Origin: Bacillota bacterium
Lineage (GTDB): Bacteria; Bacillota_I; Bacilli_A; RF39; UBA660
DNA length: 64,000 nucleotides
Direction: 5' to 3'
NCBI GenBank assembly: GCA_015059405.1
Contig: SVAL01000001.1
Location: 136,032 to 200,031, forward strand
Below the pieces are notes generated by a model. It made no database searches, was not told where the DNA came from, and worked only from the letters and a program-made list of their open reading frames with translations. Each line of letters starts with the position of its first letter. Position 1 is the stretch's first letter. Of the stretch, positions 1 to 64,000 are shown in pieces. The position numbers and the translations under genes are program-made.

Positions 1-1
1 T

Positions 2-634
2 GTAGTTAGTTCTATTTTTACTGTAGATAAGGGTATTTGTAAGGTATTATTAATACAAAGAAAGAATGAACCTTTTAAAGGAAAATGGGCACTTGTAGGA
101 GGAGCGTTATATAATAATGAAACTTTAGAAGAAGGAATGTTGCGTGAGATTAAAGAAAAAACTAATATTAGTGATATTCAGTTAATTCCATCTAAGAATT
201 ATAGTAAGGTTGATAGAAGTCCTGTTATGAGAATGATTGGTATATCTTATATTGGTATTATTGATATTAAGAAAGCTAATTTAATTACTAAGACTTTGAA
301 AACTGAAAATGCAATGTGGTTTTCTATTGATGATATACCAGAACTTGCATATGATTATAATGAAATATTAAAAGATGCGATTGATTTATTAAAAACAAGA
401 ATTGTTTCATCAGATATTTTAAGAAATTTATATCCTGATGGATTTACTTTACCAGAAATTCAAAAAGTATATGAAGCAATTCTTGATAGAGAGTTAGATA
501 GACGTAATTTTAGAAAGAAAATGCTTAGTTTAGGACTTATTATTGATACTAATAAAACAGCTAGATTCGAAGGAAATAAACCAGCTAAATTATATAAGTT
601 TAATGGAAAAGCAATGGACAAAAATGTATTTTAA
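2..634 (+). CDS. Nudix/winged-helix regulator, NrtR-like (5' end outside window)
   Basis: The reading frame is open from base 2, so the start lies left of the window; about 210 residues are visible. An N-terminal Nudix fold carries a degenerate Nudix box (GGALYNNETLEEG then REIKEKTN): the second glutamate of the catalytic EE pair is Lys and the Gly is Asn, which suggests weak or no hydrolysis. The C-terminal 60 residues (LRNLYPDGFTLPEIQ to the end) form the winged helix typical of NrtR. NrtR proteins repress NAD metabolism genes and sense ADP-ribose-type ligands. The gene two downstream has a NadR-like P-loop domain, which fits a nucleotide or NAD role, but the target is inference. Confidence 0.8.
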   Translation, partial: VVSSIFTVDKGICKVLLIQRKNEPFKGKWALVGGALYNNETLEEGMLREIKEKTNISDIQLIPSKNYSKVDRSPVMRMIGISYIGIIDIKKANLITKTLKTENAMWFSIDDIPELAYDYNEILKDAIDLLKTRIVSSDILRNLYPDGFTLPEIQKVYEAILDRELDRRNFRKKMLSLGLIIDTNKTARFEGNKPAKLYKFNGKAMDKNVF

Positions 635-691
635 GATACATTTTTAAATCGAAATATAAAGTGTATTTTATACACAAAAAGGAAGATGAAA

Positions 692-1264
692 ATGATATAT
701 TTATTAAGACATGGTTTAGATAATGAAGATTATATAGGTGGACATAGTGATATTGATTTAATTGATCTTGGAGTTAAACAAGTAAAGAAAAGTGCTTTGT
801 TTATTAGAAATAATTTAGAAATAGATAATATTATTTCTAGTGATATAAAAAGATGTGTTTCTACTAGTAAAATAGTTAGAGATAGTTATTATAAACATCT
901 TCCTATTTATCTTGATTCGTCTTTAAGAGAATTAGATAAAGGTATTTTAACTGGAAGAGAAAAAAAAGGTTTAACAGAATATGAAAGGGAAATATTTATG
1001 AAGGGAAATACTGATATAGATTATCGGTTTGTCGGTGGTGAGAGTATGCGTGATATGTATAAAAGAGTTCATAGTTTATTAGATTCTGGTTATTTTTTAG
1101 ATAAAGACTCTTCATTAATAGTAACGCATCGTGGTATTATAAATATGATATATTTTATATTTAATGAAGAAGAGTTAACTTTAAATAAAGAAAGATTTAA
1201 TGTAGGACATGCATCAGTTCATGAGATGGATTTAAATAAAAGATTAATTAAAAGAATATATTAA
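692..1264 (+). CDS. Histidine phosphatase family protein (phosphoglycerate mutase-like)
   Basis: This is a small cytosolic phosphatase of the histidine phosphatase superfamily. The N-terminal LLRHG motif holds the phospho-accepting His, and VTHRG near residue 147 holds the second catalytic His. About 190 residues is normal for single-domain members such as CobC or GpmB types. An upstream ATG at 686 is in frame, but the AAGGA at 679-683 then lies almost on it; ATG 692 has an 8-base spacing and is preferred. It sits 12 bases before the P-loop/CYTH gene, probably in one transcript. The substrate cannot be told from sequence. Confidence 0.85.
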   Translation: MIYLLRHGLDNEDYIGGHSDIDLIDLGVKQVKKSALFIRNNLEIDNIISSDIKRCVSTSKIVRDSYYKHLPIYLDSSLRELDKGILTGREKKGLTEYEREIFMKGNTDIDYRFVGGESMRDMYKRVHSLLDSGYFLDKDSSLIVTHRGIINMIYFIFNEEELTLNKERFNVGHASVHEMDLNKRLIKRIY

Positions 1265-1276
1265 TTAGGAGGATTT

Positions 1277-2422
1277 ATGGGTAAATGTAAAAAGATTGTT
1301 TTAACTGGAGGACCTTGTGCAGGTAAAACAACAGCAATTCAAAGAATAGTTCAAGAGTTTACTGAAAAAGGATATAATGTTTTAGTTATTAACGAAGCAG
1401 CAACTGAACTTATTAATGGTGGGATTAGACCATTTGGTGATAACGCTATTGATATGGTTGAATTTCAAAATTATGTTTTGGATTTGCAAATTGCTAAAGA
1501 AGTATTATATGAAAGAGTATTAAGAAATTATAATCAGGATACAATTATCTTGTGTGATAGAGGAATTATGGATAATCGTGCTTATATTACTGATGAAGAT
1601 TTTAAGTTACTACTAAAGAAAAGAAATTTAAATGAACTTGATGTTATGGCTTCATATGATTTAGTAATTCATTTAGTAACAGCTGCAGATGGTGCTGAAG
1701 AGTTTTATACTTTAGCAAATAATAGTGCTCGTACTGAAACACCAGCTCAAGCTATTTTAGCAGATAGAAAGACTATGGATAGTTGGCTTGGACATAAGAA
1801 GATTGAAATTATTGATAACTCTAAAACATTTGATGATAAGATTCATAATGTAATTAAAACTATATATCAAGAATTAGGAGAACCATATCCTATTCAAAAA
1901 CAATATAAATTCTTAGTAGATAGTATTGATTTAGATAAGTTAAAAGATAAAAAGTTAGTAAAACTAGAGTTAGAACAGTTCTTTACTGATGGTAATAATG
2001 ATGCGAATACTATGCTTAGAAAAACTACTAAAGATGGTAATAGTAGTTATAGTAGTACAATTAAAAGAGATACAGAAGATCCTAGTGAAAGAATTACTAC
2101 ATGTCATAAGATTAGTGATAAAGAATATAATGATGCATTATCTAAGTGTTTAGATAAACCTATTCGTAAATGTAGATATTGTTTTACATATAATAAACAA
2201 TATTATAGATTAGATGTATTTGAAGAACCTAATGGACTTGCGATACTTGAAATGGAACTTACTAATAAAGGTAAAGAAGTAGTAATTCCAGATTTTATAA
2301 AAATAAATAGAGATATTACTAATGATATAGAATATAGAAACGTTAATTTATATAAAAAGATTAATGGAAGAAGAAAAAATAGTAATTTAGTAAAAAGAAA
2401 AGCACCTGAAGATAAAGAGTAA
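1277..2422 (+). CDS. P-loop kinase-like domain plus CYTH-like domain protein
   Basis: Residues 5-195 form a P-loop domain of the AAA_28/NadR kinase type, with Walker A GGPCAGKTT at about 11-19 and an LCDRG motif near residue 95. Residues 200-365 look like a CYTH (triphosphate tunnel) domain: alternating acidic and basic strands with KLELEQFF, RKTTKDG, TIKRD, KCRYCF and LEMEL. The same fusion occurs in Ttd14-like proteins, whose function is poorly known. RBS AGGAGG precedes ATG 1277. With the NrtR-like gene upstream, a role in nucleotide or phosphorylated-cofactor handling is plausible but unproven. Confidence 0.75.
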   Translation: MGKCKKIVLTGGPCAGKTTAIQRIVQEFTEKGYNVLVINEAATELINGGIRPFGDNAIDMVEFQNYVLDLQIAKEVLYERVLRNYNQDTIILCDRGIMDNRAYITDEDFKLLLKKRNLNELDVMASYDLVIHLVTAADGAEEFYTLANNSARTETPAQAILADRKTMDSWLGHKKIEIIDNSKTFDDKIHNVIKTIYQELGEPYPIQKQYKFLVDSIDLDKLKDKKLVKLELEQFFTDGNNDANTMLRKTTKDGNSSYSSTIKRDTEDPSERITTCHKISDKEYNDALSKCLDKPIRKCRYCFTYNKQYYRLDVFEEPNGLAILEMELTNKGKEVVIPDFIKINRDITNDIEYRNVNLYKKINGRRKNSNLVKRKAPEDKE

Positions 2423-2437
2423 TCTTTATCTTTTTTT
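2411..2437 (+). terminator. Intrinsic terminator of the phosphatase/P-loop unit
   Basis: Arms GATAAAGA (2411-2418) and TCTTTATC (2423-2430) are followed by seven Ts. The hairpin overlaps the stop codon of the P-loop/CYTH gene and isolates it from the poly-G promoter that follows. Confidence 0.8.
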
Positions 2438-2471
2438 GTTTGTAAAGAATAAAAATAATAAATGTAAAAAC

Positions 2472-2499
2472 TTGACAAAAGACCGGGGGGGGGTAAGAT
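2472..2499 (+). promoter_or_regulatory. Promoter with G9 tract in the spacer, probable phase-variable switch
   Basis: A perfect -35 box TTGACA (2472-2477) and -10 box TAAGAT (2494-2499) are separated by 16 bases, of which the last nine (2485-2493) are all G. Such a G run is out of place in this AT-rich chromosome. Slippage to ten Gs would give the optimal 17-base spacing; eight would give 15. Poly-G or poly-C spacers control phase variation elsewhere, for example Neisseria porA. The same element recurs at 24442-24469 with only a few substitutions. It drives the prepilin-like gene at 2528. Variable length is inference from one sequence. Confidence 0.8.
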
Positions 2500-2527
2500 T
2501 TAAATAGATAATAAAGGAGTGTGTCAA

Positions 2528-3973
2528 ATGAAGAATAAAAAAGGTTTTACATTAATAGAGTTACTAGCAGTAATAGTAATATTAGGGTTATTAATGGCAA
2601 TTGCTATACCAAGTGTAACTAAGTATATAACACAGTCTAGAAAAAAGACGGTGGTTAATACAATTGGTAACTATATAACAGCAATGGTAAATGAAGTTAA
2701 TGATTTAACTTATACATTTACTGAAGCCAATACTATATATGCAGTTCCAATAGAATGTATAGCTTTAGAACGTGGAGGAACAAATCCATTTGGCGCATGG
2801 CATCAAGCAAGTAATGCTTATTGGGCATATGTACTTGTGCAATATGATGATGAAACATCATCGTACACTTATGGATATACTTTTAAAGATAGTGCAGGAT
2901 ATGGATTATATCCAACAGCACAATCAAAATTAAATGAACAAGGAAAACAAATCCAAACAGGACTTGATTTGTCTTTGCCTTTAAATGGTAAAGCGGTAAA
3001 TGTAGTTTCTATTAATAAGTGGACTGGTTTTGAAGTAGATTCTACTACTGATTTAGTTGTTTTAATGTCAGAGAGCGAAGGAGAAGTTGGAGATGGCAAG
3101 ACAACATGTACACTTCAACAAAAAGGGGATAATTATGCAAATGTAGAAGAGGAAAAGGTAACTAGGCCGCAATTATTATCTAAATTAATTAAATTAAATA
3201 ATACTACAATAATGTCTAAACCAACACTAACAACTACAAGTGAAGAAGCAAATGAAAAGGGTTTATATATATCAACTGATACCAATAGTGGAGATGCAAC
3301 ATATTATTTTAGAGGGGATGTACAAAATAATTATGTTAAATTTGCAGGACAAACTTGGAGAATAATAAGAATAAATGAAGACGGCTCAGTAAGGTTGATA
3401 ATGCCACATGTATCAACAGTTTCATTTAATACAACTTCTAATAATTATAAATATATGTATTATTCTAATAGTGATACAATAAAGAATAAAGTAGAAACTT
3501 GGTATAAAACCAATATTGATGATAAAGGATATGATGCTTATGTAATTAATGGAATGTTCTGTGAACAAGCTAAAGCAAAGTATTCAACTATCTGGGCTAG
3601 TGGAAGTGCAATTATGGAACCTTACTCTTCTTATACTCCAAATTTTAAGTGTTCAATAGATGGAAATGGAAAAGGAATACTTAGTAGTAAGGTAGGATTA
3701 ATAACATACGATGAGGTAGTACATGCGGGAGCTTATCCTTATAAAACAAATGAAAAGTATTATCTAACTACTGGCAATTGGTTTTGGACAATGAGTCCAG
3801 CAGGTATTGACTCTACACTTTCGGGAGTGTGGTATGTAGTTAATGTAGGTAGTATATATATTGATTATGTTCATGATTCTGGAAGTTTACGTCCAGTCAT
3901 TAATTTGAAATCAGATGTACTCGCAACAGGTACAGGTACTTCATCAGATCCTTATGTAGTTCAAACTAATTAA
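2528..3973 (+). CDS. Large prepilin-like protein with C-terminal lectin-like domain (paralogue 1)
   Basis: The N-terminus is a textbook type IV prepilin signal: KKG then FTLIELLAVIVILGLL, with Glu at mature position 5, cleaved by a prepilin peptidase. At 481 residues it is far longer than a major pilin. Residues 1-205 closely match the gene at 25027, after which the two diverge. The C-terminus (WFWTMSP...LRPVINLKSDV) looks like a DUF6273 or C-type-lectin-like fold, suggesting a surface adhesin or tip pilin. ATG 2528 is chosen over the in-frame GTG at 2519, which overlaps the RBS AAAGGAG (2513-2519). Expression is probably phase-variable through the G9 promoter. No pilus assembly genes are in the window. 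Confidence 0.85.
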   Translation: MKNKKGFTLIELLAVIVILGLLMAIAIPSVTKYITQSRKKTVVNTIGNYITAMVNEVNDLTYTFTEANTIYAVPIECIALERGGTNPFGAWHQASNAYWAYVLVQYDDETSSYTYGYTFKDSAGYGLYPTAQSKLNEQGKQIQTGLDLSLPLNGKAVNVVSINKWTGFEVDSTTDLVVLMSESEGEVGDGKTTCTLQQKGDNYANVEEEKVTRPQLLSKLIKLNNTTIMSKPTLTTTSEEANEKGLYISTDTNSGDATYYFRGDVQNNYVKFAGQTWRIIRINEDGSVRLIMPHVSTVSFNTTSNNYKYMYYSNSDTIKNKVETWYKTNIDDKGYDAYVINGMFCEQAKAKYSTIWASGSAIMEPYSSYTPNFKCSIDGNGKGILSSKVGLITYDEVVHAGAYPYKTNEKYYLTTGNWFWTMSPAGIDSTLSGVWYVVNVGSIYIDYVHDSGSLRPVINLKSDVLATGTGTSSDPYVVQTN

Positions 3974-3974
3974 T

Positions 3975-4000
3975 AAAAAGAGACTTTGTCTCTTTTTATT
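3975..4000 (+). terminator. Intrinsic terminator after prepilin-like gene 1
   Basis: Ten-base arms 3975-3984 and 3988-3997 (AAAAAGAGAC and GTCTCTTTTT) with a TTT loop end in a T run, two bases after the stop codon. Confidence 0.85.
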
Positions 4001-4054
4001 TTTGTCTTTATTTACTTTCTTTATATTTTTTTATATAATTTAGGTGGTGATTTT

Positions 4055-4978
4055 ATGTTAAAGATAACTAAGAATGTAAGTGAAGCTAATTTAATTACTC
4101 ATGGTAGTAAATTTCATGCAGATGATGTTTTTTCTACTGCTTTTATGAGTTTAATTATAGAAAATCCTGTTGTATGTAGGGTTAATAATATTGATTTTTC
4201 TGTTGGTGAGGATGTTATTATTTATGATATTGGTTTTGGAGAATTTGATCATCATCAAAAAGAATTTGATTTAAGACATGATAGTGGTGTTAAGTATGCA
4301 TCTTTTGGTCTTTTATTTAAAAAATATGGGCTTGATTATTTAAATAAAATAAATCCTAAGTATAGTGATGTTGTTTTTTCTATGATAGAGCATGATTTAA
4401 TTGAATCAATTGATGCGATTGATAATGGTGATTTTCCTGTTATAGATACTCCATACAATTATAAGAGTTTAGATTCTATTATTGGAGATTTTAATGCTTG
4501 TTGGAATGAAGATATTGATAATGATAATTGTTTTATGAGAGCTGTTGTTGTTGCTGAGATGATTTTTTTATCAGTAGTAAAGAAATGTTTTGCGAAAGCT
4601 GAAGCAAAAGAAATTGTAGAAGATGCGATTGATGCTAGTAGTAATCATATTATGTATTTATCTGAATATATGCCTTTTAAAGACTTTGTTATTTCATCTA
4701 GTAATCCTAAGGCTCTTGATATATTATTTTGTATAACTCCATCTAGTAGGGGCGGTTATAATGTTCATACGATTCCTATAGAAAAAAATACTCATCTTAC
4801 TAGATGTGATTTACCTAGTAGTTGGGGTGGTTTATGTGATAAAGAACTACAAGATGTATCAGGAGTTGAAAGCGCAACTTTTTGTCATTTAAGTTTGTTT
4901 TTAGGTGCTTGTGGTACATTAGATGATGCTTATAAAATGGCTCGTCTTGCGATAGAAAAAAAGAATAATTTTGAATAA
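4055..4978 (+). CDS. MYG1 family (UPF0160) DHH-type metal-dependent hydrolase-like protein
   Basis: The start THGSKFHADDVFSTA and the motif FDHHQKEFD (about residue 67) are hallmarks of the MYG1 family, which shares metal-binding His/Asp motifs with DHH phosphoesterases. Eukaryotic MYG1 is reported to be a 3'-5' RNA exonuclease; bacterial members are little studied. ATG 4055, preceded by GGTGGTGA, gives 307 residues starting MLKITKNV. The longer frame would add a hydrophobic stretch translated from the preceding terminator. It is monocistronic between two hairpins. Confidence 0.8.
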   Translation: MLKITKNVSEANLITHGSKFHADDVFSTAFMSLIIENPVVCRVNNIDFSVGEDVIIYDIGFGEFDHHQKEFDLRHDSGVKYASFGLLFKKYGLDYLNKINPKYSDVVFSMIEHDLIESIDAIDNGDFPVIDTPYNYKSLDSIIGDFNACWNEDIDNDNCFMRAVVVAEMIFLSVVKKCFAKAEAKEIVEDAIDASSNHIMYLSEYMPFKDFVISSSNPKALDILFCITPSSRGGYNVHTIPIEKNTHLTRCDLPSSWGGLCDKELQDVSGVESATFCHLSLFLGACGTLDDAYKMARLAIEKKNNFE

Positions 4979-4990
4979 TTATTCTTTTTT
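4961..4990 (+). terminator. Intrinsic terminator overlapping the MYG1-like stop
   Basis: Arms AAGAATAATT (4961-4970) and AATTATTCTT (4977-4986) are followed by Ts. The 5' arm lies inside the last codons of the MYG1-like gene. Confidence 0.8.
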
Positions 4991-5041
4991 ATTTTATTTC
5001 TTTAAATAAGTGTGTTATTATTATGTAGAGGAGTGTTAAAG

Positions 5042-5479
5042 ATGAGTAAAAATAGAGATAAGGGTAACATTATATTTTTTGTAGGAGTATTTATTTTTGT
5101 AGTTTCTTTAGTTGTTGGTTTTGCAACTGATGTATCTGCGGTATTAATTGATATTTGTATGGGTGTTGGACTTGTGGTTGAATTTATTGGTTTATGTATT
5201 TGTTATAAGAAAGATAAAAACCAAGGTATAGAAAAGAAAGAAGAAGTTAAGACTTTAAAAGAAGAAAAAGAAAAGGCAAAAGAAAAAGCTCAAGAAGAAA
5301 AAATAGAAGAAGTAGTAGAAGTGGTTAAAGAAGAAAAGAAAAAGACTACTACTAAGAAGAGTAATACTACTAAGAAAAATAATGATACTAGTAAAAATAA
5401 TAATAAGAAAAGTACTTCTAAAAAAAGTAATAGTAAAAAGAGTACTACTAAAAAGAATAATACTAAGAAAAATAAATAA
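5042..5479 (+). CDS. Small membrane protein with Lys/Asn/Thr/Ser-rich tail
   Basis: I do not recognise this family. ATG 5042 has RBS GAGGAG at good spacing and gives 145 residues. Two hydrophobic segments near the N-terminus (IIFFVGVFIFVVSLVVGF and a stretch through GVGLVVEFIGLCICY) are followed by a charged KE-rich coil and about 50 residues made almost only of K, T, S and N. The tail resembles histone-like or surface-binding basic tails. Repeats of ACTAAGAA-type triplets make it prone to length change. Confidence 0.6.
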   Translation: MSKNRDKGNIIFFVGVFIFVVSLVVGFATDVSAVLIDICMGVGLVVEFIGLCICYKKDKNQGIEKKEEVKTLKEEKEKAKEKAQEEKIEEVVEVVKEEKKKTTTKKSNTTKKNNDTSKNNNKKSTSKKSNSKKSTTKKNNTKKNK

Positions 5480-5495
5480 TTTTATTAATATTATA

Positions 5496-5523
5496 AAAGA
5501 TGTAGACTTTGGTCTACTTTTTA
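5496..5523 (+). terminator. Intrinsic terminator
   Basis: Arms GTAGAC (5502-5507) and GTCTAC (5512-5517), flanked by A and T runs, follow the Lys-rich membrane protein. Confidence 0.75.
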
Positions 5524-5556
5524 TATACAACTTTGTATAAGAATGGATGGGATAGA

Positions 5557-6348
5557 ATGATTTTTAGAAAAGATACTTATTATGATAAGTTAAATAAATT
5601 TACTAAAAATAATTTTGAAGTTGTTATGGATTTTGATAGGACAATTACTACTGATGATAGTTTACCTACTTGGGCTACTATTAATGGACGTGGTATTTTA
5701 CCTAAGGAATATGATTTCGAAAGAAACTCTTTATATAGTTATTATAGACCGATTGAACTTGATAGTGAAGTAGATGAAGTTGTTAAGATGGTAGCTATGG
5801 AAGATTGGTTAAATAAACATTTAGATTTATTTAAAAAATATGAGTTAAATAAAGAACATATTTTAGATATATATTCTGATAAAGATATTATGACTTTTAG
5901 AAAAGATTTTTTAGATTTTTTTAAGTATTTAGATAATAATAATATTAAGTTAGATATTTTATCAGCAGGGATTGGAGATTTCTTTTTAAAATTTTTAGAA
6001 ATGAATGGATGTAGTTTTGTTAATTTAGATGTTAAGAGTAATTTTTTGAATTTTGATAGAAATGGTAATGTTATTGGATTTAAAGGACCTTTAATTCATG
6101 CTTTAAATAAACATGATTTTGCGTTTAAGAAAGATGATAAAGAATATGTTTTATTAATTGGGGATCAAGTATCTGATATTATGATGGTTGATGGTTATAA
6201 TAAAGATAATATTTTATCTATAGCTTTTGTAAGTGATAGTAATATGGGTGAAATAGAAAGTTATAAAGATGTTTATGATATGGTTTTATCTAGTGAACAG
6301 GGATTTAATCATATTCTTAATGATTTAAAGGGTGTAATAGATAAGTAA
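5557..6348 (+). CDS. HAD hydrolase, pyrimidine 5'-nucleotidase III (UMPH-1)-like
   Basis: The HAD core is clear: DFDRTIT (nucleophile Asp in the first motif), LSAGIGDFF in the middle and LLIGDQVSDIMMVDG as the acidic motif. The SAGIGD wording is typical of cytosolic 5'-nucleotidase III, which dephosphorylates UMP and CMP. ATG 5557 gives 263 residues; upstream codons of the frame translate the preceding terminator. The RBS is weak (GGATGGGA). It is unusual to find this family, best known from animals, before frr, where bacteria normally have the UMP kinase pyrH. The link to UMP is suggestive only. Confidence 0.75.
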   Translation: MIFRKDTYYDKLNKFTKNNFEVVMDFDRTITTDDSLPTWATINGRGILPKEYDFERNSLYSYYRPIELDSEVDEVVKMVAMEDWLNKHLDLFKKYELNKEHILDIYSDKDIMTFRKDFLDFFKYLDNNNIKLDILSAGIGDFFLKFLEMNGCSFVNLDVKSNFLNFDRNGNVIGFKGPLIHALNKHDFAFKKDDKEYVLLIGDQVSDIMMVDGYNKDNILSIAFVSDSNMGEIESYKDVYDMVLSSEQGFNHILNDLKGVIDK

Positions 6349-6425
6349 AGTAGTTAATTAATGATTTAATTTTATTGATAATATAAGTTTTTTTTAGTAA
6401 AATTATTGTGAGGAGAGATGAAAGA

Positions 6426-6971
6426 ATGGACTTTGATGTTATAAAAGAAACAGAAGAAAAGATGAAAAAAGCAGTAGAAGCTATGGAAAAGAGATTTCAA
6501 ACTGTAAGAGCAGGTCGTGCTAATCCTAGTAGTTTAGATGGTGTTATGGTTAATTATTATGGAGTTATGACACCTTTAAAACAACTTGCTACTATTTCAG
6601 TGCCTGAAGCTAGACAATTATTAATTAAGCCTTTTGATAGAAGTTGTTTATCGGCAATTGAAAAAGCAATTTTTGAATCTAATTTAGGTTATACTCCTGG
6701 TAATGATGGTGAAACTATTCGTATTGTTATTCCTATGCTTACTGAAGATAGAAGAAAAGAACTTGTTAAACAAGTTAAAGCTATGTCTGAAGATGGAAAA
6801 GTATCAATTCGTAATATTAGACATGATGCTTTAGAAGATTTAGAATTATTAGAACTTCCTGAAGATGTAGAAAAGTCTAAAAGTAATGAAATTCAAAATT
6901 TAGTTAATGAGTACAACAAAATTATTGATGAAAAATTAAAAGAAAAGAATGAAGAACTATTAACTGTATAG
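6426..6971 (+). CDS. frr: Ribosome recycling factor
   Basis: RRF splits the post-termination ribosome together with EF-G. The 181-residue product has the family signature MEKRFQTVRAGRANPSSLDGVMVNYYG at residues 19-45 and a long helical C-terminus (EDRRKELVKQVK, then EDVEKSKSNEIQNLVNEYNKIIDEKLKEKNEEL), matching the three-helix tail. ATG 6426 follows AGGAGAG at 6411-6416. The usual tsf-pyrH partners are absent: a nucleotidase lies upstream and a DHH phosphoesterase downstream. Confidence 0.97.
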   Translation: MDFDVIKETEEKMKKAVEAMEKRFQTVRAGRANPSSLDGVMVNYYGVMTPLKQLATISVPEARQLLIKPFDRSCLSAIEKAIFESNLGYTPGNDGETIRIVIPMLTEDRRKELVKQVKAMSEDGKVSIRNIRHDALEDLELLELPEDVEKSKSNEIQNLVNEYNKIIDEKLKEKNEELLTV

Positions 6972-6980
6972 TTCTTTTTT
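6952..6980 (+). terminator. Intrinsic terminator over the frr stop
   Basis: Arms AAGAACTAT (6952-6960) and ATAGTTCTT (6968-6976) enclose the stop region and end in T6. The next gene starts only 26 bases after frr, so this may be partial or regulated termination. Confidence 0.7.
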
Positions 6981-6996
6981 AAAAAGGGGTGGAGTT

Positions 6997-7872
6997 ATGA
7001 ACTTTGATTTATTTAAAGAATATGAACCTTTATATATAATTGGTCATAAGAATCCAGATGTAGATAGTGTTGTTTCTACTACTATTTTATATAATATTTT
7101 TAAGAGTAAAGGGATTGAATGCTTTCCTTGTTTTTTAGAAAGTTACGAAGTAGATGAATATAATCTTAGTATGATTGGTGATTGTATGACTATGAATATG
7201 AAGACTATTACTAATGATGATAATTATCATTATGTTTTGGTTGATCATAATGATCCTACTCAATCAGTTGGTTTTGGCAAAAAAATAGTATGGGGAATAG
7301 ATCATCATAAAAGTTCTAATATATTATCAAATGTCATTATTCGTCCTTATTGTTCTTGTAGTTTATTAATATATGATTCTTTTAAAAAATATTATGACTT
7401 TTCTAATGAAGAGAAGTTTATGATATATATGGCGTCTTTAGCAGATAGTTTGTTTTTTAAAGGAAGTAGATTTAGTGAGGAAGATAAAAATCTAATTGAA
7501 GAATTAGGTTATGATATGGATAGTAAGACTATGTTTAAAAAATATTTTATTCCTACTGATTTAAATGGAGGTATGGAAAAAGTATTTAGTAATGTATCTA
7601 AAAAGTATAATTATCGTGGTGTTAAGTTTGATAGTTTAGTAATTAAAACTTATAATGAAAATGAATATTTAAAACAAGATTTTATAGTTGAAGTTGAAAA
7701 ACGAGATAACTTTTTAGGGGTATGGATTGATTTTGATAAAGAGATTAGTTATGCATATTTTAATTATAGAGGGGAAGTTAAAGAATTTATTTATGATTTT
7801 TTAGCAAGTCGTGCAGCTACTGTTATACCGGATGTATATAGACATATTGATATATCATTTGAAGAACAATAA
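6997..7872 (+). CDS. DHH/DHHA2 phosphoesterase, family II inorganic pyrophosphatase-like
   Basis: Motifs in order are GHKNPDVDSVVS (residues 12-23), VDHNDP and IDHHKSS, the metal ligands of Mn-dependent family II pyrophosphatases, then ADSLFFKGSRFSEED and a C-terminal SRAATVIPD. Length 291 fits PpaC (about 309). In true PpaC the last motif reads SRKKQVVP, whose basic residues bind phosphate; here KK is AA. The enzyme may therefore hydrolyse a different phosphoester or be slow on pyrophosphate. RBS GGGGTGGAG precedes ATG 6997. Confidence 0.75.
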   Translation: MNFDLFKEYEPLYIIGHKNPDVDSVVSTTILYNIFKSKGIECFPCFLESYEVDEYNLSMIGDCMTMNMKTITNDDNYHYVLVDHNDPTQSVGFGKKIVWGIDHHKSSNILSNVIIRPYCSCSLLIYDSFKKYYDFSNEEKFMIYMASLADSLFFKGSRFSEEDKNLIEELGYDMDSKTMFKKYFIPTDLNGGMEKVFSNVSKKYNYRGVKFDSLVIKTYNENEYLKQDFIVEVEKRDNFLGVWIDFDKEISYAYFNYRGEVKEFIYDFLASRAATVIPDVYRHIDISFEEQ

Positions 7873-7892
7873 TTTACTTATTGTTTTTTTTA
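7865..7892 (+). terminator. Intrinsic terminator
   Basis: Arms AACAATAA (7865-7872) and TTATTGTT (7878-7885) followed by a long T run end the DHH gene. Confidence 0.8.
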
Positions 7893-7924
7893 TGGTATTA
7901 TAGAAACGTTTTAGGGGGAATATT

Positions 7925-9739
7925 ATGCTTATTAATTTTAATCGTGAAAATATGGAAAAATTAGATGGTAATGGTAAAGTTGCAAGAAAAGGAATAGTAG
8001 GTTTTGCTTTGTTTTTAACTTTAACTTTATTACTTACTGGATGTAATAAAAGTATGTTTGATTCTAAATATGGATTTGATCAAGCTTTAATATTTGGTGA
8101 TGATTCTGCGATTATTTTAGATGTTAAAAATTGGAAAGATTATTCAGGAGAACAAATTCAATTAGTTACTAATGATAATTTTGTTTTATTAACTTCTAGT
8201 TTTGATACTAATTGTATTTATGGTGATAGTACTAGTTATTCTAGTAATTCTATGGCGTTAAATGGCGTAGAAAGTGATGAAGTTTATCGTTTAACAGATG
8301 AAGAGGTAGATGCAGTTTATAATAAGAATATTTTAGATACTAAATGGGCTTTTAATAAAGCTATTACATTTAATGGTAATAAGGCTTTAATATTACCAGT
8401 TGGTAAATGGAAGGATTATTCTGGTGAACAATTACAAGTTATTACTAATGATGGTTTGGTTTTAATTTTATCTAGTTATAATAGTAAATTAGTTTGTGAT
8501 AGTGAGAGTGAAATTACAGCTAATGAGTTTGCTTCTAGTTATGTTGGTAGTGATGGTGAGGTAATTGATTTATCTGGTATTTCTAAAGATAGTTCATTTA
8601 ACTATGATATTTTAGATACAAAGTTTGATTTTAATAAAGCACTTATTGTTAAGGATGAAAAAGTATTAATTCTTCCTATTAGCGAATGGTGTGATTATGA
8701 AGGTGAACAAATACAAATAAAAATAGTTGGTGGTCCTACTATGGTAACAGCAGCATATGATACTATTTTACTTAATGATGTTGATAGTAAAACTAAGGCT
8801 GTTGATGTTGCAAATGCTTTAGGAAAAGAAGTAGTTGATTTAGCTAGTGGTTATACAACTGGTAGTCATTTTAACAAAACAATTTTAGATTTTAATAATG
8901 GATTTACTAATGTTATTTTTTCTAATGATAATAGTAGTAGTGCTTTAAAAATTAAAGAATGGTGTGATTATGAAGGAGAACAATTACAAGTGATATTAGA
9001 AAATGGTGATGTTATTTTATCTTCTTCAATGATGCTTGATTTAATTAATGGTGGTACTTCTAGTATTAATGCTTCTTCTATATCTAAGAGTTATGTTAGT
9101 GATGTGGGTAAGAATATAGATAAATCTAATGGTGATATATCTTCTTCTACTTTTAATAAAACAGTTTTTGATTTTAATAATAAGTTTAAATATGCATTAA
9201 AAGTAGTAGATGGCAATGTTACTATTATTCCTTTAAAAAAGTGGCAAGATTTTTATAATAGTGATGGTGGGGAATATGAAGAGGATTCTCCTAATTGTGA
9301 ACAATTACAATTAATTCTTCCGGATGATACGTGTATTGTTACTACTGCTTATGATACTATTTTAGTTAATAGTTCCAATATTAAGGAAGTTGCTGAGTTA
9401 TTTCGAGGGGAAAATGGCATTATTAGTGATTTAACTAGTTATGTTGGAGAACCTAGTGTTGGAGGATGGAATTATAGTTTTTTTGATACTAAATATAAAT
9501 TTAGTTGTGCTATTTTAAATAGTGGTGAATGTTGTCAAGTATTTCCAATTAAGAATTGGTTAGATTTTTCTGAGGGTGAACAACTTCAATTAAATTTCAC
9601 TGATAATACTGGTGTACTTACTTCTTTTGTTAATACTACTTTAGTTGATCCTAAAACGGATGGTATAGAAGAAGTAATAGCTAAGGCTTTTAGTGGTTCT
9701 TTAGATAAAGATAAAGGGTTAGTTAAAGTTTATAAATAA
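7925..9739 (+). CDS. Predicted lipoprotein with six tandem repeats of unknown family
   Basis: The signal peptide ends in LLTGC, giving a lipidated Cys at residue 40 after a long basic N-region; the product is 604 residues. The exported part is six diverged copies of a module of about 95-100 residues, each built as [FIL]xDxKxxFxxAL, a short hairpin, [IL]P[IV]xxWxDYxGEQ[IL]Q[IVL] and a strand ending in TSS/TAAYDTxL. I do not know the family. The regular beta-rich module suggests a surface binding or scaffold protein. ATG 7925 follows AGGGGG. It appears monocistronic. Confidence 0.8.
   Translation: MLINFNRENMEKLDGNGKVARKGIVGFALFLTLTLLLTGCNKSMFDSKYGFDQALIFGDDSAIILDVKNWKDYSGEQIQLVTNDNFVLLTSSFDTNCIYGDSTSYSSNSMALNGVESDEVYRLTDEEVDAVYNKNILDTKWAFNKAITFNGNKALILPVGKWKDYSGEQLQVITNDGLVLILSSYNSKLVCDSESEITANEFASSYVGSDGEVIDLSGISKDSSFNYDILDTKFDFNKALIVKDEKVLILPISEWCDYEGEQIQIKIVGGPTMVTAAYDTILLNDVDSKTKAVDVANALGKEVVDLASGYTTGSHFNKTILDFNNGFTNVIFSNDNSSSALKIKEWCDYEGEQLQVILENGDVILSSSMMLDLINGGTSSINASSISKSYVSDVGKNIDKSNGDISSSTFNKTVFDFNNKFKYALKVVDGNVTIIPLKKWQDFYNSDGGEYEEDSPNCEQLQLILPDDTCIVTTAYDTILVNSSNIKEVAELFRGENGIISDLTSYVGEPSVGGWNYSFFDTKYKFSCAILNSGECCQVFPIKNWLDFSEGEQLQLNFTDNTGVLTSFVNTTLVDPKTDGIEEVIAKAFSGSLDKDKGLVKVYK
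8045..9640 (+). repeat. Six coding tandem repeats within the lipoprotein
   Basis: Repeat units begin near 8051, 8329, 8609, 8882, 9165 and 9478, a period of about 275-310 bases. The most constant core is the codons for W-x-D-Y-x-G-E-Q-[LI]-Q. The fifth unit carries an insertion (SDGGEYEEDSPNC) before EQLQ. DNA identity between units is modest, so the duplications are old. Confidence 0.75.
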
Positions 9740-9744
9740 TTTAC

Positions 9745-9772
9745 TTGAAATATTTAATATTTTTGATATAAT
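9745..9772 (+). promoter_or_regulatory. Promoter of the pheST T-box transcript
   Basis: TTGAAA (9745-9750) and TATAAT (9767-9772) with a 16-base spacer place the start near 9779, just before T-box stem I. Confidence 0.75.
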
Positions 9773-9779
9773 TAATGTA

Positions 9780-10005
9780 ATTGTTAAAGCAATGACTAAG
9801 AAGTAGTAATAGATTATATTTATTTTTAGAGAGTTGTCATTATGGTGAAAGACAATAAATAAATACCTATGAATTCGTCTTAGTGGCTTTTAGTTAAAAG
9901 CTAAACGTATGTCTGCGTTAAAGATATTGAGTGCATAGTTATACTATGAATTAAGGTGGTAACACGGTTAGAATCGTCCTTTGATTTTAACTGTGTTTTT
10001 TATTT
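9780..10005 (+). promoter_or_regulatory. T-box leader, phenylalanine specific
   Basis: Stem I closes through ACTAAGA (9795-9801) with TCTTAGT (9878-9884); AGAGAG (9829-9834) and GGTGAAA mark its distal part. The specifier loop GAATTC holds codon TTC (9874-9876), Phe. The T-box core AAGGTGGTAACACGG (9953-9967) has a UGGU bulge that pairs with the NCCA end of uncharged tRNA. The terminator is ACACGGTTA (9962-9970) with TAACTGTGT (9988-9996) and a T run. Uncharged tRNA-Phe should favour antitermination and raise pheST. Confidence 0.95.
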
Positions 10006-10022
10006 TATAAGGAGATGATAAT

Positions 10023-11069
10023 ATGTTAGAAAAACAAGAAATGATTAGAAAAAGTTTTGCTAGTGATTTAGATAGTGTTACTAATACTAATATGTTAAAT
10101 GAATTAAAAGTAAAGTATCTTGGTAAAAAAGGTCTTATTACAGAACTTACTAGTAATATGAAGGATTTATCTATTGATGAGAGAAAAGAAGTAGGAAGAG
10201 TATCTAATGAACTTAAGAATGAGTTAAATGAAAAGATTAATTCATTAGAGTCTGAATTAAAATTAAAAGAGTTAAATCAAAAATTAGAAAGTGAAAAGAT
10301 TGATATTTCTTTACCTGCTACTAAAGTACCAGTTGGTGCTCCTAATGTTTTAGAAAAATTAATAGAAGAAGTAGAAGAATTATTAATGTCTATGGGATAT
10401 GATGTTGTAGATGGTCCTGAAATAGAAGAAGATAAGTTTAACTTTGAAATGTTAAATATACCTAAAGGTCATCCAGCAAGAGATGCTCAAGATACTTTCT
10501 ATATTAAAGATGAAGAAATATTACTTCGTAGTCAAACTTCTCCTGTACAAGCAAGAACAATGTTAAAAGGGGAAGGTAAAACACCAATTAGAATGATTTG
10601 TCCTGGTAAAACATATAGAAGAGATGATGATGATGCTACTCATTCACATCAATTTATGCAAATTGAAGGATTACTTGTAGATAAGAATATTAGTTTATCT
10701 GATTTAAAAGGAACTTTTGATGCTATTGCTAAAAAGTTGTTTGGAGAAGATTGTAAGACTAGATTTAGACCAAGTTATTATCAATTTACTGAACCTTCAG
10801 TAGAAACAGATATTAGTTGTTTTGTATGTAAGGGTGAAGGATGTAGTTTATGTAAGAATACTGGATGGATTACAGTTAGTGGTGCTGGTATGGTACATCC
10901 TAATGTACTTAGAAATTGTGGTTATGATCCTGAAGAATGGACTGGTTTTGCATTTGGATTTGGGGCTGAAAGACTTGCAATGTTAAAGTATGGAATTAAT
11001 GATATTAGATTCTTTTATCAAACTGATTTAAGGGAATTAAGTACATTTGATAGAAAGGATAGTGAATAA
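10023..11069 (+). CDS. pheS: Phenylalanyl-tRNA synthetase alpha subunit
   Basis: This catalytic subunit charges tRNA-Phe as an alpha2-beta2 enzyme with PheT. The 348-residue product has the N-terminal coiled coil that contacts tRNA (to about residue 95), then class II motif 2 (CPGKTYRRDDDDATHSHQF) and motif 3 (FAFGFGAERLAMLKYGI). The CFVCKGEGCSLCK stretch before TGWI is normal in Firmicutes PheS. RBS AAGGAGATG precedes ATG 10023. The stop lies one base before pheT. Confidence 0.98.
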   Translation: MLEKQEMIRKSFASDLDSVTNTNMLNELKVKYLGKKGLITELTSNMKDLSIDERKEVGRVSNELKNELNEKINSLESELKLKELNQKLESEKIDISLPATKVPVGAPNVLEKLIEEVEELLMSMGYDVVDGPEIEEDKFNFEMLNIPKGHPARDAQDTFYIKDEEILLRSQTSPVQARTMLKGEGKTPIRMICPGKTYRRDDDDATHSHQFMQIEGLLVDKNISLSDLKGTFDAIAKKLFGEDCKTRFRPSYYQFTEPSVETDISCFVCKGEGCSLCKNTGWITVSGAGMVHPNVLRNCGYDPEEWTGFAFGFGAERLAMLKYGINDIRFFYQTDLRELSTFDRKDSE

Positions 11070-11070
11070 G

Positions 11071-13443
11071 ATGATTAGTTTAAATTGGGTTAAAGATTAT
11101 ATCGATTTAACTGGTATGGATTTAAAAGAGTTAGCAGTTAAAGTTACTAAGGCTGGAATTAACGTTGAAAAAGTAGTTACTAATAAAATAGATAATTTAA
11201 CTATTGGGGAAGTAGTTGAATGTATAGATCATCCTGATAGTGATCATTTACATGTGTGCCAAGTTAATATAGGAGATAAGGTTACACAAATAGTATGTGG
11301 TGCTCCTAATGTAAGAAAAGGCTTAAAAGTTATAGTAGCTCTTCCTGGTGCTGAACTTCCTGGGGACTTTGTAATTAAAGCATCAAAGATTCGTGGTGAA
11401 GAATCTAATGGGATGATTTGTGCTTTATATGAATTAGGTCTTGAAGAGGAAACTGAAGAAAATTATAATCGTGGTATTGAAGAACTACCTAGTGATGCAC
11501 CTGTTGGTACTGATCCACTTTTATATTTAGGACTTGATGATACTTTATATGAACTTGATGTGCATAAACATAGAAATAACGATTGTTATTATCATATTGG
11601 ATTTGCTTATGAAATAGCGGCTATTTTAAATAAAAAAGTTACTTTACCAGAAGCTAGTTTTACTGAAATTAGCGATAATATAAATAATCATTTTAGTTTA
11701 AGTGTTGATACAGATAAATGCCCTTATTATATGGCTAAAATGGTTACTGATATAGAAATTAAGGAGTCTCCTGATTTTATTAAAAAGAGACTTGTTTCTG
11801 CAGGAATGAGACCTATTAATAATGTAGTAGATATATCTAACTATGTTATGCTTGAATATGGTCAACCAATGCATTTCTTTGATAAAGATAAACTAGGAGA
11901 TAAAATAGTTGTTAGAGATGCTTATGAAGGTGAAGAAATCACTACATTAGATGAAAAAGAGAGAGTTTTAAAAGCTAGTGATATTGTAATTACTGATGGT
12001 GAAAAACCTGTATGTATTGCTGGTGTTATGGGTGGTTTAAATACTGATGTTGATGATAATACAAAGACTATTTTAATAGAAAGTGCTATATTTGATTCAA
12101 CTAGTATCAGATATACTGCTGGTCATTTAAATTTAAGAAGTGAAGCATCTATTCGTTATGGAAAAGGTCTTAACTATGAATATACAGAAAAAGCTATGAT
12201 GCGTGCTTGTTACTTACTTGAAAAGTATGCTAATGCTAAAGTATTATCAGGATATGTTCTTCATGATAAAGTAGATAAGACAGAAAAAATAGTAACTTTT
12301 AAGGCAGAAGATGTTAATAAATTACTTGGTATTACTATTAGTACTGATGATATGAAAGTTGAACTTGGGAGACTTGATTTTGACTATAAATTAGAAGGGG
12401 ATACATTTACTGTAGTTATTCCTCGTCGTAGACTTGATATAGATCCTAATGTTAACGACATAGCTGAAGAAATTGGTAGACTTTATGGATATCATAATTT
12501 AGTATCAACTTTACCTAGAGTTCCTATAAGAAAAGGGGAATATGTTGGGGATGTTAAATATCGTAAATTAATTTCTAAACGTTTACGTACTTTAGGATTA
12601 AATGAATGTAAGACTTATACTTTAACTAGTCCTGATATGGCTAAATTATTTAGATATGAGAATAAGGAAAATGTAGTACTTCCTAATCCAATGAGTATGG
12701 ATAAGAGTATTATTAGATCTAGTGTTTTACCTTCTTTACTTAATATTTATGAATATAATAAATCACGTAAAGTAAATGATGTTTTACTATATGAAATTAG
12801 TAAAGTATATGATGTAACTTTCGAAGAAGATACTAAGATAGCTCTTTTAATGAAGGGTAATTATATTACTAATTCATGGGCTGGTAATAGTAAAGTTGAC
12901 TTTTATTTAGTAAAAGGAATAGTTGAAAATGTTTTAGATTATTTAGGACTTAAGAATAGATATAGTTTTGAAGTAGGAACTTGTAGTGATCTTCATCCTG
13001 GAATGAGTGCTAATGTATTACTTGATCGTGAAAATATTGGTATTATGGGTAGAGTTCATCCAAGTTTATATAAAGATGAAATTTATGTAGTAGAGCTTTC
13101 TTTAGGAAAAATTATGAGCAAGAATGTTAAAGCTATTAAATATAAAGAATCTTCTAAATATCCAGCTATTTCTAAGGATATGGCATTTATTGTTAAAAAA
13201 GATGTTATGGCTAAAGATATAATGGATGTTATTAAAAAAGCTTGTGGTAGACTTCTTACTGATATAAATGTATTTGATGTTTATGTAGGAGAAAATGTTG
13301 GTAGTGATGAAAAATCAATCGCATTTAACTTAACTTTCCAAGATCCAACTCGTACATTAAGTGATGAAGAAGTAATGCAATTATTTAATAAAGCAATAGA
13401 TGCTGTTACTACTAAATTAAATGCAGTATTAAGAGATAAATAA
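11071..13443 (+). CDS. pheT: Phenylalanyl-tRNA synthetase beta subunit
   Basis: The 790-residue beta subunit has a tRNA-binding OB domain (about 40-150), the B3/B4 editing domain, the B5 domain (DVNKLLGITIS and PRRRLDIDPNVNDIAEEIGRLYGY) and a C-terminal FDX-ACB anticodon-binding domain (SSKYPAISKDMAFIV to the end). ATG 11071 (MISLNWVKDYIDL) is chosen; the frame opens 24 bases earlier but the normal PheT start is MxxSxxWLxxY. AAGGAT at 11055 in the end of pheS acts as RBS. Confidence 0.98.
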   Translation: MISLNWVKDYIDLTGMDLKELAVKVTKAGINVEKVVTNKIDNLTIGEVVECIDHPDSDHLHVCQVNIGDKVTQIVCGAPNVRKGLKVIVALPGAELPGDFVIKASKIRGEESNGMICALYELGLEEETEENYNRGIEELPSDAPVGTDPLLYLGLDDTLYELDVHKHRNNDCYYHIGFAYEIAAILNKKVTLPEASFTEISDNINNHFSLSVDTDKCPYYMAKMVTDIEIKESPDFIKKRLVSAGMRPINNVVDISNYVMLEYGQPMHFFDKDKLGDKIVVRDAYEGEEITTLDEKERVLKASDIVITDGEKPVCIAGVMGGLNTDVDDNTKTILIESAIFDSTSIRYTAGHLNLRSEASIRYGKGLNYEYTEKAMMRACYLLEKYANAKVLSGYVLHDKVDKTEKIVTFKAEDVNKLLGITISTDDMKVELGRLDFDYKLEGDTFTVVIPRRRLDIDPNVNDIAEEIGRLYGYHNLVSTLPRVPIRKGEYVGDVKYRKLISKRLRTLGLNECKTYTLTSPDMAKLFRYENKENVVLPNPMSMDKSIIRSSVLPSLLNIYEYNKSRKVNDVLLYEISKVYDVTFEEDTKIALLMKGNYITNSWAGNSKVDFYLVKGIVENVLDYLGLKNRYSFEVGTCSDLHPGMSANVLLDRENIGIMGRVHPSLYKDEIYVVELSLGKIMSKNVKAIKYKESSKYPAISKDMAFIVKKDVMAKDIMDVIKKACGRLLTDINVFDVYVGENVGSDEKSIAFNLTFQDPTRTLSDEEVMQLFNKAIDAVTTKLNAVLRDK

Positions 13444-13461
13444 TGTAATATAGTGTAAAGA

Positions 13462-13488
13462 AGAGAGATTTTATCTCTCTTTTTTTTA
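13462..13488 (+). terminator. Intrinsic terminator of pheST
   Basis: Arms AGAGAGAT (13462-13469) and ATCTCTCT (13473-13480) are followed by eight Ts. Confidence 0.85.
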
Positions 13489-13549
13489 TTAAATATTTTT
13501 ATTTAAATTATTTTATGTTATTTTATAAATTAGAGGATAGGTGATTATA

Positions 13550-14440
13550 ATGGATACTAATAATAATGAAAATATAGAAAAAGAAATAAAAGAAGAAGTT
13601 GTTAATACTGAAGTATCTAATACTGAAGAAAAAGTTGATGTGGTAACAAAGGTAGAAGATACACCAAATGTTACAACTGAAGAACCAAAAAAGGAAACTA
13701 CTAAAAAGAAAAGTAAATTTTTACCAATTTTTATGTGTGTAGTAGGAGTTATTTGTTTGGGTATTGGTGTTTTCTTAACTTTAACTAGTGATGATGATTC
13801 TTCTAATAAGAATGATGGTACAGTAGAAGAAAACAAAAATACTGATAAAGATAAAGAAAATACTGACACTGGTATGATTATTAAAGATTTTGTAGACTAT
13901 ACTAAATATGATATGAATGCTACTATATCAATGACTAGTGAAGGAGAAAGTATGGAATTAACTGAAAATGGTCGATTTGATACTTTAAATAATGTTTATT
14001 ATTCTGAAGCTAGTATACTAGGGATGACAGTTTATTCATATTATGATGTTAATAATCATTTAATTTATTCTTCTAGTGATAAAACAGCATGGGAAAAAGA
14101 AACTGATAATGAGATTTCTTTACCAGTATTTCCTGGTACAGTAATTGGAAAAGTAAAAACTAATGAAGGTGTTACTGATTTAGGAAATGGTAAGTATTCT
14201 TTAACTATGGATACATTAGAACTTCCTGATATGGAAGAATATTCAGGTAAAGTTCCCACTACTGTTACTTTTGATTCTAATGGATATTTAACTGAAATAG
14301 TTTTAGATATGACTAGTATTGTGGCAGAAGAAGGAATAACATCTAGTACTATGACATATAAGTTTAGTAATGTTAATACAGGAGATAGTGTTACTATTCC
14401 AGAAGATGTTATAAATAATGCTGTAGAAAGTGATTGGTAG
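13550..14440 (+). CDS. Membrane-anchored protein of unknown function (paralogue A)
   Basis: The product has 296 residues. An acidic cytosolic N-terminus (about 50 residues), one membrane span (FLPIFMCVVGVICLGIGVFLTL), an Asp/Asn/Lys-rich linker and an extracytoplasmic beta-rich domain from about residue 110 follow in order. The outer domain matches the next gene in layout (VDYTKYDMNATISM..., SSSDKTAWEKET, TSIVAEEG) and recalls LppX/LolA-like lipoprotein sensor folds, without a firm family. ATG 13550 with AGGATAGGTG upstream is chosen; an in-frame GTG at 13541 lies inside that RBS. Confidence 0.7.
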   Translation: MDTNNNENIEKEIKEEVVNTEVSNTEEKVDVVTKVEDTPNVTTEEPKKETTKKKSKFLPIFMCVVGVICLGIGVFLTLTSDDDSSNKNDGTVEENKNTDKDKENTDTGMIIKDFVDYTKYDMNATISMTSEGESMELTENGRFDTLNNVYYSEASILGMTVYSYYDVNNHLIYSSSDKTAWEKETDNEISLPVFPGTVIGKVKTNEGVTDLGNGKYSLTMDTLELPDMEEYSGKVPTTVTFDSNGYLTEIVLDMTSIVAEEGITSSTMTYKFSNVNTGDSVTIPEDVINNAVESDW

Positions 14441-14467
14441 AAAAAAGACGAATGTTCGTCTTTTTTT
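14441..14467 (+). terminator. Intrinsic terminator between paralogues A and B
   Basis: AAAAAAGACGAA and TTCGTCTTTTTT pair as a 12-base stem directly after the stop codon. Confidence 0.85.
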
Positions 14468-14532
14468 AATTTTAGATATTTTTATTTTTATCTTTTTGTG
14501 TTATTCTAATAATAGAAGGATAGGTGAGAATT

Positions 14533-15372
14533 TTGGATAATAATTTAAATGTTCCAAACACAAGTTTTGAAAATCAAAATAATAATGTAAATTTCAACCA
14601 ACAACCAATTAATCAAAATGTTCCTAATAATTTAGGTAGTCCTGAAAAGAAAAATAATACTACTTTAATAATAGTTATTGTTGCAGTTATTGCTGTAATT
14701 TGTATTGTTGCTGCTTTAGTAGTGCCAGGTATGTTAGATAAGGACAAAGATGACAAGAAAGATGATAAAGAAGTAGTAGAAAAAGAAGATAAAGAAGATG
14801 AAGAAGATACTACTAAATTATATGCATTTAGTGAATACAAAAACTATAAGTTTAAAATGGATATGGTAATGGTAGCTGATGGTATGGAAATTAAAACATC
14901 TTCAACAGGTACTGCAGATGTTACTCATAGTACAGATTATATGGAAACTGTTGCTACAGTTATGGGATATTCTGCTACTACTTATAGTTATTCTGATTAT
15001 ACAAATGGTTACACTTATTCAAGTGAAGATAAGATTACTTGGGAAACTGATACTACTACAGGAACTGAAAGTATTAACTTAGATGATATTATTAATAAGA
15101 TTAATAGTAATTCTAGTGATGTAACAGTTTTAAGTGATAATCATTATTCAGTTAAAATTGATTATGAAAGCGGAGATATGAGTTACTCTGATGTTTATGC
15201 TGATGTATATGTAACTGATGGTTATGTTTCTAAATTAAGTTATGATTTAACTAGTGTGGTTGCTAGTGAAGGATTTACAAAATTTACTATTGATATTCAA
15301 ATTACTGATTTTAATGCAGCTGGTGATGTAACTATTCCAGAAAACATTAAAAAAGAAGCAAGTTCAGTATAA
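14533..15372 (+). CDS. Membrane-anchored protein of unknown function (paralogue B), TTG start
   Basis: The product has 279 residues: an Asn/Gln-rich cytosolic N-terminus, one membrane span (TTLIIVIVAVIAVICIVAALVVPGML), a KD-repeat linker and an outer domain like that of the preceding gene (SEYKNYKFKMDM, YSSEDKITWETDT, TSVVASEG). The leaders of both genes read AGGATAGGTGA followed by six bases and a GAT second codon; the aligned start here is TTG 14533, not the GTG at 14524. A shared start context supports duplication of the whole gene with its RBS. Confidence 0.7.
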   Translation: MDNNLNVPNTSFENQNNNVNFNQQPINQNVPNNLGSPEKKNNTTLIIVIVAVIAVICIVAALVVPGMLDKDKDDKKDDKEVVEKEDKEDEEDTTKLYAFSEYKNYKFKMDMVMVADGMEIKTSSTGTADVTHSTDYMETVATVMGYSATTYSYSDYTNGYTYSSEDKITWETDTTTGTESINLDDIINKINSNSSDVTVLSDNHYSVKIDYESGDMSYSDVYADVYVTDGYVSKLSYDLTSVVASEGFTKFTIDIQITDFNAAGDVTIPENIKKEASSV

Positions 15373-15373
15373 T

Positions 15374-15400
15374 AAAAAAGACGTATAAACGTCTTTTTTA
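15374..15400 (+). terminator. Bidirectional terminator between convergent genes
   Basis: The stem AAAAAAGACGT/ACGTCTTTTTT with loop ATAA has A and T runs on both sides. It can serve the plus-strand gene ending at 15372 and the minus-strand gene ending at 15405. Confidence 0.85.
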
Positions 15401-15404
15401 TTTA

Positions 15405-16805
15405 TTATTTAGTGTTTTCTAATATGTCTCTTGCAGCAATTAATCCTGTTGCAGCAGCAGTAACAATGTTACCTGCTTTACCGGCACCATCACCAATGAA
15501 ATATACATCATAGTCTTCTAGTTTGAATTTATTATTTGTTGTTATTTCATTAGAGAAGAATTTTATTTCTGGTCCATATAATAATGTTTCACCATTATTA
15601 ACTCCAGGAATGATTTCATTTAATTTATCTAAACCTTCAATAATATTAGAAATAATTCTATGTGGTAATACAAGTGCTAAATCACCTGCTACACAATCTT
15701 TTAGAGTAGGGGTAATAAAACCTTTATCGATACGATGCCATTCACTACGTCTACCATCTTTTAAATCTTTTAAAGTTTGAATTATTGGTTTTCCATCACC
15801 TAATACATTAGCAATTCTTGCAATTGATTCTCCATATTGTCTTGTATTTGTTACTGGTTCAGTTAAAGTTACTTTACTTATAAAAGCAAAGTTTGAATTG
15901 TTAGATTTAATTTCTTTTAATGAGTGACCATTTACACAAATATAACCATAATAGTTTTCTTTTGCTACAAATCCACCAGGGTTAGTACAGAAAGTTCTTA
16001 TTTCATCTCCATATGTTTTTGTTTTAATAAATATTGTAGGGTCATATATTACATTAGTTAATTCTTCTAAAATTTCTTTTCTTACTTCTACACGAACACC
16101 TATTTCAATTGATTGAGATAAGTAAGATATATTATATTTATCTGCTAGTTCTTGAATCCATTTAGCACCAGTTCTACCAGGTGCGATAATAACTTTTTTA
16201 GATTCAAATACTTCTTCTTGCCTTTTTATTTTAGCAGTAACTTCGTGTTTATTCTTTTTAATACTTTTTACATCAGTTACATTAGCACTTTCAATTAAAT
16301 CAACACCTTCGTTTCTTAAGAAATCACTAAAATTTTTAATATATGTTGGTAGGTGATCACTACCTAAGTGTTTTTGTTTAATTAATAAAAGTCTGGCTCC
16401 TGATAATGCTACTTTTTTCTTTATTTCATTAGCAACATCCATATTTGATGGGAATACATCGCTATCCATTCCAAATTTTGTAAAGATTGCTTCTGAATCA
16501 TCAATTATTTTGTAAGCTTCTTCTTCACTCATATATTTAAATAAATCACTTTTTCCAAGTTTTGGAATAAAGTTAAGTTTTCCATCTGAGAATGTTCCAG
16601 CTCCACCATATCCTGATAGTATTTGGCATGGGTTACAATTAGCGCATTTAGTTCCTAATTTATTCATTGGACAAACTCTGTTTTCAGCAAATTTACCTTG
16701 ATCTAAAAGTAGGATTTTTAAGTTTTTATTTTTAGTAATAAGTTCGTATGCTGCAAATAAACCAGCTGGTCCTGCACCTACAATAATTACGTCATATTTC
16801 TTCAT
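15405..16805 (-). CDS. FAD-dependent dehydrogenase-like oxidoreductase (COG2509 type)
   Basis: The N-terminus YDVIIVGAGPAGLFAAYEL is a Rossmann FAD-binding motif, and the C-terminus (YFIGDGAGKAGNIVTAAATGLIAA) is the second FAD contact. A Cys-rich segment CPMNKLGTKCANCNPC at about residues 45-60 followed by SGYGGAGTFSDGK is typical of this uncharacterised group. Length 466 is normal. RBS AGGAGATGATA precedes the start at 16805. The substrate is unknown. It is one of few minus genes in the left arm, alone between a terminator and a divergent promoter region. Confidence 0.8.
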   Translation of the reverse strand: MKKYDVIIVGAGPAGLFAAYELITKNKNLKILLLDQGKFAENRVCPMNKLGTKCANCNPCQILSGYGGAGTFSDGKLNFIPKLGKSDLFKYMSEEEAYKIIDDSEAIFTKFGMDSDVFPSNMDVANEIKKKVALSGARLLLIKQKHLGSDHLPTYIKNFSDFLRNEGVDLIESANVTDVKSIKKNKHEVTAKIKRQEEVFESKKVIIAPGRTGAKWIQELADKYNISYLSQSIEIGVRVEVRKEILEELTNVIYDPTIFIKTKTYGDEIRTFCTNPGGFVAKENYYGYICVNGHSLKEIKSNNSNFAFISKVTLTEPVTNTRQYGESIARIANVLGDGKPIIQTLKDLKDGRRSEWHRIDKGFITPTLKDCVAGDLALVLPHRIISNIIEGLDKLNEIIPGVNNGETLLYGPEIKFFSNEITTNNKFKLEDYDVYFIGDGAGKAGNIVTAAATGLIAARDILENTK

Positions 16806-16942
16806 ATATTATCATCTCCTATATAATTATATCTTATATTTTTATTTTATTAAATAAAAACCATTAAAATATAAGAAAATAACTAGTAGATTATAATTAT
16901 ATATTTTGTTATAATAGGATTGAATATAAGAGGGTATGTATT

Positions 16943-17515
16943 ATGGTATATTTAACATTTGCGATGTTTTTTGCTTTTAATTTCTCTTTATGGTTTATGT
17001 TACCGGCTTTACTTTTAAAAAATATTATTAAACCAGGAAGAAAGAAAAAAGATAAACATATTAAATTTGATTATATTATATATAGTGTATTAAGTATTAT
17101 ATATTGTTTTATATATATGTTCTTTTATAGGGTTTTTTTAAAAGCAATAGATAATTCTTATAGTAGTAGTTCAATAATTAATTATTTTAATGATGATATC
17201 TTTTTATTATCTGTTGTTATTATATTATTTTTAATTATTTCTATTTTACAAGGTATATGTACTTTTAAACTTTCTAAGAAATTATTTAGATTAGGAGAGT
17301 GTAATAAAGGATATACTATTATATCTATTACTGGTATATTAACTATTGCTTCTTATTTTATATCTAATATGATTTTAAAGTTAAATTTATATTCTTTTGA
17401 AGCTAAAAAATATTTATTAAATATGCTTTTAAAAGTAGATTATCAAATTTTAATATTTATATTTCCATTTTTAGTGTTTGGTACTTTTGCTTTATCTTTT
17501 CTTGAAGAGAAGTAA
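16943..17515 (+). CDS. Five-span integral membrane protein, unknown
   Basis: I do not recognise this family. The 190 residues contain about five hydrophobic segments, starting with FAMFFAFNFSLWFMLPALLL and ending with LIFIFPFLVFGTFALSFL, and a basic loop PGRKKKDKHIK after the first. RBS GAGGGT precedes ATG 16943. It converges on the flippase gene; the two stops are adjacent (17515/17516). Confidence 0.6.
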   Translation: MVYLTFAMFFAFNFSLWFMLPALLLKNIIKPGRKKKDKHIKFDYIIYSVLSIIYCFIYMFFYRVFLKAIDNSYSSSSIINYFNDDIFLLSVVIILFLIISILQGICTFKLSKKLFRLGECNKGYTIISITGILTIASYFISNMILKLNLYSFEAKKYLLNMLLKVDYQILIFIFPFLVFGTFALSFLEEK

Positions 17516-18802
17516 TCAAATACTTTTTTTTATTGTTTTATAGTGGAGATAAGTAGTAATTAAAATATTTATTGATATACCTAAAATTAATGTATATAGT
17601 CCTATATTAAGTTTTGATGTAATGATTATAATTAATAGTTTTAATATTATACCTATTGTTTCATGAATTACTAATTCTTTTGATTTATTAATTCCTTGTA
17701 ATACAGCTATTAGTGGTGGTTGAATATAATAAAGAATAAATACTGGTAATAATACTAGTAAATAGTTTTTACCTAGATTTGTATTATAAATTAATTTTAA
17801 AAAGAAATCGGGAAATAGTCTTAGAATAATTAAAACACTTAATCCTATAAATAAAGATATTATTAATGCTTGTTTTAGTTTAAGTTTTATTGCCTTTTTA
17901 TTACCTTTAGAATGATAATTTGATATTACGGGTAATAAACTATTACTAAGTGCTATTGTAAAGAAATTAGGTAGGGTTATTAAAGGAATTACATATCCTT
18001 CTATTATCCCATATTCTGTAGTTATAAAATTAGAGGAATATCCGGCATTAGTTAAGAAATACATTAAAATAATAGGTTCAAAAAAATAGAAGATAGATGT
18101 TATTATTCTACCAATTGTATTTGGTATAGATATATTTAAAATATTTTTTATATATTTTTTATTTGGTTTTATATCTTGTTTAGTTATATTAAACTTATTT
18201 GGTAAAAAGATAAATAATATTATAAAAGATATTGTTTCACTTATTATGTTTACTAATATTAAACTACAAACAGCATTAACTATACCTTGTTTTATCGTAT
18301 GAGGTATAAATATAAGTATTAATATGATTCTAGTTATTTGTTCAATGATATTTGAAATAACATGAGGAAGCATTTGTTGTTTTCCAAAAAAATATGATCT
18401 AATTAAACTAGACATACTTATAAATGGCAGAGTTAAAGATATAGCTATAATTGGATAAATACATCTTTCATCATTAAGTAAGTTTATAGATAAAAATTTT
18501 GATGATAGGATAAGTGTTATGATAACTATAATATTTATTATTATTGATATGGGTAGAGTTGAAAAAATAATACTTTTGTTGTTGTATTTATCTTCAGCTA
18601 CTAGTTTTGATATTGATATAGGCAAACTTAAAGTAGTTATGGTCATAGCTAAAGAGAAAGTTGGAAGTATTAAGGAATAAAGACTTATTCCTTCTAATCC
18701 TATAACTCTAGTAGTTATTATTTTTATAAATAAACCTAGTATTTTAGTTATAAAACCACCTAGTATTAAAGTGATTGTTGATTTAATAAATTTTTCTTTC
18801 AT
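17516..18802 (-). CDS. Polysaccharide flippase-like membrane protein (SpoVB/MurJ-type MATE fold)
   Basis: The start MKEKFIKSTITLILGGFITKILGLFIKIITTRVIG matches SpoVB and related MOP exporters, and about 12-14 spans fill the 428 residues. SpoVB/MurJ-type proteins flip lipid-linked cell-wall precursors. The start at 18802 is chosen because the upstream 22 codons of the frame run through a terminator hairpin (18834-18853). The ending is TGA. The gene may be under attenuation by that hairpin; see the 28-codon ORF upstream. Confidence 0.8.
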   Translation of the reverse strand: MKEKFIKSTITLILGGFITKILGLFIKIITTRVIGLEGISLYSLILPTFSLAMTITTLSLPISISKLVAEDKYNNKSIIFSTLPISIIINIIVIITLILSSKFLSINLLNDERCIYPIIAISLTLPFISMSSLIRSYFFGKQQMLPHVISNIIEQITRIILILIFIPHTIKQGIVNAVCSLILVNIISETISFIILFIFLPNKFNITKQDIKPNKKYIKNILNISIPNTIGRIITSIFYFFEPIILMYFLTNAGYSSNFITTEYGIIEGYVIPLITLPNFFTIALSNSLLPVISNYHSKGNKKAIKLKLKQALIISLFIGLSVLIILRLFPDFFLKLIYNTNLGKNYLLVLLPVFILYYIQPPLIAVLQGINKSKELVIHETIGIILKLLIIIITSKLNIGLYTLILGISINILITTYLHYKTIKKSI

Positions 18803-18826
18803 ACTTATATTTATGTATTTATAAAT

Positions 18827-18853
18827 AAAAAAAGACTTATCAATAGATAAGTC
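18827..18853 (-). terminator. Terminator in the leader of the flippase gene
   Basis: Read on the minus strand, GACTTATC and GATAAGTC (18853 down to 18834) form a perfect 8-base stem with loop TATT and seven Ts (18833-18827), 25 bases before the start codon. Just upstream, GATAA in AGTTATCAATA (18860-18870 on plus) could pair with the TTATC of the terminator, and AGTTAT (18860-18865) also pairs with ATAACT (18885-18890). It either ends the small upstream ORF or acts as an attenuator. Confidence 0.65.
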
Positions 18854-18938
18854 GAAGCTAGTTATCAATAACCCCCATTAATTAATAACTGTGCACATTA
18901 TAACATATTTTTACTTTTTTGTCAAAATAGATATAGTA

Positions 18939-19025
18939 TTACATTAAGATTAAACTACAAATAAATGATCCTAGCATGATAATTAGGAAAAATATTGTTG
19001 AAATTTTGACTAATTTTTTACTCAT
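18939..19025 (-). CDS. 28-residue single-span membrane peptide
   Basis: A short ORF with strong RBS GAGGTGG six bases before ATG encodes MSKKLVKISTIFFLIIMLG followed by SFICSLILM: basic N-terminus and one hydrophobic helix. It is too short for standard gene calls. It lies upstream of the flippase and its leader hairpin and could be co-transcribed. It resembles small membrane proteins found widely in Bacilli, but I cannot name a family. Confidence 0.5.
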   Translation of the reverse strand: MSKKLVKISTIFFLIIMLGSFICSLILM

Positions 19026-19122
19026 TTTTTCCACCTCGGTATAATTATATATTATTTTTAAATAAAAGTAAATAATATCGCATATTTGTCATTTTTTAGA
19101 ATATATTTTACTGGTGATATTA

Positions 19123-19734
19123 ATGAAATTATGTAGAAATAGATTTAGTTTAATTAAGCAAAAGAAAATATATTTAGTTTTTATTAGTATGATTCTTTTA
19201 AGTATTTTGTTTGGTTTTTTCTTTTATTTTATTATTTCAGATAATAATAAATTATTAGTTATTGACATACAAAAAAACTATTTTAATGGTATTAGTAGTA
19301 ATAATATTAATTATTTAAGTAGTTTTTTTAATTCTTTTTTTACTAACTTTATGTATATATTTTTAATTTTTTTATTAGGTCTTAGTGTTGTTGGATTTAT
19401 ATTTATTATTGGAATAGTACTTATTAAAGGATTTATACTTGGTTTTACTATTTCTTCTATTATAGGTACGTTTGGGATAAAAGGAATTATTTTATCTTTT
19501 ATATACGTCTTTCCTCATCAATTATTATTTTTAATTATATTATTATTAATGTGTTATTATGGATGTAGTTTTTGTTATAGACTATTTAGAAATTTATTTA
19601 TTAGGACGATTGTTAATTTTAAAAGTATTAAAGATAAATATTTAAAAGTGTTTGTAGTATCATTAATTGGAGGAATAGTTTGTTCGTTGTATGAGGTGTT
19701 TATTGTACCTGGTTTAATTAGTATTTTTATTTAA
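19123..19734 (+). CDS. SpoIIM-like membrane protein
   Basis: The product has 203 residues with about five spans. Its layout matches stage II sporulation protein M: a basic N-terminus, first span, an extracellular loop (residues 45-70), then FIFIIGIVLIKGFILGFTISSIIGTFGIKGIILSFIYVFPHQLLF, where the G-rich helix and PHxxLF pattern are typical. SpoIIM works with SpoIID/SpoIIP in engulfment in spore-formers; homologues also occur in non-spore-formers. ATG 19123 with GGTGAT is preferred over GTG 19114. Confidence 0.75.
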   Translation: MKLCRNRFSLIKQKKIYLVFISMILLSILFGFFFYFIISDNNKLLVIDIQKNYFNGISSNNINYLSSFFNSFFTNFMYIFLIFLLGLSVVGFIFIIGIVLIKGFILGFTISSIIGTFGIKGIILSFIYVFPHQLLFLIILLLMCYYGCSFCYRLFRNLFIRTIVNFKSIKDKYLKVFVVSLIGGIVCSLYEVFIVPGLISIFI

Positions 19735-19770
19735 TGTATGTTATACTTTATTTAGTTAATAGGAGGATTT

Positions 19771-20280
19771 ATGGAACTATTAGATGTATTTGATAGTAAT
19801 GGTAATAAGACTGGTAGAGTTGTTGTTAGAGGGGATAAGAGTGCTTTATTAAGTGAAGATGAACATATAGCTGTTGGTGTTATTTTTATTGAAAATAGTG
19901 AAGGTAAGTTTTTGATACAAAAGACTTCATTAGAAAAAGGTGGTGAATATTCATCTACTGGAGGTCATATTGTTAGTGGTGAAGAACCAATTGTATCAAT
20001 AAAAAGAGAGGTTTTAGAAGAACTTGGTATTGATGTTAGTAATGATAATATTATATCGCTTGGTTATATGTTATATGATAAGCCTCTTAGATATTTATTT
20101 TATTTAAAAAAGGATATTGATATTAATTCTGTAGTTGTTCAAAAAGAAGAAGTTGAATTTGTTAAATATATGAGTGTTGATGAGATAAATGATCTTATTA
20201 ATAACAATTTAATTACTAAATCTCATGGTATATTATTTAAAGAGTTATTAAGTAAATTAAATTTAGGTGTTGACAAATAA
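19771..20280 (+). CDS. Nudix hydrolase
   Basis: A perfect Nudix box, GGHIVSGEEPIVSIKREVL then EELGI (residues 68-91), indicates an active Mg-dependent pyrophosphohydrolase. The N-terminus MELLDVFDSNGNKTGR resembles IPP isomerase-like and MutT-related members that act on isoprenoid or nucleoside diphosphates. The product has 169 residues with RBS AGGAGG. Its last codons contain the -35 box of the promoter for the structured RNA region downstream. Confidence 0.88.
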   Translation: MELLDVFDSNGNKTGRVVVRGDKSALLSEDEHIAVGVIFIENSEGKFLIQKTSLEKGGEYSSTGGHIVSGEEPIVSIKREVLEELGIDVSNDNIISLGYMLYDKPLRYLFYLKKDIDINSVVVQKEEVEFVKYMSVDEINDLINNNLITKSHGILFKELLSKLNLGVDK

Positions 20281-20297
20281 AATTTTAGGAGTATAAT
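20270..20297 (+). promoter_or_regulatory. Promoter for the structured leader and GNAT/ABC operon
   Basis: TTGACA (20270-20275) overlaps the Nudix stop region, and TATAAT (20292-20297) follows after 16 bases. Initiation near 20304 would start the RNA right at the conserved GTGAG of leader element A. Confidence 0.8.
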
Positions 20298-20305
20298 GAT
20301 TGTCA

Positions 20306-20405
20306 AGTGAGGGGATATAAGATTTTTCGAGCTATCCCGGGTATTATACTTACACGAGCTTTAAAAGCACGGAGTCACTATATGTGATAATTCTGTGCTT
20401 TTTTT
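20306..20405 (+). promoter_or_regulatory. Riboswitch-like leader element A with terminator
   Basis: In order: AGTGA (20306-20310); stem GGGATA (20312-20317) with TATCCC (20333-20338) whose loop ends in CGAGC (20328-20332); TTACACG (20350-20356); and GCACGGAGTCACTAT (20367-20381), the 5' part of a terminator closed by CTGTGCT (20393-20399) and T7. AGTGA can pair with TCACT (20375-20379), which would break the terminator, an ON-type logic. The same order recurs in element B. I do not recognise the class. Confidence 0.7.
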
Positions 20406-20444
20406 ATTGTTTTTGTATTAGAATTATCAGAAAGGAGAGATATT

Positions 20445-20570
20445 ATGAGACATTTATTAATGGATTTAATTATGGATATTTATTCTTATTTTAGAATGGT
20501 CTATTCTGCGTTTTATGATGCGCGAATGTGTTTTGGGATAGTATTATCTCCTTTGGGAGATAATGTTTAG
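20445..20570 (+). CDS. 41-codon ORF inside the leader, possible leader peptide
   Basis: ATG 20445 has a strong RBS AAAGGAG (20431-20437). The product begins MRHLLMDLIMDIYSYFRMVY and ends VLSPLGDNV; I see no known domain and no clear membrane span. The last 47 bases and the stop codon lie inside a large nested hairpin (20524-20600), so a ribosome on this ORF would open that structure. It could be a regulatory leader peptide, a small protein, or partly fortuitous. Confidence 0.5.
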   Translation: MRHLLMDLIMDIYSYFRMVYSAFYDARMCFGIVLSPLGDNV

Positions 20571-20600
20571 TAAAGTATTACTATGTAGCAAAACACATTC
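20524..20600 (+). ncRNA. Nested long hairpin overlapping the small ORF stop
   Basis: The outer stem GAATGTGTTTT (20524-20534) pairs perfectly with AAAACACATTC (20590-20600). Inside, ATAGTA (20538-20543) can pair with TACTAT (20579-20584) and ATTATCTCC (20543-20551) with GGAGATAAT (20556-20564). There is no T run, so this is not a simple terminator. Confidence 0.65.
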
Positions 20601-20615
20601 ATTAAAATTTAATGA

Positions 20616-20729
20616 TGTGAGTATGTATAAGGTAACGAGCTACATAGGGATTTAAAATAAATCTTACACGTATTTATAAGTACGGAGTCACTATTTCTTT
20701 AGGGAGATAGTGTCTTTCCGTACTTTTTT
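20616..20729 (+). promoter_or_regulatory. Riboswitch-like leader element B with terminator
   Basis: A second copy of element A: GTGAG (20617-20621); stem TATGTA (20622-20627) with TACATA (20641-20646), which conserves pairing but not sequence; CGAGC (20636-20640) at the loop end; TTACACG (20664-20670); GTACGGAGTCACTAT (20680-20694). The terminator pairs AAGTACGG (20678-20685) with CCGTACTT (20718-20725) and CACTAT (20689-20694) with ATAGTG (20707-20712), then T6. It lies 17 bases before the first GNAT gene. Confidence 0.7.
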
Positions 20730-20746
20730 ATTTAGGAGGTGAAAAT

Positions 20747-21274
20747 ATGGAATATAAATTACCAGAGTTATCAGATGAAAAAGAAGTTTTATCCTATATT
20801 AAAGATCATTATGAAAATAATGAGACTAGTATTACTGCCAGCAATGGTCTAATTTCTATGGAATATGGCGCCTGGGTTAAACAGATTAATGATTGGTTAA
20901 TTAATCCTAATGGTGATTGGGGAAAGAGTATTACATATTTAGTTTATGATGATGATATTATGATTGGTTTATTAAATATAAGATATGAAATGAGTGAAGA
21001 ATTAAGACTAAAATATGGTGATATTGGTTATTCGGTTAGACCTAGTTATAGAAGATGTGGATACGCAACTAAGATGCTTAGATATGCGCTAGAAAAATGT
21101 TTGGAATTAGGAATGGATGATGTAATACTAGGATGTTATAAGAGTAATGTTGGATCTATTAGGACTATTTTAAATAATGGTGGTAAATGGTTACATGAAG
21201 ATGAAAAAGATGGTAAAGAGAGTCTTTATTATGGAATTGATTTAAGGAAAGTAAAAAACAATAAAAATAAATAA
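20747..21274 (+). CDS. GNAT family N-acetyltransferase
   Basis: The 175-residue GNAT fold is seen from the acetyl-CoA-binding motif A region GDIGYSVRPSYRRCGYATKMLRYALE (the R-R-x-G-Y-A form of Q/RxxGxG/A), followed by VILGCYKSNVGSIRTILNNGG, typical of motif B. The substrate is unknown: small-molecule, drug or protein N-terminus are all possible. RBS AGGAGGTG. It is the first gene of the operon 20747-24397 behind element B. Confidence 0.88.
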   Translation: MEYKLPELSDEKEVLSYIKDHYENNETSITASNGLISMEYGAWVKQINDWLINPNGDWGKSITYLVYDDDIMIGLLNIRYEMSEELRLKYGDIGYSVRPSYRRCGYATKMLRYALEKCLELGMDDVILGCYKSNVGSIRTILNNGGKWLHEDEKDGKESLYYGIDLRKVKNNKNK

Positions 21275-21291
21275 TAAAAGGAGGTGGATTT

Positions 21292-21825
21292 ATGATATAT
21301 TTAAATAGATTAAGTAAGAATAATGGTATGCGTGAATTAGAATATTTAAGAAGTGTTCCTGAATGTGAAAATGGTTTTTATAACCCGGCTTCATTAGAGA
21401 ATTTATCTAGTTTAGAATCATTTAAATCTTGGTTAGAAGAAAAAGAAAATGAATCTTTAGGTATTAATTTAAAAGAAGGATATGTACCTCAGACTATTTA
21501 CTTTGTCATGGAAGGTGAAGAAGTTATAGGTATTGGGAAAATAAGACACTATTTAAATGAAAATTTACTTATTCGTGGAGGGCATATTGGTCTTGGTATA
21601 TCGTCTAGTTATAGAAGTAAGGGAATTGGCACTAAGGCATTAGAGTTATTGTTAGAAGAAGCTTTAAATACTTATGGTATTTCTAATGTTTTATTAACTA
21701 ATAGTGAGACTAATACAGCATCTCGTAGAATTGTAGAAAAATGCGGTGGAATTTTAGAAAGTATAAATTCAGGTTCTTGTAAATATTGGATTAATTTAGC
21801 GAAAAAGAAAGTTAAAAAGAAGTAA
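21292..21825 (+). CDS. GNAT family N-acetyltransferase
   Basis: The 177-residue product has HIGLGISSSYRSKGIGTKALELLLEEA (acetyl-CoA motif RSKGIG) and LTNSETNTASRRIVEKCGG. It is only distantly like its upstream neighbour, so the pair is not a recent duplication. It starts 17 bases after the first GNAT with RBS AAGGAGGTGG, and 13 bases before the ABC ATPase. Substrate unknown. Confidence 0.88.
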   Translation: MIYLNRLSKNNGMRELEYLRSVPECENGFYNPASLENLSSLESFKSWLEEKENESLGINLKEGYVPQTIYFVMEGEEVIGIGKIRHYLNENLLIRGGHIGLGISSSYRSKGIGTKALELLLEEALNTYGISNVLLTNSETNTASRRIVEKCGGILESINSGSCKYWINLAKKKVKKK

Positions 21826-21838
21826 GGAGGATGTAATT

Positions 21839-22828
21839 ATGGCAATTATAGAAGTAAAAAATTTGTCTAAGACTTTTAAAGTTAAATTAAAAGAAAAAGG
21901 TTTAAAAGGAAGTTTAAAGTCTATTATTAAACCTAAGTATAAAAGTGTTAAAGCAGTTAAAAATATTAGTTTTGAAGTAGAAAAAGGTGAAATGATCGCT
22001 TTTATTGGGCCTAATGGTGCAGGGAAAAGTACAACTATAAAAATGCTTACTGGTATACTTTATCCTGATAAAGGTGATATTAAAGTAATGGGAATTGATC
22101 CGAAAAAAGAACGTAAGAAACTTGCTTATGAAATAGGGACTGTATTTGGTCAAAAAGAACAATTATGGACACATCTTACACCATATGATAATTTTAAATT
22201 TTTTGGTGCTATTTATGATATTCCAGAAAGTCGTGTTGAAAAGAAGATAGCTGAACTTGCTATGTTATTTGAACTTGATGAGTTTATAAATACTCCAGTT
22301 AGAAATCTAAGTTTAGGTCAAAGAATTCGTTGTGAAATAGTAGCTTCTTTAATTCATGAACCAAAAGTATTATTCTTAGATGAACCAACAATTGGACTTG
22401 ATCCTGTAGTTAAAGAAAATATAAGAACTTTAATTAAACGAATGAATAAGGAGTATAAAACAACAGTATTCTTAACAAGTCATGATGTTGGTGATATAGA
22501 AAAACTTTGTAAAAGGGTTATTATTATAAATAATGGTGGTATTGTTTTAGATGATTCTATGGAAAATTTAAAATATCATTATTTGAATAAAAAAATAGTT
22601 GAAGCTAAGATGAGAGAAAGAGTTAATTTAGAAGATGAAGATGGAATAACTATTTTAAAAGATAAAGGTTATAATTTAAAAATAGAAGTAGACTTAGAAA
22701 AACGCAGTGTTAGTGATGCAATAAAGTTATTAAATCCAGATAATATAGTAGATATTAATATTTCAAATACTCCTTTAGAAAATATAATTAGTGATATATA
22801 TAAGAATGAGAATAAGGACGATGAATAA
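21839..22828 (+). CDS. ABC-2 type exporter ATP-binding protein (COG4586)
   Basis: The 329-residue ATPase has Walker A GPNGAGKST, Q-loop, signature LSLGQRIRCE, Walker B VLFLDEPTIGLD and the H-loop TSHDV. An insert KPKYKSVKAVKNISFEVEKGE near the start is typical of COG4586 ATPases, which pair with COG4587 and COG3694 permeases, as found here. RBS AAGGAGG. The stop overlaps the next start by one base. Confidence 0.92.
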   Translation: MAIIEVKNLSKTFKVKLKEKGLKGSLKSIIKPKYKSVKAVKNISFEVEKGEMIAFIGPNGAGKSTTIKMLTGILYPDKGDIKVMGIDPKKERKKLAYEIGTVFGQKEQLWTHLTPYDNFKFFGAIYDIPESRVEKKIAELAMLFELDEFINTPVRNLSLGQRIRCEIVASLIHEPKVLFLDEPTIGLDPVVKENIRTLIKRMNKEYKTTVFLTSHDVGDIEKLCKRVIIINNGGIVLDDSMENLKYHYLNKKIVEAKMRERVNLEDEDGITILKDKGYNLKIEVDLEKRSVSDAIKLLNPDNIVDINISNTPLENIISDIYKNENKDDE

Positions 22829-23619
22829 TGAGAAAATATTTATTTATATTTAAATCTGAAGTCATGAGTAATTTGCAATATGTATTTAATATAATTACTA
22901 GTTTTATAGGATATTTTTTAATATTATTTGTACTTTTAAATTTATGGAAATATATGTATAGTGATCCTAGTCAAGTGATAAATGGATATACTATGAATCA
23001 AATGGTTTGGTATGTAGTAGTAACAGAAATACTATGGGGAAGCTTAGGTGGTAGAAGTTTAAGTAAAAAGATCTGTAGTGATGTTAGAAGTGGTAATATT
23101 GCTTATAATATGAATAAACCATATAGTTATATAGGATATTGTTTATCTAGTCATTTAGGAAGTCTAGCTATTAGATTTATTTTATATACAGTACTTGGTA
23201 TGTTAGTAGGATTTATGTTTTTAGGAAGTTTTCCTACATTAAATATATTAAGCGTTCTATGTATATTAATAACTGGTATTTTAGCAACTATAATAAGTAC
23301 TTTATTAATTACTAGTATAGGTTTATTATCTTTCTTTATAGAAGATGCTCATCCTTTTTACTGGTTATATAGTAAAGTTATATTAGTACTTGGTACTATA
23401 TTTCCAATAGAATACTTTCCTAAAGTAATTCAACCTATTTTAAATTATAGTCCAGTTTATGTAGTTAGTTATGGACCAGCTAAGCTATTTGTAGATTTTA
23501 ATTATAATAGTTTTATAAGTATTATATTAGCTCAAATAATATATATATTTATAGCGTATACAATATGTAATTTTATGTATAAGAAAGGGGTGAAGAATCT
23601 AAATGTTAATGGAGGTTAA
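22828..23619 (+). CDS. ABC-2 type exporter permease (COG4587-like)
   Basis: The 263 residues contain six predicted spans, beginning YVFNIITSFIGYFLILFVLLNLW and ending SFISIILAQIIYIFIAYTIC. It is translationally coupled to the ATPase (1-base overlap) and overlaps the next permease by 17 bases. It likely forms a heterodimeric channel with its neighbour. The exported substrate is unknown. Confidence 0.85.
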   Translation: MRKYLFIFKSEVMSNLQYVFNIITSFIGYFLILFVLLNLWKYMYSDPSQVINGYTMNQMVWYVVVTEILWGSLGGRSLSKKICSDVRSGNIAYNMNKPYSYIGYCLSSHLGSLAIRFILYTVLGMLVGFMFLGSFPTLNILSVLCILITGILATIISTLLITSIGLLSFFIEDAHPFYWLYSKVILVLGTIFPIEYFPKVIQPILNYSPVYVVSYGPAKLFVDFNYNSFISIILAQIIYIFIAYTICNFMYKKGVKNLNVNGG

Positions 23620-24397
23620 AAATCAATTTAAAATTTCTTTTTTAAGTGTTAAATATGCTTTGATGAGGGAAATGCTTAATAAGACTACTTTTATTACTAA
23701 TGTATTATTTATGATACTTAATAATGCTAGTTTTATTGTTCAATGGATAGTACTTTTCTCTTTAAAAGATAATGTAGGTGGTTATACATTTGATCAAGTA
23801 ATGCTTTTATGGGGAATATCAGCTGGTACTTATGGTGTATCTCATTTCTTCTTCTCTAATAGTTATCATTTATCAGAACTTATCAATAATGGAAAGTTAG
23901 ATAGTTTTTTAGTACAACCTAAGAATGTATTATTATCTGTTATTACAACTGATGTTACTACTTCTGCGTTAGGGGATATAATATATGGATATTTAATGGT
24001 ATTAATATTTGGATTAACACCTTTAAATCTATTATTGTTTACAGTATTTTCTATACTTGGAGGTATTACACTTACTTGTATATCTATTATTTTAAATAGT
24101 TTAAGTTTTTGGTTTAGTAAAACAGATGTTATTGCTGATACTGGTAATAATATGATGACTAATTTTGCTAATTATCCAGATGGGATATTTAAAGGTGGAA
24201 TTAAGTTAATGTTTTTTACTATTTTACCAGTTGCGTTTGTTAATCATATACCTGTTCAATTATTAACTAAGTTTAATTTAGGATTGTTTTTAATAGTAGT
24301 TTTAGTAACTATAATATTTATTATTTTAGCGTTTACTATTTTCTATAAAGGATTAAAAAGATATTCATCAAGTAATTTGATGGTAGCAAGAATATAA
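23603..24397 (+). CDS. ABC-2 type exporter permease (COG3694-like)
   Basis: The 264-residue second permease has six spans and the family-like segment ANYPDGIFKGGIKLMFFTILPVAFVNHIPVQLL before the last span, characteristic of COG3694. It begins within the end of the preceding permease gene and closes the operon before a terminator. Confidence 0.87.
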   Translation: MLMEVKNQFKISFLSVKYALMREMLNKTTFITNVLFMILNNASFIVQWIVLFSLKDNVGGYTFDQVMLLWGISAGTYGVSHFFFSNSYHLSELINNGKLDSFLVQPKNVLLSVITTDVTTSALGDIIYGYLMVLIFGLTPLNLLLFTVFSILGGITLTCISIILNSLSFWFSKTDVIADTGNNMMTNFANYPDGIFKGGIKLMFFTILPVAFVNHIPVQLLTKFNLGLFLIVVLVTIIFIILAFTIFYKGLKRYSSSNLMVARI

Positions 24398-24421
24398 AGA
24401 ACTATTTTTATAGTTCTTTTT
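24396..24421 (+). terminator. Terminator of the GNAT/ABC operon
   Basis: AAAGAACTAT and ATAGTTCTTT form a stem with a T-rich loop and T run, overlapping the last permease stop. Confidence 0.85.
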
Positions 24422-24441
24422 GTGTGCAAAAATGTAAAACC

Positions 24442-24469
24442 TTGACAAAAGTCCGGGGGGGGGTAAAAT
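24442..24469 (+). promoter_or_regulatory. Second promoter with G9 tract in the spacer
   Basis: TTGACA (24442-24447) and TAAAAT (24464-24469) are separated by 16 bases ending in nine Gs (24455-24463). Flanks match the element at 2472: TGTAAAA before the -35, AAAG then CC before the G run, and ATTTAAAT after. It drives the PH-domain gene at 24493. Confidence 0.8.
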
Positions 24470-24492
24470 TTAAATGGAAGGAGTTTATTTAT

Positions 24493-24915
24493 ATGGAAAA
24501 AAATATAAGAGAGGGAAAAATTTCTGTTGCAGTTTTGATTATAAGATTAATAATTGATTTTTTTGCAATGATTATATTTATTGGTTTTGTTTGGATTGTA
24601 CGAGATATAATTAAATTTTTTACTACAAAGTTAATTATAACAAATAAAAGGGTTGTTGGAAGAACTGGACTTATTAATACAAATGAACTTGATAGTCCTT
24701 TGAATAAGATTAATGGCGTTCAAGTTAAACAAGGATTGTTTGGAAAAATTTTCAATTATGGTACGATTTCTATTACTACAGCATCTACTATATTTCATTT
24801 TGATATGATAAGCGAACCAAATGAATTCAAAATGATTTTAAATAATCAAATTGAAATATATGATGACGAAAGAATAGAGAAGCAAGCAAGAAAAATGGCA
24901 GAAGCAATGAGATAA
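24493..24915 (+). CDS. Membrane PH-domain (bPH2/YdbS-like) protein
   Basis: The 140-residue product has a hydrophobic hairpin (VAVLIIRLIIDFFAMIIFIGFVWIV) followed by a bacterial PH-like domain: LIITNKRVVGRTGLINTNELDSPLNKINGVQVKQGLFGKIFNYGTISI. Such proteins sit at the membrane; function is mostly unknown. ATG 24493 with AAGGAG (24478-24483) is chosen; 23 further upstream codons would run through the promoter. Expression is probably switched by the G9 promoter. The second prepilin-like gene follows. Confidence 0.8.
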   Translation: MEKNIREGKISVAVLIIRLIIDFFAMIIFIGFVWIVRDIIKFFTTKLIITNKRVVGRTGLINTNELDSPLNKINGVQVKQGLFGKIFNYGTISITTASTIFHFDMISEPNEFKMILNNQIEIYDDERIEKQARKMAEAMR

Positions 24916-24942
24916 GGATGAAATTTATTTTCATCTTTTTTT
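24916..24942 (+). terminator. Terminator of the PH-domain gene
   Basis: GATGAAA and TTTTCATC form the stem, followed by seven Ts, separating the PH-domain gene from prepilin-like gene 2. Confidence 0.8.
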
Positions 24943-24973
24943 GTGCAAATAAGAAAGTATTATGTTTAAATTG

Positions 24974-25002
24974 TTGATATGTAAAAATATTAATGTTAAA
25001 AT
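24974..25002 (+). promoter_or_regulatory. Promoter of prepilin-like gene 2
   Basis: TTGATA (24974-24979) and TAAAAT (24997-25002) have a 17-base AT-rich spacer without any G run, unlike the promoter of paralogue 1. Confidence 0.65.
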
Positions 25003-25026
25003 TTATTTAGAATAGGAAGTGTGTTT

Positions 25027-26232
25027 ATGAATAAAAGAAAAGGTTTTACATTAATAGAATTATTAGCAGTAATAGTAATACTAGGTTTACTTATGGCAAT
25101 CGCAATACCAAGTGTAACTAAATATATAACAGAGTCAAGAAAGAAAACTGTTGTTTCAACTATTGGAAACTATATAACAGCCACAGTAAATGAAGTAAAT
25201 GATTTAACATATACATTTACTGAAGAAAATACTATATATGCAGTACCAATAGAGTGTATTGCTTTAGAACGTGGTGGAACCAATCCATTTGGAGCATGGC
25301 ATCAATCAAACGATAGTTATTGGGCATATGTTTTAGTACAATATGATGATGAAACATCTTCATACAGATATGGATATACATTTAAAGATAGTGCTGGTTA
25401 TGGATTATATCCAACTGCTCAGTCTAAATTAAATGAAGGTGGAAAGCAAATTAAAACAGGACTTAACTTAAATAGACCTAAAAATGGCAAAGTAACAATT
25501 ATTACTGCTGTTGATAATTGGAATGGATTTAGTGTTGATAGTACAACAAATTTAGTTGTATTGATTCCTGAAAGTGAAGGAAATATTGGCAATGGTACTT
25601 CTACATGTACACTTCAACAAAAAGGGGACAATTATATACAAGTAGAAGAAGAAAAAGTAGAAGCCAATAAACCTGGTAAAGTAGTTAGTGGAACAGGAAC
25701 TGATATTGGCGATAAAATTTGTTTTGGAAGTGAATGCTTTTTTGTTATAGAAAGCGACTTGTCAACAATAACGATGTTAGCAGAAGAAAAAATAGATGTA
25801 ACTGTAGATGATCCAAAACAAAATGCTTCTGCGCCAGGACGTGCATTTTCAAATTCTTATTATTGGTATGATGGTGAATTGAAACCGGAATACGGGAATA
25901 AAGTTCCAGCTTTTGTTTATGATAGTAACTCAGCTTTATATCAATATATAGAGGCATATGAAGACTATTTACAAGAAGATTTAGGAGTATCAAGTGCGTC
26001 TGCTAGTATGATAAGTGAAGAACAGGTGGAAAAGTTAGGATGCTCAGGTTCGGGATGTGATGGTTCCCCATACAAAAATTGGGTAGTTCGTGGTTATACT
26101 TGGTGGACTGGATCGGCACATTATTATCTTGGTTATCTTGGTTCTAATGGTGTTTATGGACTTTGGGAACCGCAAAGCAGGTATGGAGTACGACCAATTA
26201 TAACAGTAGATAAAACTCAAATTAAATTTTAA
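25027..26232 (+). CDS. Large prepilin-like protein with C-terminal lectin-like domain (paralogue 2)
   Basis: The product has 401 residues. The prepilin signal (RKG then FTLIELLAVIVILGLLMAIAIPSVTKYI) and the next 190 residues closely match the gene at 2528, ending in the shared CTLQQKGDNY and VEEEKV. Many codons differ silently, so the similarity is maintained by selection, not recent copying. The C-terminal part is different and ends WWTGSAHYYLGYLG...YGVRPIITVDKTQIKF, again lectin-like/DUF6273-like. ATG 25027 with AGGAAG is chosen over GTG 25021. Confidence 0.85.
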   Translation: MNKRKGFTLIELLAVIVILGLLMAIAIPSVTKYITESRKKTVVSTIGNYITATVNEVNDLTYTFTEENTIYAVPIECIALERGGTNPFGAWHQSNDSYWAYVLVQYDDETSSYRYGYTFKDSAGYGLYPTAQSKLNEGGKQIKTGLNLNRPKNGKVTIITAVDNWNGFSVDSTTNLVVLIPESEGNIGNGTSTCTLQQKGDNYIQVEEEKVEANKPGKVVSGTGTDIGDKICFGSECFFVIESDLSTITMLAEEKIDVTVDDPKQNASAPGRAFSNSYYWYDGELKPEYGNKVPAFVYDSNSALYQYIEAYEDYLQEDLGVSSASASMISEEQVEKLGCSGSGCDGSPYKNWVVRGYTWWTGSAHYYLGYLGSNGVYGLWEPQSRYGVRPIITVDKTQIKF

Positions 26233-26240
26233 TAAAATTT

Positions 26241-26265
26241 AAGACATATTTCTATGTCTTTTTTA
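26241..26265 (+). terminator. Terminator after prepilin-like gene 2
   Basis: AAGACATA and TATGTCTT with loop TTTC and a T run. Confidence 0.8.
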
Positions 26266-26318
26266 TTTTGGTATATAAATATTTATTAAAAAAATGTATA
26301 ATATATTTAGGTGATTTT

Positions 26319-27365
26319 ATGAAGAAGCGTGTATTAGTTGGTATGAGTGGGGGAGTTGATTCTTCTGTTGCTGCTTTACTTTTATTAGAACAAGGTTATG
26401 AAGTTGTAGGACTTACTTTTAAGTTTACTGAAGAATTTGATGTAAGTGATGCAATTAAAGTTTGTGAAAAACTTAGTATTGAGCATCATATTGTTGATTA
26501 TAGAGATTTTTTTAAAGAAAATGTAATTGATAAATTTATTAATGATTATAATAGTGGTATTACTCCTAATCCATGTATTCTTTGTAATCGTGAAGTTAAA
26601 TTTAACTTCTTGTATCAAAATATGAAAAAGTTTAATTGTGATTATATAGCAACTGGTCATTATGCTAAAGTTGTGGATGGCAAGTTATATAAAAGTGTTG
26701 ACTTAAAAAAAGATCAAACTTACTTTTTAGCACAATTAACTAATAAACAATTAAGTCATTTGTTGTTGCCGTTAGAAGGAATTGAAAAAGATGTCGTTCG
26801 TGAGAAGGCAAGAATTTGTGGTTTAGAAGTTGCTGATAAGAAAGATTCTACTGATGTATGTTTTATTACTAATAAATTTAGAGAGTTTATGTCTGATAAG
26901 TTAGATAATACTAGTGGTGATGTAATTGATGTTGCTACTGGTAATGTAGTTGGGAAACATAATGGTTTAAGAAGTTATACTATTGGTCAAAGAAAAGGTC
27001 TTAATATTGGTGGTACACAAGATAGAATGTATGTTGTAGGAAAAGACATTGATAAAAATATACTTTATATCGCACTTGGTGATGATACAGACTATCTAGT
27101 ATCTACTTCATGTGTTTTAGAAAATGTTAATTTGATTAATAAAGATAAAATTAAAAATGCTAGGGCAAAATTTAGATATAGACAAGAAGAAACTGATGTT
27201 GTAATTGATTATGTTTCTGATAATGAAATAATAGTTAATTATCCAGAAGGTGTTAAATCAGTAACACCTGGTCAAGCATGCGTTTTCTATAATGGAGATG
27301 AATGCCTTGGCGGAGGATTAATTAAAGAAGTAAGAAAGAATAATAAAAAACTTTGGTATTTATAA
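26319..27365 (+). CDS. mnmA: tRNA-specific 2-thiouridylase
   Basis: MnmA thiolates U34 of tRNA Lys, Glu and Gln. The 348-residue product has the PP-loop GMSGGVDSSVAALLL at the N-terminus, catalytic Cys in NPCILCNREVKF (about residue 86) and in STDVCFITNKF (about 185), and the C-terminal beta-barrel ending ACVFYNGDECLGGG. ATG 26319 with GGTGAT is the normal MnmA start (MKKRVLVGMSGG); the longer frame is upstream noise. Confidence 0.97.
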   Translation: MKKRVLVGMSGGVDSSVAALLLLEQGYEVVGLTFKFTEEFDVSDAIKVCEKLSIEHHIVDYRDFFKENVIDKFINDYNSGITPNPCILCNREVKFNFLYQNMKKFNCDYIATGHYAKVVDGKLYKSVDLKKDQTYFLAQLTNKQLSHLLLPLEGIEKDVVREKARICGLEVADKKDSTDVCFITNKFREFMSDKLDNTSGDVIDVATGNVVGKHNGLRSYTIGQRKGLNIGGTQDRMYVVGKDIDKNILYIALGDDTDYLVSTSCVLENVNLINKDKIKNARAKFRYRQEETDVVIDYVSDNEIIVNYPEGVKSVTPGQACVFYNGDECLGGGLIKEVRKNNKKLWYL

Positions 27366-27377
27366 AAAGGAGTAACT

Positions 27378-28454
27378 ATGGGTTTGTTTGATAGATTTTC
27401 TAATACTATATTTTTGAAAAGTGATAGTGAATTAGAAAAAGAAATAATAGAGTTAAAAAGTATTAGAGAAAATGTGAATGATAAAGAGAAAATAGATTTA
27501 GATATTAAGAAATTAGAACTTGGATTGGCTGGTGAAGAACAAATTGAATATGAACTAAAATCTAGTGACGTTGGTATGTATGTTTTACATGATATTACGT
27601 TGCAATATGAAGATTTAACAGCTCAAATTGATTATTTTATTGCAACTCCTATGTGTGTTTATGTTGTAGAATGTAAAAATCTTATTGGTGATATTACAGT
27701 TGATGAACGAGGTGAGTTTATTAGAGAGTATTATATTAATGGCAAGAAGATTAAAGAAGCAATATATTCTCCATATCGCCAAGCACAAAGACATATTGAG
27801 TTGATTAAAAAGATTTGGTTAAGTAGAAAAAATAAGTTGCAGGTTTTGTTTTTTGAAAAGAATTTTGATAATTGGTATAAACCACTTGTTGTTTTTTCTA
27901 ATGCTAAGGGGATATTGAATATTAATAAAAAATGTCCTAGAGAAATCCAAGATAGTATTTTGAAAATAGATCAACTTAATGATTTTTTAAATAAAGAGAA
28001 AAATAAGAAAAAATGGGAAGATTTAGATACAGAGAAAAATATTAGAAATCTAACAGAAAGTTGGCTTGAGGCTAATGTTGTTAGAAAACGTGATTTTTCA
28101 AATATATATGAATTTACAACTGTATCTAATACTGATATTCCTAATACTGTTAATAGTAGTTTTGTAACAAATAACAATGAAAATATTTATTCTACTTTTG
28201 ATAATATAAAACTATTTGCCCATGATGTTGATAAGGGTTTAATTGAGAATTCCTTAAAAGAATTTAGAACAAGAAAAAGTAAAGAGAAGAATTTGCCAGC
28301 GTATTATATATTTAATAATGAAGAATTAAGTAAGCTGATAGAAGTTCTTCCTGATAACATTGAAACGTTAGAAAATGCTAAGATATTAGAACCAGTTAAG
28401 GTTAAATTACATGGTCAAGAAATAGTTGATATTATAAAAAATACTAAAAATTAA
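27378..28454 (+). CDS. NERD domain protein
   Basis: Residues 55-175 form a NERD (nuclease-related) domain: GLAGEEQIEYEL, the catalytic-type DYFIA... and VVECKN (the E-x-K of the PD-(D/E)xK fold), then SPYRQAQRHIELI. The remaining 180 residues are helical with no domain I recognise. NERD proteins are thought to process DNA; evidence is thin. It lies 12 bases after mnmA and may share its transcript; the HTH gene behind has its own promoter. Confidence 0.8.
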   Translation: MGLFDRFSNTIFLKSDSELEKEIIELKSIRENVNDKEKIDLDIKKLELGLAGEEQIEYELKSSDVGMYVLHDITLQYEDLTAQIDYFIATPMCVYVVECKNLIGDITVDERGEFIREYYINGKKIKEAIYSPYRQAQRHIELIKKIWLSRKNKLQVLFFEKNFDNWYKPLVVFSNAKGILNINKKCPREIQDSILKIDQLNDFLNKEKNKKKWEDLDTEKNIRNLTESWLEANVVRKRDFSNIYEFTTVSNTDIPNTVNSSFVTNNNENIYSTFDNIKLFAHDVDKGLIENSLKEFRTRKSKEKNLPAYYIFNNEELSKLIEVLPDNIETLENAKILEPVKVKLHGQEIVDIIKNTKN

Positions 28455-28473
28455 TTTATATTTTACTTTACAC

Positions 28474-28501
28474 TTGACATTGTCAAATAAAATGATAAAA
28501 T
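28474..28501 (+). promoter_or_regulatory. Promoter with palindromic operator over the -35 box
   Basis: TTGACA (28474-28479) and TAAAAT (28496-28501) have a 16-base spacer. The -35 box is half of a perfect palindrome TTGACATTGTCAA (28474-28486), a likely operator. The obvious candidate repressor is the HTH protein it precedes. Confidence 0.65.
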
Positions 28502-28523
28502 TAAATTATGGAGGGTAGAAGTT

Positions 28524-29291
28524 ATGGAAAACTTAAACACTGTATTAAATGAATTAGGAATATCAAAGGTAAGACTTGCTAAGTATTTAGGAGTTTCTCG
28601 CCAAATGCTATATAATTATTTAGCATTACCATCTTTAAAAGATTGGCCTAAAGAAAAATCTACTAAATTAATGAGTCTTTTAAATATAAAATCTGAAGAA
28701 GAATTAAAGGATATAAAAATAGAAGGTAGTTATATTATAGATGTAGAAGGGCGTTTAAATGAAGGTGTTAAAGACTCTTCTGATAAAGAAGTATTAGCTG
28801 ATTTAAAAGGATTTAATAAGAAGGAACAAGATCTTTTAACTGATATTATTAATCTATTGAAAGAAAAACTTCAATCTGATCAAACTAAAGATACTTATAA
28901 TGCTTATTTATATTTATATCATTATCTTCAATCAATGGAAACTTCTAAAGAATTAAAGTATATTCTTGCTTATATGTCTAAGTCTATGGGATTTACTGAT
29001 CCAATGGAATTTGTATTTAATCAAGAACAACAATTTATTTTTGAAAGTATTCTATTCTCAGGTTTAACACTATATAATAATGGTGGTGCTTCTAAAACAA
29101 AACTTGCTGAAAGCCATAAGAGATTTGTTCAAGATATAGAGCACAAGAATGAAGAAAAATTAAGTAGAACACAAGAGTTAAATACTGCTAAAGTACAAGC
29201 TTTACGTGAACTTGGTTATACTGAAATAAATGAAGTTAATGCTAAAGAAGTATTAGAAAAGATTGCTGAAATTCAATCAAGAAAAGTTTAA
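28524..29291 (+). CDS. HTH (XRE-like) DNA-binding protein with helical C-terminus
   Basis: The N-terminal 60 residues contain a clear helix-turn-helix, NELGISKVRLAKYLGVSRQMLYNYLA. Residues 90-255 are helical and partly coiled coil (NEEKLSRTQELNTAKVQALRELGYTEINEVNAKEVLEKI) with no family I know. The product has 255 residues with RBS GGAGGG. It is the last plus gene before the putative terminus. The palindrome over its own promoter suggests autoregulation. Confidence 0.75.
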   Translation: MENLNTVLNELGISKVRLAKYLGVSRQMLYNYLALPSLKDWPKEKSTKLMSLLNIKSEEELKDIKIEGSYIIDVEGRLNEGVKDSSDKEVLADLKGFNKKEQDLLTDIINLLKEKLQSDQTKDTYNAYLYLYHYLQSMETSKELKYILAYMSKSMGFTDPMEFVFNQEQQFIFESILFSGLTLYNNGGASKTKLAESHKRFVQDIEHKNEEKLSRTQELNTAKVQALRELGYTEINEVNAKEVLEKIAEIQSRKV

Positions 29292-29315
29292 GATATCTAT
29301 ATGATATCTTTTTTA
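29290..29315 (+). terminator. Terminator of the HTH gene
   Basis: AAGATATC (29290-29297) and GATATCTT (29303-29310) overlap the stop and end in Ts. Confidence 0.85.
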
Positions 29316-29351
29316 TTTGATAGAGTGGAGTAGCCTATTTAGACAATATAA

Positions 29352-29378
29352 AACCAAGTTAAATACTTGGTTATTTTT
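29352..29378 (+). terminator. Second hairpin with T-rich tail
   Basis: AACCAAGT (29352-29359) and ACTTGGTT (29365-29372) followed by ATTTTT, 40 bases after the first terminator: a possible back-up terminator or the end of a short unseen transcript. Confidence 0.6.
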
Positions 29379-29577
29379 ATTTATGTATTAGGTAACATAA
29401 TTATTATTGCAATTATAATAATTGAATAAGTATTCATATAATATATTATATATTAATTAATAGAAATTTGTTTAATTGTAATTTTGAATACGTTGATATA
29501 TATAGGTTTTAAATTATTAAATATATTTAAAAAATATATATTTATATTTATAAAAATACTTCTCTTTTCGAGGATTA

Positions 29578-29605
29578 ACTTCCTATAATTGATATTATGT
29601 TGCCT
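29578..29605 (+). other. Candidate dif site (XerC/XerD recombination)
   Basis: A left arm ACTTCCTATAA (29578-29588), a 6-base centre TTGATA and a right arm TTATGTTGCCT (29595-29605) match the dif layout. Compared with the Bacillus subtilis dif as I remember it, 22 of 28 bases agree, including the first eight; the right-arm TTATGTT also agrees with E. coli dif. XerD and FtsK act here to resolve chromosome dimers. The site sits at the strand-bias switch, 2.5 kb from xerD. Confidence 0.85.
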
Positions 29606-29772
29606 TTTGCATATTCTTTCTATAATAAGTATACTAAAAGAATATTAGAAGAACAAATAAAAAGTTTTTGTTTGTAGAATAGAAATGTAAATGATTGTAT
29701 GTTTGTTTAGAAATGTGAGTAATGGATGTTATATGTGATGTTATACAAGTTTGTGTATGTATATATATTTAT

Positions 29773-29905
29773 CCTTATTTTATAATTTAATAAGGTTATA
29801 ATATGCGTATATATATCCTTATTTATATATATAATAAGGTTATAACGTGTACGTATATATATCCTATTTTTATATTTAAATAAGGTTATTATGTGCATAT
29901 AAAAA
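29773..29905. repeat. Three tandem inverted-repeat units beside dif
   Basis: Units start at 29773, 29817 and 29863 (44 and 46 bases apart, about four helical turns). Each has CCTTATT or CCTATTT, 7-9 bases, then AATAAGG, followed by TTATAA or TTATTA and a short alternating purine-pyrimidine stretch such as ATGCGTATAT. The regular phasing suggests iterated protein-binding sites. Confidence 0.7.
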
Positions 29906-29929
29906 GATAGGGTATTACTACTCTATCTA
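29898..29929 (-). terminator. Terminator of the methyltransferase-like gene
   Basis: On the minus strand, AGATAGAG and CCCTATCT pair across the stop codon and run into five Ts (29905-29901). Confidence 0.7.
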
Positions 29930-30657
29930 GTTAATTTTTTTATTTTGATAATTAGATCTTTATCTCCTACTAATGTATCGATTGATTCACTCTTCTCTAT
30001 TTCAAATCCTGGTTGAAGAGTTGCGATTGCAAGTTCATCAATATATTTAAACCAATTTTTTCTAAATGAATCTTGGTAATTGATTTGTATTTTATCAGGT
30101 ATATGGTTACAATCACATAATTTTAGGAATAGTTCTGCATTGTTTTTTGATGCTGATTTAATCATTACTTCTGTTGCTTCACATGGCTTACGCCCTATTA
30201 TCAATGCATTTTTTGGAATAGGGGTTGTTAGTGTAAAGTGACCTCTTACTAGGTTTACACCATCTACTACTTTGGTTACTAATTCTGGGTCATATGCTGT
30301 TATAGTACCCTTACCTATTTCTTGTTGACGTTTTGCGATTATTCTAGCTAGACTAGGAAACATTCCACAACCAACTTCAACTATATCTCTATCTAAACCA
30401 AATTCTTGTTCTATTTCTTGCATTGTTTGAAAGTAAGGATCTCTTCCTTCTAAACCATCAATTGCTGAAAACATTTGAAAAAATGCATTCTCCCCTCTTC
30501 TTGGTTCGTAGTAAGAGTCAGCATAGTAGTATTTGATATAAGTCATTAGATCCATTTCATATTCTAGATCTTCTATTTCAGATACTCTACCATATCCTTC
30601 TCTATATTTTAGCAAATATTCTGTCATTCTTTTATTTAGTTCTTCTCTGCTTAACAT
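29923..30657 (-). CDS. Methyltransferase-like protein, unknown substrate
   Basis: A SAM-binding motif I, DIVEVGCGMFPSLARIIA, appears near residue 95 of the 244, with the acidic TAYDPEL in the motif II position. The N-terminal 90 residues are helical (EYLLKYREGYGRVSEIEDLEYEMDL). The rest of the fold is diverged, so I call it methyltransferase-like. RBS AGGAG precedes the start at 30657. It is the first minus-strand gene right of the terminus. Confidence 0.6.
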   Translation of the reverse strand: MLSREELNKRMTEYLLKYREGYGRVSEIEDLEYEMDLMTYIKYYYADSYYEPRRGENAFFQMFSAIDGLEGRDPYFQTMQEIEQEFGLDRDIVEVGCGMFPSLARIIAKRQQEIGKGTITAYDPELVTKVVDGVNLVRGHFTLTTPIPKNALIIGRKPCEATEVMIKSASKNNAELFLKLCDCNHIPDKIQINYQDSFRKNWFKYIDELAIATLQPGFEIEKSESIDTLVGDKDLIIKIKKLTR

Positions 30658-30768
30658 GTCTTTTTTCTCCTAAAAATATATCTTAATTTTAGCATTATGT
30701 ATATATATAAGTCAATTAATTGGTATATTATTTTTAATAATATTCATACTATTACTGGAGGAATATTA

Positions 30769-30933
30769 ATGAAAAAGAAAAATCAAAAAATTAAGTGTGA
30801 AGTTGATTCTTGTAAGTATAATGATTCTTGTAAGAATTGTTCTTTAGATGAGATTAAAGTTAGTTGTAATTGTGGTAATCCAAATTGTAAAGATGAAACT
30901 ATTTGTGATAGTTTTGAAGAAAACAAAAAGTAG
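30769..30933 (+). CDS. DUF1540 domain small protein
   Basis: The 54-residue product has the DUF1540 pattern: KCEVDSCKYNDSCKNCSLDEIKVSC followed by ETICDSF, with nine Cys likely binding metal. The family is common in Firmicutes and sometimes sporulation-linked; function unknown. ATG 30769 with GGAGGA is chosen; earlier codons in the frame are noncoding. Confidence 0.8.
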   Translation: MKKKNQKIKCEVDSCKYNDSCKNCSLDEIKVSCNCGNPNCKDETICDSFEENKK

Positions 30934-30955
30934 GGATATTCCCTACTCTTTTTAT
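30925..30955. terminator. Bidirectional terminator between DUF1540 gene and deoB
   Basis: GTAGGGA (30930-30936) and TCCCTAC (30940-30946), with A-rich and T-rich flanks on both sides. Confidence 0.85.
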
Positions 30956-32121
30956 TTTAATTTATCTAAGAAACTAGTACCAATACTTGGTTTTTCTAAT
31001 CCAAAGTTTTCAGCAATTGTTGCACCTATATCAGCCATAGTTTGAAGTGGCTCTAAACGTCCTGGAGTCTTGAAATTACGTCCAAATAGAATTACAGGTA
31101 CATTTTCTCTAGTGTGAGCATTTCCGCCAAAACTAGGGTCGTTTCCGTGGTCTGCAGTGATTATTAATAAATCATCATTGTTTAGTTTGTTTAGAATCAT
31201 AGGTATTTCTACGTCTAATTCTTCTATTGCTTTACCATAACCTTCTAAGTCTCTATTATGTCCATATAATGCATCAAAATCATTTAAGTTAGTTAAACAT
31301 ACACCAGTAAAGTTTTTACTCATAATATCAGTTAATTTATTGATTGTATCAATGTTGTTTTTAGCACCTTTTATTGTTTTAGTTATACCTTCTCCATCAA
31401 AAACATCTGATATTTTACCAATTGCAATAACACCATATTCTTTATCTTTTAATTCATTTAAAATACTTTTTTGTGGTGGTTTAACAGCAAAATCTTTACG
31501 ATCGTTAGTAAATTTAAATTTTCCAGGTTTTCCATTAAATGGTCTTGCGATAACTCTAGCAACTTTCCATTCATCATTTAAAGTAATTTTTCTTATTTTT
31601 TCACAATAAGTATGTAGTTTAGATACGGATACAATATCTTCATGAGCTGCGATTTGTAGTGTAGAATCATTTGAAGTATATAGAATTAGTGATCCATAAT
31701 TCATATGTCTTTCCCCTAATTCATTTATAATTTGTTCACCGTTAATTACTTTATTCCCAATAACTCTTTTTTTAGTTATTTCTTCAATTTTATCAATTAA
31801 TTCAATCGGAAATGCTTTTTCAGCAAATGTTTTGAATGGAACTTTATTTTCAATACCAACTATTTCATAATGTCCTGTTAAACTATCTTTTCCTGTGTTT
31901 GTAGGTCTAGCAATTGTGTAATAAGCATCAACATCTTCTTTGTCATCCATAGTTAATGTGTTTAAAAAACCTAATTTTTCTAGATTGGGTATAAATAAAT
32001 CATAATTTTCCATAATGTGTTTTAATGTATTAGAACCATTATCTCCATAGTTATTAGCATCTATTGCTTCCCCTACTCCTAATGAATCTAAAATTAAAAC
32101 AAATATTCTTTTGAATTTCAT
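30952..32121 (-). CDS. deoB: Phosphopentomutase
   Basis: DeoB interconverts ribose/deoxyribose 1- and 5-phosphates in nucleoside salvage. The 389-residue product belongs to the alkaline phosphatase superfamily: metal-binding DSLGVGEA at the N-terminus with the phospho-accepting Thr in NTGKDSLTGHYE, and ADHGNDPSFGGNAHTRENVPVILFG near the C-terminus. It follows xerD by 11 bases, the same order (xerD then deoB/drm) as in Bacillus subtilis. Confidence 0.97.
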   Translation of the reverse strand: MKFKRIFVLILDSLGVGEAIDANNYGDNGSNTLKHIMENYDLFIPNLEKLGFLNTLTMDDKEDVDAYYTIARPTNTGKDSLTGHYEIVGIENKVPFKTFAEKAFPIELIDKIEEITKKRVIGNKVINGEQIINELGERHMNYGSLILYTSNDSTLQIAAHEDIVSVSKLHTYCEKIRKITLNDEWKVARVIARPFNGKPGKFKFTNDRKDFAVKPPQKSILNELKDKEYGVIAIGKISDVFDGEGITKTIKGAKNNIDTINKLTDIMSKNFTGVCLTNLNDFDALYGHNRDLEGYGKAIEELDVEIPMILNKLNNDDLLIITADHGNDPSFGGNAHTRENVPVILFGRNFKTPGRLEPLQTMADIGATIAENFGLEKPSIGTSFLDKLK

Positions 32122-32132
32122 ATTTTCACTCC

Positions 32133-33053
32133 TTATTTTTTACTTCGTGGATGAAACTCTTCATATTCTTTTTTTATCTTATTATTAGATATATGTGTAT
32201 ATATCTTTGTTGTAGCAATATCAGAGTGCCCAAGTAATTCTTGTATACTTCTTAAATCAGCTCCATATTCTAACATATGAGTTGCAAAACTATGTCTTAA
32301 AGAATGAGGAGATACATCTTTATGAATCCCTTTTTCTTCTAGCATTTTTTTAAGTATTTTAAAGAAACTAAATCTACTTAATCGTCCACCTAAATTATTT
32401 AGAAATAGATACTCACAATTTTTTCTTTTTAAAAACAAGTTTCTTACTTCTAAATATGCGATTAATGATTCCATAGTATATTCGCCTATTGGAACAATTC
32501 TTTCTTTACTTCCTTTACCATAGCAGCGAATTATACAATTTTCTAAATCAAAATCAGTTAATTTCAAATCTAACATTTCTGATATTCTAAGGCCAGTGCC
32601 ATACATCAATTCTAGCATAGATTTATTGCGATAGTCAAATTTAGTCTTACATTCTATATTAAGTAATCGATCTACTTCGTCAATAGTTAAAACATTTGGA
32701 AGTTTTTTTCTTAGCTTTGGTCTTTCTATTGTTTCTGATACATCTACAGCTATTATTTGTGTTTGAAATAAATAATTATGAAAAGCCTTAATAGTAGTTA
32801 ATTTTCTTGCGATAGATGATGTTTTTACATCATCTTTTTTTAATTTTTCTAAGTATTTTTCGATATCACTTTTACTTATATTTTCTACAGAATATATTTT
32901 TTTATCCTCTAAATATAATCTATAGTGTTTTAAATCATTTTGATATGAATTCTTTGTATTATCACTAAGTCTTTTTTCAAATTGGATATGACTAATAAAA
33001 TCATTAATTTTAATTTGCATGGGACTTAATTTGTTTGTATTATTATCATTCAT
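32133..33053 (-). CDS. xerD: Tyrosine recombinase XerD
   Basis: The 306-residue recombinase has an N-terminal SAM-like domain and the catalytic set: Arg in GTGLRISEML, His-x-x-Arg in HSLRHSFATHML, His in LGHSDIATT and Tyr in TKIYTH. Placement next to deoB, as in Bacillus, supports XerD over XerC. It resolves chromosome dimers at dif, and a dif-like site lies 2.5 kb away. RBS GGTGATAAT. Confidence 0.92.
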   Translation of the reverse strand: MNDNNTNKLSPMQIKINDFISHIQFEKRLSDNTKNSYQNDLKHYRLYLEDKKIYSVENISKSDIEKYLEKLKKDDVKTSSIARKLTTIKAFHNYLFQTQIIAVDVSETIERPKLRKKLPNVLTIDEVDRLLNIECKTKFDYRNKSMLELMYGTGLRISEMLDLKLTDFDLENCIIRCYGKGSKERIVPIGEYTMESLIAYLEVRNLFLKRKNCEYLFLNNLGGRLSRFSFFKILKKMLEEKGIHKDVSPHSLRHSFATHMLEYGADLRSIQELLGHSDIATTKIYTHISNNKIKKEYEEFHPRSKK

Positions 33054-33159
33054 ATTATCACCAATATTATTATAACACTTTTAATTAATCTTTTCATAAA
33101 AAACATTTGTACGATATATGATAAAATGTTATAATATTTTACGTAAGTGAGTGATTGGT

Positions 33160-34377
33160 ATGAATGAACTTTTGGCTAGAAAGATGAATCCTAAGAGTTT
33201 AAAAGATGTAGTTGGACAAACTCATCTTATTGGCGAAAATAAAATATTATCTAACTTAGTAAAAAATGGTAGAATTTTTTCAATGATTTTGTATGGGCCA
33301 CCAGGTATTGGCAAGACCTCTATTGCTACTGCGATTGTTAATGATTTGGGATGCCAATATAGGTTTTTAAATGCTACTATTAATAATAAAAAAGATTTTG
33401 ATACTGTAGTTGAGGAAGCAAAAATGTTTGATGGTTTAGTTCTTATTATGGATGAAATTCATCGTTTAAACAAGGATAAACAAGATTTACTTCTTCCACA
33501 ACTTGAAAGTGGTTTAATTACATTAATTGGTATGACTACATCTAATCCTTATCACGCTATTAATCCTGCTATTAGAAGTAGATGTCAGATATATCAATTA
33601 GAACCTTTAAGTACTGATGATATTGTTTATGCTTTAAATAAAGCAATTGATAGTAAAAATTTACCAGATATAAAAATAGATGATGAATCTATTAATTATA
33701 TTGCTAAGCTTTCTGGTAATGATTTAAGATATGCATATAATTTACTTGAGGTTGCCTACTACTCTACTAGTGATAAAAAAATAAATATAGAGATATTAAA
33801 AAAGATTAATAATAAACCAGCTTTAGTTAGTGATAAAGATGGTGATGGACATTATGATTTATTAAGTGCTTTTCAAAAATCTATTAGAGGTAGTGATGTT
33901 GATGCTTCTCTACACTATTTAGGAAGACTTATTGAATTTGGTGATCTTGATAGTATTTATAGAAGAATGAGTGTTATTTGTTATGAAGATATTGGTCTTG
34001 CTAATCCTAATATGGGACCTAGGGTAATGGCTGCAATTTCTGCTTGTGAACTTGTTGGGTTGCCTGAGGCAAGAATTCCTCTTGGAGAAATTGTAGTTGA
34101 ACTTGCACTATCTCCTAAATCTAATACTGCTCACGTTGCTTTAGATAAAGCTTTAGAAGATATAGAAAAAGGAAATGTTGGTCCTATTCCTGATGTTATT
34201 AAGATTAATACTACTACATATAAATATCCTCATGATTATCCAGGTAGTTATGTTGTACAACAATATATGCCAGATAATATTAAAAATAAGAAATATTATA
34301 TTCCAAAAGATAGTGGATATGAAATTAATTTTAAACAGGTTTATGATAAGATTGAAAGATTAAAAAAGAAGAAATAA
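33160..34377 (+). CDS. rarA: Replication-associated recombination protein A (MgsA)
   Basis: This clamp-loader-like AAA+ ATPase acts at stalled forks. The 405-residue product has Walker A GPPGIGKTS, Walker B LIMDEIHRLNKDKQD, the sensor I TTSNP and the family C-terminus (DGDGHYDLLSAFQKSIRGSDVDASLHYLGRL, then YPHDYPGSYVVQQYMPD). ATG 33160 is chosen over GTG 33151, which lacks a spaced RBS. It is one of two plus genes right of the dif-like site. Confidence 0.95.
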   Translation: MNELLARKMNPKSLKDVVGQTHLIGENKILSNLVKNGRIFSMILYGPPGIGKTSIATAIVNDLGCQYRFLNATINNKKDFDTVVEEAKMFDGLVLIMDEIHRLNKDKQDLLLPQLESGLITLIGMTTSNPYHAINPAIRSRCQIYQLEPLSTDDIVYALNKAIDSKNLPDIKIDDESINYIAKLSGNDLRYAYNLLEVAYYSTSDKKINIEILKKINNKPALVSDKDGDGHYDLLSAFQKSIRGSDVDASLHYLGRLIEFGDLDSIYRRMSVICYEDIGLANPNMGPRVMAAISACELVGLPEARIPLGEIVVELALSPKSNTAHVALDKALEDIEKGNVGPIPDVIKINTTTYKYPHDYPGSYVVQQYMPDNIKNKKYYIPKDSGYEINFKQVYDKIERLKKKK

Positions 34378-34398
34378 ATTATTTCTTCTTTTCTTTTT
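34362..34398. terminator. Bidirectional terminator
   Basis: AAGAAGAAAT and ATTTCTTCTT flank the converging stops of rarA (34377) and the minus-strand gene at 34379. Confidence 0.7.
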
Positions 34399-34819
34399 TT
34401 GTTGATTTAGTTTTTGCTTCTTTTACTTCTTCATTTTTAGTTTCTAAATATTCTTTTATTTTATATGTTTGATATAGTAAAAGTGCTCTGTTTTTTAATG
34501 AATTTGCATATAACAAACATGCTCCAACCTCTGCTAAAATCGTAAATGGTAGGAATAGATAAAGATCTTCATTATCCATTGCGATAAATAGAATTAGTAA
34601 TACTATAGCTATAACGATTGATGCAATAACCATGCTTTTTGCAAGTCTTAAGAAAAAATTAATATTATTTATTGTTTCAGAATCAAGATCTGGTAATTGT
34701 TGTTTTGGTTGTTCGGTTTGCCATAGTGGTGCTTGAGTATTATAATTGTAATTATTGTTAAAGTTTGCATTAAAATTGTCATTAAATCCATTATTAATAT
34801 TATTTATATTATTGTTCAT
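34379..34819 (-). CDS. Small two-span membrane protein, unknown
   Basis: The 146 residues start with an Asn-rich stretch (NNNINNINNGFNDNFNANFN), followed by a Gln/Pro linker, two spans (MVIASIVIAIVLLILFIAM and FLPFTILAEVGACLLYA) and a Lys-rich tail. I know no family. Asn-rich N-termini recur in this genome (44649, 14533). RBS GGGG; it has its own short transcript. Confidence 0.55.
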   Translation of the reverse strand: MNNNINNINNGFNDNFNANFNNNYNYNTQAPLWQTEQPKQQLPDLDSETINNINFFLRLAKSMVIASIVIAIVLLILFIAMDNEDLYLFLPFTILAEVGACLLYANSLKNRALLLYQTYKIKEYLETKNEEVKEAKTKSTKKEKKK

Positions 34820-34861
34820 AAGAATACCCCCAAACTAATTATAACACAAACTAATTTTAAA

Positions 34862-34888
34862 AAGAAAAAAAGTAGATTTCTCTACTTA
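34862..34888 (-). terminator. Terminator downstream of dnaJ
   Basis: Minus strand: AAGTAGA and TCTACTT overlapping the dnaJ stop, then a run of Ts (34870-34864). Confidence 0.8.
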
Positions 34889-36010
34889 ATTATTTTTTAC
34901 AAATTTATTAAATTCATTTATTTCTTTATCTTCTAAATTAGTATCAGCTAATTTTTCAAATAATTTCTTTTGTTCGTGTGTTAGTTTTTCTGGGAACTTA
35001 ACATCTAAAACAACATACATATCACCTTTGTGTTTAGTTGTTTCGTTATGAATTCCTTTATCTTTGATACGATGCTTATCACCAGTATTAGAACCAGCTG
35101 GTATATTTAATTTTATATTTCCCTTAATTGTAGGAATAGTCTTTTTACATCCTAATGCTGCTTCTGTTACTGTGATTGGTACACGTAAGTAAATGTCATC
35201 TTCATCTCTTTCAAAATATTTATGATCTTTAACAGAAAATTCTAAGTATAAATCTCCATTAGGTCCACCGTTTGTTCCAGCTTCTCCTTTTCCGCTTAGT
35301 CTTAATCTATTACCATTGTCAACACCAGCAGGAATTGTTACATTTAGTGTTTTATCTTTTATAACTTTACCTTTTCCATTACATTCAGTACATTTTCTTT
35401 TATATGTTTTACCTTTACCTAAACAATCAGGACAAGTTGTACGTGTCATAAAACTACCAAATAAACTTCTTTGTTGTTGGGTGATAGTTCCACTACCATG
35501 ACAAGTTGAACATGTTTCAGAATCGAATCCACCTTCTCCATCACATTCACTACATTTTTCACTTACAGTAACATTTATTTGCTTTTCACATCCAAATATT
35601 GCTTCTTCAAAGTCAAGTTTTATATGAATTAATTTATCATTTCCTCTTGTTTTTGAAGAACGTTGTGATGAACCGCTTGAACCAAATCCAAAACTATTTC
35701 CAAAAATATTATCAAAAATATCTGAAAAGTCAAAGTCTTGTGCATTGAATCCACTATATCCACCACCATACCCACCAGCAGCTTGATTAAAGGCATCATG
35801 TCCGAATTGATCATATTGTTTTCTTTTATTTTCATCTGATAAAACGGAATATGCTTCTTGTACTTCTTTAAATTTTGCTTCGGCATTTTCTTCTTTACAA
35901 ATGTCTGGATGATATTGTTTTGCTAGTTTTCTAAATGCACTTTTTATTTCAGCATCACTAGCATTTTTACTTACTCCAAGCACGTCGTAGTAATCTCTAC
36001 TATTTGCCAT
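34886..36010 (-). CDS. dnaJ: Chaperone DnaJ (Hsp40)
   Basis: The co-chaperone stimulates DnaK ATPase. The 374-residue product has a J domain with HPD (YHPDICKEE, about residue 33), a Gly/Phe-rich linker (to about 105), four zinc motifs [32 protein letters not shown], and the C-terminal substrate domains. It is separated from dnaK by pepF. RBS AGAGGTG. Confidence 0.98.
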
Positions 36011-36011
36011 T

Positions 36012-37820
36012 TTACTTCACCTCTATACTATCGTATATGCTTTCAAATTTATTTAATAATTCATCAAAATATTTTATTGCATTTTCATATACTTCTTTAT
36101 CTTCTAAATTAATTCCTAAAACTTCAAATGCTTCTTTAGGCCATTTATCACTACCTACTTTTAAGAATTTCAAGTAGTTATTTAACATTTCTTTATCCCC
36201 TGATAATATTTTAGATGCTACTGTTGCTGCTACTGCAATACATATAGCATAACTATATAAGTAGAAATTCATATAATAATGACTTCTTCTAATCCATCCG
36301 TTTTTACAATATTCATCATCTAATTCTACAGTATTTCCATAATATTGTTTTAATAATTTATGTGTTGCTTCATCCATAAATTCTTTAGTAATTGGACTGT
36401 TATTTTTAACTGTTTCATACATTTCTTGTTCTGTTTTACCTTCTCTTACTGCTTCATATAGATTTGATATTATAACATCAATTATATTTGCTAAACCAGT
36501 TAATTTTTCTTGGTTAGTTTCTGAGTTTTCAGCAAGGTAACTTGATAATAGACATTCATTTGTTAATGATGCTACTTCAGCTATTATTGATGATGCATGT
36601 CGGTATTGAGGTGGATTATTCTCTTTAATGTATTGATGATGTACATTGTGACCACCTTCGTGTGCAATTGTTGATACACCTTCTAAAGTACCATTAAAAC
36701 TCATTAATATTCTAGAATCTTGGTCGATTGTAGAGAAAGAATATGCACCACTACATTTTCCTTTATATTGACAATAATCTATGTAATGGTTATCAAATAT
36801 CTTTTTAAACTTTTCTTGATATTCTTCTCCAAGTGGTTTTATAGCATTTAAAATTATTTCTTGTGCTTCTTCTATTGAATATTCTTTGTCGCTATTTGCT
36901 ATATCTATGTATAAGTCATATGGATACATTTTATCTAATTTTAATACTTTTTTTCTTATATTATAGTATTTTTGCATTTTATCTAGATTTTCTTCTGTTG
37001 TTTGTTTTAATGTTTCAAATACTTTATTACTTAAATTTAATCCAAATAGTCTTGCTTCCCATGAGTCATTAAAATGTCTTATTTTTGCTAATTTATCTTC
37101 CATATTTACATAACTATTTAATAGACTTGCATTAGTTGAGCTATATTGAGTTAATACTTTATTAAACTTTTCATATATTTCTTTTCTTATTTCTCTATTT
37201 TTATTATGCATTAAGAAGCGATAATTGTTAGATGCAATTTCTTGGGTTGTACCATCTTCTAAAGTGATACTTCCATAATTATGTTGACTATTTAAGATAT
37301 TAGAAGAAATATCATCATAACTATTCATTGCATTAGTTAGTGTTGAGATTATTTTTTCTTCTGATTCAGATAAAATGTGTTCTTTTTCTCTATATATGTC
37401 ATCTAAATTGGCTTTAAATTCATTTAATTTTGGTTCTTTTATAAATAATTGGTCATATTCTTCTTTATTTAACTTTAATAATTCTGGTGCGAAGAAACTA
37501 GTATTATTTTCTAAGGTTGTATATAGATTTTCAGCTTTATTTTTTTTATCGATACTACTTGCCACACCTAGTTCTTGATCATTTATTAAAAATGCATAAG
37601 CGTATAGGTCTTGACATAAAGATGATGTTTTTATTTCTTTATTTAAGAATTCATATAGTTTTTTAGCATCTTTAGTACAATTTATATATTCTTCTAATTC
37701 ATTAACTTTTTTTGTTGCTTCTTCTATTCTTTCATAAAAGTCATTATCGTCTTTAAAGAAAGCGGATAAATCCCATTTATATTTATCTGGTACTTCTTTT
37801 CTACTGTTATATTTTTGCAT
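36012..37820 (-). CDS. pepF: Oligoendopeptidase F
   Basis: An M3-family zinc metallopeptidase that cleaves short peptides in the cytosol. The 602-residue product has the zinc motif in [11 protein letters not shown] (HExxH form HEGGH) and the usual N-terminal start [16 protein letters not shown]. It lies between dnaK and dnaJ, ending one base before the dnaJ start, so it is probably co-transcribed with dnaJ. Confidence 0.95.
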
Positions 37821-37844
37821 CCTTAGATCCTTTCCATATTTGTG

Positions 37845-37872
37845 AAAAGTTCTAGTTTCCTAGAACTTTTTC
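37845..37872 (-). terminator. Hairpin between dnaK and pepF
   Basis: AAAAGTTCTAG (37845-37855) and CTAGAACTTTT (37860-37870) form an 11-base perfect stem; on the minus strand it ends in only four Ts, so termination may be partial, lowering pepF-dnaJ relative to dnaK. Confidence 0.7.
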
Positions 37873-37884
37873 TATATATTAATT

Positions 37885-40462
<2,578 letters not shown>

Positions 40463-40473
40463 TTTTATCTCCT

Positions 40474-41466
40474 TTATTTTTCTATATTTTCTTTAATAAA
40501 TTCAAGTAGACTTACAACTCTGTCATATTCCATTCTTTTAGGACCTATAACAACTAGTTTTCCTTCTTCTTGTGGTGTTTTATAACTTGTTTCAATAACA
40601 GTCATATCCTCATCTAAATTGTTTTCTTTACCAATATAGATATTGATATCATTATTATCACTTTTTATATCACCAACAAGATTCATCATATTATCATCTT
40701 CGAGTTTATCTAAGATTCTACTTACTTTTTCGATATTGTCGAATTCTTTATGTTTTAATATGTTCTTCTTTCCTACAATATCGACATTTTTATTTGTGAA
40801 GTTATTAAATACATTATAGAATGCATTATAAAGTTTTTCATGTTCTTCAACGTAATTAGCAATTATTGGTTTAATTTCATATTCTAGTTTTTGGCTAACC
40901 TCATCAATTGGTGTTCCAACAATCATATTATTAATTAATCCAACTGTTTTTTTAACATCTGCTAAATCAATATTTGGAAGTGTTATATTCTTATGTTCTA
41001 CATACCCCATATTTGTTACTACTATAACGATTAAACTATCGTTATTTAGTGGTACAATACTTATTTCTTTTAAAGTATTTAAGTGTGATGCAGTTCCTAA
41101 TTTAATGGATGTATAATTTGTCATTTCTGATATTAATTTCAAACTTTCGGATACGCAATCACTAAATTGTAACTGATTGTTTCTAAAGATTATTTGAAGT
41201 TTTAACATATCTTCAGCACTCATTTTTTTAAGTTCCATTAAATTGTCTACATAATAGCGATAACCTTTTTCGCTTGGTATTCTACCAGATGATGTGTGAG
41301 TCTTTTCAAGTAATCCCAAGTCTTCAAGGTTTGCCATTTCACTTCTTATGGTAGCGCTTGAACAGTTAAGAGTATCACATATCAAATTAGAACCTACTGG
41401 TTTAGCAAGTTTGATATATTCTTGGACAATAATTTTTAATATATCCTTTTGTCTCTCTGTAAGCAT
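40474..41466 (-). CDS. hrcA: Heat-inducible transcription repressor HrcA
   Basis: HrcA binds CIRCE and represses class I heat-shock genes. The 330-residue product has the N-terminal winged helix (MLTERQKDILKIIVQEYI, SSATIRSEMANLEDLGLLEKTHTSSGRIPSEKGYRYYV) and the GAF-like dimer domain. It is first in hrcA-grpE-dnaK, with a CIRCE immediately upstream of its RBS AGGAGG, so it is autoregulated. Confidence 0.98.
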   Translation of the reverse strand: MLTERQKDILKIIVQEYIKLAKPVGSNLICDTLNCSSATIRSEMANLEDLGLLEKTHTSSGRIPSEKGYRYYVDNLMELKKMSAEDMLKLQIIFRNNQLQFSDCVSESLKLISEMTNYTSIKLGTASHLNTLKEISIVPLNNDSLIVIVVTNMGYVEHKNITLPNIDLADVKKTVGLINNMIVGTPIDEVSQKLEYEIKPIIANYVEEHEKLYNAFYNVFNNFTNKNVDIVGKKNILKHKEFDNIEKVSRILDKLEDDNMMNLVGDIKSDNNDINIYIGKENNLDEDMTVIETSYKTPQEEGKLVVIGPKRMEYDRVVSLLEFIKENIEK

Positions 41467-41475
41467 ACATACCTC

Positions 41476-41502
41476 CTAGCACTCTATTTCTCTCAGTGCT
41501 AA
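41476..41502 (-). promoter_or_regulatory. CIRCE operator
   Basis: CTAGCACTC, nine bases, CAGTGCTAA (plus-strand reading) matches the CIRCE consensus TTAGCACTC-N9-GAGTGCTAA with one change per arm. It overlaps the start of the mRNA and abuts the hrcA RBS. Binding site for HrcA. Confidence 0.95.
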
Positions 41503-41506
41503 TATC

Positions 41507-41534
41507 ATTATATTATTATGTTTAGCACTTGTCA
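41507..41534 (-). promoter_or_regulatory. Vegetative promoter of the hrcA operon
   Basis: Minus-strand TTGACA (41534-41529) and TATAAT (41512-41507) with a 16-base spacer. An extra CIRCE-like half site AGTGCTAA lies in the spacer. Confidence 0.85.
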
Positions 41535-41575
41535 ACTTTAATTGCTAAAATTTAGAATATTTTTTTCGACAAAAT

Positions 41576-41602
41576 AAAAAAGAAGCTTATTTTAGCTTCT
41601 CA
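41576..41602 (-). terminator. Terminator of the YgjV-like gene
   Basis: AGAAGCT and AGCTTCT (41600-41594 and 41587-41581 on minus) followed by Ts, over the stop codon. Confidence 0.8.
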
Positions 41603-42144
41603 AATTTATCTTTATCTTTCTTTTTTTCTCTTTCTTTTTTTATATCAAATCTATATATAGCAACTAGTGATGATATAAGTTCAATTGTATAATCAAATAC
41701 ACTTACATAAGCTTGTACTGCTATATTATATATAATCCAAAGTATTGATGCTACTACTGCAACTTTTCTATATAGTTTCATATCTTCTGTATATAGTGCA
41801 ACAAAGAAAATAATACTAATTATTACTGGTAAAATACTAAATACATCTGTATATGATACAAATCCAAATATAACAACTAAACTTAAAAATATTACGGCTA
41901 CATATGGAGGACATTTCTTTTTTTGTTTGTCAAAAACATAAAAAAGTATCGATCTAGTTATGCCAAATAGACTATTATTAACCCCTGCATATGCATCTAA
42001 CATTATGTATTCTAAAGTATAAAAAATATTAGCAAATATTTGAGTCTTTAAAACGTTTCCTCTTTTTTTAAATTGGAAACTTAGTGTATATAAAATAAAA
42101 GCAAAGAAAGCAAATACTTGAGCTACAATTAGTACTGTACTCAT
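41587..42144 (-). CDS. YgjV family membrane protein
   Basis: The 185-residue product has about six spans and the family-like N-terminus AQVFAFFAFILYTLSFQFKKRGNVLKTQIFANIFYTLEYIMLDAY. YgjV proteins are of unknown function. Its start overlaps the preceding stop (ATGA at 42141-42144), so it is translationally coupled to the phospholipase C-like gene. Confidence 0.75.
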   Translation of the reverse strand: MSTVLIVAQVFAFFAFILYTLSFQFKKRGNVLKTQIFANIFYTLEYIMLDAYAGVNNSLFGITRSILFYVFDKQKKKCPPYVAVIFLSLVVIFGFVSYTDVFSILPVIISIIFFVALYTEDMKLYRKVAVVASILWIIYNIAVQAYVSVFDYTIELISSLVAIYRFDIKKEREKKKDKDKFEKLK

Positions 42145-42782
42145 TCTATCACACCTATTTCTTTTAGATTATTTATAAATTCTTTAGTAGTATATTCAAT
42201 ATATCTACATATACCATCTTTATTAAATATAATTGTTCCTCTTTCTTTTGATTCTTCAATTATTAGCCCCATTTTATCTATTATTATACTTAACTTATCA
42301 ATTGGAATTTCTTCTATTTCTGAATTTATTATTGGTGCTTCTTCATAAAATAAAGATAAATCTAAATCATATTCATCTATCATTTGAATATTTAGATTTG
42401 TATAGTCATTATATAATAATTTTACAATTACTTCTGGTTTAAATTTTTTCTTTTCACCAGTTATGTATGTAACTTCTTCATCTTCGAACTTACAATATTC
42501 TGGCATGAATATTCCAAACCAAATCATGTCAGCAAATAAATGACAATAGTATCCTAAATTAAAATCATTATCTTTAAGAGAATTTTTATATTTATCTAGA
42601 AATCTATCTAATTCTGGGATATCTCTTTCAACATTTTCTAGGAAATGAGAATATAGTTTTGATTCCCCTACTTGTTTACTTATATCTGGTGCGATACTTC
42701 CTAATAAAAACTCTTTTTCATTTCTCTTTAATATTTCATTTGCGCATTTAGCCACACAAAGATGTATTATTGCTGATGCCAT
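42141..42782 (-). CDS. Zinc-dependent phospholipase C-like protein
   Basis: The 213-residue product fits the zinc-dependent phospholipase C-like family: an early His (SAIIHLCVAK), LLGSIAPDIS, then YYCHLFADMIWF, with His and Asp as likely metal ligands. The start at 42782 (MASAIIH) follows GGTGATAAT; six upstream codons are dropped. There is no signal peptide, so a cytosolic hydrolase is more likely than a toxin. Stop is TGA. Confidence 0.7.
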   Translation of the reverse strand: MASAIIHLCVAKCANEILKRNEKEFLLGSIAPDISKQVGESKLYSHFLENVERDIPELDRFLDKYKNSLKDNDFNLGYYCHLFADMIWFGIFMPEYCKFEDEEVTYITGEKKKFKPEVIVKLLYNDYTNLNIQMIDEYDLDLSLFYEEAPIINSEIEEIPIDKLSIIIDKMGLIIEESKERGTIIFNKDGICRYIEYTTKEFINNLKEIGVIE

Positions 42783-42851
42783 ATTATCACCTATTATCAT
42801 TATAACAAAAAAAGGTATAAATTGACATTTACCTTTTTCCTTTTGACAATA

Positions 42852-43532
42852 TTAGACATATTTTAAATATTTAATAATATAATTATCTTTTTTGGTTGTT
42901 TTTTCTATTCCAATAAATTTATATTTACCAAATTTTCTTATACTAAATATATCATTTTCTTTCAATGTATAAGAACTTTTAGTTAATAGTTCATGATTTA
43001 TTAATATTTCTTTATTTTTAATTTTATCTATAATACTACTTCTATTAGTATTAGTGATTCTTGAAATAATGGTATCAATTCTTAAAGATGAAACAATACA
43101 TGAGTATTCTTCATAATTTTGATGATAATCTTTTAAAGTATCTATATCTATTTCTTCTAATTCTACAGGTGTATTTTTTATAAATAAAAGATTTGATTTT
43201 ATATATTTGGCTATTATATCTAAAACAAATATGTAATATTTATTATTGTCGACAATTATATCACCAAATACTTCATTTGTGATATTTAATGAAAAGATAG
43301 TTCCTAGTATATCTTGATGTCTTAATGGAATTTTACTTTTTATTTCAAATAGAATTACTTTTGGTAGTTTGTTTTGATATAAAATGACTTTATTACTTTC
43401 GGGATATGGATAATAAACGTTATATTCATTTCTTTTAAGATGACCTTTTATTTTTATTACTTCTGTTGGATCTAGAAAAAAAGTATGTTCACCACGTTTA
43501 ATTTTATCAATATTTTTCTTAATATTATACAT
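42852..43532 (-). CDS. YlmH-like RNA-binding protein with S4 domain
   Basis: The 226 residues end in an S4 RNA-binding domain (LRIDTIISRITNTNRSSIIDKIKNKEILINHELL, then YTLKENDIFSIRKFGKYKFIG). The N-terminal two thirds match YlmH, a division-cluster protein reported to help rescue stalled ribosomes. It stands alone here, away from any division genes. Confidence 0.8.
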   Translation of the reverse strand: MYNIKKNIDKIKRGEHTFFLDPTEVIKIKGHLKRNEYNVYYPYPESNKVILYQNKLPKVILFEIKSKIPLRHQDILGTIFSLNITNEVFGDIIVDNNKYYIFVLDIIAKYIKSNLLFIKNTPVELEEIDIDTLKDYHQNYEEYSCIVSSLRIDTIISRITNTNRSSIIDKIKNKEILINHELLTKSSYTLKENDIFSIRKFGKYKFIGIEKTTKKDNYIIKYLKYV

Positions 43533-43562
43533 AAAACCACCTATTTAATTATAATATAATTT

Positions 43563-43596
43563 CAAAAGAAAAAGAAGATATTAACTATCTCCTTCT
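43563..43596 (-). terminator. Terminator after the SpoIVB-like gene
   Basis: GGAGATA and TATCTTC pair on the minus strand and lead into a T-rich tail; short stem, moderate support. Confidence 0.55.
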
Positions 43597-44570
43597 TCTA
43601 ACATAGTGGTAATAAAGATTCCATATCCCATATTACTTTTAGTTTGAATTGCATGGGTTACAGCACCAACAATTTTATTATTTTGGACTATTGGGCTACC
43701 ACTCATTCCTTTAATAACACCACCAGTTTTATTTATTAAGTTTTTATCTGTTATTTCAAATAGAATATTTTTTGTTTTAGTATTTTGATTTACTGCGACG
43801 ATATTAATTTCATATTTTTCTTTTTTAGTTTTATCTAATACTGTATAGATATATGCTTTACCTTCTTTTACTTCATTTTTATCTGCTACTTCAATTAAAT
43901 TATTTTGATTTAAATAACTATTATACGTACCATATATTCCGCTAGTTGTGTTTTCTTTTACTGTACCATATTTTGTTTTAATATCAATTGTTGCTTGTTT
44001 TTCGCCTGTTTTATTGGATGTTGATTTAGTAATTCCAGTTATTGAAGAAGAAAAAATCTTACCATCTTTTATTTCGACTTTTGTATTTGAGTATCCTTCT
44101 ATTATTTCATGCCCTAAAGCACCATATATTTTGGTTTCTGGGTCTATATAGGTAAGTGTTCCTATCCCACTTATTTTATCTTTAACATATAAACCAGTTT
44201 TATATACTCCTGTTTTATCTTTTTCTATTTGAAGTGTAGTTTTAATTTCTTTATTATTTCTAATTAGACTTAATTCAACTTTTTTATTACTTTTTAAGAT
44301 TGAATCAATAACATTTACCATTTCATCAATAGTATCTACATTTTTATTATTTATTTTAGTAATTCTATCTCCTATTTTAATATTATTAGTTAAATTTATG
44401 TCTTTATTATTTACTTTGTAAAAACCAACTATTATTATTCCTTGTGATTGTACTTCAATACCAATATTTTCTCCACCTAATATTACTTTATTTGAATATG
44501 CTAAAGTGGGTATTGGTATAATTAATGATAAAAATGTTAAAAATATTAGTAGTTTATTCTTTATTTTCAT
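43581..44570 (-). CDS. SpoIVB-like serine peptidase (S55) with PDZ domain
   Basis: The order is: signal peptide (LLIFLTFLSLIIPIPTLAYS), PDZ domain (about 45-120, KIGDRITKINNKNVDTIDEMV), then the S55 domain with GALGHEI (catalytic His) and GMSGSPIVQNNKIVGAVTHA (catalytic Ser). In Bacillus SpoIVB is a forespore-secreted signal that triggers sigma-K activation. The protein has 329 residues, shorter than SpoIVB (about 425). Catalytic residues are intact, so it is probably active, either in sporulation or a repurposed envelope role. Confidence 0.85.
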   Translation of the reverse strand: MKIKNKLLIFLTFLSLIIPIPTLAYSNKVILGGENIGIEVQSQGIIIVGFYKVNNKDINLTNNIKIGDRITKINNKNVDTIDEMVNVIDSILKSNKKVELSLIRNNKEIKTTLQIEKDKTGVYKTGLYVKDKISGIGTLTYIDPETKIYGALGHEIIEGYSNTKVEIKDGKIFSSSITGITKSTSNKTGEKQATIDIKTKYGTVKENTTSGIYGTYNSYLNQNNLIEVADKNEVKEGKAYIYTVLDKTKKEKYEINIVAVNQNTKTKNILFEITDKNLINKTGGVIKGMSGSPIVQNNKIVGAVTHAIQTKSNMGYGIFITTMLEEGDS

Positions 44571-44614
44571 ATTTCATCTCCTTTTTTAAAATTAAACTAC
44601 ATTATTATTTTTAA

Positions 44615-44645
44615 CATAAAAAAAATTACCATAACTGGTAATTAC
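44615..44645 (-). terminator. Terminator of the small Asn-rich gene
   Basis: AATTACC (44624-44630) and GGTAATT (44637-44643), followed on minus by eight Ts. Confidence 0.8.
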
Positions 44646-44648
44646 TTT

Positions 44649-44909
44649 TTATTTAATTCCTCTAAATTCATTATGAATCATGTTTTGTCCTTGTGAGTTC
44701 ATAATTTGTTTAGCAGGTCCTGAATTATCGCGATAAACTTTTGCGAATGGATCTTGTTTTGTTGGCATTTTATTCATACCTCCGATGTTGTTTGGTTTAC
44801 TTGCCATTCCTGCAACACTACTTGGTGCTTTGTTTATACCTGCAATATTACCTGTTTTAAAATTATTGCTAGCTGAATTAAAATTATTATTAAAACCATT
44901 ATTAAACAT
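44649..44909 (-). CDS. Small Asn/Gly/Met-rich protein, unknown
   Basis: The 86 residues are low-complexity: NNGFNNNFNSASNNF at the start and repeated GMxxKPNN/GMNKMP motifs. No membrane span and no family known to me. RBS TGGAGCG and a private terminator support a real gene. Confidence 0.5.
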   Translation of the reverse strand: MFNNGFNNNFNSASNNFKTGNIAGINKAPSSVAGMASKPNNIGGMNKMPTKQDPFAKVYRDNSGPAKQIMNSQGQNMIHNEFRGIK

Positions 44910-44991
44910 ATAATCGCTCCATTTCTAATTTGATTATATCATATATCTATATTTTTCTTTGATATTTTTATTTTACTTTACTATTTTTTAC

Positions 44992-45015
44992 AAAAAAAGA
45001 AGAATTATTCTTCTT
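44992..45015 (-). terminator. Terminator of the nusB-xseA-xseB unit
   Basis: AAGAAGAAT pairs with ATTCTTCTT across the xseB stop region with a T run on the minus strand. Confidence 0.75.
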
Positions 45016-45235
45016 CTATTTTAAATTCACTTAATGAACCATCTTTGTTTAAGATTTTGTTAACATTTTCTTCAGCATTTTTTAATTTTTCATCGCATGT
45101 TTTAGCGATTTTCATTGCTTCTGTAAATTTATTGATTGCATCATCAAGTGGAACGTTACCACTTTCTAAGTCTTTTACAATTGTTTCTAAATTATTAAGG
45201 TTTTCTTCAAAACTTAATTCTTTTTCTTTAGCCAT
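45005..45235 (-). CDS. xseB: Exonuclease VII small subunit
   Basis: The 76-residue helical protein has the family pattern SFEENLNNLETIVKDLESGNVPLDDAINKFTEAMKIAKTCDEKLKNAEENV. It binds XseA to degrade single-stranded DNA. Unusually, a membrane protein gene (45247-45861) separates it from xseA. RBS AGGAGG. Confidence 0.95.
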   Translation of the reverse strand: MAKEKELSFEENLNNLETIVKDLESGNVPLDDAINKFTEAMKIAKTCDEKLKNAEENVNKILNKDGSLSEFKIEEE

Positions 45236-45246
45236 AATTCCTCCTA

Positions 45247-45861
45247 TTAATTATTTTGTATATTTGTATTTGAAATTAAATTATCTCTTGTTTCAGTTGC
45301 TAGTTTCATAACATTATATGGTCTTTCTATTGATTCAAACATCATAGTTGGCATATCATCTAATTTTTTATTAAAAAGATTTTCTTTTATAAATAATAAT
45401 TGTTGTTCTTCTGTAAGATTGTCTGGTGCAATTATTCCCATATAAACATCACCAAAACCATCTTTTTCATTTTGCACTTCTATTTGTCCATATTTTATTA
45501 AGAAGCCATAAGATAGTTTGTTAGTTCTTGATTCATATTTAATAGCTCTTAGGGTTGTAAGACAATATGTATCGTCAGCTATGCTTTTTTTCTTTATAAA
45601 TACATTATAGACAAATATATATATTGCTAAACCACCAAAAGCTAATCCAGCAAGCATCATTATTATAAATGTTAGATCAATACCATTTGCGCCATCTCCT
45701 GTTTTTGTTACAACACTCCAGATTAGTAATCCGCACCATACTGCAACAAAAGCTAGTATTGCTAAAATACCACCTATTGCCTTTCCTCCTTTACCAGGAA
45801 CAGGTTTTCCTTCATATAATATTTTTTCATTTTCCATAAGAATATCATTAAAATTAAACAT
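45247..45861 (-). CDS. Membrane protein with PH-like domain, unknown
   Basis: The 204-residue product has LMENEKILYEGKPVPG at the N-terminus, two spans (AIGGILAILAFVAVWCGLLIW and FIIMMLAGLAFGGLAIYIFVYNVF) and a C-terminal beta-rich region starting DTYCLTTLRAIKYES, where CLTTLRAI resembles the YxLTxxRxI motif of bacterial PH domains. It is inserted between xseA and xseB in one transcript. Confidence 0.6.
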   Translation of the reverse strand: MFNFNDILMENEKILYEGKPVPGKGGKAIGGILAILAFVAVWCGLLIWSVVTKTGDGANGIDLTFIIMMLAGLAFGGLAIYIFVYNVFIKKKSIADDTYCLTTLRAIKYESRTNKLSYGFLIKYGQIEVQNEKDGFGDVYMGIIAPDNLTEEQQLLFIKENLFNKKLDDMPTMMFESIERPYNVMKLATETRDNLISNTNIQNN

Positions 45862-45876
45862 ATTACTCCTTTTATT

Positions 45877-47196
45877 CTAAATTACTTTAGTATTTATTTT
45901 TCCATCAATTAGTTCTAATTCTAATACTTCATCTTTTTTTACATTTTTAATACTTGTTATAACTTTATTATCTTTTCTAACAATAGAGTATCCTCTTTTT
46001 ATAGTTGATAATGGATTTAAAGTTTCAAGTTTATTAATTAATAAAAGATATTTATTGGTATTATTATTTAAATTGTTTTTAATATTTATATTTAATTTAT
46101 CTAATAGATTTTGATATTGATCTTTTTTAGTTTTATAAATTAGTTCAGGGTTATTTAAAATATAACTTGATTTTAAATTATTTAATCTATCTTTATTAGA
46201 ATTAATAATATTTATAATATTAAGTTCTAATCTTTCTAATAAATTATCAAATTTTTGTTCTTTAGATTCATATATGTTTAATGGATTTTTTAATACATAA
46301 CTATTCTTAATATTTTCTAATTTTTCTTTTTTAATTTTTATAATATTATTAGTACTTTTATTTATTCTAATATATATTTGATTTAAATAGTTATAGAAAT
46401 CACTAATATTTGGAACAGCCATTTCTGCAGCTCCAGTTGGCGTTGGTGCGCGTAAGTCACTAACAAAGTCACATATTGTAAAATCTATTTCATGACCAAC
46501 AGCGGATATTACAGGTACATCTAAAGCATATATTGCACGTGCAACAATTTCTTCATTAAAACACCACATATCTTCTATTGATCCACCACCACGACCAACA
46601 ATTAATACATCTAGGTCAAAGTTTTTAGTTAAATTTATATTTCTAACTATATCTTCTGCGGCTTCTTTTCCTTGAACTAAACTTGGAAAAAGAATAGTTT
46701 CAGCTATAGGCCATCTTCTTTTAATAGTAGATAATATATCTTTAATAGCGGCTCCTGTTGGTGCTGTAATAATACCAATCTTTTTTGGCATTTTAGGAAT
46801 CTTTTTCTTTTTAGATTCATCAAACAAACCTTCTAATTCTAATTTCTTTTTTAATTTTTCAAATTCTATATATAAATTACCAATACCATCTTCAATCATA
46901 TCAGTTACATAGATTTGATAACCACCAGTTGCTTCATAAACACTTACTTTACCTATTATTAATACTTTTGTCCCATCTTGTGGTGCAAACTTTAATTTAG
47001 ATGCATTACCAGCAAACATAACAGCGTTAATTCTTGTGTTTTCATCTTTGATAGTAAAATATAAATGTCCACGAGAATGGGCTTTAAAATTAGATATTTC
47101 ACCCTTTAAACAAACTCTATCTAAATTAGAGTCATTATCTATTTTATATTTTATATATCTAGTTAATTGTGTAACTGTTATATAATTTTCATTCAT
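45877..47196 (-). CDS. xseA: Exonuclease VII large subunit
   Basis: The 439-residue nuclease has the N-terminal OB fold (VTQLTRYIKYKIDNDSNLDRVCLKGEISNFK, HLYFTIKDE), the catalytic region (GIITAPTGAAIKDILSTIKRRWP, LIVGRGGGSIEDMWCFNEE, SAVGHEIDFTICDFVSD) and a long coiled coil. Its start overlaps the nusB stop (TAATG). Confidence 0.98.
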   Translation of the reverse strand: MNENYITVTQLTRYIKYKIDNDSNLDRVCLKGEISNFKAHSRGHLYFTIKDENTRINAVMFAGNASKLKFAPQDGTKVLIIGKVSVYEATGGYQIYVTDMIEDGIGNLYIEFEKLKKKLELEGLFDESKKKKIPKMPKKIGIITAPTGAAIKDILSTIKRRWPIAETILFPSLVQGKEAAEDIVRNINLTKNFDLDVLIVGRGGGSIEDMWCFNEEIVARAIYALDVPVISAVGHEIDFTICDFVSDLRAPTPTGAAEMAVPNISDFYNYLNQIYIRINKSTNNIIKIKKEKLENIKNSYVLKNPLNIYESKEQKFDNLLERLELNIINIINSNKDRLNNLKSSYILNNPELIYKTKKDQYQNLLDKLNINIKNNLNNNTNKYLLLINKLETLNPLSTIKRGYSIVRKDNKVITSIKNVKKDEVLELELIDGKINTKVI

Positions 47197-47597
47197 TATT
47201 CTTCCTCGCTATGGAATATTTTATCTAAAGTAGCATTAATCATTTTAGTAACTTTTTCATCACTATATTTTTTTGATAATTCGATAGCTTCATTTATTGA
47301 AACAACACTTGGAGTATCAGTATATTTTAATTCATAGATACCAAGAGAAATAATAGCTTTATCAACTTTTGATAAACGATCTATATCCCAATCTACTAAG
47401 TATTTATTAGCAAGTTCAGAAATAGTATTTTGGTTTTCAATTACGCCATTTACTAAACTATTAACAAATTCGTTTTCAATTTCTAATAGACTTTTAATTA
47501 TTTCATTAATTTCATATTTTGTATCAGTATTTTCATATATATATACTTGATATAAAGCTTTCATTGCTACTTCGCGAAGTTCGCTTCTATTTTTCAT
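47196..47597 (-). CDS. nusB: Transcription antitermination factor NusB
   Basis: The 133-residue helical protein binds NusE and boxA RNA. Motifs SELREVAMKALYQVYIYE and a C-terminal PSVVSINEAIELSKKYSDEKVTKMINATLDKI are diagnostic. The start at 47597 (MKNRSELRE) follows GGTGATGGAA, the RBS pattern used by many genes here; two upstream in-frame starts are less well placed. Confidence 0.97.
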   Translation of the reverse strand: MKNRSELREVAMKALYQVYIYENTDTKYEINEIIKSLLEIENEFVNSLVNGVIENQNTISELANKYLVDWDIDRLSKVDKAIISLGIYELKYTDTPSVVSINEAIELSKKYSDEKVTKMINATLDKIFHSEEE

Positions 47598-47625
47598 TTC
47601 CATCACCTATGTAGATTTTATCACA

Positions 47626-47660
47626 AAAGAAAAATAAAGTCATTAATAACTTTATTTTTT
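47626..47660 (-). terminator. Terminator of the TPM-domain gene
   Basis: AAAATAAAGT and ACTTTATTTT (47631-47640, 47649-47658) with a T-rich end on minus. Confidence 0.75.
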
Positions 47661-47664
47661 AGCT

Positions 47665-48417
47665 TTAGAAACTACGGCCTCCGCCTCCACGACTTCCACC
47701 GCCACTAAAACTTCCTCCACCACTACTGCTTCTTGGATGATGTATTACTCTAGTTCTAGTATTTGTATGTTTATCTATTTTGTTTTCAATTTCTTTATCA
47801 ACAAAATAATTATTAGCATTTAAGGCATCTGAGATTAGTTTTAATTTTTTCTTTTCATGACTTAAAGCAACAAAAGCCATTATTACTGCGACTATAAAGG
47901 CACCTATCCAAAGATATGGTGGTCCATATTTATGATATTTGTAATATTTATTTATTTCTTTTAAAAAAGAATTAATTGCGCTATTATAATCACCATCACG
48001 CATACTTGGTTCCATTTTATCTAAAACAAGTTCGATGCGACTATCATTAATTAATTGATGTACAAAACCATTTGTTAAAATATAAAATTCTCTATTTTGC
48101 ATATCTATTACTAATAAAATACCATTTCTATCTTCACCAATTCCCATATTGTTTTGATCATAGAACTTATTAGCAAATTGTTTTGTCGTCATGAAATAAC
48201 TAGTGTTCGTTGTTGTAACAGCAATATCCAAATCATATTTTTCTATATATTCCTTGATTGTTTTAGTTAGTTCTTTTTCATCGTCATCTTCTAATATATC
48301 GGCATAATCATTTACATGTGCTTTTTTTATTAAATTTTCTTGAGCAAATGCTATTTTTGGAAAAAATGTTAGTAATAGAACTAATATTAACAACTTTAAT
48401 ATATTTTTTTTATTCAT
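47665..48417 (-). CDS. TPM-domain membrane protein (YgcG-like)
   Basis: The order is: signal peptide (ILKLLILVLLLTFFPKIAFA), TPM domain (HVNDYADILEDDDEKEL...), one span (LWIGAFIVAVIMAFVAL) and a Gly/Ser/Arg tail (SSSGGGSFSGGGSRGGGG). TPM proteins have been linked to repair of photosystem II and to membrane protein quality control; bacterial roles are unclear. It is paired with the zinc-ribbon gene upstream, one base apart. Confidence 0.8.
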   Translation of the reverse strand: MNKKNILKLLILVLLLTFFPKIAFAQENLIKKAHVNDYADILEDDDEKELTKTIKEYIEKYDLDIAVTTTNTSYFMTTKQFANKFYDQNNMGIGEDRNGILLVIDMQNREFYILTNGFVHQLINDSRIELVLDKMEPSMRDGDYNSAINSFLKEINKYYKYHKYGPPYLWIGAFIVAVIMAFVALSHEKKKLKLISDALNANNYFVDKEIENKIDKHTNTRTRVIHHPRSSSGGGSFSGGGSRGGGGRSF

Positions 48418-48418
48418 A

Positions 48419-49447
48419 TTACCACACCGCCTTCCAAATAATAACTGCGAATATTATACATATTAGTATCGATAATAAAAGAGAAATAAAGAAGAATTTA
48501 ACAGCTTTTTTACTATCTACTGGAATGTTACCTATCATTTTTTTGGTTTGACCATTCATCGCAAATGTATAGAATTCATCTTTATATTTTACATTTAACA
48601 TCCATACTGGTAATAATACATATTGAATATTGGAATTAATTATATTAAATCTTGATGATGTTACATTTATTTTTGTATATCCTTTTTCGGCTATACTTTT
48701 ATAAAATAACTCATAAGCTGATGCGTTTGCGCGTTTTTCTGCGATTACAGAAGCATCTTCTTTAGAAACATCATATAATTCTGATAAGAAACCTGATAAG
48801 TAGTCAGAACTATATTTTTTTAAACCTGCATAATTGAATGGTTCAATACTTCTCATGATATTATCTTGAAAGTGTGTAGAACCATCAATTGGAATATTAT
48901 CATATGATATTGTCCCACTTCTCATGACCGTATATTCTCTTGTAGTAACTGTTGTATGACTACTTCCGTGTATCCTTGTTTCTTGTTCAGTTTTGGCATC
49001 TAATTGTCCATCTATTTCATAATCAAAAAACCAAAATGGTATATATATCCCTCTGATTTCTTCAATATTTTTTTTATCTAGAAATTCATCAGGTATTAAT
49101 CTTTTACCTTTTCTTAATTCAATAAATGCATTTATTGCTTCTTCTTTTGTCGAATGAAACGGAATAATTGCTTGTGGAAAAAATTCTCCTTTTAATTTAT
49201 CCTTTAAAATAGCTGTATTTTTACAATAAACACAGAATGTTGATGTAGTATTAGGTTCACAAATAATTTGTGCTCCACAACTAGGACAATTATATACATC
49301 TAAATCTTTTGAACTTTCTTTTATTTGTTCATCAGTTTCTTCTGTAATTTCATGATTTGAATTACAATATTCACAATGTAATAATTGAGTTTTAGGATCA
49401 AATACTACTTTAGCACCACAATTTTTACATTTTTTATCAAGTACCAT
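48419..49447 (-). CDS. Zinc-ribbon membrane-associated protein, unknown
   Basis: The 342-residue product has two zinc ribbons (CKNCGAKV with CEYC, then CPSCGAQI with CVYC) in the first 80 residues, a beta-rich middle with YIPFWFFDYEIDG and a C-terminal span (FFFISLLLSILICIIFAVIIW). This layout co-occurs with TPM-domain genes in Firmicutes, suggesting a shared envelope complex. Function unknown. Confidence 0.7.
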   Translation of the reverse strand: MVLDKKCKNCGAKVVFDPKTQLLHCEYCNSNHEITEETDEQIKESSKDLDVYNCPSCGAQIICEPNTTSTFCVYCKNTAILKDKLKGEFFPQAIIPFHSTKEEAINAFIELRKGKRLIPDEFLDKKNIEEIRGIYIPFWFFDYEIDGQLDAKTEQETRIHGSSHTTVTTREYTVMRSGTISYDNIPIDGSTHFQDNIMRSIEPFNYAGLKKYSSDYLSGFLSELYDVSKEDASVIAEKRANASAYELFYKSIAEKGYTKINVTSSRFNIINSNIQYVLLPVWMLNVKYKDEFYTFAMNGQTKKMIGNIPVDSKKAVKFFFISLLLSILICIIFAVIIWKAVW

Positions 49448-49493
49448 CTAACCACCTCTATTATATTTATTATATCATGATATTTTTTTATAT

Positions 49494-49525
49494 GAAAAAA
49501 AGATTATAAATTTATAATCTTTTTA
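49494..49525 (-). terminator. Terminator of the S51 peptidase gene
   Basis: A perfect 10-base palindromic stem AGATTATAAA/TTTATAATCT (49501-49520) with Ts, overlapping the coding end. Confidence 0.75.
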
Positions 49526-50220
49526 ATGTTTGAATTGTCAATTATTGTTTCTTTTGTATTTGATAATAGTTTTACTTGATTAGTTTTAATACTATAAATT
49601 ATTTCAATATTATTATTATCTATTTTTAAAGCAGTTCCATTATCTAAACAAAGAATATCATTATCATTATCTTTTAATAGTTCTTTTAAGTCTTTTATTC
49701 TTTCTTTTTTATTAGCATGAGGACAAATATTAATATTTATTAAATTTAAACCACTAATAAAGGCATATTTATTTGATATATTATTTAAAATTTGATAGTC
49801 AGATAATCCGGAGTTTGCGATAGCGATAGCACCTGCTGAAATTCCTGATATAACACATCCTCTATTTAAAGCATCTACTATTAACTTATCAATGTTATAT
49901 TCTTTTATAATATCAACAAGTTTTTTTGTATCTCCTCCACTCATATAGATAATGTCAGCTTCATTTATTTTATTTTTAACTATATCGGGATTATTTATGA
50001 TATTTTTCTTTTTTAAATAAGTTGTTTTACAACCTAAATTTTGATATATCTTTTTCATTATATCGTAATAACTATCTGAAAAAGAACTTGCTAAACCAAT
50101 AAATAAAAAAGTAGGATTATTTTTATTAGTCATTTTAACTATTTCTTCATCAATTTCTTTTGTTTCATATGTTGTAGTGCCATAACCATTATCTCCGCCA
50201 CCTATTAGCATTAATTTCAT
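49504..50220 (-). CDS. Peptidase S51 (dipeptidase E-like)
   Basis: The 238-residue product has MLIGGGDNGYG, YMSGGDTKKLVDII and the nucleophile elbow GISAGAIAIANSG, all typical of the PepE/cyanophycinase family, which removes N-terminal Asp dipeptides or acts on related amides. It is cytosolic and monocistronic with RBS GGTGAT. Confidence 0.85.
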   Translation of the reverse strand: MKLMLIGGGDNGYGTTTYETKEIDEEIVKMTNKNNPTFLFIGLASSFSDSYYDIMKKIYQNLGCKTTYLKKKNIINNPDIVKNKINEADIIYMSGGDTKKLVDIIKEYNIDKLIVDALNRGCVISGISAGAIAIANSGLSDYQILNNISNKYAFISGLNLININICPHANKKERIKDLKELLKDNDNDILCLDNGTALKIDNNNIEIIYSIKTNQVKLLSNTKETIIDNSNIKKIINL

Positions 50221-50244
50221 AAAATCACCTATTAAATTATACCA

Positions 50245-50270
50245 TAAAAAAAGACTATAAAAGTCTTATT
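50245..50270 (-). terminator. Terminator of obg
   Basis: AAGACT (50251-50256) and AGTCTT (50262-50267) with seven Ts on minus. Confidence 0.75.
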
Positions 50271-51540
50271 TAAATTCGAAATAGAAATCTAATATTCTAA
50301 CAGGATCTCCTTCTACTGCCCCTAATTCAAGTAATTTATCATCTATTCCCATTTTTCTTAGTCTTTTTGCAAATCTAGTAATACTTTCATCAGTATTAAA
50401 CTTAGTCATTTTAAATAGTTTTTCTACTTCTTCACCTTTTATTACCCATACATCATCTTCTTTTTCAATTGTATATGGTTCTTCTTTCTTAAACTTATAT
50501 AAAACGTGAGATTCGAATGCTTCTTCTTCGAAAAGTGGTGTTACTGGGATTGTTTCAAGAGTATTAGCAAGATAGTCTACTACTTCTTGTAAGCCATTAT
50601 TTGTCATTGCACTTACTTCAAATATTTTTATATCTTTATTAATTTTCTTTTTAAACTCTTCTAAATTATCTTTTGCTGTTTCAACATCCATTTTATTAGC
50701 AATAATTATTTGAGGCTTATTTAAAATTTTACTATTAAAATCTTCTAATTCTTTATTAATTATTAAATAGTCTTCATATGGATCTCTTCCTTCGAAAGCA
50801 CTCATATCAATTACGTGTGCTATCATTCTTGTTCTTTCTATATGTCTTAAGAACCTATCTCCTAAACCTTCTCCTTCTGATGCTCCTTTAATCAAACCTG
50901 GTAAGTCTGCAAGAACAAAACTTTTACCATCTCTTGATTTACATACTCCTAAATTAGGAACAAGAGTAGTAAAATGATAAGCAGCAATTTTAGGTTTTGC
51001 CTTTGATACACAAGAGATGATTGTTGATTTACCAACACTAGGCATTCCGACTAATCCAACATCAGCCATTAGTTTTAATTCAACTTTTAATAATTTTTCT
51101 TCGCCTGGTTCGCCATTTTCAGCAAAATTTGGCGCAGGATTTGCTTGGGTTTTGAAAGCAGTGTTACCACGACCTCCTCTACCACCATAGGCAACAATTA
51201 CTTCATCTTCTTTTCCTTTTAAGTCAGCAATTATTAAACCTGTATCAATATCTGTAATTACAGTACCTTGTGGTACTTTAATAATTACATCTTTAGCATT
51301 AGCTCCATTTTGATTCTTACCACGTCCGTTTTCACCTTTATCACCTTTGATAGTTTTCATATAACGTAAATCAACTAGTGTGCGTAATCCTTCATCAACT
51401 ACAAATTTTATATTGGCTCCATGTCCACCATTTCCACCAAATGGTCCTCCCATAGATATATATTTTTCACGACGAAATGCTAAGCAACCATCTCCACCAT
51501 TACCAGCATTTACTTTGATAGTTGTTTCATCTATAAACAT
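50266..51540 (-). CDS. obgE: GTPase Obg
   Basis: This ribosome-associated GTPase of large-subunit assembly has 424 residues: Gly-rich Obg fold (FRREKYISMGGPFGGNGGHG), G domain (GMPSVGKST, DLPGLIKGASEGEGLG, NKMD) and the OCT C-terminal domain typical of Gram-positives. It belongs to the rplU-prp-rpmA neighbourhood but is separated from it by a methyltransferase gene. Confidence 0.98.
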   Translation of the reverse strand: MFIDETTIKVNAGNGGDGCLAFRREKYISMGGPFGGNGGHGANIKFVVDEGLRTLVDLRYMKTIKGDKGENGRGKNQNGANAKDVIIKVPQGTVITDIDTGLIIADLKGKEDEVIVAYGGRGGRGNTAFKTQANPAPNFAENGEPGEEKLLKVELKLMADVGLVGMPSVGKSTIISCVSKAKPKIAAYHFTTLVPNLGVCKSRDGKSFVLADLPGLIKGASEGEGLGDRFLRHIERTRMIAHVIDMSAFEGRDPYEDYLIINKELEDFNSKILNKPQIIIANKMDVETAKDNLEEFKKKINKDIKIFEVSAMTNNGLQEVVDYLANTLETIPVTPLFEEEAFESHVLYKFKKEEPYTIEKEDDVWVIKGEEVEKLFKMTKFNTDESITRFAKRLRKMGIDDKLLELGAVEGDPVRILDFYFEFK

Positions 51541-51581
51541 AAAATCACCTCTTTAAAATCTAGCATATTATAGCATATTAT

Positions 51582-53597
51582 TTATTCTTTTTCAATAACG
51601 ATAATACAAGTACTATTAGGTAGTTTAACAATGTTCATATTATCATCATAAATAGATATTTTGTTTAGAAGATTTTCTTCATATCCTGGTTGCAAGAAAC
51701 TATTACATTCGATTATTTTACAATTAGGTAAATTTTCTTTTATCATATCTATATATTCACTTGGTGTATAATATCCAAACTGTTCGTGTACTTCTAGTGC
51801 ATATGAATTTGGTCCCCATGTATAAGTATATAGAAACTCCATAGCGTCATTAACAAGCATTTTTACTTTATTATGATCTATTTTTTCATATGTTACTTTT
51901 CTTCCTTTAAAATCATGACAATAAGCATCTAATATTTTTAAATCTTCTATATTATTAAACTCAATAATACGATATATATCCTTAGGTTCTGTCATTATCC
52001 CATCTCTAATAATAATACGGCCTTTTTTCTTTAAAACATTATAAGCTGTTTTTAGAGTTTTAATTATAGTATCATGATTAAATTTTTTACCATTGTAATC
52101 AATATATGAATATAATTCATGAATAATTGAGGAATATATTATAGTATCCATACTGTTATTTTCTAGGTATTTGTCTAAGTTTAAAGCATCTCCTTTAATA
52201 ACAGTCCAACTTTTATTTTCATTTTTCTTCTTTTCGTTTAATGTATTTATGACATTTTCAGATATATCAATACCACTTACTTTTAAATTTGGATTATTAT
52301 CCAGAATCAAATCCATCAATGCACCACCGCCTGGACCTACATCTAAGATGTTTTTACCTACAATGTAATCTAAAATAATAGATTTATGGTTAATTGATTT
52401 GTTCATGGTATTTAGATAGTTAATCTCGTTATAGAAGCGATCATACTTATCTCTTCTAAATCCAAATAAGTCATAAAGCATAAAAACAGCTTGGTTATAT
52501 AAAGAATCACTGGTATAAGCTACTTCGCAGAATGCGATAAGTTTTGATGCTTGGATTGAAAACTTAAATTCTGGGATAATATTTTTATCTTTTTTAGTTA
52601 TTTTTATTTTTATATGAGGATTTTGTTTAATTTTATTGTTTAAGATATCCTCGATTGCTAAAGAGTCTATGTAGTCTTCAATAATTCTTTTTTTATAAAT
52701 ATTTATTTGTTTTTTGTTTTCATAATCTAAATAAATACTTATCATGATCTTTTCGAAAGATAGATGTTCATTATTACTATTTAAATAGTTGCTTATAATT
52801 AATAATATTTTGATTTGTTCTTCAATGGTAAAGTCGTTTAAAGCTACTTCATAATACCAAAATTCTAATTGTTTAAATAATTGTTCTAGTTTGTTTTTGA
52901 TGTGTTCATTTTTAAGTAAAATATTTAATTCTTTTTGATCTTTATCATTTAATTTATTATTTAAAAGATTAAGTCTATTATTTAAATCTATTTCTTCTTC
53001 AAATTCACCATTTATTATTTTATTGATTGTTTCTTCAATTTTATTTTCAATTTTTTGATAAAGTTTAGGTGAAACTGCTTTAATAACACATCTATTTAAT
53101 AAAGATAAAACATCATGTAATTCTGTTTTTTCTATATCTTTATTTAATATTAATTCATATAGTTCTTTATTTTTATTTAAATTTATTTCACCTCTAATGT
53201 ATTGTCCTATTAACCCATGGGTTTTTATTAATACTTTGACGATTTTATTAGATTTTTTATTTTCAATTTTATATATTTCCGATGAACCAATGTTATGAAC
53301 TAAAAGATTTATCTTTTTATTTTTCCATTCTTTTCTTTTATTTTTATTATAACATTTCGCTACTTCTGACCATTTTAAGGTTTCTTCTACTAAAAAAATA
53401 GTTTTTTCATTATAATTTTCTTTTTCTTCTTCTAGTATTTCTAAAGTTTTTAAAACATAATTGTAAACATATTTATTATTTAGTGATTTTAAACATGTAA
53501 CTCGTTCATAATTTATTTTTTTCTTATCAGAATTATATATATAATTAATCCATTTTTTATTTAAATCTAATTCTTTTAATTCTTGTATAGCACTCAT
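51582..53597 (-). CDS. Large protein with class I methyltransferase domain
   Basis: The 671-residue product has an N-terminal 390-residue helical, Lys/Asn/Glu-rich region I do not recognise, then a SAM methyltransferase domain (about 410-560): GKNILDVGPGGGALMDLIL, SGIDIS, VIKGDALNL, IIYSSIIHELYSYI and a post-motif IIRDGIM. It is inserted between rpmA and obg, which are normally adjacent. The target is unknown; proximity to ribosomal genes hints at rRNA or ribosomal protein modification, but weakly. Confidence 0.7.
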   Translation of the reverse strand: MSAIQELKELDLNKKWINYIYNSDKKKINYERVTCLKSLNNKYVYNYVLKTLEILEEEKENYNEKTIFLVEETLKWSEVAKCYNKNKRKEWKNKKINLLVHNIGSSEIYKIENKKSNKIVKVLIKTHGLIGQYIRGEINLNKNKELYELILNKDIEKTELHDVLSLLNRCVIKAVSPKLYQKIENKIEETINKIINGEFEEEIDLNNRLNLLNNKLNDKDQKELNILLKNEHIKNKLEQLFKQLEFWYYEVALNDFTIEEQIKILLIISNYLNSNNEHLSFEKIMISIYLDYENKKQINIYKKRIIEDYIDSLAIEDILNNKIKQNPHIKIKITKKDKNIIPEFKFSIQASKLIAFCEVAYTSDSLYNQAVFMLYDLFGFRRDKYDRFYNEINYLNTMNKSINHKSIILDYIVGKNILDVGPGGGALMDLILDNNPNLKVSGIDISENVINTLNEKKKNENKSWTVIKGDALNLDKYLENNSMDTIIYSSIIHELYSYIDYNGKKFNHDTIIKTLKTAYNVLKKKGRIIIRDGIMTEPKDIYRIIEFNNIEDLKILDAYCHDFKGRKVTYEKIDHNKVKMLVNDAMEFLYTYTWGPNSYALEVHEQFGYYTPSEYIDMIKENLPNCKIIECNSFLQPGYEENLLNKISIYDDNMNIVKLPNSTCIIVIEKE

Positions 53598-53634
53598 AAA
53601 TACTCCTTAATTTATATTACATTTTGATTATAAC

Positions 53635-53671
53635 ATAAAAAAATAAGAAAGAGATTAACTCTTTCTTATTA
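53635..53671 (-). terminator. Terminator of rplU-prp-rpmA
   Basis: A 12-base stem (53642-53653 with 53659-53670, AATAAGAAAGAG/CTCTTTCTTATT) overlapping the rpmA stop, then seven Ts. Confidence 0.85.
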
Positions 53672-53959
53672 TTCAGCTGTTGGATAGCAACTTACTTGAG
53701 TTTTATCTCTTCCAACACGTTCATATTTAACAACACCAGTTACAGTTGTGTATAAAGTATCATCGCTTCCACGTCTAACATTTACACCTGGGAATATTTT
53801 TGTTCCTCTTTGACGGTATAAAATAGATCCAGCAGTAGCTGTTTGTCCATCTCCAACTTTAGCTCCTAATCTACGACCAGCAGAATCACGACCATTAGAT
53901 GTAGAACCTTGTCCTTTATGGTGAGCGAATAATTGTATATTTAATCTTAAAAAGCTCAT
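53669..53959 (-). CDS. rpmA: 50S ribosomal protein L27 with Prp-cleaved leader
   Basis: The 96-residue L27 has the Firmicutes N-terminal extension [19 protein letters not shown], cut after LQLF-like (NIQLF) by the neighbouring Prp protease to expose AHHKGQGS, which reaches the peptidyl-transferase centre. The start overlaps the prp stop. Confidence 0.98.
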
Positions 53960-54270
53960 TAGTCTTCCTCCTCTATCTTAATATTTTTTGGATAATCTTG
54001 AGATAATTCGGTAAGTAAATTAATCATATTTTGAATTAATTTATTAGTTATATCATTATTACTATTGATAACAATCTCAAAATCATCTTTCTTTTCGTTA
54101 TAGCTAATATAATTCTTATCAAACATAAGAATTGCATTTACAGTTGTAATAGTTATACTTGATACACTACTACATACTATATCTTTACCATAACTATCAT
54201 AACCAGCATGACCTTTAATATTAATTTTTTTAATATTATTATCTTTTACTGATATTAGTACTTTAATCAT
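53959..54270 (-). CDS. prp: Ribosomal-processing cysteine protease Prp
   Basis: The 103-residue protein has the catalytic pair in [21 protein letters not shown] (His and Cys). It removes the L27 leader. Position between rplU and rpmA is the conserved one. Confidence 0.96.
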
Positions 54271-54272
54271 AA

Positions 54273-54575
54273 TTAAGCCTTAACTTTTTTAATTTCAACT
54301 TTTGTATAAGGTTGTCTATGACCCATAGTACGACGGTTACTTCTGTCTTTAGATTTATAAGTAAAAATTCTAATTTTTTTACCTTTACCGTTTTTAACGA
54401 TTTCACCTTCAACAGATGCTCCGCTAAGATAAGGATTACCTACTTTGTTATCGCACATTAATACTTCATTAAAAATAACTTTGTCTCCAGCTTCTCCATC
54501 TAATTTTTCAACATAGATAAAGTCACCTTCACTAACGTAGTATTGCTTACCACCAGTTTTAATAACTGCTTTCAT
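54273..54575 (-). CDS. rplU: 50S ribosomal protein L21
   Basis: The L21 signature MKAVIKTGGKQYYVSEGDFIYVEKL and C-terminal KSKDRSNRRTMGHRQPYTKVEI are clear; 100 residues. The start at 54575 follows AAGGAGG at 7 bases; the frame's two extra codons upstream are dropped. Confidence 0.98.
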   Translation of the reverse strand: MKAVIKTGGKQYYVSEGDFIYVEKLDGEAGDKVIFNEVLMCDNKVGNPYLSGASVEGEIVKNGKGKKIRIFTYKSKDRSNRRTMGHRQPYTKVEIKKVKA

Positions 54576-54675
54576 GAACATTCCTCCTTTATATTAATTC
54601 TAGACTCGCTCTGAAGGTACACAAATGTGTTTTAAAAACCTTTTTAATGCGGTTTGAGCTATAAAGGCTACAAAC
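54576..54675 (-). promoter_or_regulatory. L21 ribosomal-protein leader
   Basis: About 100 bases of 5' UTR precede rplU. Minus-strand blocks TACGTTTGTAGCC, GAGCTCAAACC-like pairing segments, AAAAGG-TTTT and TGTGTACCTTCAGAGCGAG form local stems, including ACACATTTGTGT (54618-54629). Position and composition fit the Firmicutes L21 leader, thought to bind L21 for autogenous control. I judged this by eye. Confidence 0.7.
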
Positions 54676-54681
54676 GTAGTA

Positions 54682-54710
54682 ATTGTAACATAAACTACTA
54701 CTTTAGTCAA
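54682..54710 (-). promoter_or_regulatory. Promoter of rplU-prp-rpmA
   Basis: Minus-strand TTGACT (54710-54705) and TACAAT (54687-54682) with a 17-base spacer. Confidence 0.8.
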
Positions 54711-54732
54711 GTAATACTAAGTTATCTACATT

Positions 54733-55518
54733 TTAAAACCATTTTCTTTTTTGTTTTTGAGGAACTACGGGTTCTGGTAAAGGTTCTTTCTTTTCTTCGG
54801 GTAATTGATCTTTTAACATTTCTTTAAATACAATTTGTAATCTTTTTACTTCTTCATCTAATTTATCTTGATTTTGAGCTCTTGGTGAACGATAGTTACA
54901 CTCTTCATCTGGAAGGTCTAATAATTCAACATCTTCTAAAGAAGCTATGTGGCTATAATTTTTTACTTTATTAGGGTTTAATTTTGCACCTATACTACCT
55001 TTAAAGTTTGTTTCCCATAATTTACATCCGTCAAAAGACTGATTAGTAAAATCAACACCATTTAAAGAAGCATGGCTTAAATCTTTTTCAAAGATTGTTT
55101 GAGGATTAATTCTTACGTTTTTACAACCATTAAAACGTGTTGCAGTTAATTTTACTCCTTCGAATAAATCCTTTTGATTCATATCTTCGTTTCCAATAAT
55201 TGTAATATTTTCATCAAGTTCTGTTTGACTTAGATCTTTTTCATATAAATTTTGTGGATTAAAGCATATATTATGTGTCCCGAATAGTTTGGTGCCTGAA
55301 AGTTTAACATTATCAAAGGGTAAATTTCTACAATCTATTTTTTTAAGTAAATTTAACATTATGTGATTTAATCTATAATATTTGTTTCCTTTCTTATCTT
55401 CTTCTTCATCAAAGAATAACTCTATCATTTCTTCTTTACTATAAGGTAAAAGTATTGGAGCTTCAGGAGTTACATTATATAATACTTCATACATAGCCTT
55501 TCTTTTTACTGTTATCAT
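54733..55518 (-). CDS. Pentapeptide-repeat-like protein
   Basis: The 261 residues include imperfect pentapeptide repeats between about 70 and 185 (DNVKLSGTKLFG, DLFEGVKLTATRFNG, KDLSHASLNGVDFTNQSFDGCKLWETNFKG), predicting a right-handed beta helix. A recurring longer frame (F/INPQxxYEKDLS) spaces the blocks. The C-terminal 60 residues are charged and Pro-rich. Some pentapeptide proteins mimic DNA and protect gyrase; nothing here shows that. RBS AAGGAG. Confidence 0.7.
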   Translation of the reverse strand: MITVKRKAMYEVLYNVTPEAPILLPYSKEEMIELFFDEEEDKKGNKYYRLNHIMLNLLKKIDCRNLPFDNVKLSGTKLFGTHNICFNPQNLYEKDLSQTELDENITIIGNEDMNQKDLFEGVKLTATRFNGCKNVRINPQTIFEKDLSHASLNGVDFTNQSFDGCKLWETNFKGSIGAKLNPNKVKNYSHIASLEDVELLDLPDEECNYRSPRAQNQDKLDEEVKRLQIVFKEMLKDQLPEEKKEPLPEPVVPQKQKRKWF

Positions 55519-55570
55519 AGTTCTCCTTCTTTCTTAGGTAATATTTTAATACAATTTATATATTTTTCAA

Positions 55571-55599
55571 TAAAAAAAGAAATATTATTTATATTTCTC
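55571..55599 (-). terminator. Terminator of yneF
   Basis: AGAAATAT and ATATTTCT (55579-55586, 55591-55598) with seven Ts on minus. Confidence 0.8.
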
Positions 55600-55794
55600 C
55601 ATTTGTTTCATAATTTGATTAATTTGTTTTTGTGATGGTTTTCTTCCCATTTGTAACATTAATGATTTAATCATTTCTTCGTTTATAGGTGGGTTCTTTT
55701 TTAAATAATTTTCCATTACTTTTCTACATACAAAGAAACCAATAACAGCACCTAATACTAATCCAATTACTAACCATAGTATATTCATCCACAT
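55585..55794 (-). CDS. YneF family (UPF0154) membrane protein
   Basis: The 69-residue protein has one span ([23 protein letters not shown]) then [33 protein letters not shown], the UPF0154 signature. Function unknown. It sits next to the SirA-like gene and tkt, as in Bacillus subtilis. Confidence 0.93.
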
Positions 55795-55839
55795 ATTAAT
55801 TTCATCTCCTATATAGGTATTTTACTAAAAATTATATGT

Positions 55840-56265
55840 TTAGACAAGTGTTTTAACTCTTGATAAAAAGAAATAATCATCATTTTTAAAATTACATGCG
55901 AATAAAAATGGTTCATATTTGTTAAGAAGTTCAAAAAATTCTGTATAATCATGAATAGTATTTATTGTTATATGTGTTGTTTTTATCTTCATTAAACTAA
56001 CTTCTTTGTTATATAGATTATTTATAATATGTTCATCGTTATTTTTAGAATATCTTAATTTATCTTTTAAGTCATTACATATTTTATTATCTATATTTGT
56101 TTTATTTATACTTTTTGCGACTTGTTTAAAGAGGCTATAACCATATTCTAAATCTCTTTTATTCATTTCATATATTTCTAAAAATATATTATATAAAGCT
56201 TTAGGATAGTCTTTATATAACTCGTAGATTTCTTCTTTTACACTAAAAATAAAATATATTTTCAT
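55840..56265 (-). CDS. sirA: SirA-like protein (sporulation inhibitor of replication)
   Basis: The 141-residue product starts YFIFSVKEEIYELYKDYP, like SirA's YxxLIKEEF, and ends FFELLNKYEPFLFACNFKNDDYFFLSRVK, which parallels the SirA C-terminus (FFEVLKKTSPCFLAMDFN). Gene order tkt, sirA, yneF equals that of Bacillus subtilis (tkt-yneE-yneF). SirA binds domain I of DnaA and blocks initiation at the onset of sporulation. Similarity is moderate but synteny makes the call good. Confidence 0.8.
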   Translation of the reverse strand: MKIYFIFSVKEEIYELYKDYPKALYNIFLEIYEMNKRDLEYGYSLFKQVAKSINKTNIDNKICNDLKDKLRYSKNNDEHIINNLYNKEVSLMKIKTTHITINTIHDYTEFFELLNKYEPFLFACNFKNDDYFFLSRVKTLV

Positions 56266-56312
56266 ATCATCACCTATTTTTAGTATAAAGAATGCTTCTA
56301 TCGATTAATGTA

Positions 56313-56341
56313 GAAAAAAAGAATTAACTTAATAATTCTTC
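56313..56341 (-). terminator. Terminator of tkt
   Basis: AAGAATTA and TAATTCTT (56319-56326, 56333-56340) with seven Ts on minus, over the tkt stop. Confidence 0.75.
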
Positions 56342-58300
56342 TATTTTTTTAATTATATCTTTTTCTGTAAAATTGAATTTATTTAAAATATCATCTTTTT
56401 TACCACTATATCCGAAACTATTTATATTAAATAAATAATTATCATCTTTTACATATTTATACCATGAATATGAAGATGATGCTTCTATTACGAAAGTTTT
56501 AGTGTTTTCAGGAAGAATTTCTTTTTTATATTTTTCATCTTGTCTTTCAAATACTTCTATTGATGGCATTGATACAATTCTTATATCATAACCTTTGCTT
56601 TCTAGTTCTTTTTTTACTTTTGATGTAAGTGTTAGTTCTTCACCTGTAGTTATAATAATTGCATCTAATTTTTTTCTTTCTTTTTCTAATATATAAGCAC
56701 CTTTCATTGTTTCATTTATATTAGTAAATTCATTAATTTCTACTTTATTTCTACCTAAAACTAATGCAGCTGGTTTTCTATTTTCAAAAATAGCTTTATA
56801 AGAACCAATTACTTCATTTGAATCAGCAGGACGATATACATCTAAGTTTGGAATACTTCTTAAAGCAATTAGTTGTTCTACTGGTTGATGAGTTGGTCCA
56901 TCTTCTCCTACAGTAATTGAATCATGTGTAAATACATAAATAACTGGTAAATCCATTAATGCACTCATTCTGATTGCTGGTTTTGCGTAATCTGAGAATG
57001 AGAAAAATGTTGATGCGAATGGTGTTAGACCTGTTAGAGCAATACCATTAGCGATAGATGACATAGCATGTTCTCTAATACCAAAATGAATATTTCTACC
57101 AAGTGGATAATTATTTGAGAAAGCACTACTACTATTTATTTTAGAATTTGTAGATTTACTAACATCGGCACTACCACCAATTAAGAACGGATATACGTCA
57201 CTAATAGCATTTAATACTTTACCGCTTGATTCACGAGTTGCTTCTTTCATATCAACAGGTGAATCATAAATAATATCTTTTAATTTAACAGGATTTCTAA
57301 AATTAATAATTTGATTTAATTCTTTTTTAGCATTTGAATCAAGTTCATTATATCTTTTTTGCCAATTTTCATATAAATGATCACAACGATCTTTAATAGA
57401 TTGTTGCATTGACTCTAAGGCTTCTGCATTTGGTTGAAAAGCAATATCTCTTAAGTCTAACTTTTCTTTGACGTTTGTTATGTCTTCTTTTGATAGTGGT
57501 GAACCATGTACTGCAGAAGATGCTTGATTTATTGAATGTTTTCCAATTACAGTATGAATTTCAATAAGTGTTGGTTTATCTGATTGTTTTGCTTTTTCTA
57601 TTGCAGCATCTATATCATTAGTTATTTCACCATCAGCTACATTAATATAATTCCATCCTTGTGATTCAAAACGCATTTTTATATTTTCATTAAAACTATT
57701 ATCAAGACTTCCATCTAGTGTAATACCATTTGAATCCATAAGAACAATAAGTTTATTTAAACCAAGTTTTCCAGCTAGTGAGCAAACTTCATAACTTACT
57801 CCTTCCATTAAGTCCCCTTCTCCACAAAGAACATAAGTATAATAATTAATTATATCTTCACCAAAATATTTTTCTTGATGCTTTTCACCTATTGCTATAC
57901 CTACAGCAGTAGCTATTCCTTGACCAAGAGGACCAGTAGAAACATCTACTCCTGGTGTTACATCTATTTCTGGATGTCCTGGTGTTTTAGAATCTATTTT
58001 TCTAAAGTCTTTTAAATCATCTAATGTTAAATTATAACCAGACATATAAAGGGTTGCATATAATAAACTTGAACCATGCCCTGCAGACATAACAAATCTA
58101 TCTCTATTAATCCATTTATCATCTTTTGGATTAACAACAAGATGATTTGCATATAATGTTGTTAATATTGGCGCAGCACCAAGAGCAATACCAGGGTGTC
58201 CACTACTAGCATTATCTATCATATCTATAGATAAACCTCTAATATTATCTATTATCTTTTTATCTACTTGATTGTTTTCTTTTTTAAATCCTATCATCAT
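56324..58300 (-). CDS. tkt: Transketolase
   Basis: This thiamine-diphosphate enzyme of the pentose phosphate pathway has 658 residues. It shows the N-terminal SIDMIDNASSGHPGIALGAAP, the ThDP motif GEGDLMEGVSYE...DSNGITLDG, and FGIREHAMSSIANGIAL, then THDSITVGEDGPTHQPVEQLIALRSIPN. RBS GGTGATAAT precedes ATG 58300. Confidence 0.98.
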   Translation of the reverse strand: MMIGFKKENNQVDKKIIDNIRGLSIDMIDNASSGHPGIALGAAPILTTLYANHLVVNPKDDKWINRDRFVMSAGHGSSLLYATLYMSGYNLTLDDLKDFRKIDSKTPGHPEIDVTPGVDVSTGPLGQGIATAVGIAIGEKHQEKYFGEDIINYYTYVLCGEGDLMEGVSYEVCSLAGKLGLNKLIVLMDSNGITLDGSLDNSFNENIKMRFESQGWNYINVADGEITNDIDAAIEKAKQSDKPTLIEIHTVIGKHSINQASSAVHGSPLSKEDITNVKEKLDLRDIAFQPNAEALESMQQSIKDRCDHLYENWQKRYNELDSNAKKELNQIINFRNPVKLKDIIYDSPVDMKEATRESSGKVLNAISDVYPFLIGGSADVSKSTNSKINSSSAFSNNYPLGRNIHFGIREHAMSSIANGIALTGLTPFASTFFSFSDYAKPAIRMSALMDLPVIYVFTHDSITVGEDGPTHQPVEQLIALRSIPNLDVYRPADSNEVIGSYKAIFENRKPAALVLGRNKVEINEFTNINETMKGAYILEKERKKLDAIIITTGEELTLTSKVKKELESKGYDIRIVSMPSIEVFERQDEKYKKEILPENTKTFVIEASSSYSWYKYVKDDNYLFNINSFGYSGKKDDILNKFNFTEKDIIKKIEELLS

Positions 58301-58337
58301 ATTATCACCTATTATTTATTATAACATATTATCATTT

Positions 58338-59162
58338 TTATATAAATTCTTTTTCGATGTGTTCAAGTGCATATTTAACACCATCTTCATCGTTTGTCTT
58401 TGTAATAAAAGTAGCTTTAGATTTTAATTCATCACAAGCATTTCCCATAGCTACTTTATAATTAACTGCATTAAACATATCTATGTCGTTGATATGATCT
58501 CCTATTGCAATACAATTATCTTTAGTAGTATTTACTGTTTTGATAAAGTTTTTTATACCTGTTCCTTTATTTACACCTTTTAATACTACATCATAGAAAA
58601 ATCCATCAGGACTATCTATTTGTTTTAACTTCATTGTTGTTGATATATTTACTATTTCTAAAGCTGGAATAGTGTCTAAGAAGTCTTTAACTTTTGTCAT
58701 TTCGTTGTAACTATAACTTCCTAAGACAAATTGTGTTATATTTTTTGATTCCATATCTTTTATACTTCTAATTCTTTTTGTATCTTTTTTCTCATAATTA
58801 ATATCATAGTTTAAAAAATCGTTACAATATCTGTTTTTTTCTGTATTAAAAGATATAGCCATACGATTTTCTTTACAATAATCATATATTGTTTCAAGTA
58901 TTTTAAATGGGATTTTATCTTGATATATGATTTTCTTTTCTTTTTGATCATATATTAAACTTCCGTTTGATGAAATTAAATATCTTGATGTGTTGCATTT
59001 TTTAGATAATTCAACTAAATAATCATTTGTTCTTCCTGAACAAAAAACTATTTCAAAATCTTTTTTTTCAATTTCATTCATTGCTTTTATATTGGCTTTT
59101 GATACTTTTTTATGTGAATCTGTTAGTGTACCATCTATATCTACAAAGATATATTTTTTCAT
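58338..59162 (-). CDS. Cof-type HAD phosphatase
   Basis: The 274-residue HAD type IIB protein has FVDIDGTLTDSHKK (nucleophile Asp), SSNGSLIYD, LKGVNKGTGIKNFI and IGDHINDIDMFNAV. Substrate, usually a sugar phosphate or flavin mononucleotide, is unknown. The start at 59162 (MKKYIFVDIDG) with AGGAGGG replaces a longer frame that runs into a terminator. Confidence 0.9.
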   Translation of the reverse strand: MKKYIFVDIDGTLTDSHKKVSKANIKAMNEIEKKDFEIVFCSGRTNDYLVELSKKCNTSRYLISSNGSLIYDQKEKKIIYQDKIPFKILETIYDYCKENRMAISFNTEKNRYCNDFLNYDINYEKKDTKRIRSIKDMESKNITQFVLGSYSYNEMTKVKDFLDTIPALEIVNISTTMKLKQIDSPDGFFYDVVLKGVNKGTGIKNFIKTVNTTKDNCIAIGDHINDIDMFNAVNYKVAMGNACDELKSKATFITKTNDEDGVKYALEHIEKEFI

Positions 59163-59176
59163 TTTAAACCCTCCTA

Positions 59177-59203
59177 ATAAAAAAATAGGCAAAACCTATT
59201 TTA
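59177..59203 (-). terminator. Terminator of the anchored-protein gene
   Basis: AAATAGG (59183-59189) and CCTATTT (59195-59201) with seven Ts on minus. Confidence 0.75.
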
Positions 59204-60173
59204 ATAATGACACATTTAATAAAGAATATGAACTACCACTTATATCATATGTATATCTATATGTACTTCCATTCTTTATATATTGTTCAAAACTTTGATT
59301 TTGATTTGTAATTAATGTTGTGAAGTTTGGATCTTTAAACACGCCATTTTCACTTATAAATACTACTTTTACGTCTATGTATAATTTAGTTTTATCTTTA
59401 GTTGCTGATTGTAATTCTTGTTGAGTAAATGTATTTATTTGATTAGTATAATTGTAACATTTTCCTACATATGCATTACTACCATTATAGATAAACTTTA
59501 TTGTTTTTTGATATTCATCATTAGTATAGAAATTATAAGTAAACTCATCATAATTAACTACTGTTGTAGAAAATCTATTTTTTAATATTTCATCAATTGC
59601 TTTTTGTTCAATAATAATATCAGAATTACATGCTTCTTCTATTGTTGTTTTATTTTTTATTAATGATGCAAAATCATTTGTTTTAGTTACTAAGAATAAT
59701 TTATTTTTATCTGTTAAATTCTTAATATCCATATTTCCAGTTTTATATATTGCTAAAGTATCGTTTTCATAATAATCATATTTTAAATTAATAATTTCTT
59801 TTTCAAGTGCTTTTATTTCATAATTAGCTGGTGGAATATCACCATCTTCCAATTCAGTAACTGGTTTTTCATTATCTGATTTGGGTGTTTCTTCTTTATT
59901 TTCAGTTTCTTTTTCTTTTTTTGAAGTGTTTGTATCAAAAGGATTAAATATTAATACAATTAATAAACCTAATAATACAACTATAATAACTACAAGTAGA
60001 AAGAATAATTTTTTTCTTACTTCTTTTTTTTCTTCTTCTGATAATGGTTCCTTTTCTTGTTCTTCAATTGGTAAAAAACTATCATCGTCGTTTAAATTGG
60101 AAATATCAGAATCCATATTTGCTTCTATTTGAACTTTAGCGGTTGATTTCCATTCTTTTTCTCTATTAGTCAT
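59196..60173 (-). CDS. Single-span anchored protein, unknown
   Basis: The 325-residue product has an acidic cytosolic N-terminus (about 50 residues), one span (KKLFFLLVVIIVVLLGLLIVLIF), a Glu/Lys/Thr-rich linker and an outer domain of about 210 residues with no family I recognise. Its plan resembles the pair at 13550 and 14533. RBS GAGG. Confidence 0.6.
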   Translation of the reverse strand: MTNREKEWKSTAKVQIEANMDSDISNLNDDDSFLPIEEQEKEPLSEEEKKEVRKKLFFLLVVIIVVLLGLLIVLIFNPFDTNTSKKEKETENKEETPKSDNEKPVTELEDGDIPPANYEIKALEKEIINLKYDYYENDTLAIYKTGNMDIKNLTDKNKLFLVTKTNDFASLIKNKTTIEEACNSDIIIEQKAIDEILKNRFSTTVVNYDEFTYNFYTNDEYQKTIKFIYNGSNAYVGKCYNYTNQINTFTQQELQSATKDKTKLYIDVKVVFISENGVFKDPNFTTLITNQNQSFEQYIKNGSTYRYTYDISGSSYSLLNVSLLK

Positions 60174-60216
60174 CTTCTAGCCTCCCATTTTTATATTCTA
60201 ATTATATCACTCTTAA

Positions 60217-60750
60217 TTATTCTATTTCAAGATTATTGTTTTCGATTAAAGAAATGATATTATCATTAGTTAATTTTATATCTAATACAACATATGCATT
60301 TTCCATTATTCCACCATGCATTTCTACTAGTTTTTTACATGCTTTATATGTACCACCAGTTGCATAAACATCATCAATAAAAATACATTTTTTATTTTTT
60401 AAATCAACGATTGGAATATCAAGTTCAATATTAGAATATTCAGTTGTATCATTAATTGTTGCCATAACTGAACCTGGTGGAAGTTTGCCATGTTTTCTTA
60501 TTGGTACTAGCGGTTTTTCAAGTAATGCAGCTACATATGTTCCCCATAAGAATCCACGAGCGTCTGGTGAAATGATATAATCAATATCATCGTTATACTC
60601 TAAAACTTTATTTTTTAGTTCAGTAGATACTGTTTTAAATGCTTCTCCATCAGTTAATGTAGGTGTTAAATCTACAAAGTTTACTCCTTTTATTGGGAAA
60701 TCTTTTTCTATGCGATATAAAATATTCTTAGTTTGTTTTACGTTACTCAT
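60217..60750 (-). CDS. apt: Adenine phosphoribosyltransferase
   Basis: APT converts adenine and PRPP to AMP. The 177-residue product has the PRPP loop CIFIDDVYATGGTYKA and DYIISPDARGFLWGTYVA, plus KHGKLPPG as the flexible loop. The start at 60750 (MSNVKQT) follows ATGGAGAG; four extra codons of the frame are within the RBS. Confidence 0.95.
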   Translation of the reverse strand: MSNVKQTKNILYRIEKDFPIKGVNFVDLTPTLTDGEAFKTVSTELKNKVLEYNDDIDYIISPDARGFLWGTYVAALLEKPLVPIRKHGKLPPGSVMATINDTTEYSNIELDIPIVDLKNKKCIFIDDVYATGGTYKACKKLVEMHGGIMENAYVVLDIKLTNDNIISLIENNNLEIE

Positions 60751-60803
60751 ACTACTCTCCATTATCTATTATTTTCCATAAATATTATACTATTTTTTTA
60801 TAA

Positions 60804-60834
60804 AAATAAAAAGAACTATTTACTAGTTCTTTTA
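60804..60834 (-). terminator. Terminator of the CDF transporter gene
   Basis: AAGAACTA (60811-60818) and TAGTTCTT (60824-60831) with a T-rich end on minus, over the stop. Confidence 0.75.
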
Positions 60835-61718
60835 CTTGTTTTATTATCTTTTTTTATTTCGATTGGATTAACATGAATTACAGCTAAATATATTTCTTCA
60901 ATTTCTTTTATTATTTCTTTTTCTAAATTATCTGCGATTTCATGACTTTCAAAAGTTGACAAATTACCATCTACAAATATTGTTACTGATATTTGGTATT
61001 TATATCCTACAGGGGTTGAGTTAAAATGTCTTATCTTTTTTATTTCTTTATGTTTATCAATTATCTTTAATACTTTTTCTTTTGCTTCTTCAGATATTGA
61101 TTTATCCATTAAGACATCATAACTATCTTTAAATATTTTAGCTGATGTATAAAATATCCATATAGAAATACCAATTCCTACTATTCCATCTAACCAATAT
61201 ATGTTTATTAATGAAAATAAACATGAAATTAAGTTAAAAGTTGTTATAATACAATCATTTCTGTGATCATATGAATTAGCTTTAATTAATAGGTTATTAT
61301 GTTTATTTGCAAGTTTATTTGTATATATAAATAGACATAACTTTGTTAGTATTGTAATTATACATACAATAATTAACCATATAGAAAACGTATATTTATC
61401 TTGATTTATTATTGATGATATGGAATCTATTAATATCTTTATAGACATGATAATCATAACCAAACTAATTAGCATTGAATATATGTATTCTGCTTTACCA
61501 TGTCCAAGATTATGATCATCATCTGAAGGAATGTTAGCTATTTTATTACCGATATATGTCATAAGAGAAGAAAATATATCTCCGGCACTATTAAATGAAT
61601 CAGCTATCATTGCTTGACTATTAGTAATAAAACCTATTATGCTTTTTATGATAAGCAAAAAAACATTACCTATTATTCCTAAAATGCTAGCTATTTTTAC
61701 ACTTTTATATCTTTCCAT
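60816..61718 (-). CDS. Cation diffusion facilitator, possibly Mn-type
   Basis: The 300-residue transporter has six spans and a cytosolic C-terminal domain (IDKHKEIKKIRHFNSTPVGYKYQISVTIFVDGNLS). Span 2 has ADSFNSAGDIFSS (N-x3-D) and span 5 has NSYDHRNDCIIT, where the usual first His of HxxxD is Asp (DxxxD). That pattern is associated with manganese-exporting CDFs. The loop motif DHNLGHGKAE is standard. Confidence 0.88.
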   Translation of the reverse strand: MERYKSVKIASILGIIGNVFLLIIKSIIGFITNSQAMIADSFNSAGDIFSSLMTYIGNKIANIPSDDDHNLGHGKAEYIYSMLISLVMIIMSIKILIDSISSIINQDKYTFSIWLIIVCIITILTKLCLFIYTNKLANKHNNLLIKANSYDHRNDCIITTFNLISCLFSLINIYWLDGIVGIGISIWIFYTSAKIFKDSYDVLMDKSISEEAKEKVLKIIDKHKEIKKIRHFNSTPVGYKYQISVTIFVDGNLSTFESHEIADNLEKEIIKEIEEIYLAVIHVNPIEIKKDNKTSKRTSK

Positions 61719-61725
61719 AGTACAC

Positions 61726-62019
61726 CTACTTGTTTATCTTTTTTATTCTTTTTTTAATTAATAATATTAGTTCTATTGGTCCATTAATTTTATTTAGTAC
61801 TAATAATGCATCTTGTAATTTAGTTTTTAATGGGGTTTCTTTTTCTATTTCTTCAGATACTTTTTTATATTCATAATTATCAATTGGATTAACTTCAATA
61901 AAGTCTTTTATATAATTTTCAATATCTTTTAACACATATACTTTTAAATCATATTCGTCCATTTCTCTTACACCAAAATATCCGCTTACAAAATATTTAA
62001 ATTGATCTTTTAAATCCAT
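61726..62019 (-). CDS. Small hypothetical protein
   Basis: The 97-residue product starts MDLKDQFKYFVSGYFGVREMDEYDLK and is helical and charged, with no motif I recognise. It lies 7 bases before the CDF transporter start, so the two are probably co-transcribed. RBS GGTGATAAT. Confidence 0.55.
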   Translation of the reverse strand: MDLKDQFKYFVSGYFGVREMDEYDLKVYVLKDIENYIKDFIEVNPIDNYEYKKVSEEIEKETPLKTKLQDALLVLNKINGPIELILLIKKRIKKINK

Positions 62020-62057
62020 ATTATCACCTAGTCTTGCTTTTTAATTTTATCATAGAA

Positions 62058-62088
62058 AGTAAAAAGTAGATATAAAATCTACTTATTT
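62058..62088 (-). terminator. Terminator of the 5'-nucleotidase gene
   Basis: AAGTAGAT (62064-62071) and ATCTACTT (62077-62084) with Ts on minus. Confidence 0.8.
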
Positions 62089-62642
62089 TGATTTAATAAT
62101 TTGTTTTTTATATCTAACCAACTATTTACTCTTTCAATACCTAATTCTTTTAATTCTTCATCTGTCATTTTTTCATTGTGCCATGCTGTAAACATTAGAT
62201 TTCTTTTACAATTGGTTAAATTCGATGGTTTATCATCTATCTTGATATCTACATCTAAAAGTGATTTATCATATATAAATATATATTGAAATGGTGTAAT
62301 AAATGGTAATTCTTTATGAAGATAATCACATTTTTGTTTTAATACGACGCTTGATTCAACTGGGATATCTCTAAATATATAAGATGTTCCTATATATACA
62401 TCATAATACTTATTTAATTCTTCAATTGTTTCTTTAGCACCTGGTAGTAATGTACAATAATCATACATATTTTTAGTTACAAACCATTTAAAGAATGCTT
62501 CTTTATCAGGAAGAACATCTTGCATATGAAATTCTTTAAAATAATCCATTTCATAGTTTGTTCCTAAAAATTCATTTATTAAATGAAGAAAACCACCTTG
62601 AGTTATTACATCGTCCATATCAATCATTATTTTTTGTTTCAT
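62079..62642 (-). CDS. NT5C-type 5'(3')-deoxyribonucleotidase-like HAD protein
   Basis: The 187-residue product has IMIDMDDVITQGG (nucleophile DxD), YDVYIGTSY in the second motif and DVDIKIDDKPSNL in the acidic motif, fitting the 5' nucleotidase, deoxy (NT5C) family that dephosphorylates deoxynucleoside monophosphates. With the UMPH-1-like gene at 5557 the window has two distinct nucleotidases. Confidence 0.8.
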   Translation of the reverse strand: MKQKIMIDMDDVITQGGFLHLINEFLGTNYEMDYFKEFHMQDVLPDKEAFFKWFVTKNMYDYCTLLPGAKETIEELNKYYDVYIGTSYIFRDIPVESSVVLKQKCDYLHKELPFITPFQYIFIYDKSLLDVDIKIDDKPSNLTNCKRNLMFTAWHNEKMTDEELKELGIERVNSWLDIKNKLLNQNK

Positions 62643-62675
62643 ATAATCACCTCTAATTATATTAATTATATACTA

Positions 62676-63371
62676 TTAAAATAATTTTTGCTTAATTTTT
62701 TGGTCTGTTTTTTTAGCAGATGTTGCTAGTTGTTTTTCTAAAGCACTATTATCCATAGATAATAATCTGTTTTTAAAATACTCAATATCTTCATCATCAG
62801 TAAAAGTATTGGCAGTTAAATATAAATACATATTCTTTTTACTTCCAAATACTTCTTTTATTAGAGCTGGTTCAAAAGTTAAGGCTGCACATACTAAAGT
62901 TTCAGGATCTTTTGAATCTTTTATTGCTTCTAGTGTTTCATCATATAGTTTCTTTTCATATAAATATACTTTTAACTGATTTAATACTTCTAGTTCTTCA
63001 GCGCTTTCTGGTAGAGTTTTTTTGATTGCTCTTACTGCTAGTGCAACTATTTCATCATCTTCTGGTTTATTTAATCCAATATATGCAGCAATTGTTCTAG
63101 CATTACCATTTTTGTATACTATTTGTTTTATTTCTTCTTCAAGTTGTAAATTTAGTTTTCTACTATATTTATATGCAAAATTTAAATCTATTTCATTCAT
63201 TGAAACATGATATAGAAAGTCTGATTTAATTTTATCTAAATCTAACTCCTTCTTATCTTCGTCAGTAAAAGTAGATAGTACTTCTAATAATAGACCATAT
63301 TCTTCTGTTACATTATCTCCACCAATACTTCCATATATTCTTTCATATATTTCTTGTTTTTTCTTTGTCAT
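62676..63371 (-). CDS. Helical hypothetical protein
   Basis: The 231 residues are almost entirely helical (IKSDFLYHVSMNEIDLNFAYKYSRKLNLQLEEEI, AVRAIKKTLPESAEELEVLNQLKVYLYEKKL) and may form a short alpha-solenoid. No family recognised. It lies 11 bases after the metallophosphoesterase gene and is likely in its transcript. Confidence 0.55.
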   Translation of the reverse strand: MTKKKQEIYERIYGSIGGDNVTEEYGLLLEVLSTFTDEDKKELDLDKIKSDFLYHVSMNEIDLNFAYKYSRKLNLQLEEEIKQIVYKNGNARTIAAYIGLNKPEDDEIVALAVRAIKKTLPESAEELEVLNQLKVYLYEKKLYDETLEAIKDSKDPETLVCAALTFEPALIKEVFGSKKNMYLYLTANTFTDDEDIEYFKNRLLSMDNSALEKQLATSAKKTDQKIKQKLF

Positions 63372-63382
63372 AATTACTCCTT

Positions 63383-64000
63383 TTATTTCTTTAATGTTTT
63401 TTGATAAATTATCTCATTAGTTTTTACTAGTTTGGTAGTACTAGTTAACGGCATGAAGACCATATATTTTATGTCTGTATCTTCATCAAAATATATTCTT
63501 AAATGACATGCTCCTTTTTTTGTTTTACCTTCAAAGAATGATGGTATATAACAATATGATGCTGGATAATTAAATTGATTTTTATGAGTATGTCCAAAAA
63601 TATCTATATATGAATCATCTCTATTTCTATTTTGTTTTTGATAAATAGAAGTTAAATAATTATTCATTTCATCAATATCGATACCTGATGAACTTAAATT
63701 AATAGGAAAATCAAATGTATCAGGGTGATGAATATCAAAATGTCCTAAGTTATGGCTGCCACAATTAATTGCTACTTTTGAATGCATATATCCTAAATTA
63801 ATAATATCTTCTCTTTCTTCAGCTAACATACCTATTGGGTCAAATCCGTATTTAACAATACTTTTATCGTGATTACCACCTAATATAGCATGATAAATTC
63901 CTTCTACTTGTGGAATTGAAGTAATAGATTTCTCTACTAATTTATAACTTTCTACAGCATTTTTATATTCAAGAGGCATTCCTGGATATCCTTGATAGAA
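63383..64000 (-). CDS. Metallophosphoesterase (N-terminal part outside window)
   Basis: The frame stays open to the right edge, so the start is outside the window; 205 residues are visible. LGGNHDKS holds the metal-binding GNH[DE], HFDIHHPD another metal His, and DIFGHTHKNQF the GHTH motif. The missing N-terminus should carry the DxH motif. Substrate unknown. Confidence 0.8.
   Translation of the reverse strand, partial: FYQGYPGMPLEYKNAVESYKLVEKSITSIPQVEGIYHAILGGNHDKSIVKYGFDPIGMLAEEREDIINLGYMHSKVAINCGSHNLGHFDIHHPDTFDFPINLSSSGIDIDEMNNYLTSIYQKQNRNRDDSYIDIFGHTHKNQFNYPASYCYIPSFFEGKTKKGACHLRIYFDEDTDIKYMVFMPLTSTTKLVKTNEIIYQKTLKK

Follow-up and report, generated by a model that had tools for sequence, protein, structure and literature searches.

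The locus analyzed here raises the question of why the gene for a PH-domain membrane protein shares a promoter built around nine consecutive guanines with a prepilin-like gene 22 kb away, and whether such promoters form a switchable regulon across the genome, as an earlier note on this DNA had proposed by analogy with the invertible promoters of Bacteroides, with slippage as the basis. In the window (the whole 64,000-nucleotide stretch that was analyzed), the G-tract promoter of the PH gene occupies positions 24442..24469 of the plus strand and consists of TTGACA (24442-24447), AAAGTCC, G9 (24455-24463), and TAAAAT (24464-24469), with a 16-bp spacer. The element, which reads TGTAAAACC-TTGACAAAAGTCC-GGGGGGGGG-TAAAATTTAAAT, is followed by TTTAAAT on its 3' side and preceded by AAATGTAAAACC, a conserved upstream block of the promoter family (24430..24441, plus strand; consensus over 20 copies, borders approximate). 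The sister promoter, TTGACAAAAGACC-G9-TAAGAT, at 2472..2499 of the same strand, reads TTGACA-AAAGACC-G9-TAAGAT and also has a 16-bp spacer. Both elements were confirmed by reading the window sequence, in which the pattern occurs exactly twice, against a shuffled expectation of 0.17, even with two mismatches allowed. The original observation of a shared G9 promoter is confirmed as real and was, if anything, understated.

Transcriptional Context of the PH Gene

Consistent with the earlier assignment, the gene behind the element (24493..24915, plus strand; ATG at 24493) encodes a 140-aa membrane protein with a hydrophobic N terminus and a bPH_2 domain (E 2.5e-15). It forms a unit of its own, flanked by two U-tailed hairpins on the plus strand, one located 5' of the promoter (24394..24425; -9.2 kcal/mol, z -5.0), which is likely the terminator of the ABC-transporter genes, and the other following the PH gene (24914..24945; -8.5 kcal/mol, z -3.6), likely a terminator as well. 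Neither hairpin was picked up by a G-C-based terminator scan; the stem of the one at 24394..24425 is A/U rich.

Prepilin-like gene 2 (N_methyl; 25027..26232, plus strand; ATG at 25027) does lie beside the PH gene, as had been pointed out, but the link implied by this adjacency was not borne out: gene 2 is not driven by a G-tract promoter and is preceded by an ordinary one, TTGATA-17-TAAAAT (24974..25002, plus strand). Because of this promoter and the separating hairpin, inclusion of gene 2 in a PH operon is disfavored. Prepilin-like gene 1 (N_methyl, 481 aa; 2528..3973, plus strand) is a member of the G-tract regulon, and the description of the two genes as one paralogue and the other was mistaken, given that the genome encodes 26 close prepilin-like paralogues. 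No G6+ tract was found near three better homologs of the PH gene, which rules out conservation of its G-tract promoter in these relatives; within the regulon, this promoter is an outlier.

Recurrence of the Promoter across the Host Genome

The host genome (1,544,594 bases in 21 contigs, ~79% complete, with a GC content of 24-30% in the stretches read) contains 18 matches to TTGACA-N7-G7 and 0 to the reversed control. These matches represent 17 distinct loci, the head of contig C3 and the tail of contig C9 being one locus in overlapping contigs, and a further copy with a heavily interrupted tract (GGAGGGAGGGA, ~C5:81.8k) brings the total to 18. The downstream genes encode 16 prepilin-like proteins (MKNKKGFTLIELLAVIVILGLLMAIAIPSVTKYI), the PH-domain protein, and a lipoprotein of 177 aa that carries a tRNA_anti-like domain, and all 18 copies are oriented toward the downstream gene in the assembly. 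The genome search suggested in the earlier note yielded, rather than two similar promoters of constant length, 17-18 loci with tracts of G7, G8, or G9, including one locus with both G8 and G9. Uninterrupted tracts are exactly G9 in 13 of 16 cases, less variable than free slippage might give, and copies within the genome show strong conservation of the bases beside the tract, AAAGWCC and TGTAAAA. G7+ runs in the host genome are confined to the element, with a single exception (L042:8819, corresponding to G000:C5:63818), a G7 run situated a few bases 5' of an ATG and 3' of a TATAAT-like box and preceding a 159-aa reading frame.

The 26 close prepilin-like paralogues, 16 with and 10 without the tract promoter, are 80-92% identical over residues 1-150 and only ~15% identical past residue 200. 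By appearance, these G000 proteins are products of domain shuffling, with a common pilin head and tails that are unrelated after residue 200. The host genome also encodes a prepilin peptidase and PilB/GspE-type ATPases. In one prepilin-like gene (L111; G000:C8:46121-46552), behind an intact G9 promoter at C8:46065, an in-frame TGA stops the reading frame after 90 residues.

Most promoter copies travel with the duplicated 5' end of a prepilin gene. The PH and lipoprotein genes share with the prepilin genes only the ~45-bp promoter, and on the prepilin tree, which is poorly supported, the tract promoters do not form one clade, promoter type requiring 5 changes over the 16 genes with and the 10 without. 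The promoter-only sharing and the scattered placement fit copying or conversion of the promoter independent of the gene, although this is not proven because the coding heads may recombine and because of the poor support of the tree. Of the proposed "mobile or duplicated cassette," the part with support is a promoter shared by unrelated genes and placed off the gene tree; no mobility feature was found.

Promoter Spacing and Tract Length

As in promoters of the porA/tp0126 type, a homopolymeric G tract lies between recognizable -35 and -10 boxes, and the length of the tract sets their distance, with G9 corresponding to 16 bp and G8 to 15 bp. The spacer of the tract-free promoters in the prepilin gene family is exactly 17 bp in all 7 clearly scorable cases (L107, L117, L121, L122, L123, L126, and L128), a set from which we left out L114, where the promoter is not clear, and L129, where the upstream sequence is the same as that of L130 and the 17-bp reading scores just below another. 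The two interrupted tracts give 17 bp (G7AGG) and 18 bp and should slip less. Given tracts at 15-16 bp against the ordinary 17 bp, most loci are, in their assembled majority state, 1-2 bases short, and most would have been off or weak in the sampled population.

Across 121 promoters from the family, matches to the -10 box peak 15-21 bp from TTGACA. The numbers of bases before and after the tract compensate for each other (Spearman -0.71, 95 distinct cores), and their sum has a variance of 4.3 compared with 12.9 after permutation, with 0 of 10,000 permutations as low, a P value that is optimistic because cores within one genome are related. This compensation indicates selection on the total promoter spacing, with the tract as the adjustable component.

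Variation of tract length comes closest to being observed directly at the locus shared by contigs C3 and C9, where the tract is G8 in one contig and G9 in the other, with flanks identical over 118 and 21 bp. The assembly broke at this locus, and the difference, the sole same-locus case, may include sequencing or assembly error. Among the fetched loci, no other same-locus pair was convincing; L083/L084, considered as a second one, have only 34 bp upstream in common. Copies with the same core also differ in the number of guanines within relatives, from G9 to G14 in G020, from G11 to G13 in G018, and from G9 to G11 in G143. By hand count, ~30 of the ~90 listed family sites are within 150 bp of a contig end, which may be due to repeated gene 5' ends or to a mixture of tract lengths. 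In several genomes, such as G398, G141, G200, and G283, contigs break within ~150 bp of G-tract promoters that point outward. A MutS gene is present in the host genome and in nearly all relatives, and slippage therefore does not stem from a missing mismatch repair system. In Neisseria, mutS loss speeds the switching of mononucleotide tracts, yet switching does not need it (PMC3639595).

Distribution in the Family and Beyond

The pattern TTGACA-N4..8-G8 was identified in 65 of the 386 family genomes (~17%), representing 42 of 150 genera, and its poly-C equivalent in 0 of 386, which, together with the shuffles and the 0 matches to the reversed pattern in the host genome, rules out a chance origin. 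The promoter core differs from genome to genome (TTGACAAATATGC, TTGACATTTGTA, TTGACAGAGGTC, TTGACATATAAAT, and others), and the tract and the total spacing persist even where the cores differ completely. With its many members and small, AT-rich genomes, the family probably belongs to the RF39 group. When G8+ runs were fetched regardless of context from 20 positive genomes, a -35-like hexamer was found just 5' of 23 of the 30, and most were followed by a surface-type gene.

Enrichment for surface proteins, the check that had been proposed for the downstream genes, proved strong. A hydrophobic N terminus is encoded by 63 of the 81 genes downstream of the promoters and by 70 of the 198 remaining genes at these loci (p 9e-11). 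The corresponding counts are 31 of 42 and 102 of 369 (p 7e-9) in another set, consisting of named contigs among the matches listed; a -10 box was required for inclusion in this set, and it has a few genomes in common with the family set. The products are prepilin-like, lipoprotein, or signal-peptide-like, also in keeping with the porA/tp0126 type, and their exposure is predicted. In the family, they include prepilin-like, InlB-repeat, and DUF285/LRR proteins; products with a short signal resemble TasA/camelysin by eye and have no Pfam match. In one relative (L097, G035), two G-tract promoters precede the genes for a pair of large proteins (1031-1039 aa) in which hydrophobic stretches lie close to the N terminus.

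Among the matches listed, those in named contigs come from Clostridia, Bacilli, Treponema, Saccharibacteria, and others, where single matches may be due to chance. The same design precedes a lipoprotein-like gene in Pumilibacter muris, the record of which bears the title of a strain, not of a MAG. A phylum-level sample, in practice drawn from the same class, was positive in 24 of 392 cases. The reversed control (C8, gap, ACAGTT) gave 12 matches in a single family genome, G251, where it is a repeat.

Weighing of Alternative Explanations

The uniformity of the host genome, with its predominance of G9, the strong conservation of AAAGWCC and TGTAAAA, and a tract that is always G on the coding strand and never C, could also be expected if the tract were a fixed site, bound by a regulator or acting through DNA shape, that co-regulates the genes without its length serving as a switch. 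We consider this improbable. The cores are completely different between genomes in which tract and total spacing persist, tract lengths vary between copies with the same core and at one locus, and the experimental precedents with the same layout act by spacing. Still harder to sustain is ordinary duplication, whereby the prepilin family would have multiplied together with its promoter, carrying the G tract along as a functionless, passive hitchhiker: such a history accommodates the 16 of 18 copies that precede paralogues with near-identical 5' ends, but not the two unrelated genes that carry the promoter alone, the recurrence of the design with other sequences before unrelated surface families across the family, or the spacing compensation around the tract, and a long G tract free from selection would decay at 24-30% GC.

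Poly-G tracts can, in addition, be suspected of being sequencing or assembly artifacts, as two-color chemistry calls G when the signal is lost; many of the tracts in relatives are near contig ends, and one contig-end tract reaches G22. For the window, this explanation is refuted, both tracts being deep inside a 226-kb contig with a promoter and a gene on either side, and for the promoters in general it deserves hardly any credence, since poly-G is far more common in promoter spacers than elsewhere and the Pumilibacter muris strain record has the same design. Only the extreme lengths at contig ends stay doubtful.

Discussion

Overall, we consider it highly probable that these elements constitute a slippage-driven, phase-variable surface regulon, with sigma-A-type promoters that carry a G tract in the spacer. 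Against this reading speak the predominance of G9 in the host genome, the single same-locus length difference, the presence of MutS, and the lack of a tract near the homologs of the PH gene. The earlier proposal of a genome-wide regulon of surface genes is upheld by the 17-18 loci, by the occurrence of G8 and G9 at one of them, and by the surface enrichment in relatives. Slippage of the DNA polymerase at replication would add one or a few guanines to the slippage-prone tract, or remove them, and thereby reset the distance between the -35 and -10 boxes, from 15 bp with G8 and 16 bp with G9 to what would be 17 bp with G10. The distance would move through the working range of the sigma-A polymerase, so that transcription would go down or up reversibly, with each locus switching independently of the others. 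Cells would then differ in the surface proteins they make from a regulon that comprises the PH protein, the lipoprotein, and ~16 prepilin-like genes, which are nearly identical at their 5' ends and unrelated at their 3' ends; in the case of the PH gene, a small membrane protein would be present or absent in an on/off manner. We infer that expression here depends on tract length, that the tract slips often, that spacing is optimal at 17 bp, and that the benefit lies in surface variation. The 17-bp spacing of the tract-free promoters lends indirect support to an effect of tract length through spacing.

The family-wide recurrence suggests that turning surface proteins on and off through DNA slippage is widespread. 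A more far-reaching generalization, which we offer tentatively and rate slightly below an even chance, is that promoters with a poly-G spacer commonly switch surface genes in this large uncultured family of gut Bacilli. Each species would have its own core, copied from one surface gene to another, unrelated one and held uniform across the genome; the unit that spreads and defines a stochastic, combinatorial surface repertoire would then be the promoter rather than the gene.

It has been proposed that homopolymers serve many prokaryotes as reversible gene switches; the respective survey of 99 genomes concerned tracts in coding sequences, mainly poly-A/T, with poly-G generally underrepresented (PMC2831843), whereas here the tracts are poly-G and located in promoters. 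In the open-access literature, we found no paper linking RF39 to phase variation and no survey of poly-G tracts in the promoters of gut Firmicutes, which is weak evidence of absence. One of the closest likenesses is to porA of Neisseria meningitidis, in which a poly-G tract is also positioned in the -35/-10 spacer and 9, 10, or 11 guanines result in low, medium, or high expression of the surface protein (PMC3639595). However, porA is one gene of a Gram-negative pathogen, whereas one promoter family is present here at 17-18 loci of a genome of Gram-positive lineage, and its designs recur in dozens of genera. Poly-G tracts in the promoters of several surface genes are also shared with Treponema pallidum (tp0126 and tpr), where they are variable and where tp0126 is transcribed best when the tract sets the -35/-10 spacing to 17 (PMC7864442). 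The transcription start of tprL is 4 nt 3' of the tract, a different geometry, and the passages considered describe no shared multi-gene core with homogenized sequence (PMC7864442).

So far, slippage promoters have been described for a few genes in well-studied pathogens. The design reported here would govern an entire surface regulon of one uncultured gut bacterium, and it recurs with other sequences in the family and in other classes. In Bacteroides, which is a gut commensal, recombinase-driven inversion of promoters switches many surface genes stochastically. The two systems, which belong to different families, are similar at the population level but differ in mechanism, slippage taking the place of inversion by a recombinase. 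If it works as inferred, the state of the switch would be readable from tract lengths in existing metagenomic reads, and gut Bacilli would possess a switch similar in scope to promoter inversion in Bacteroides.
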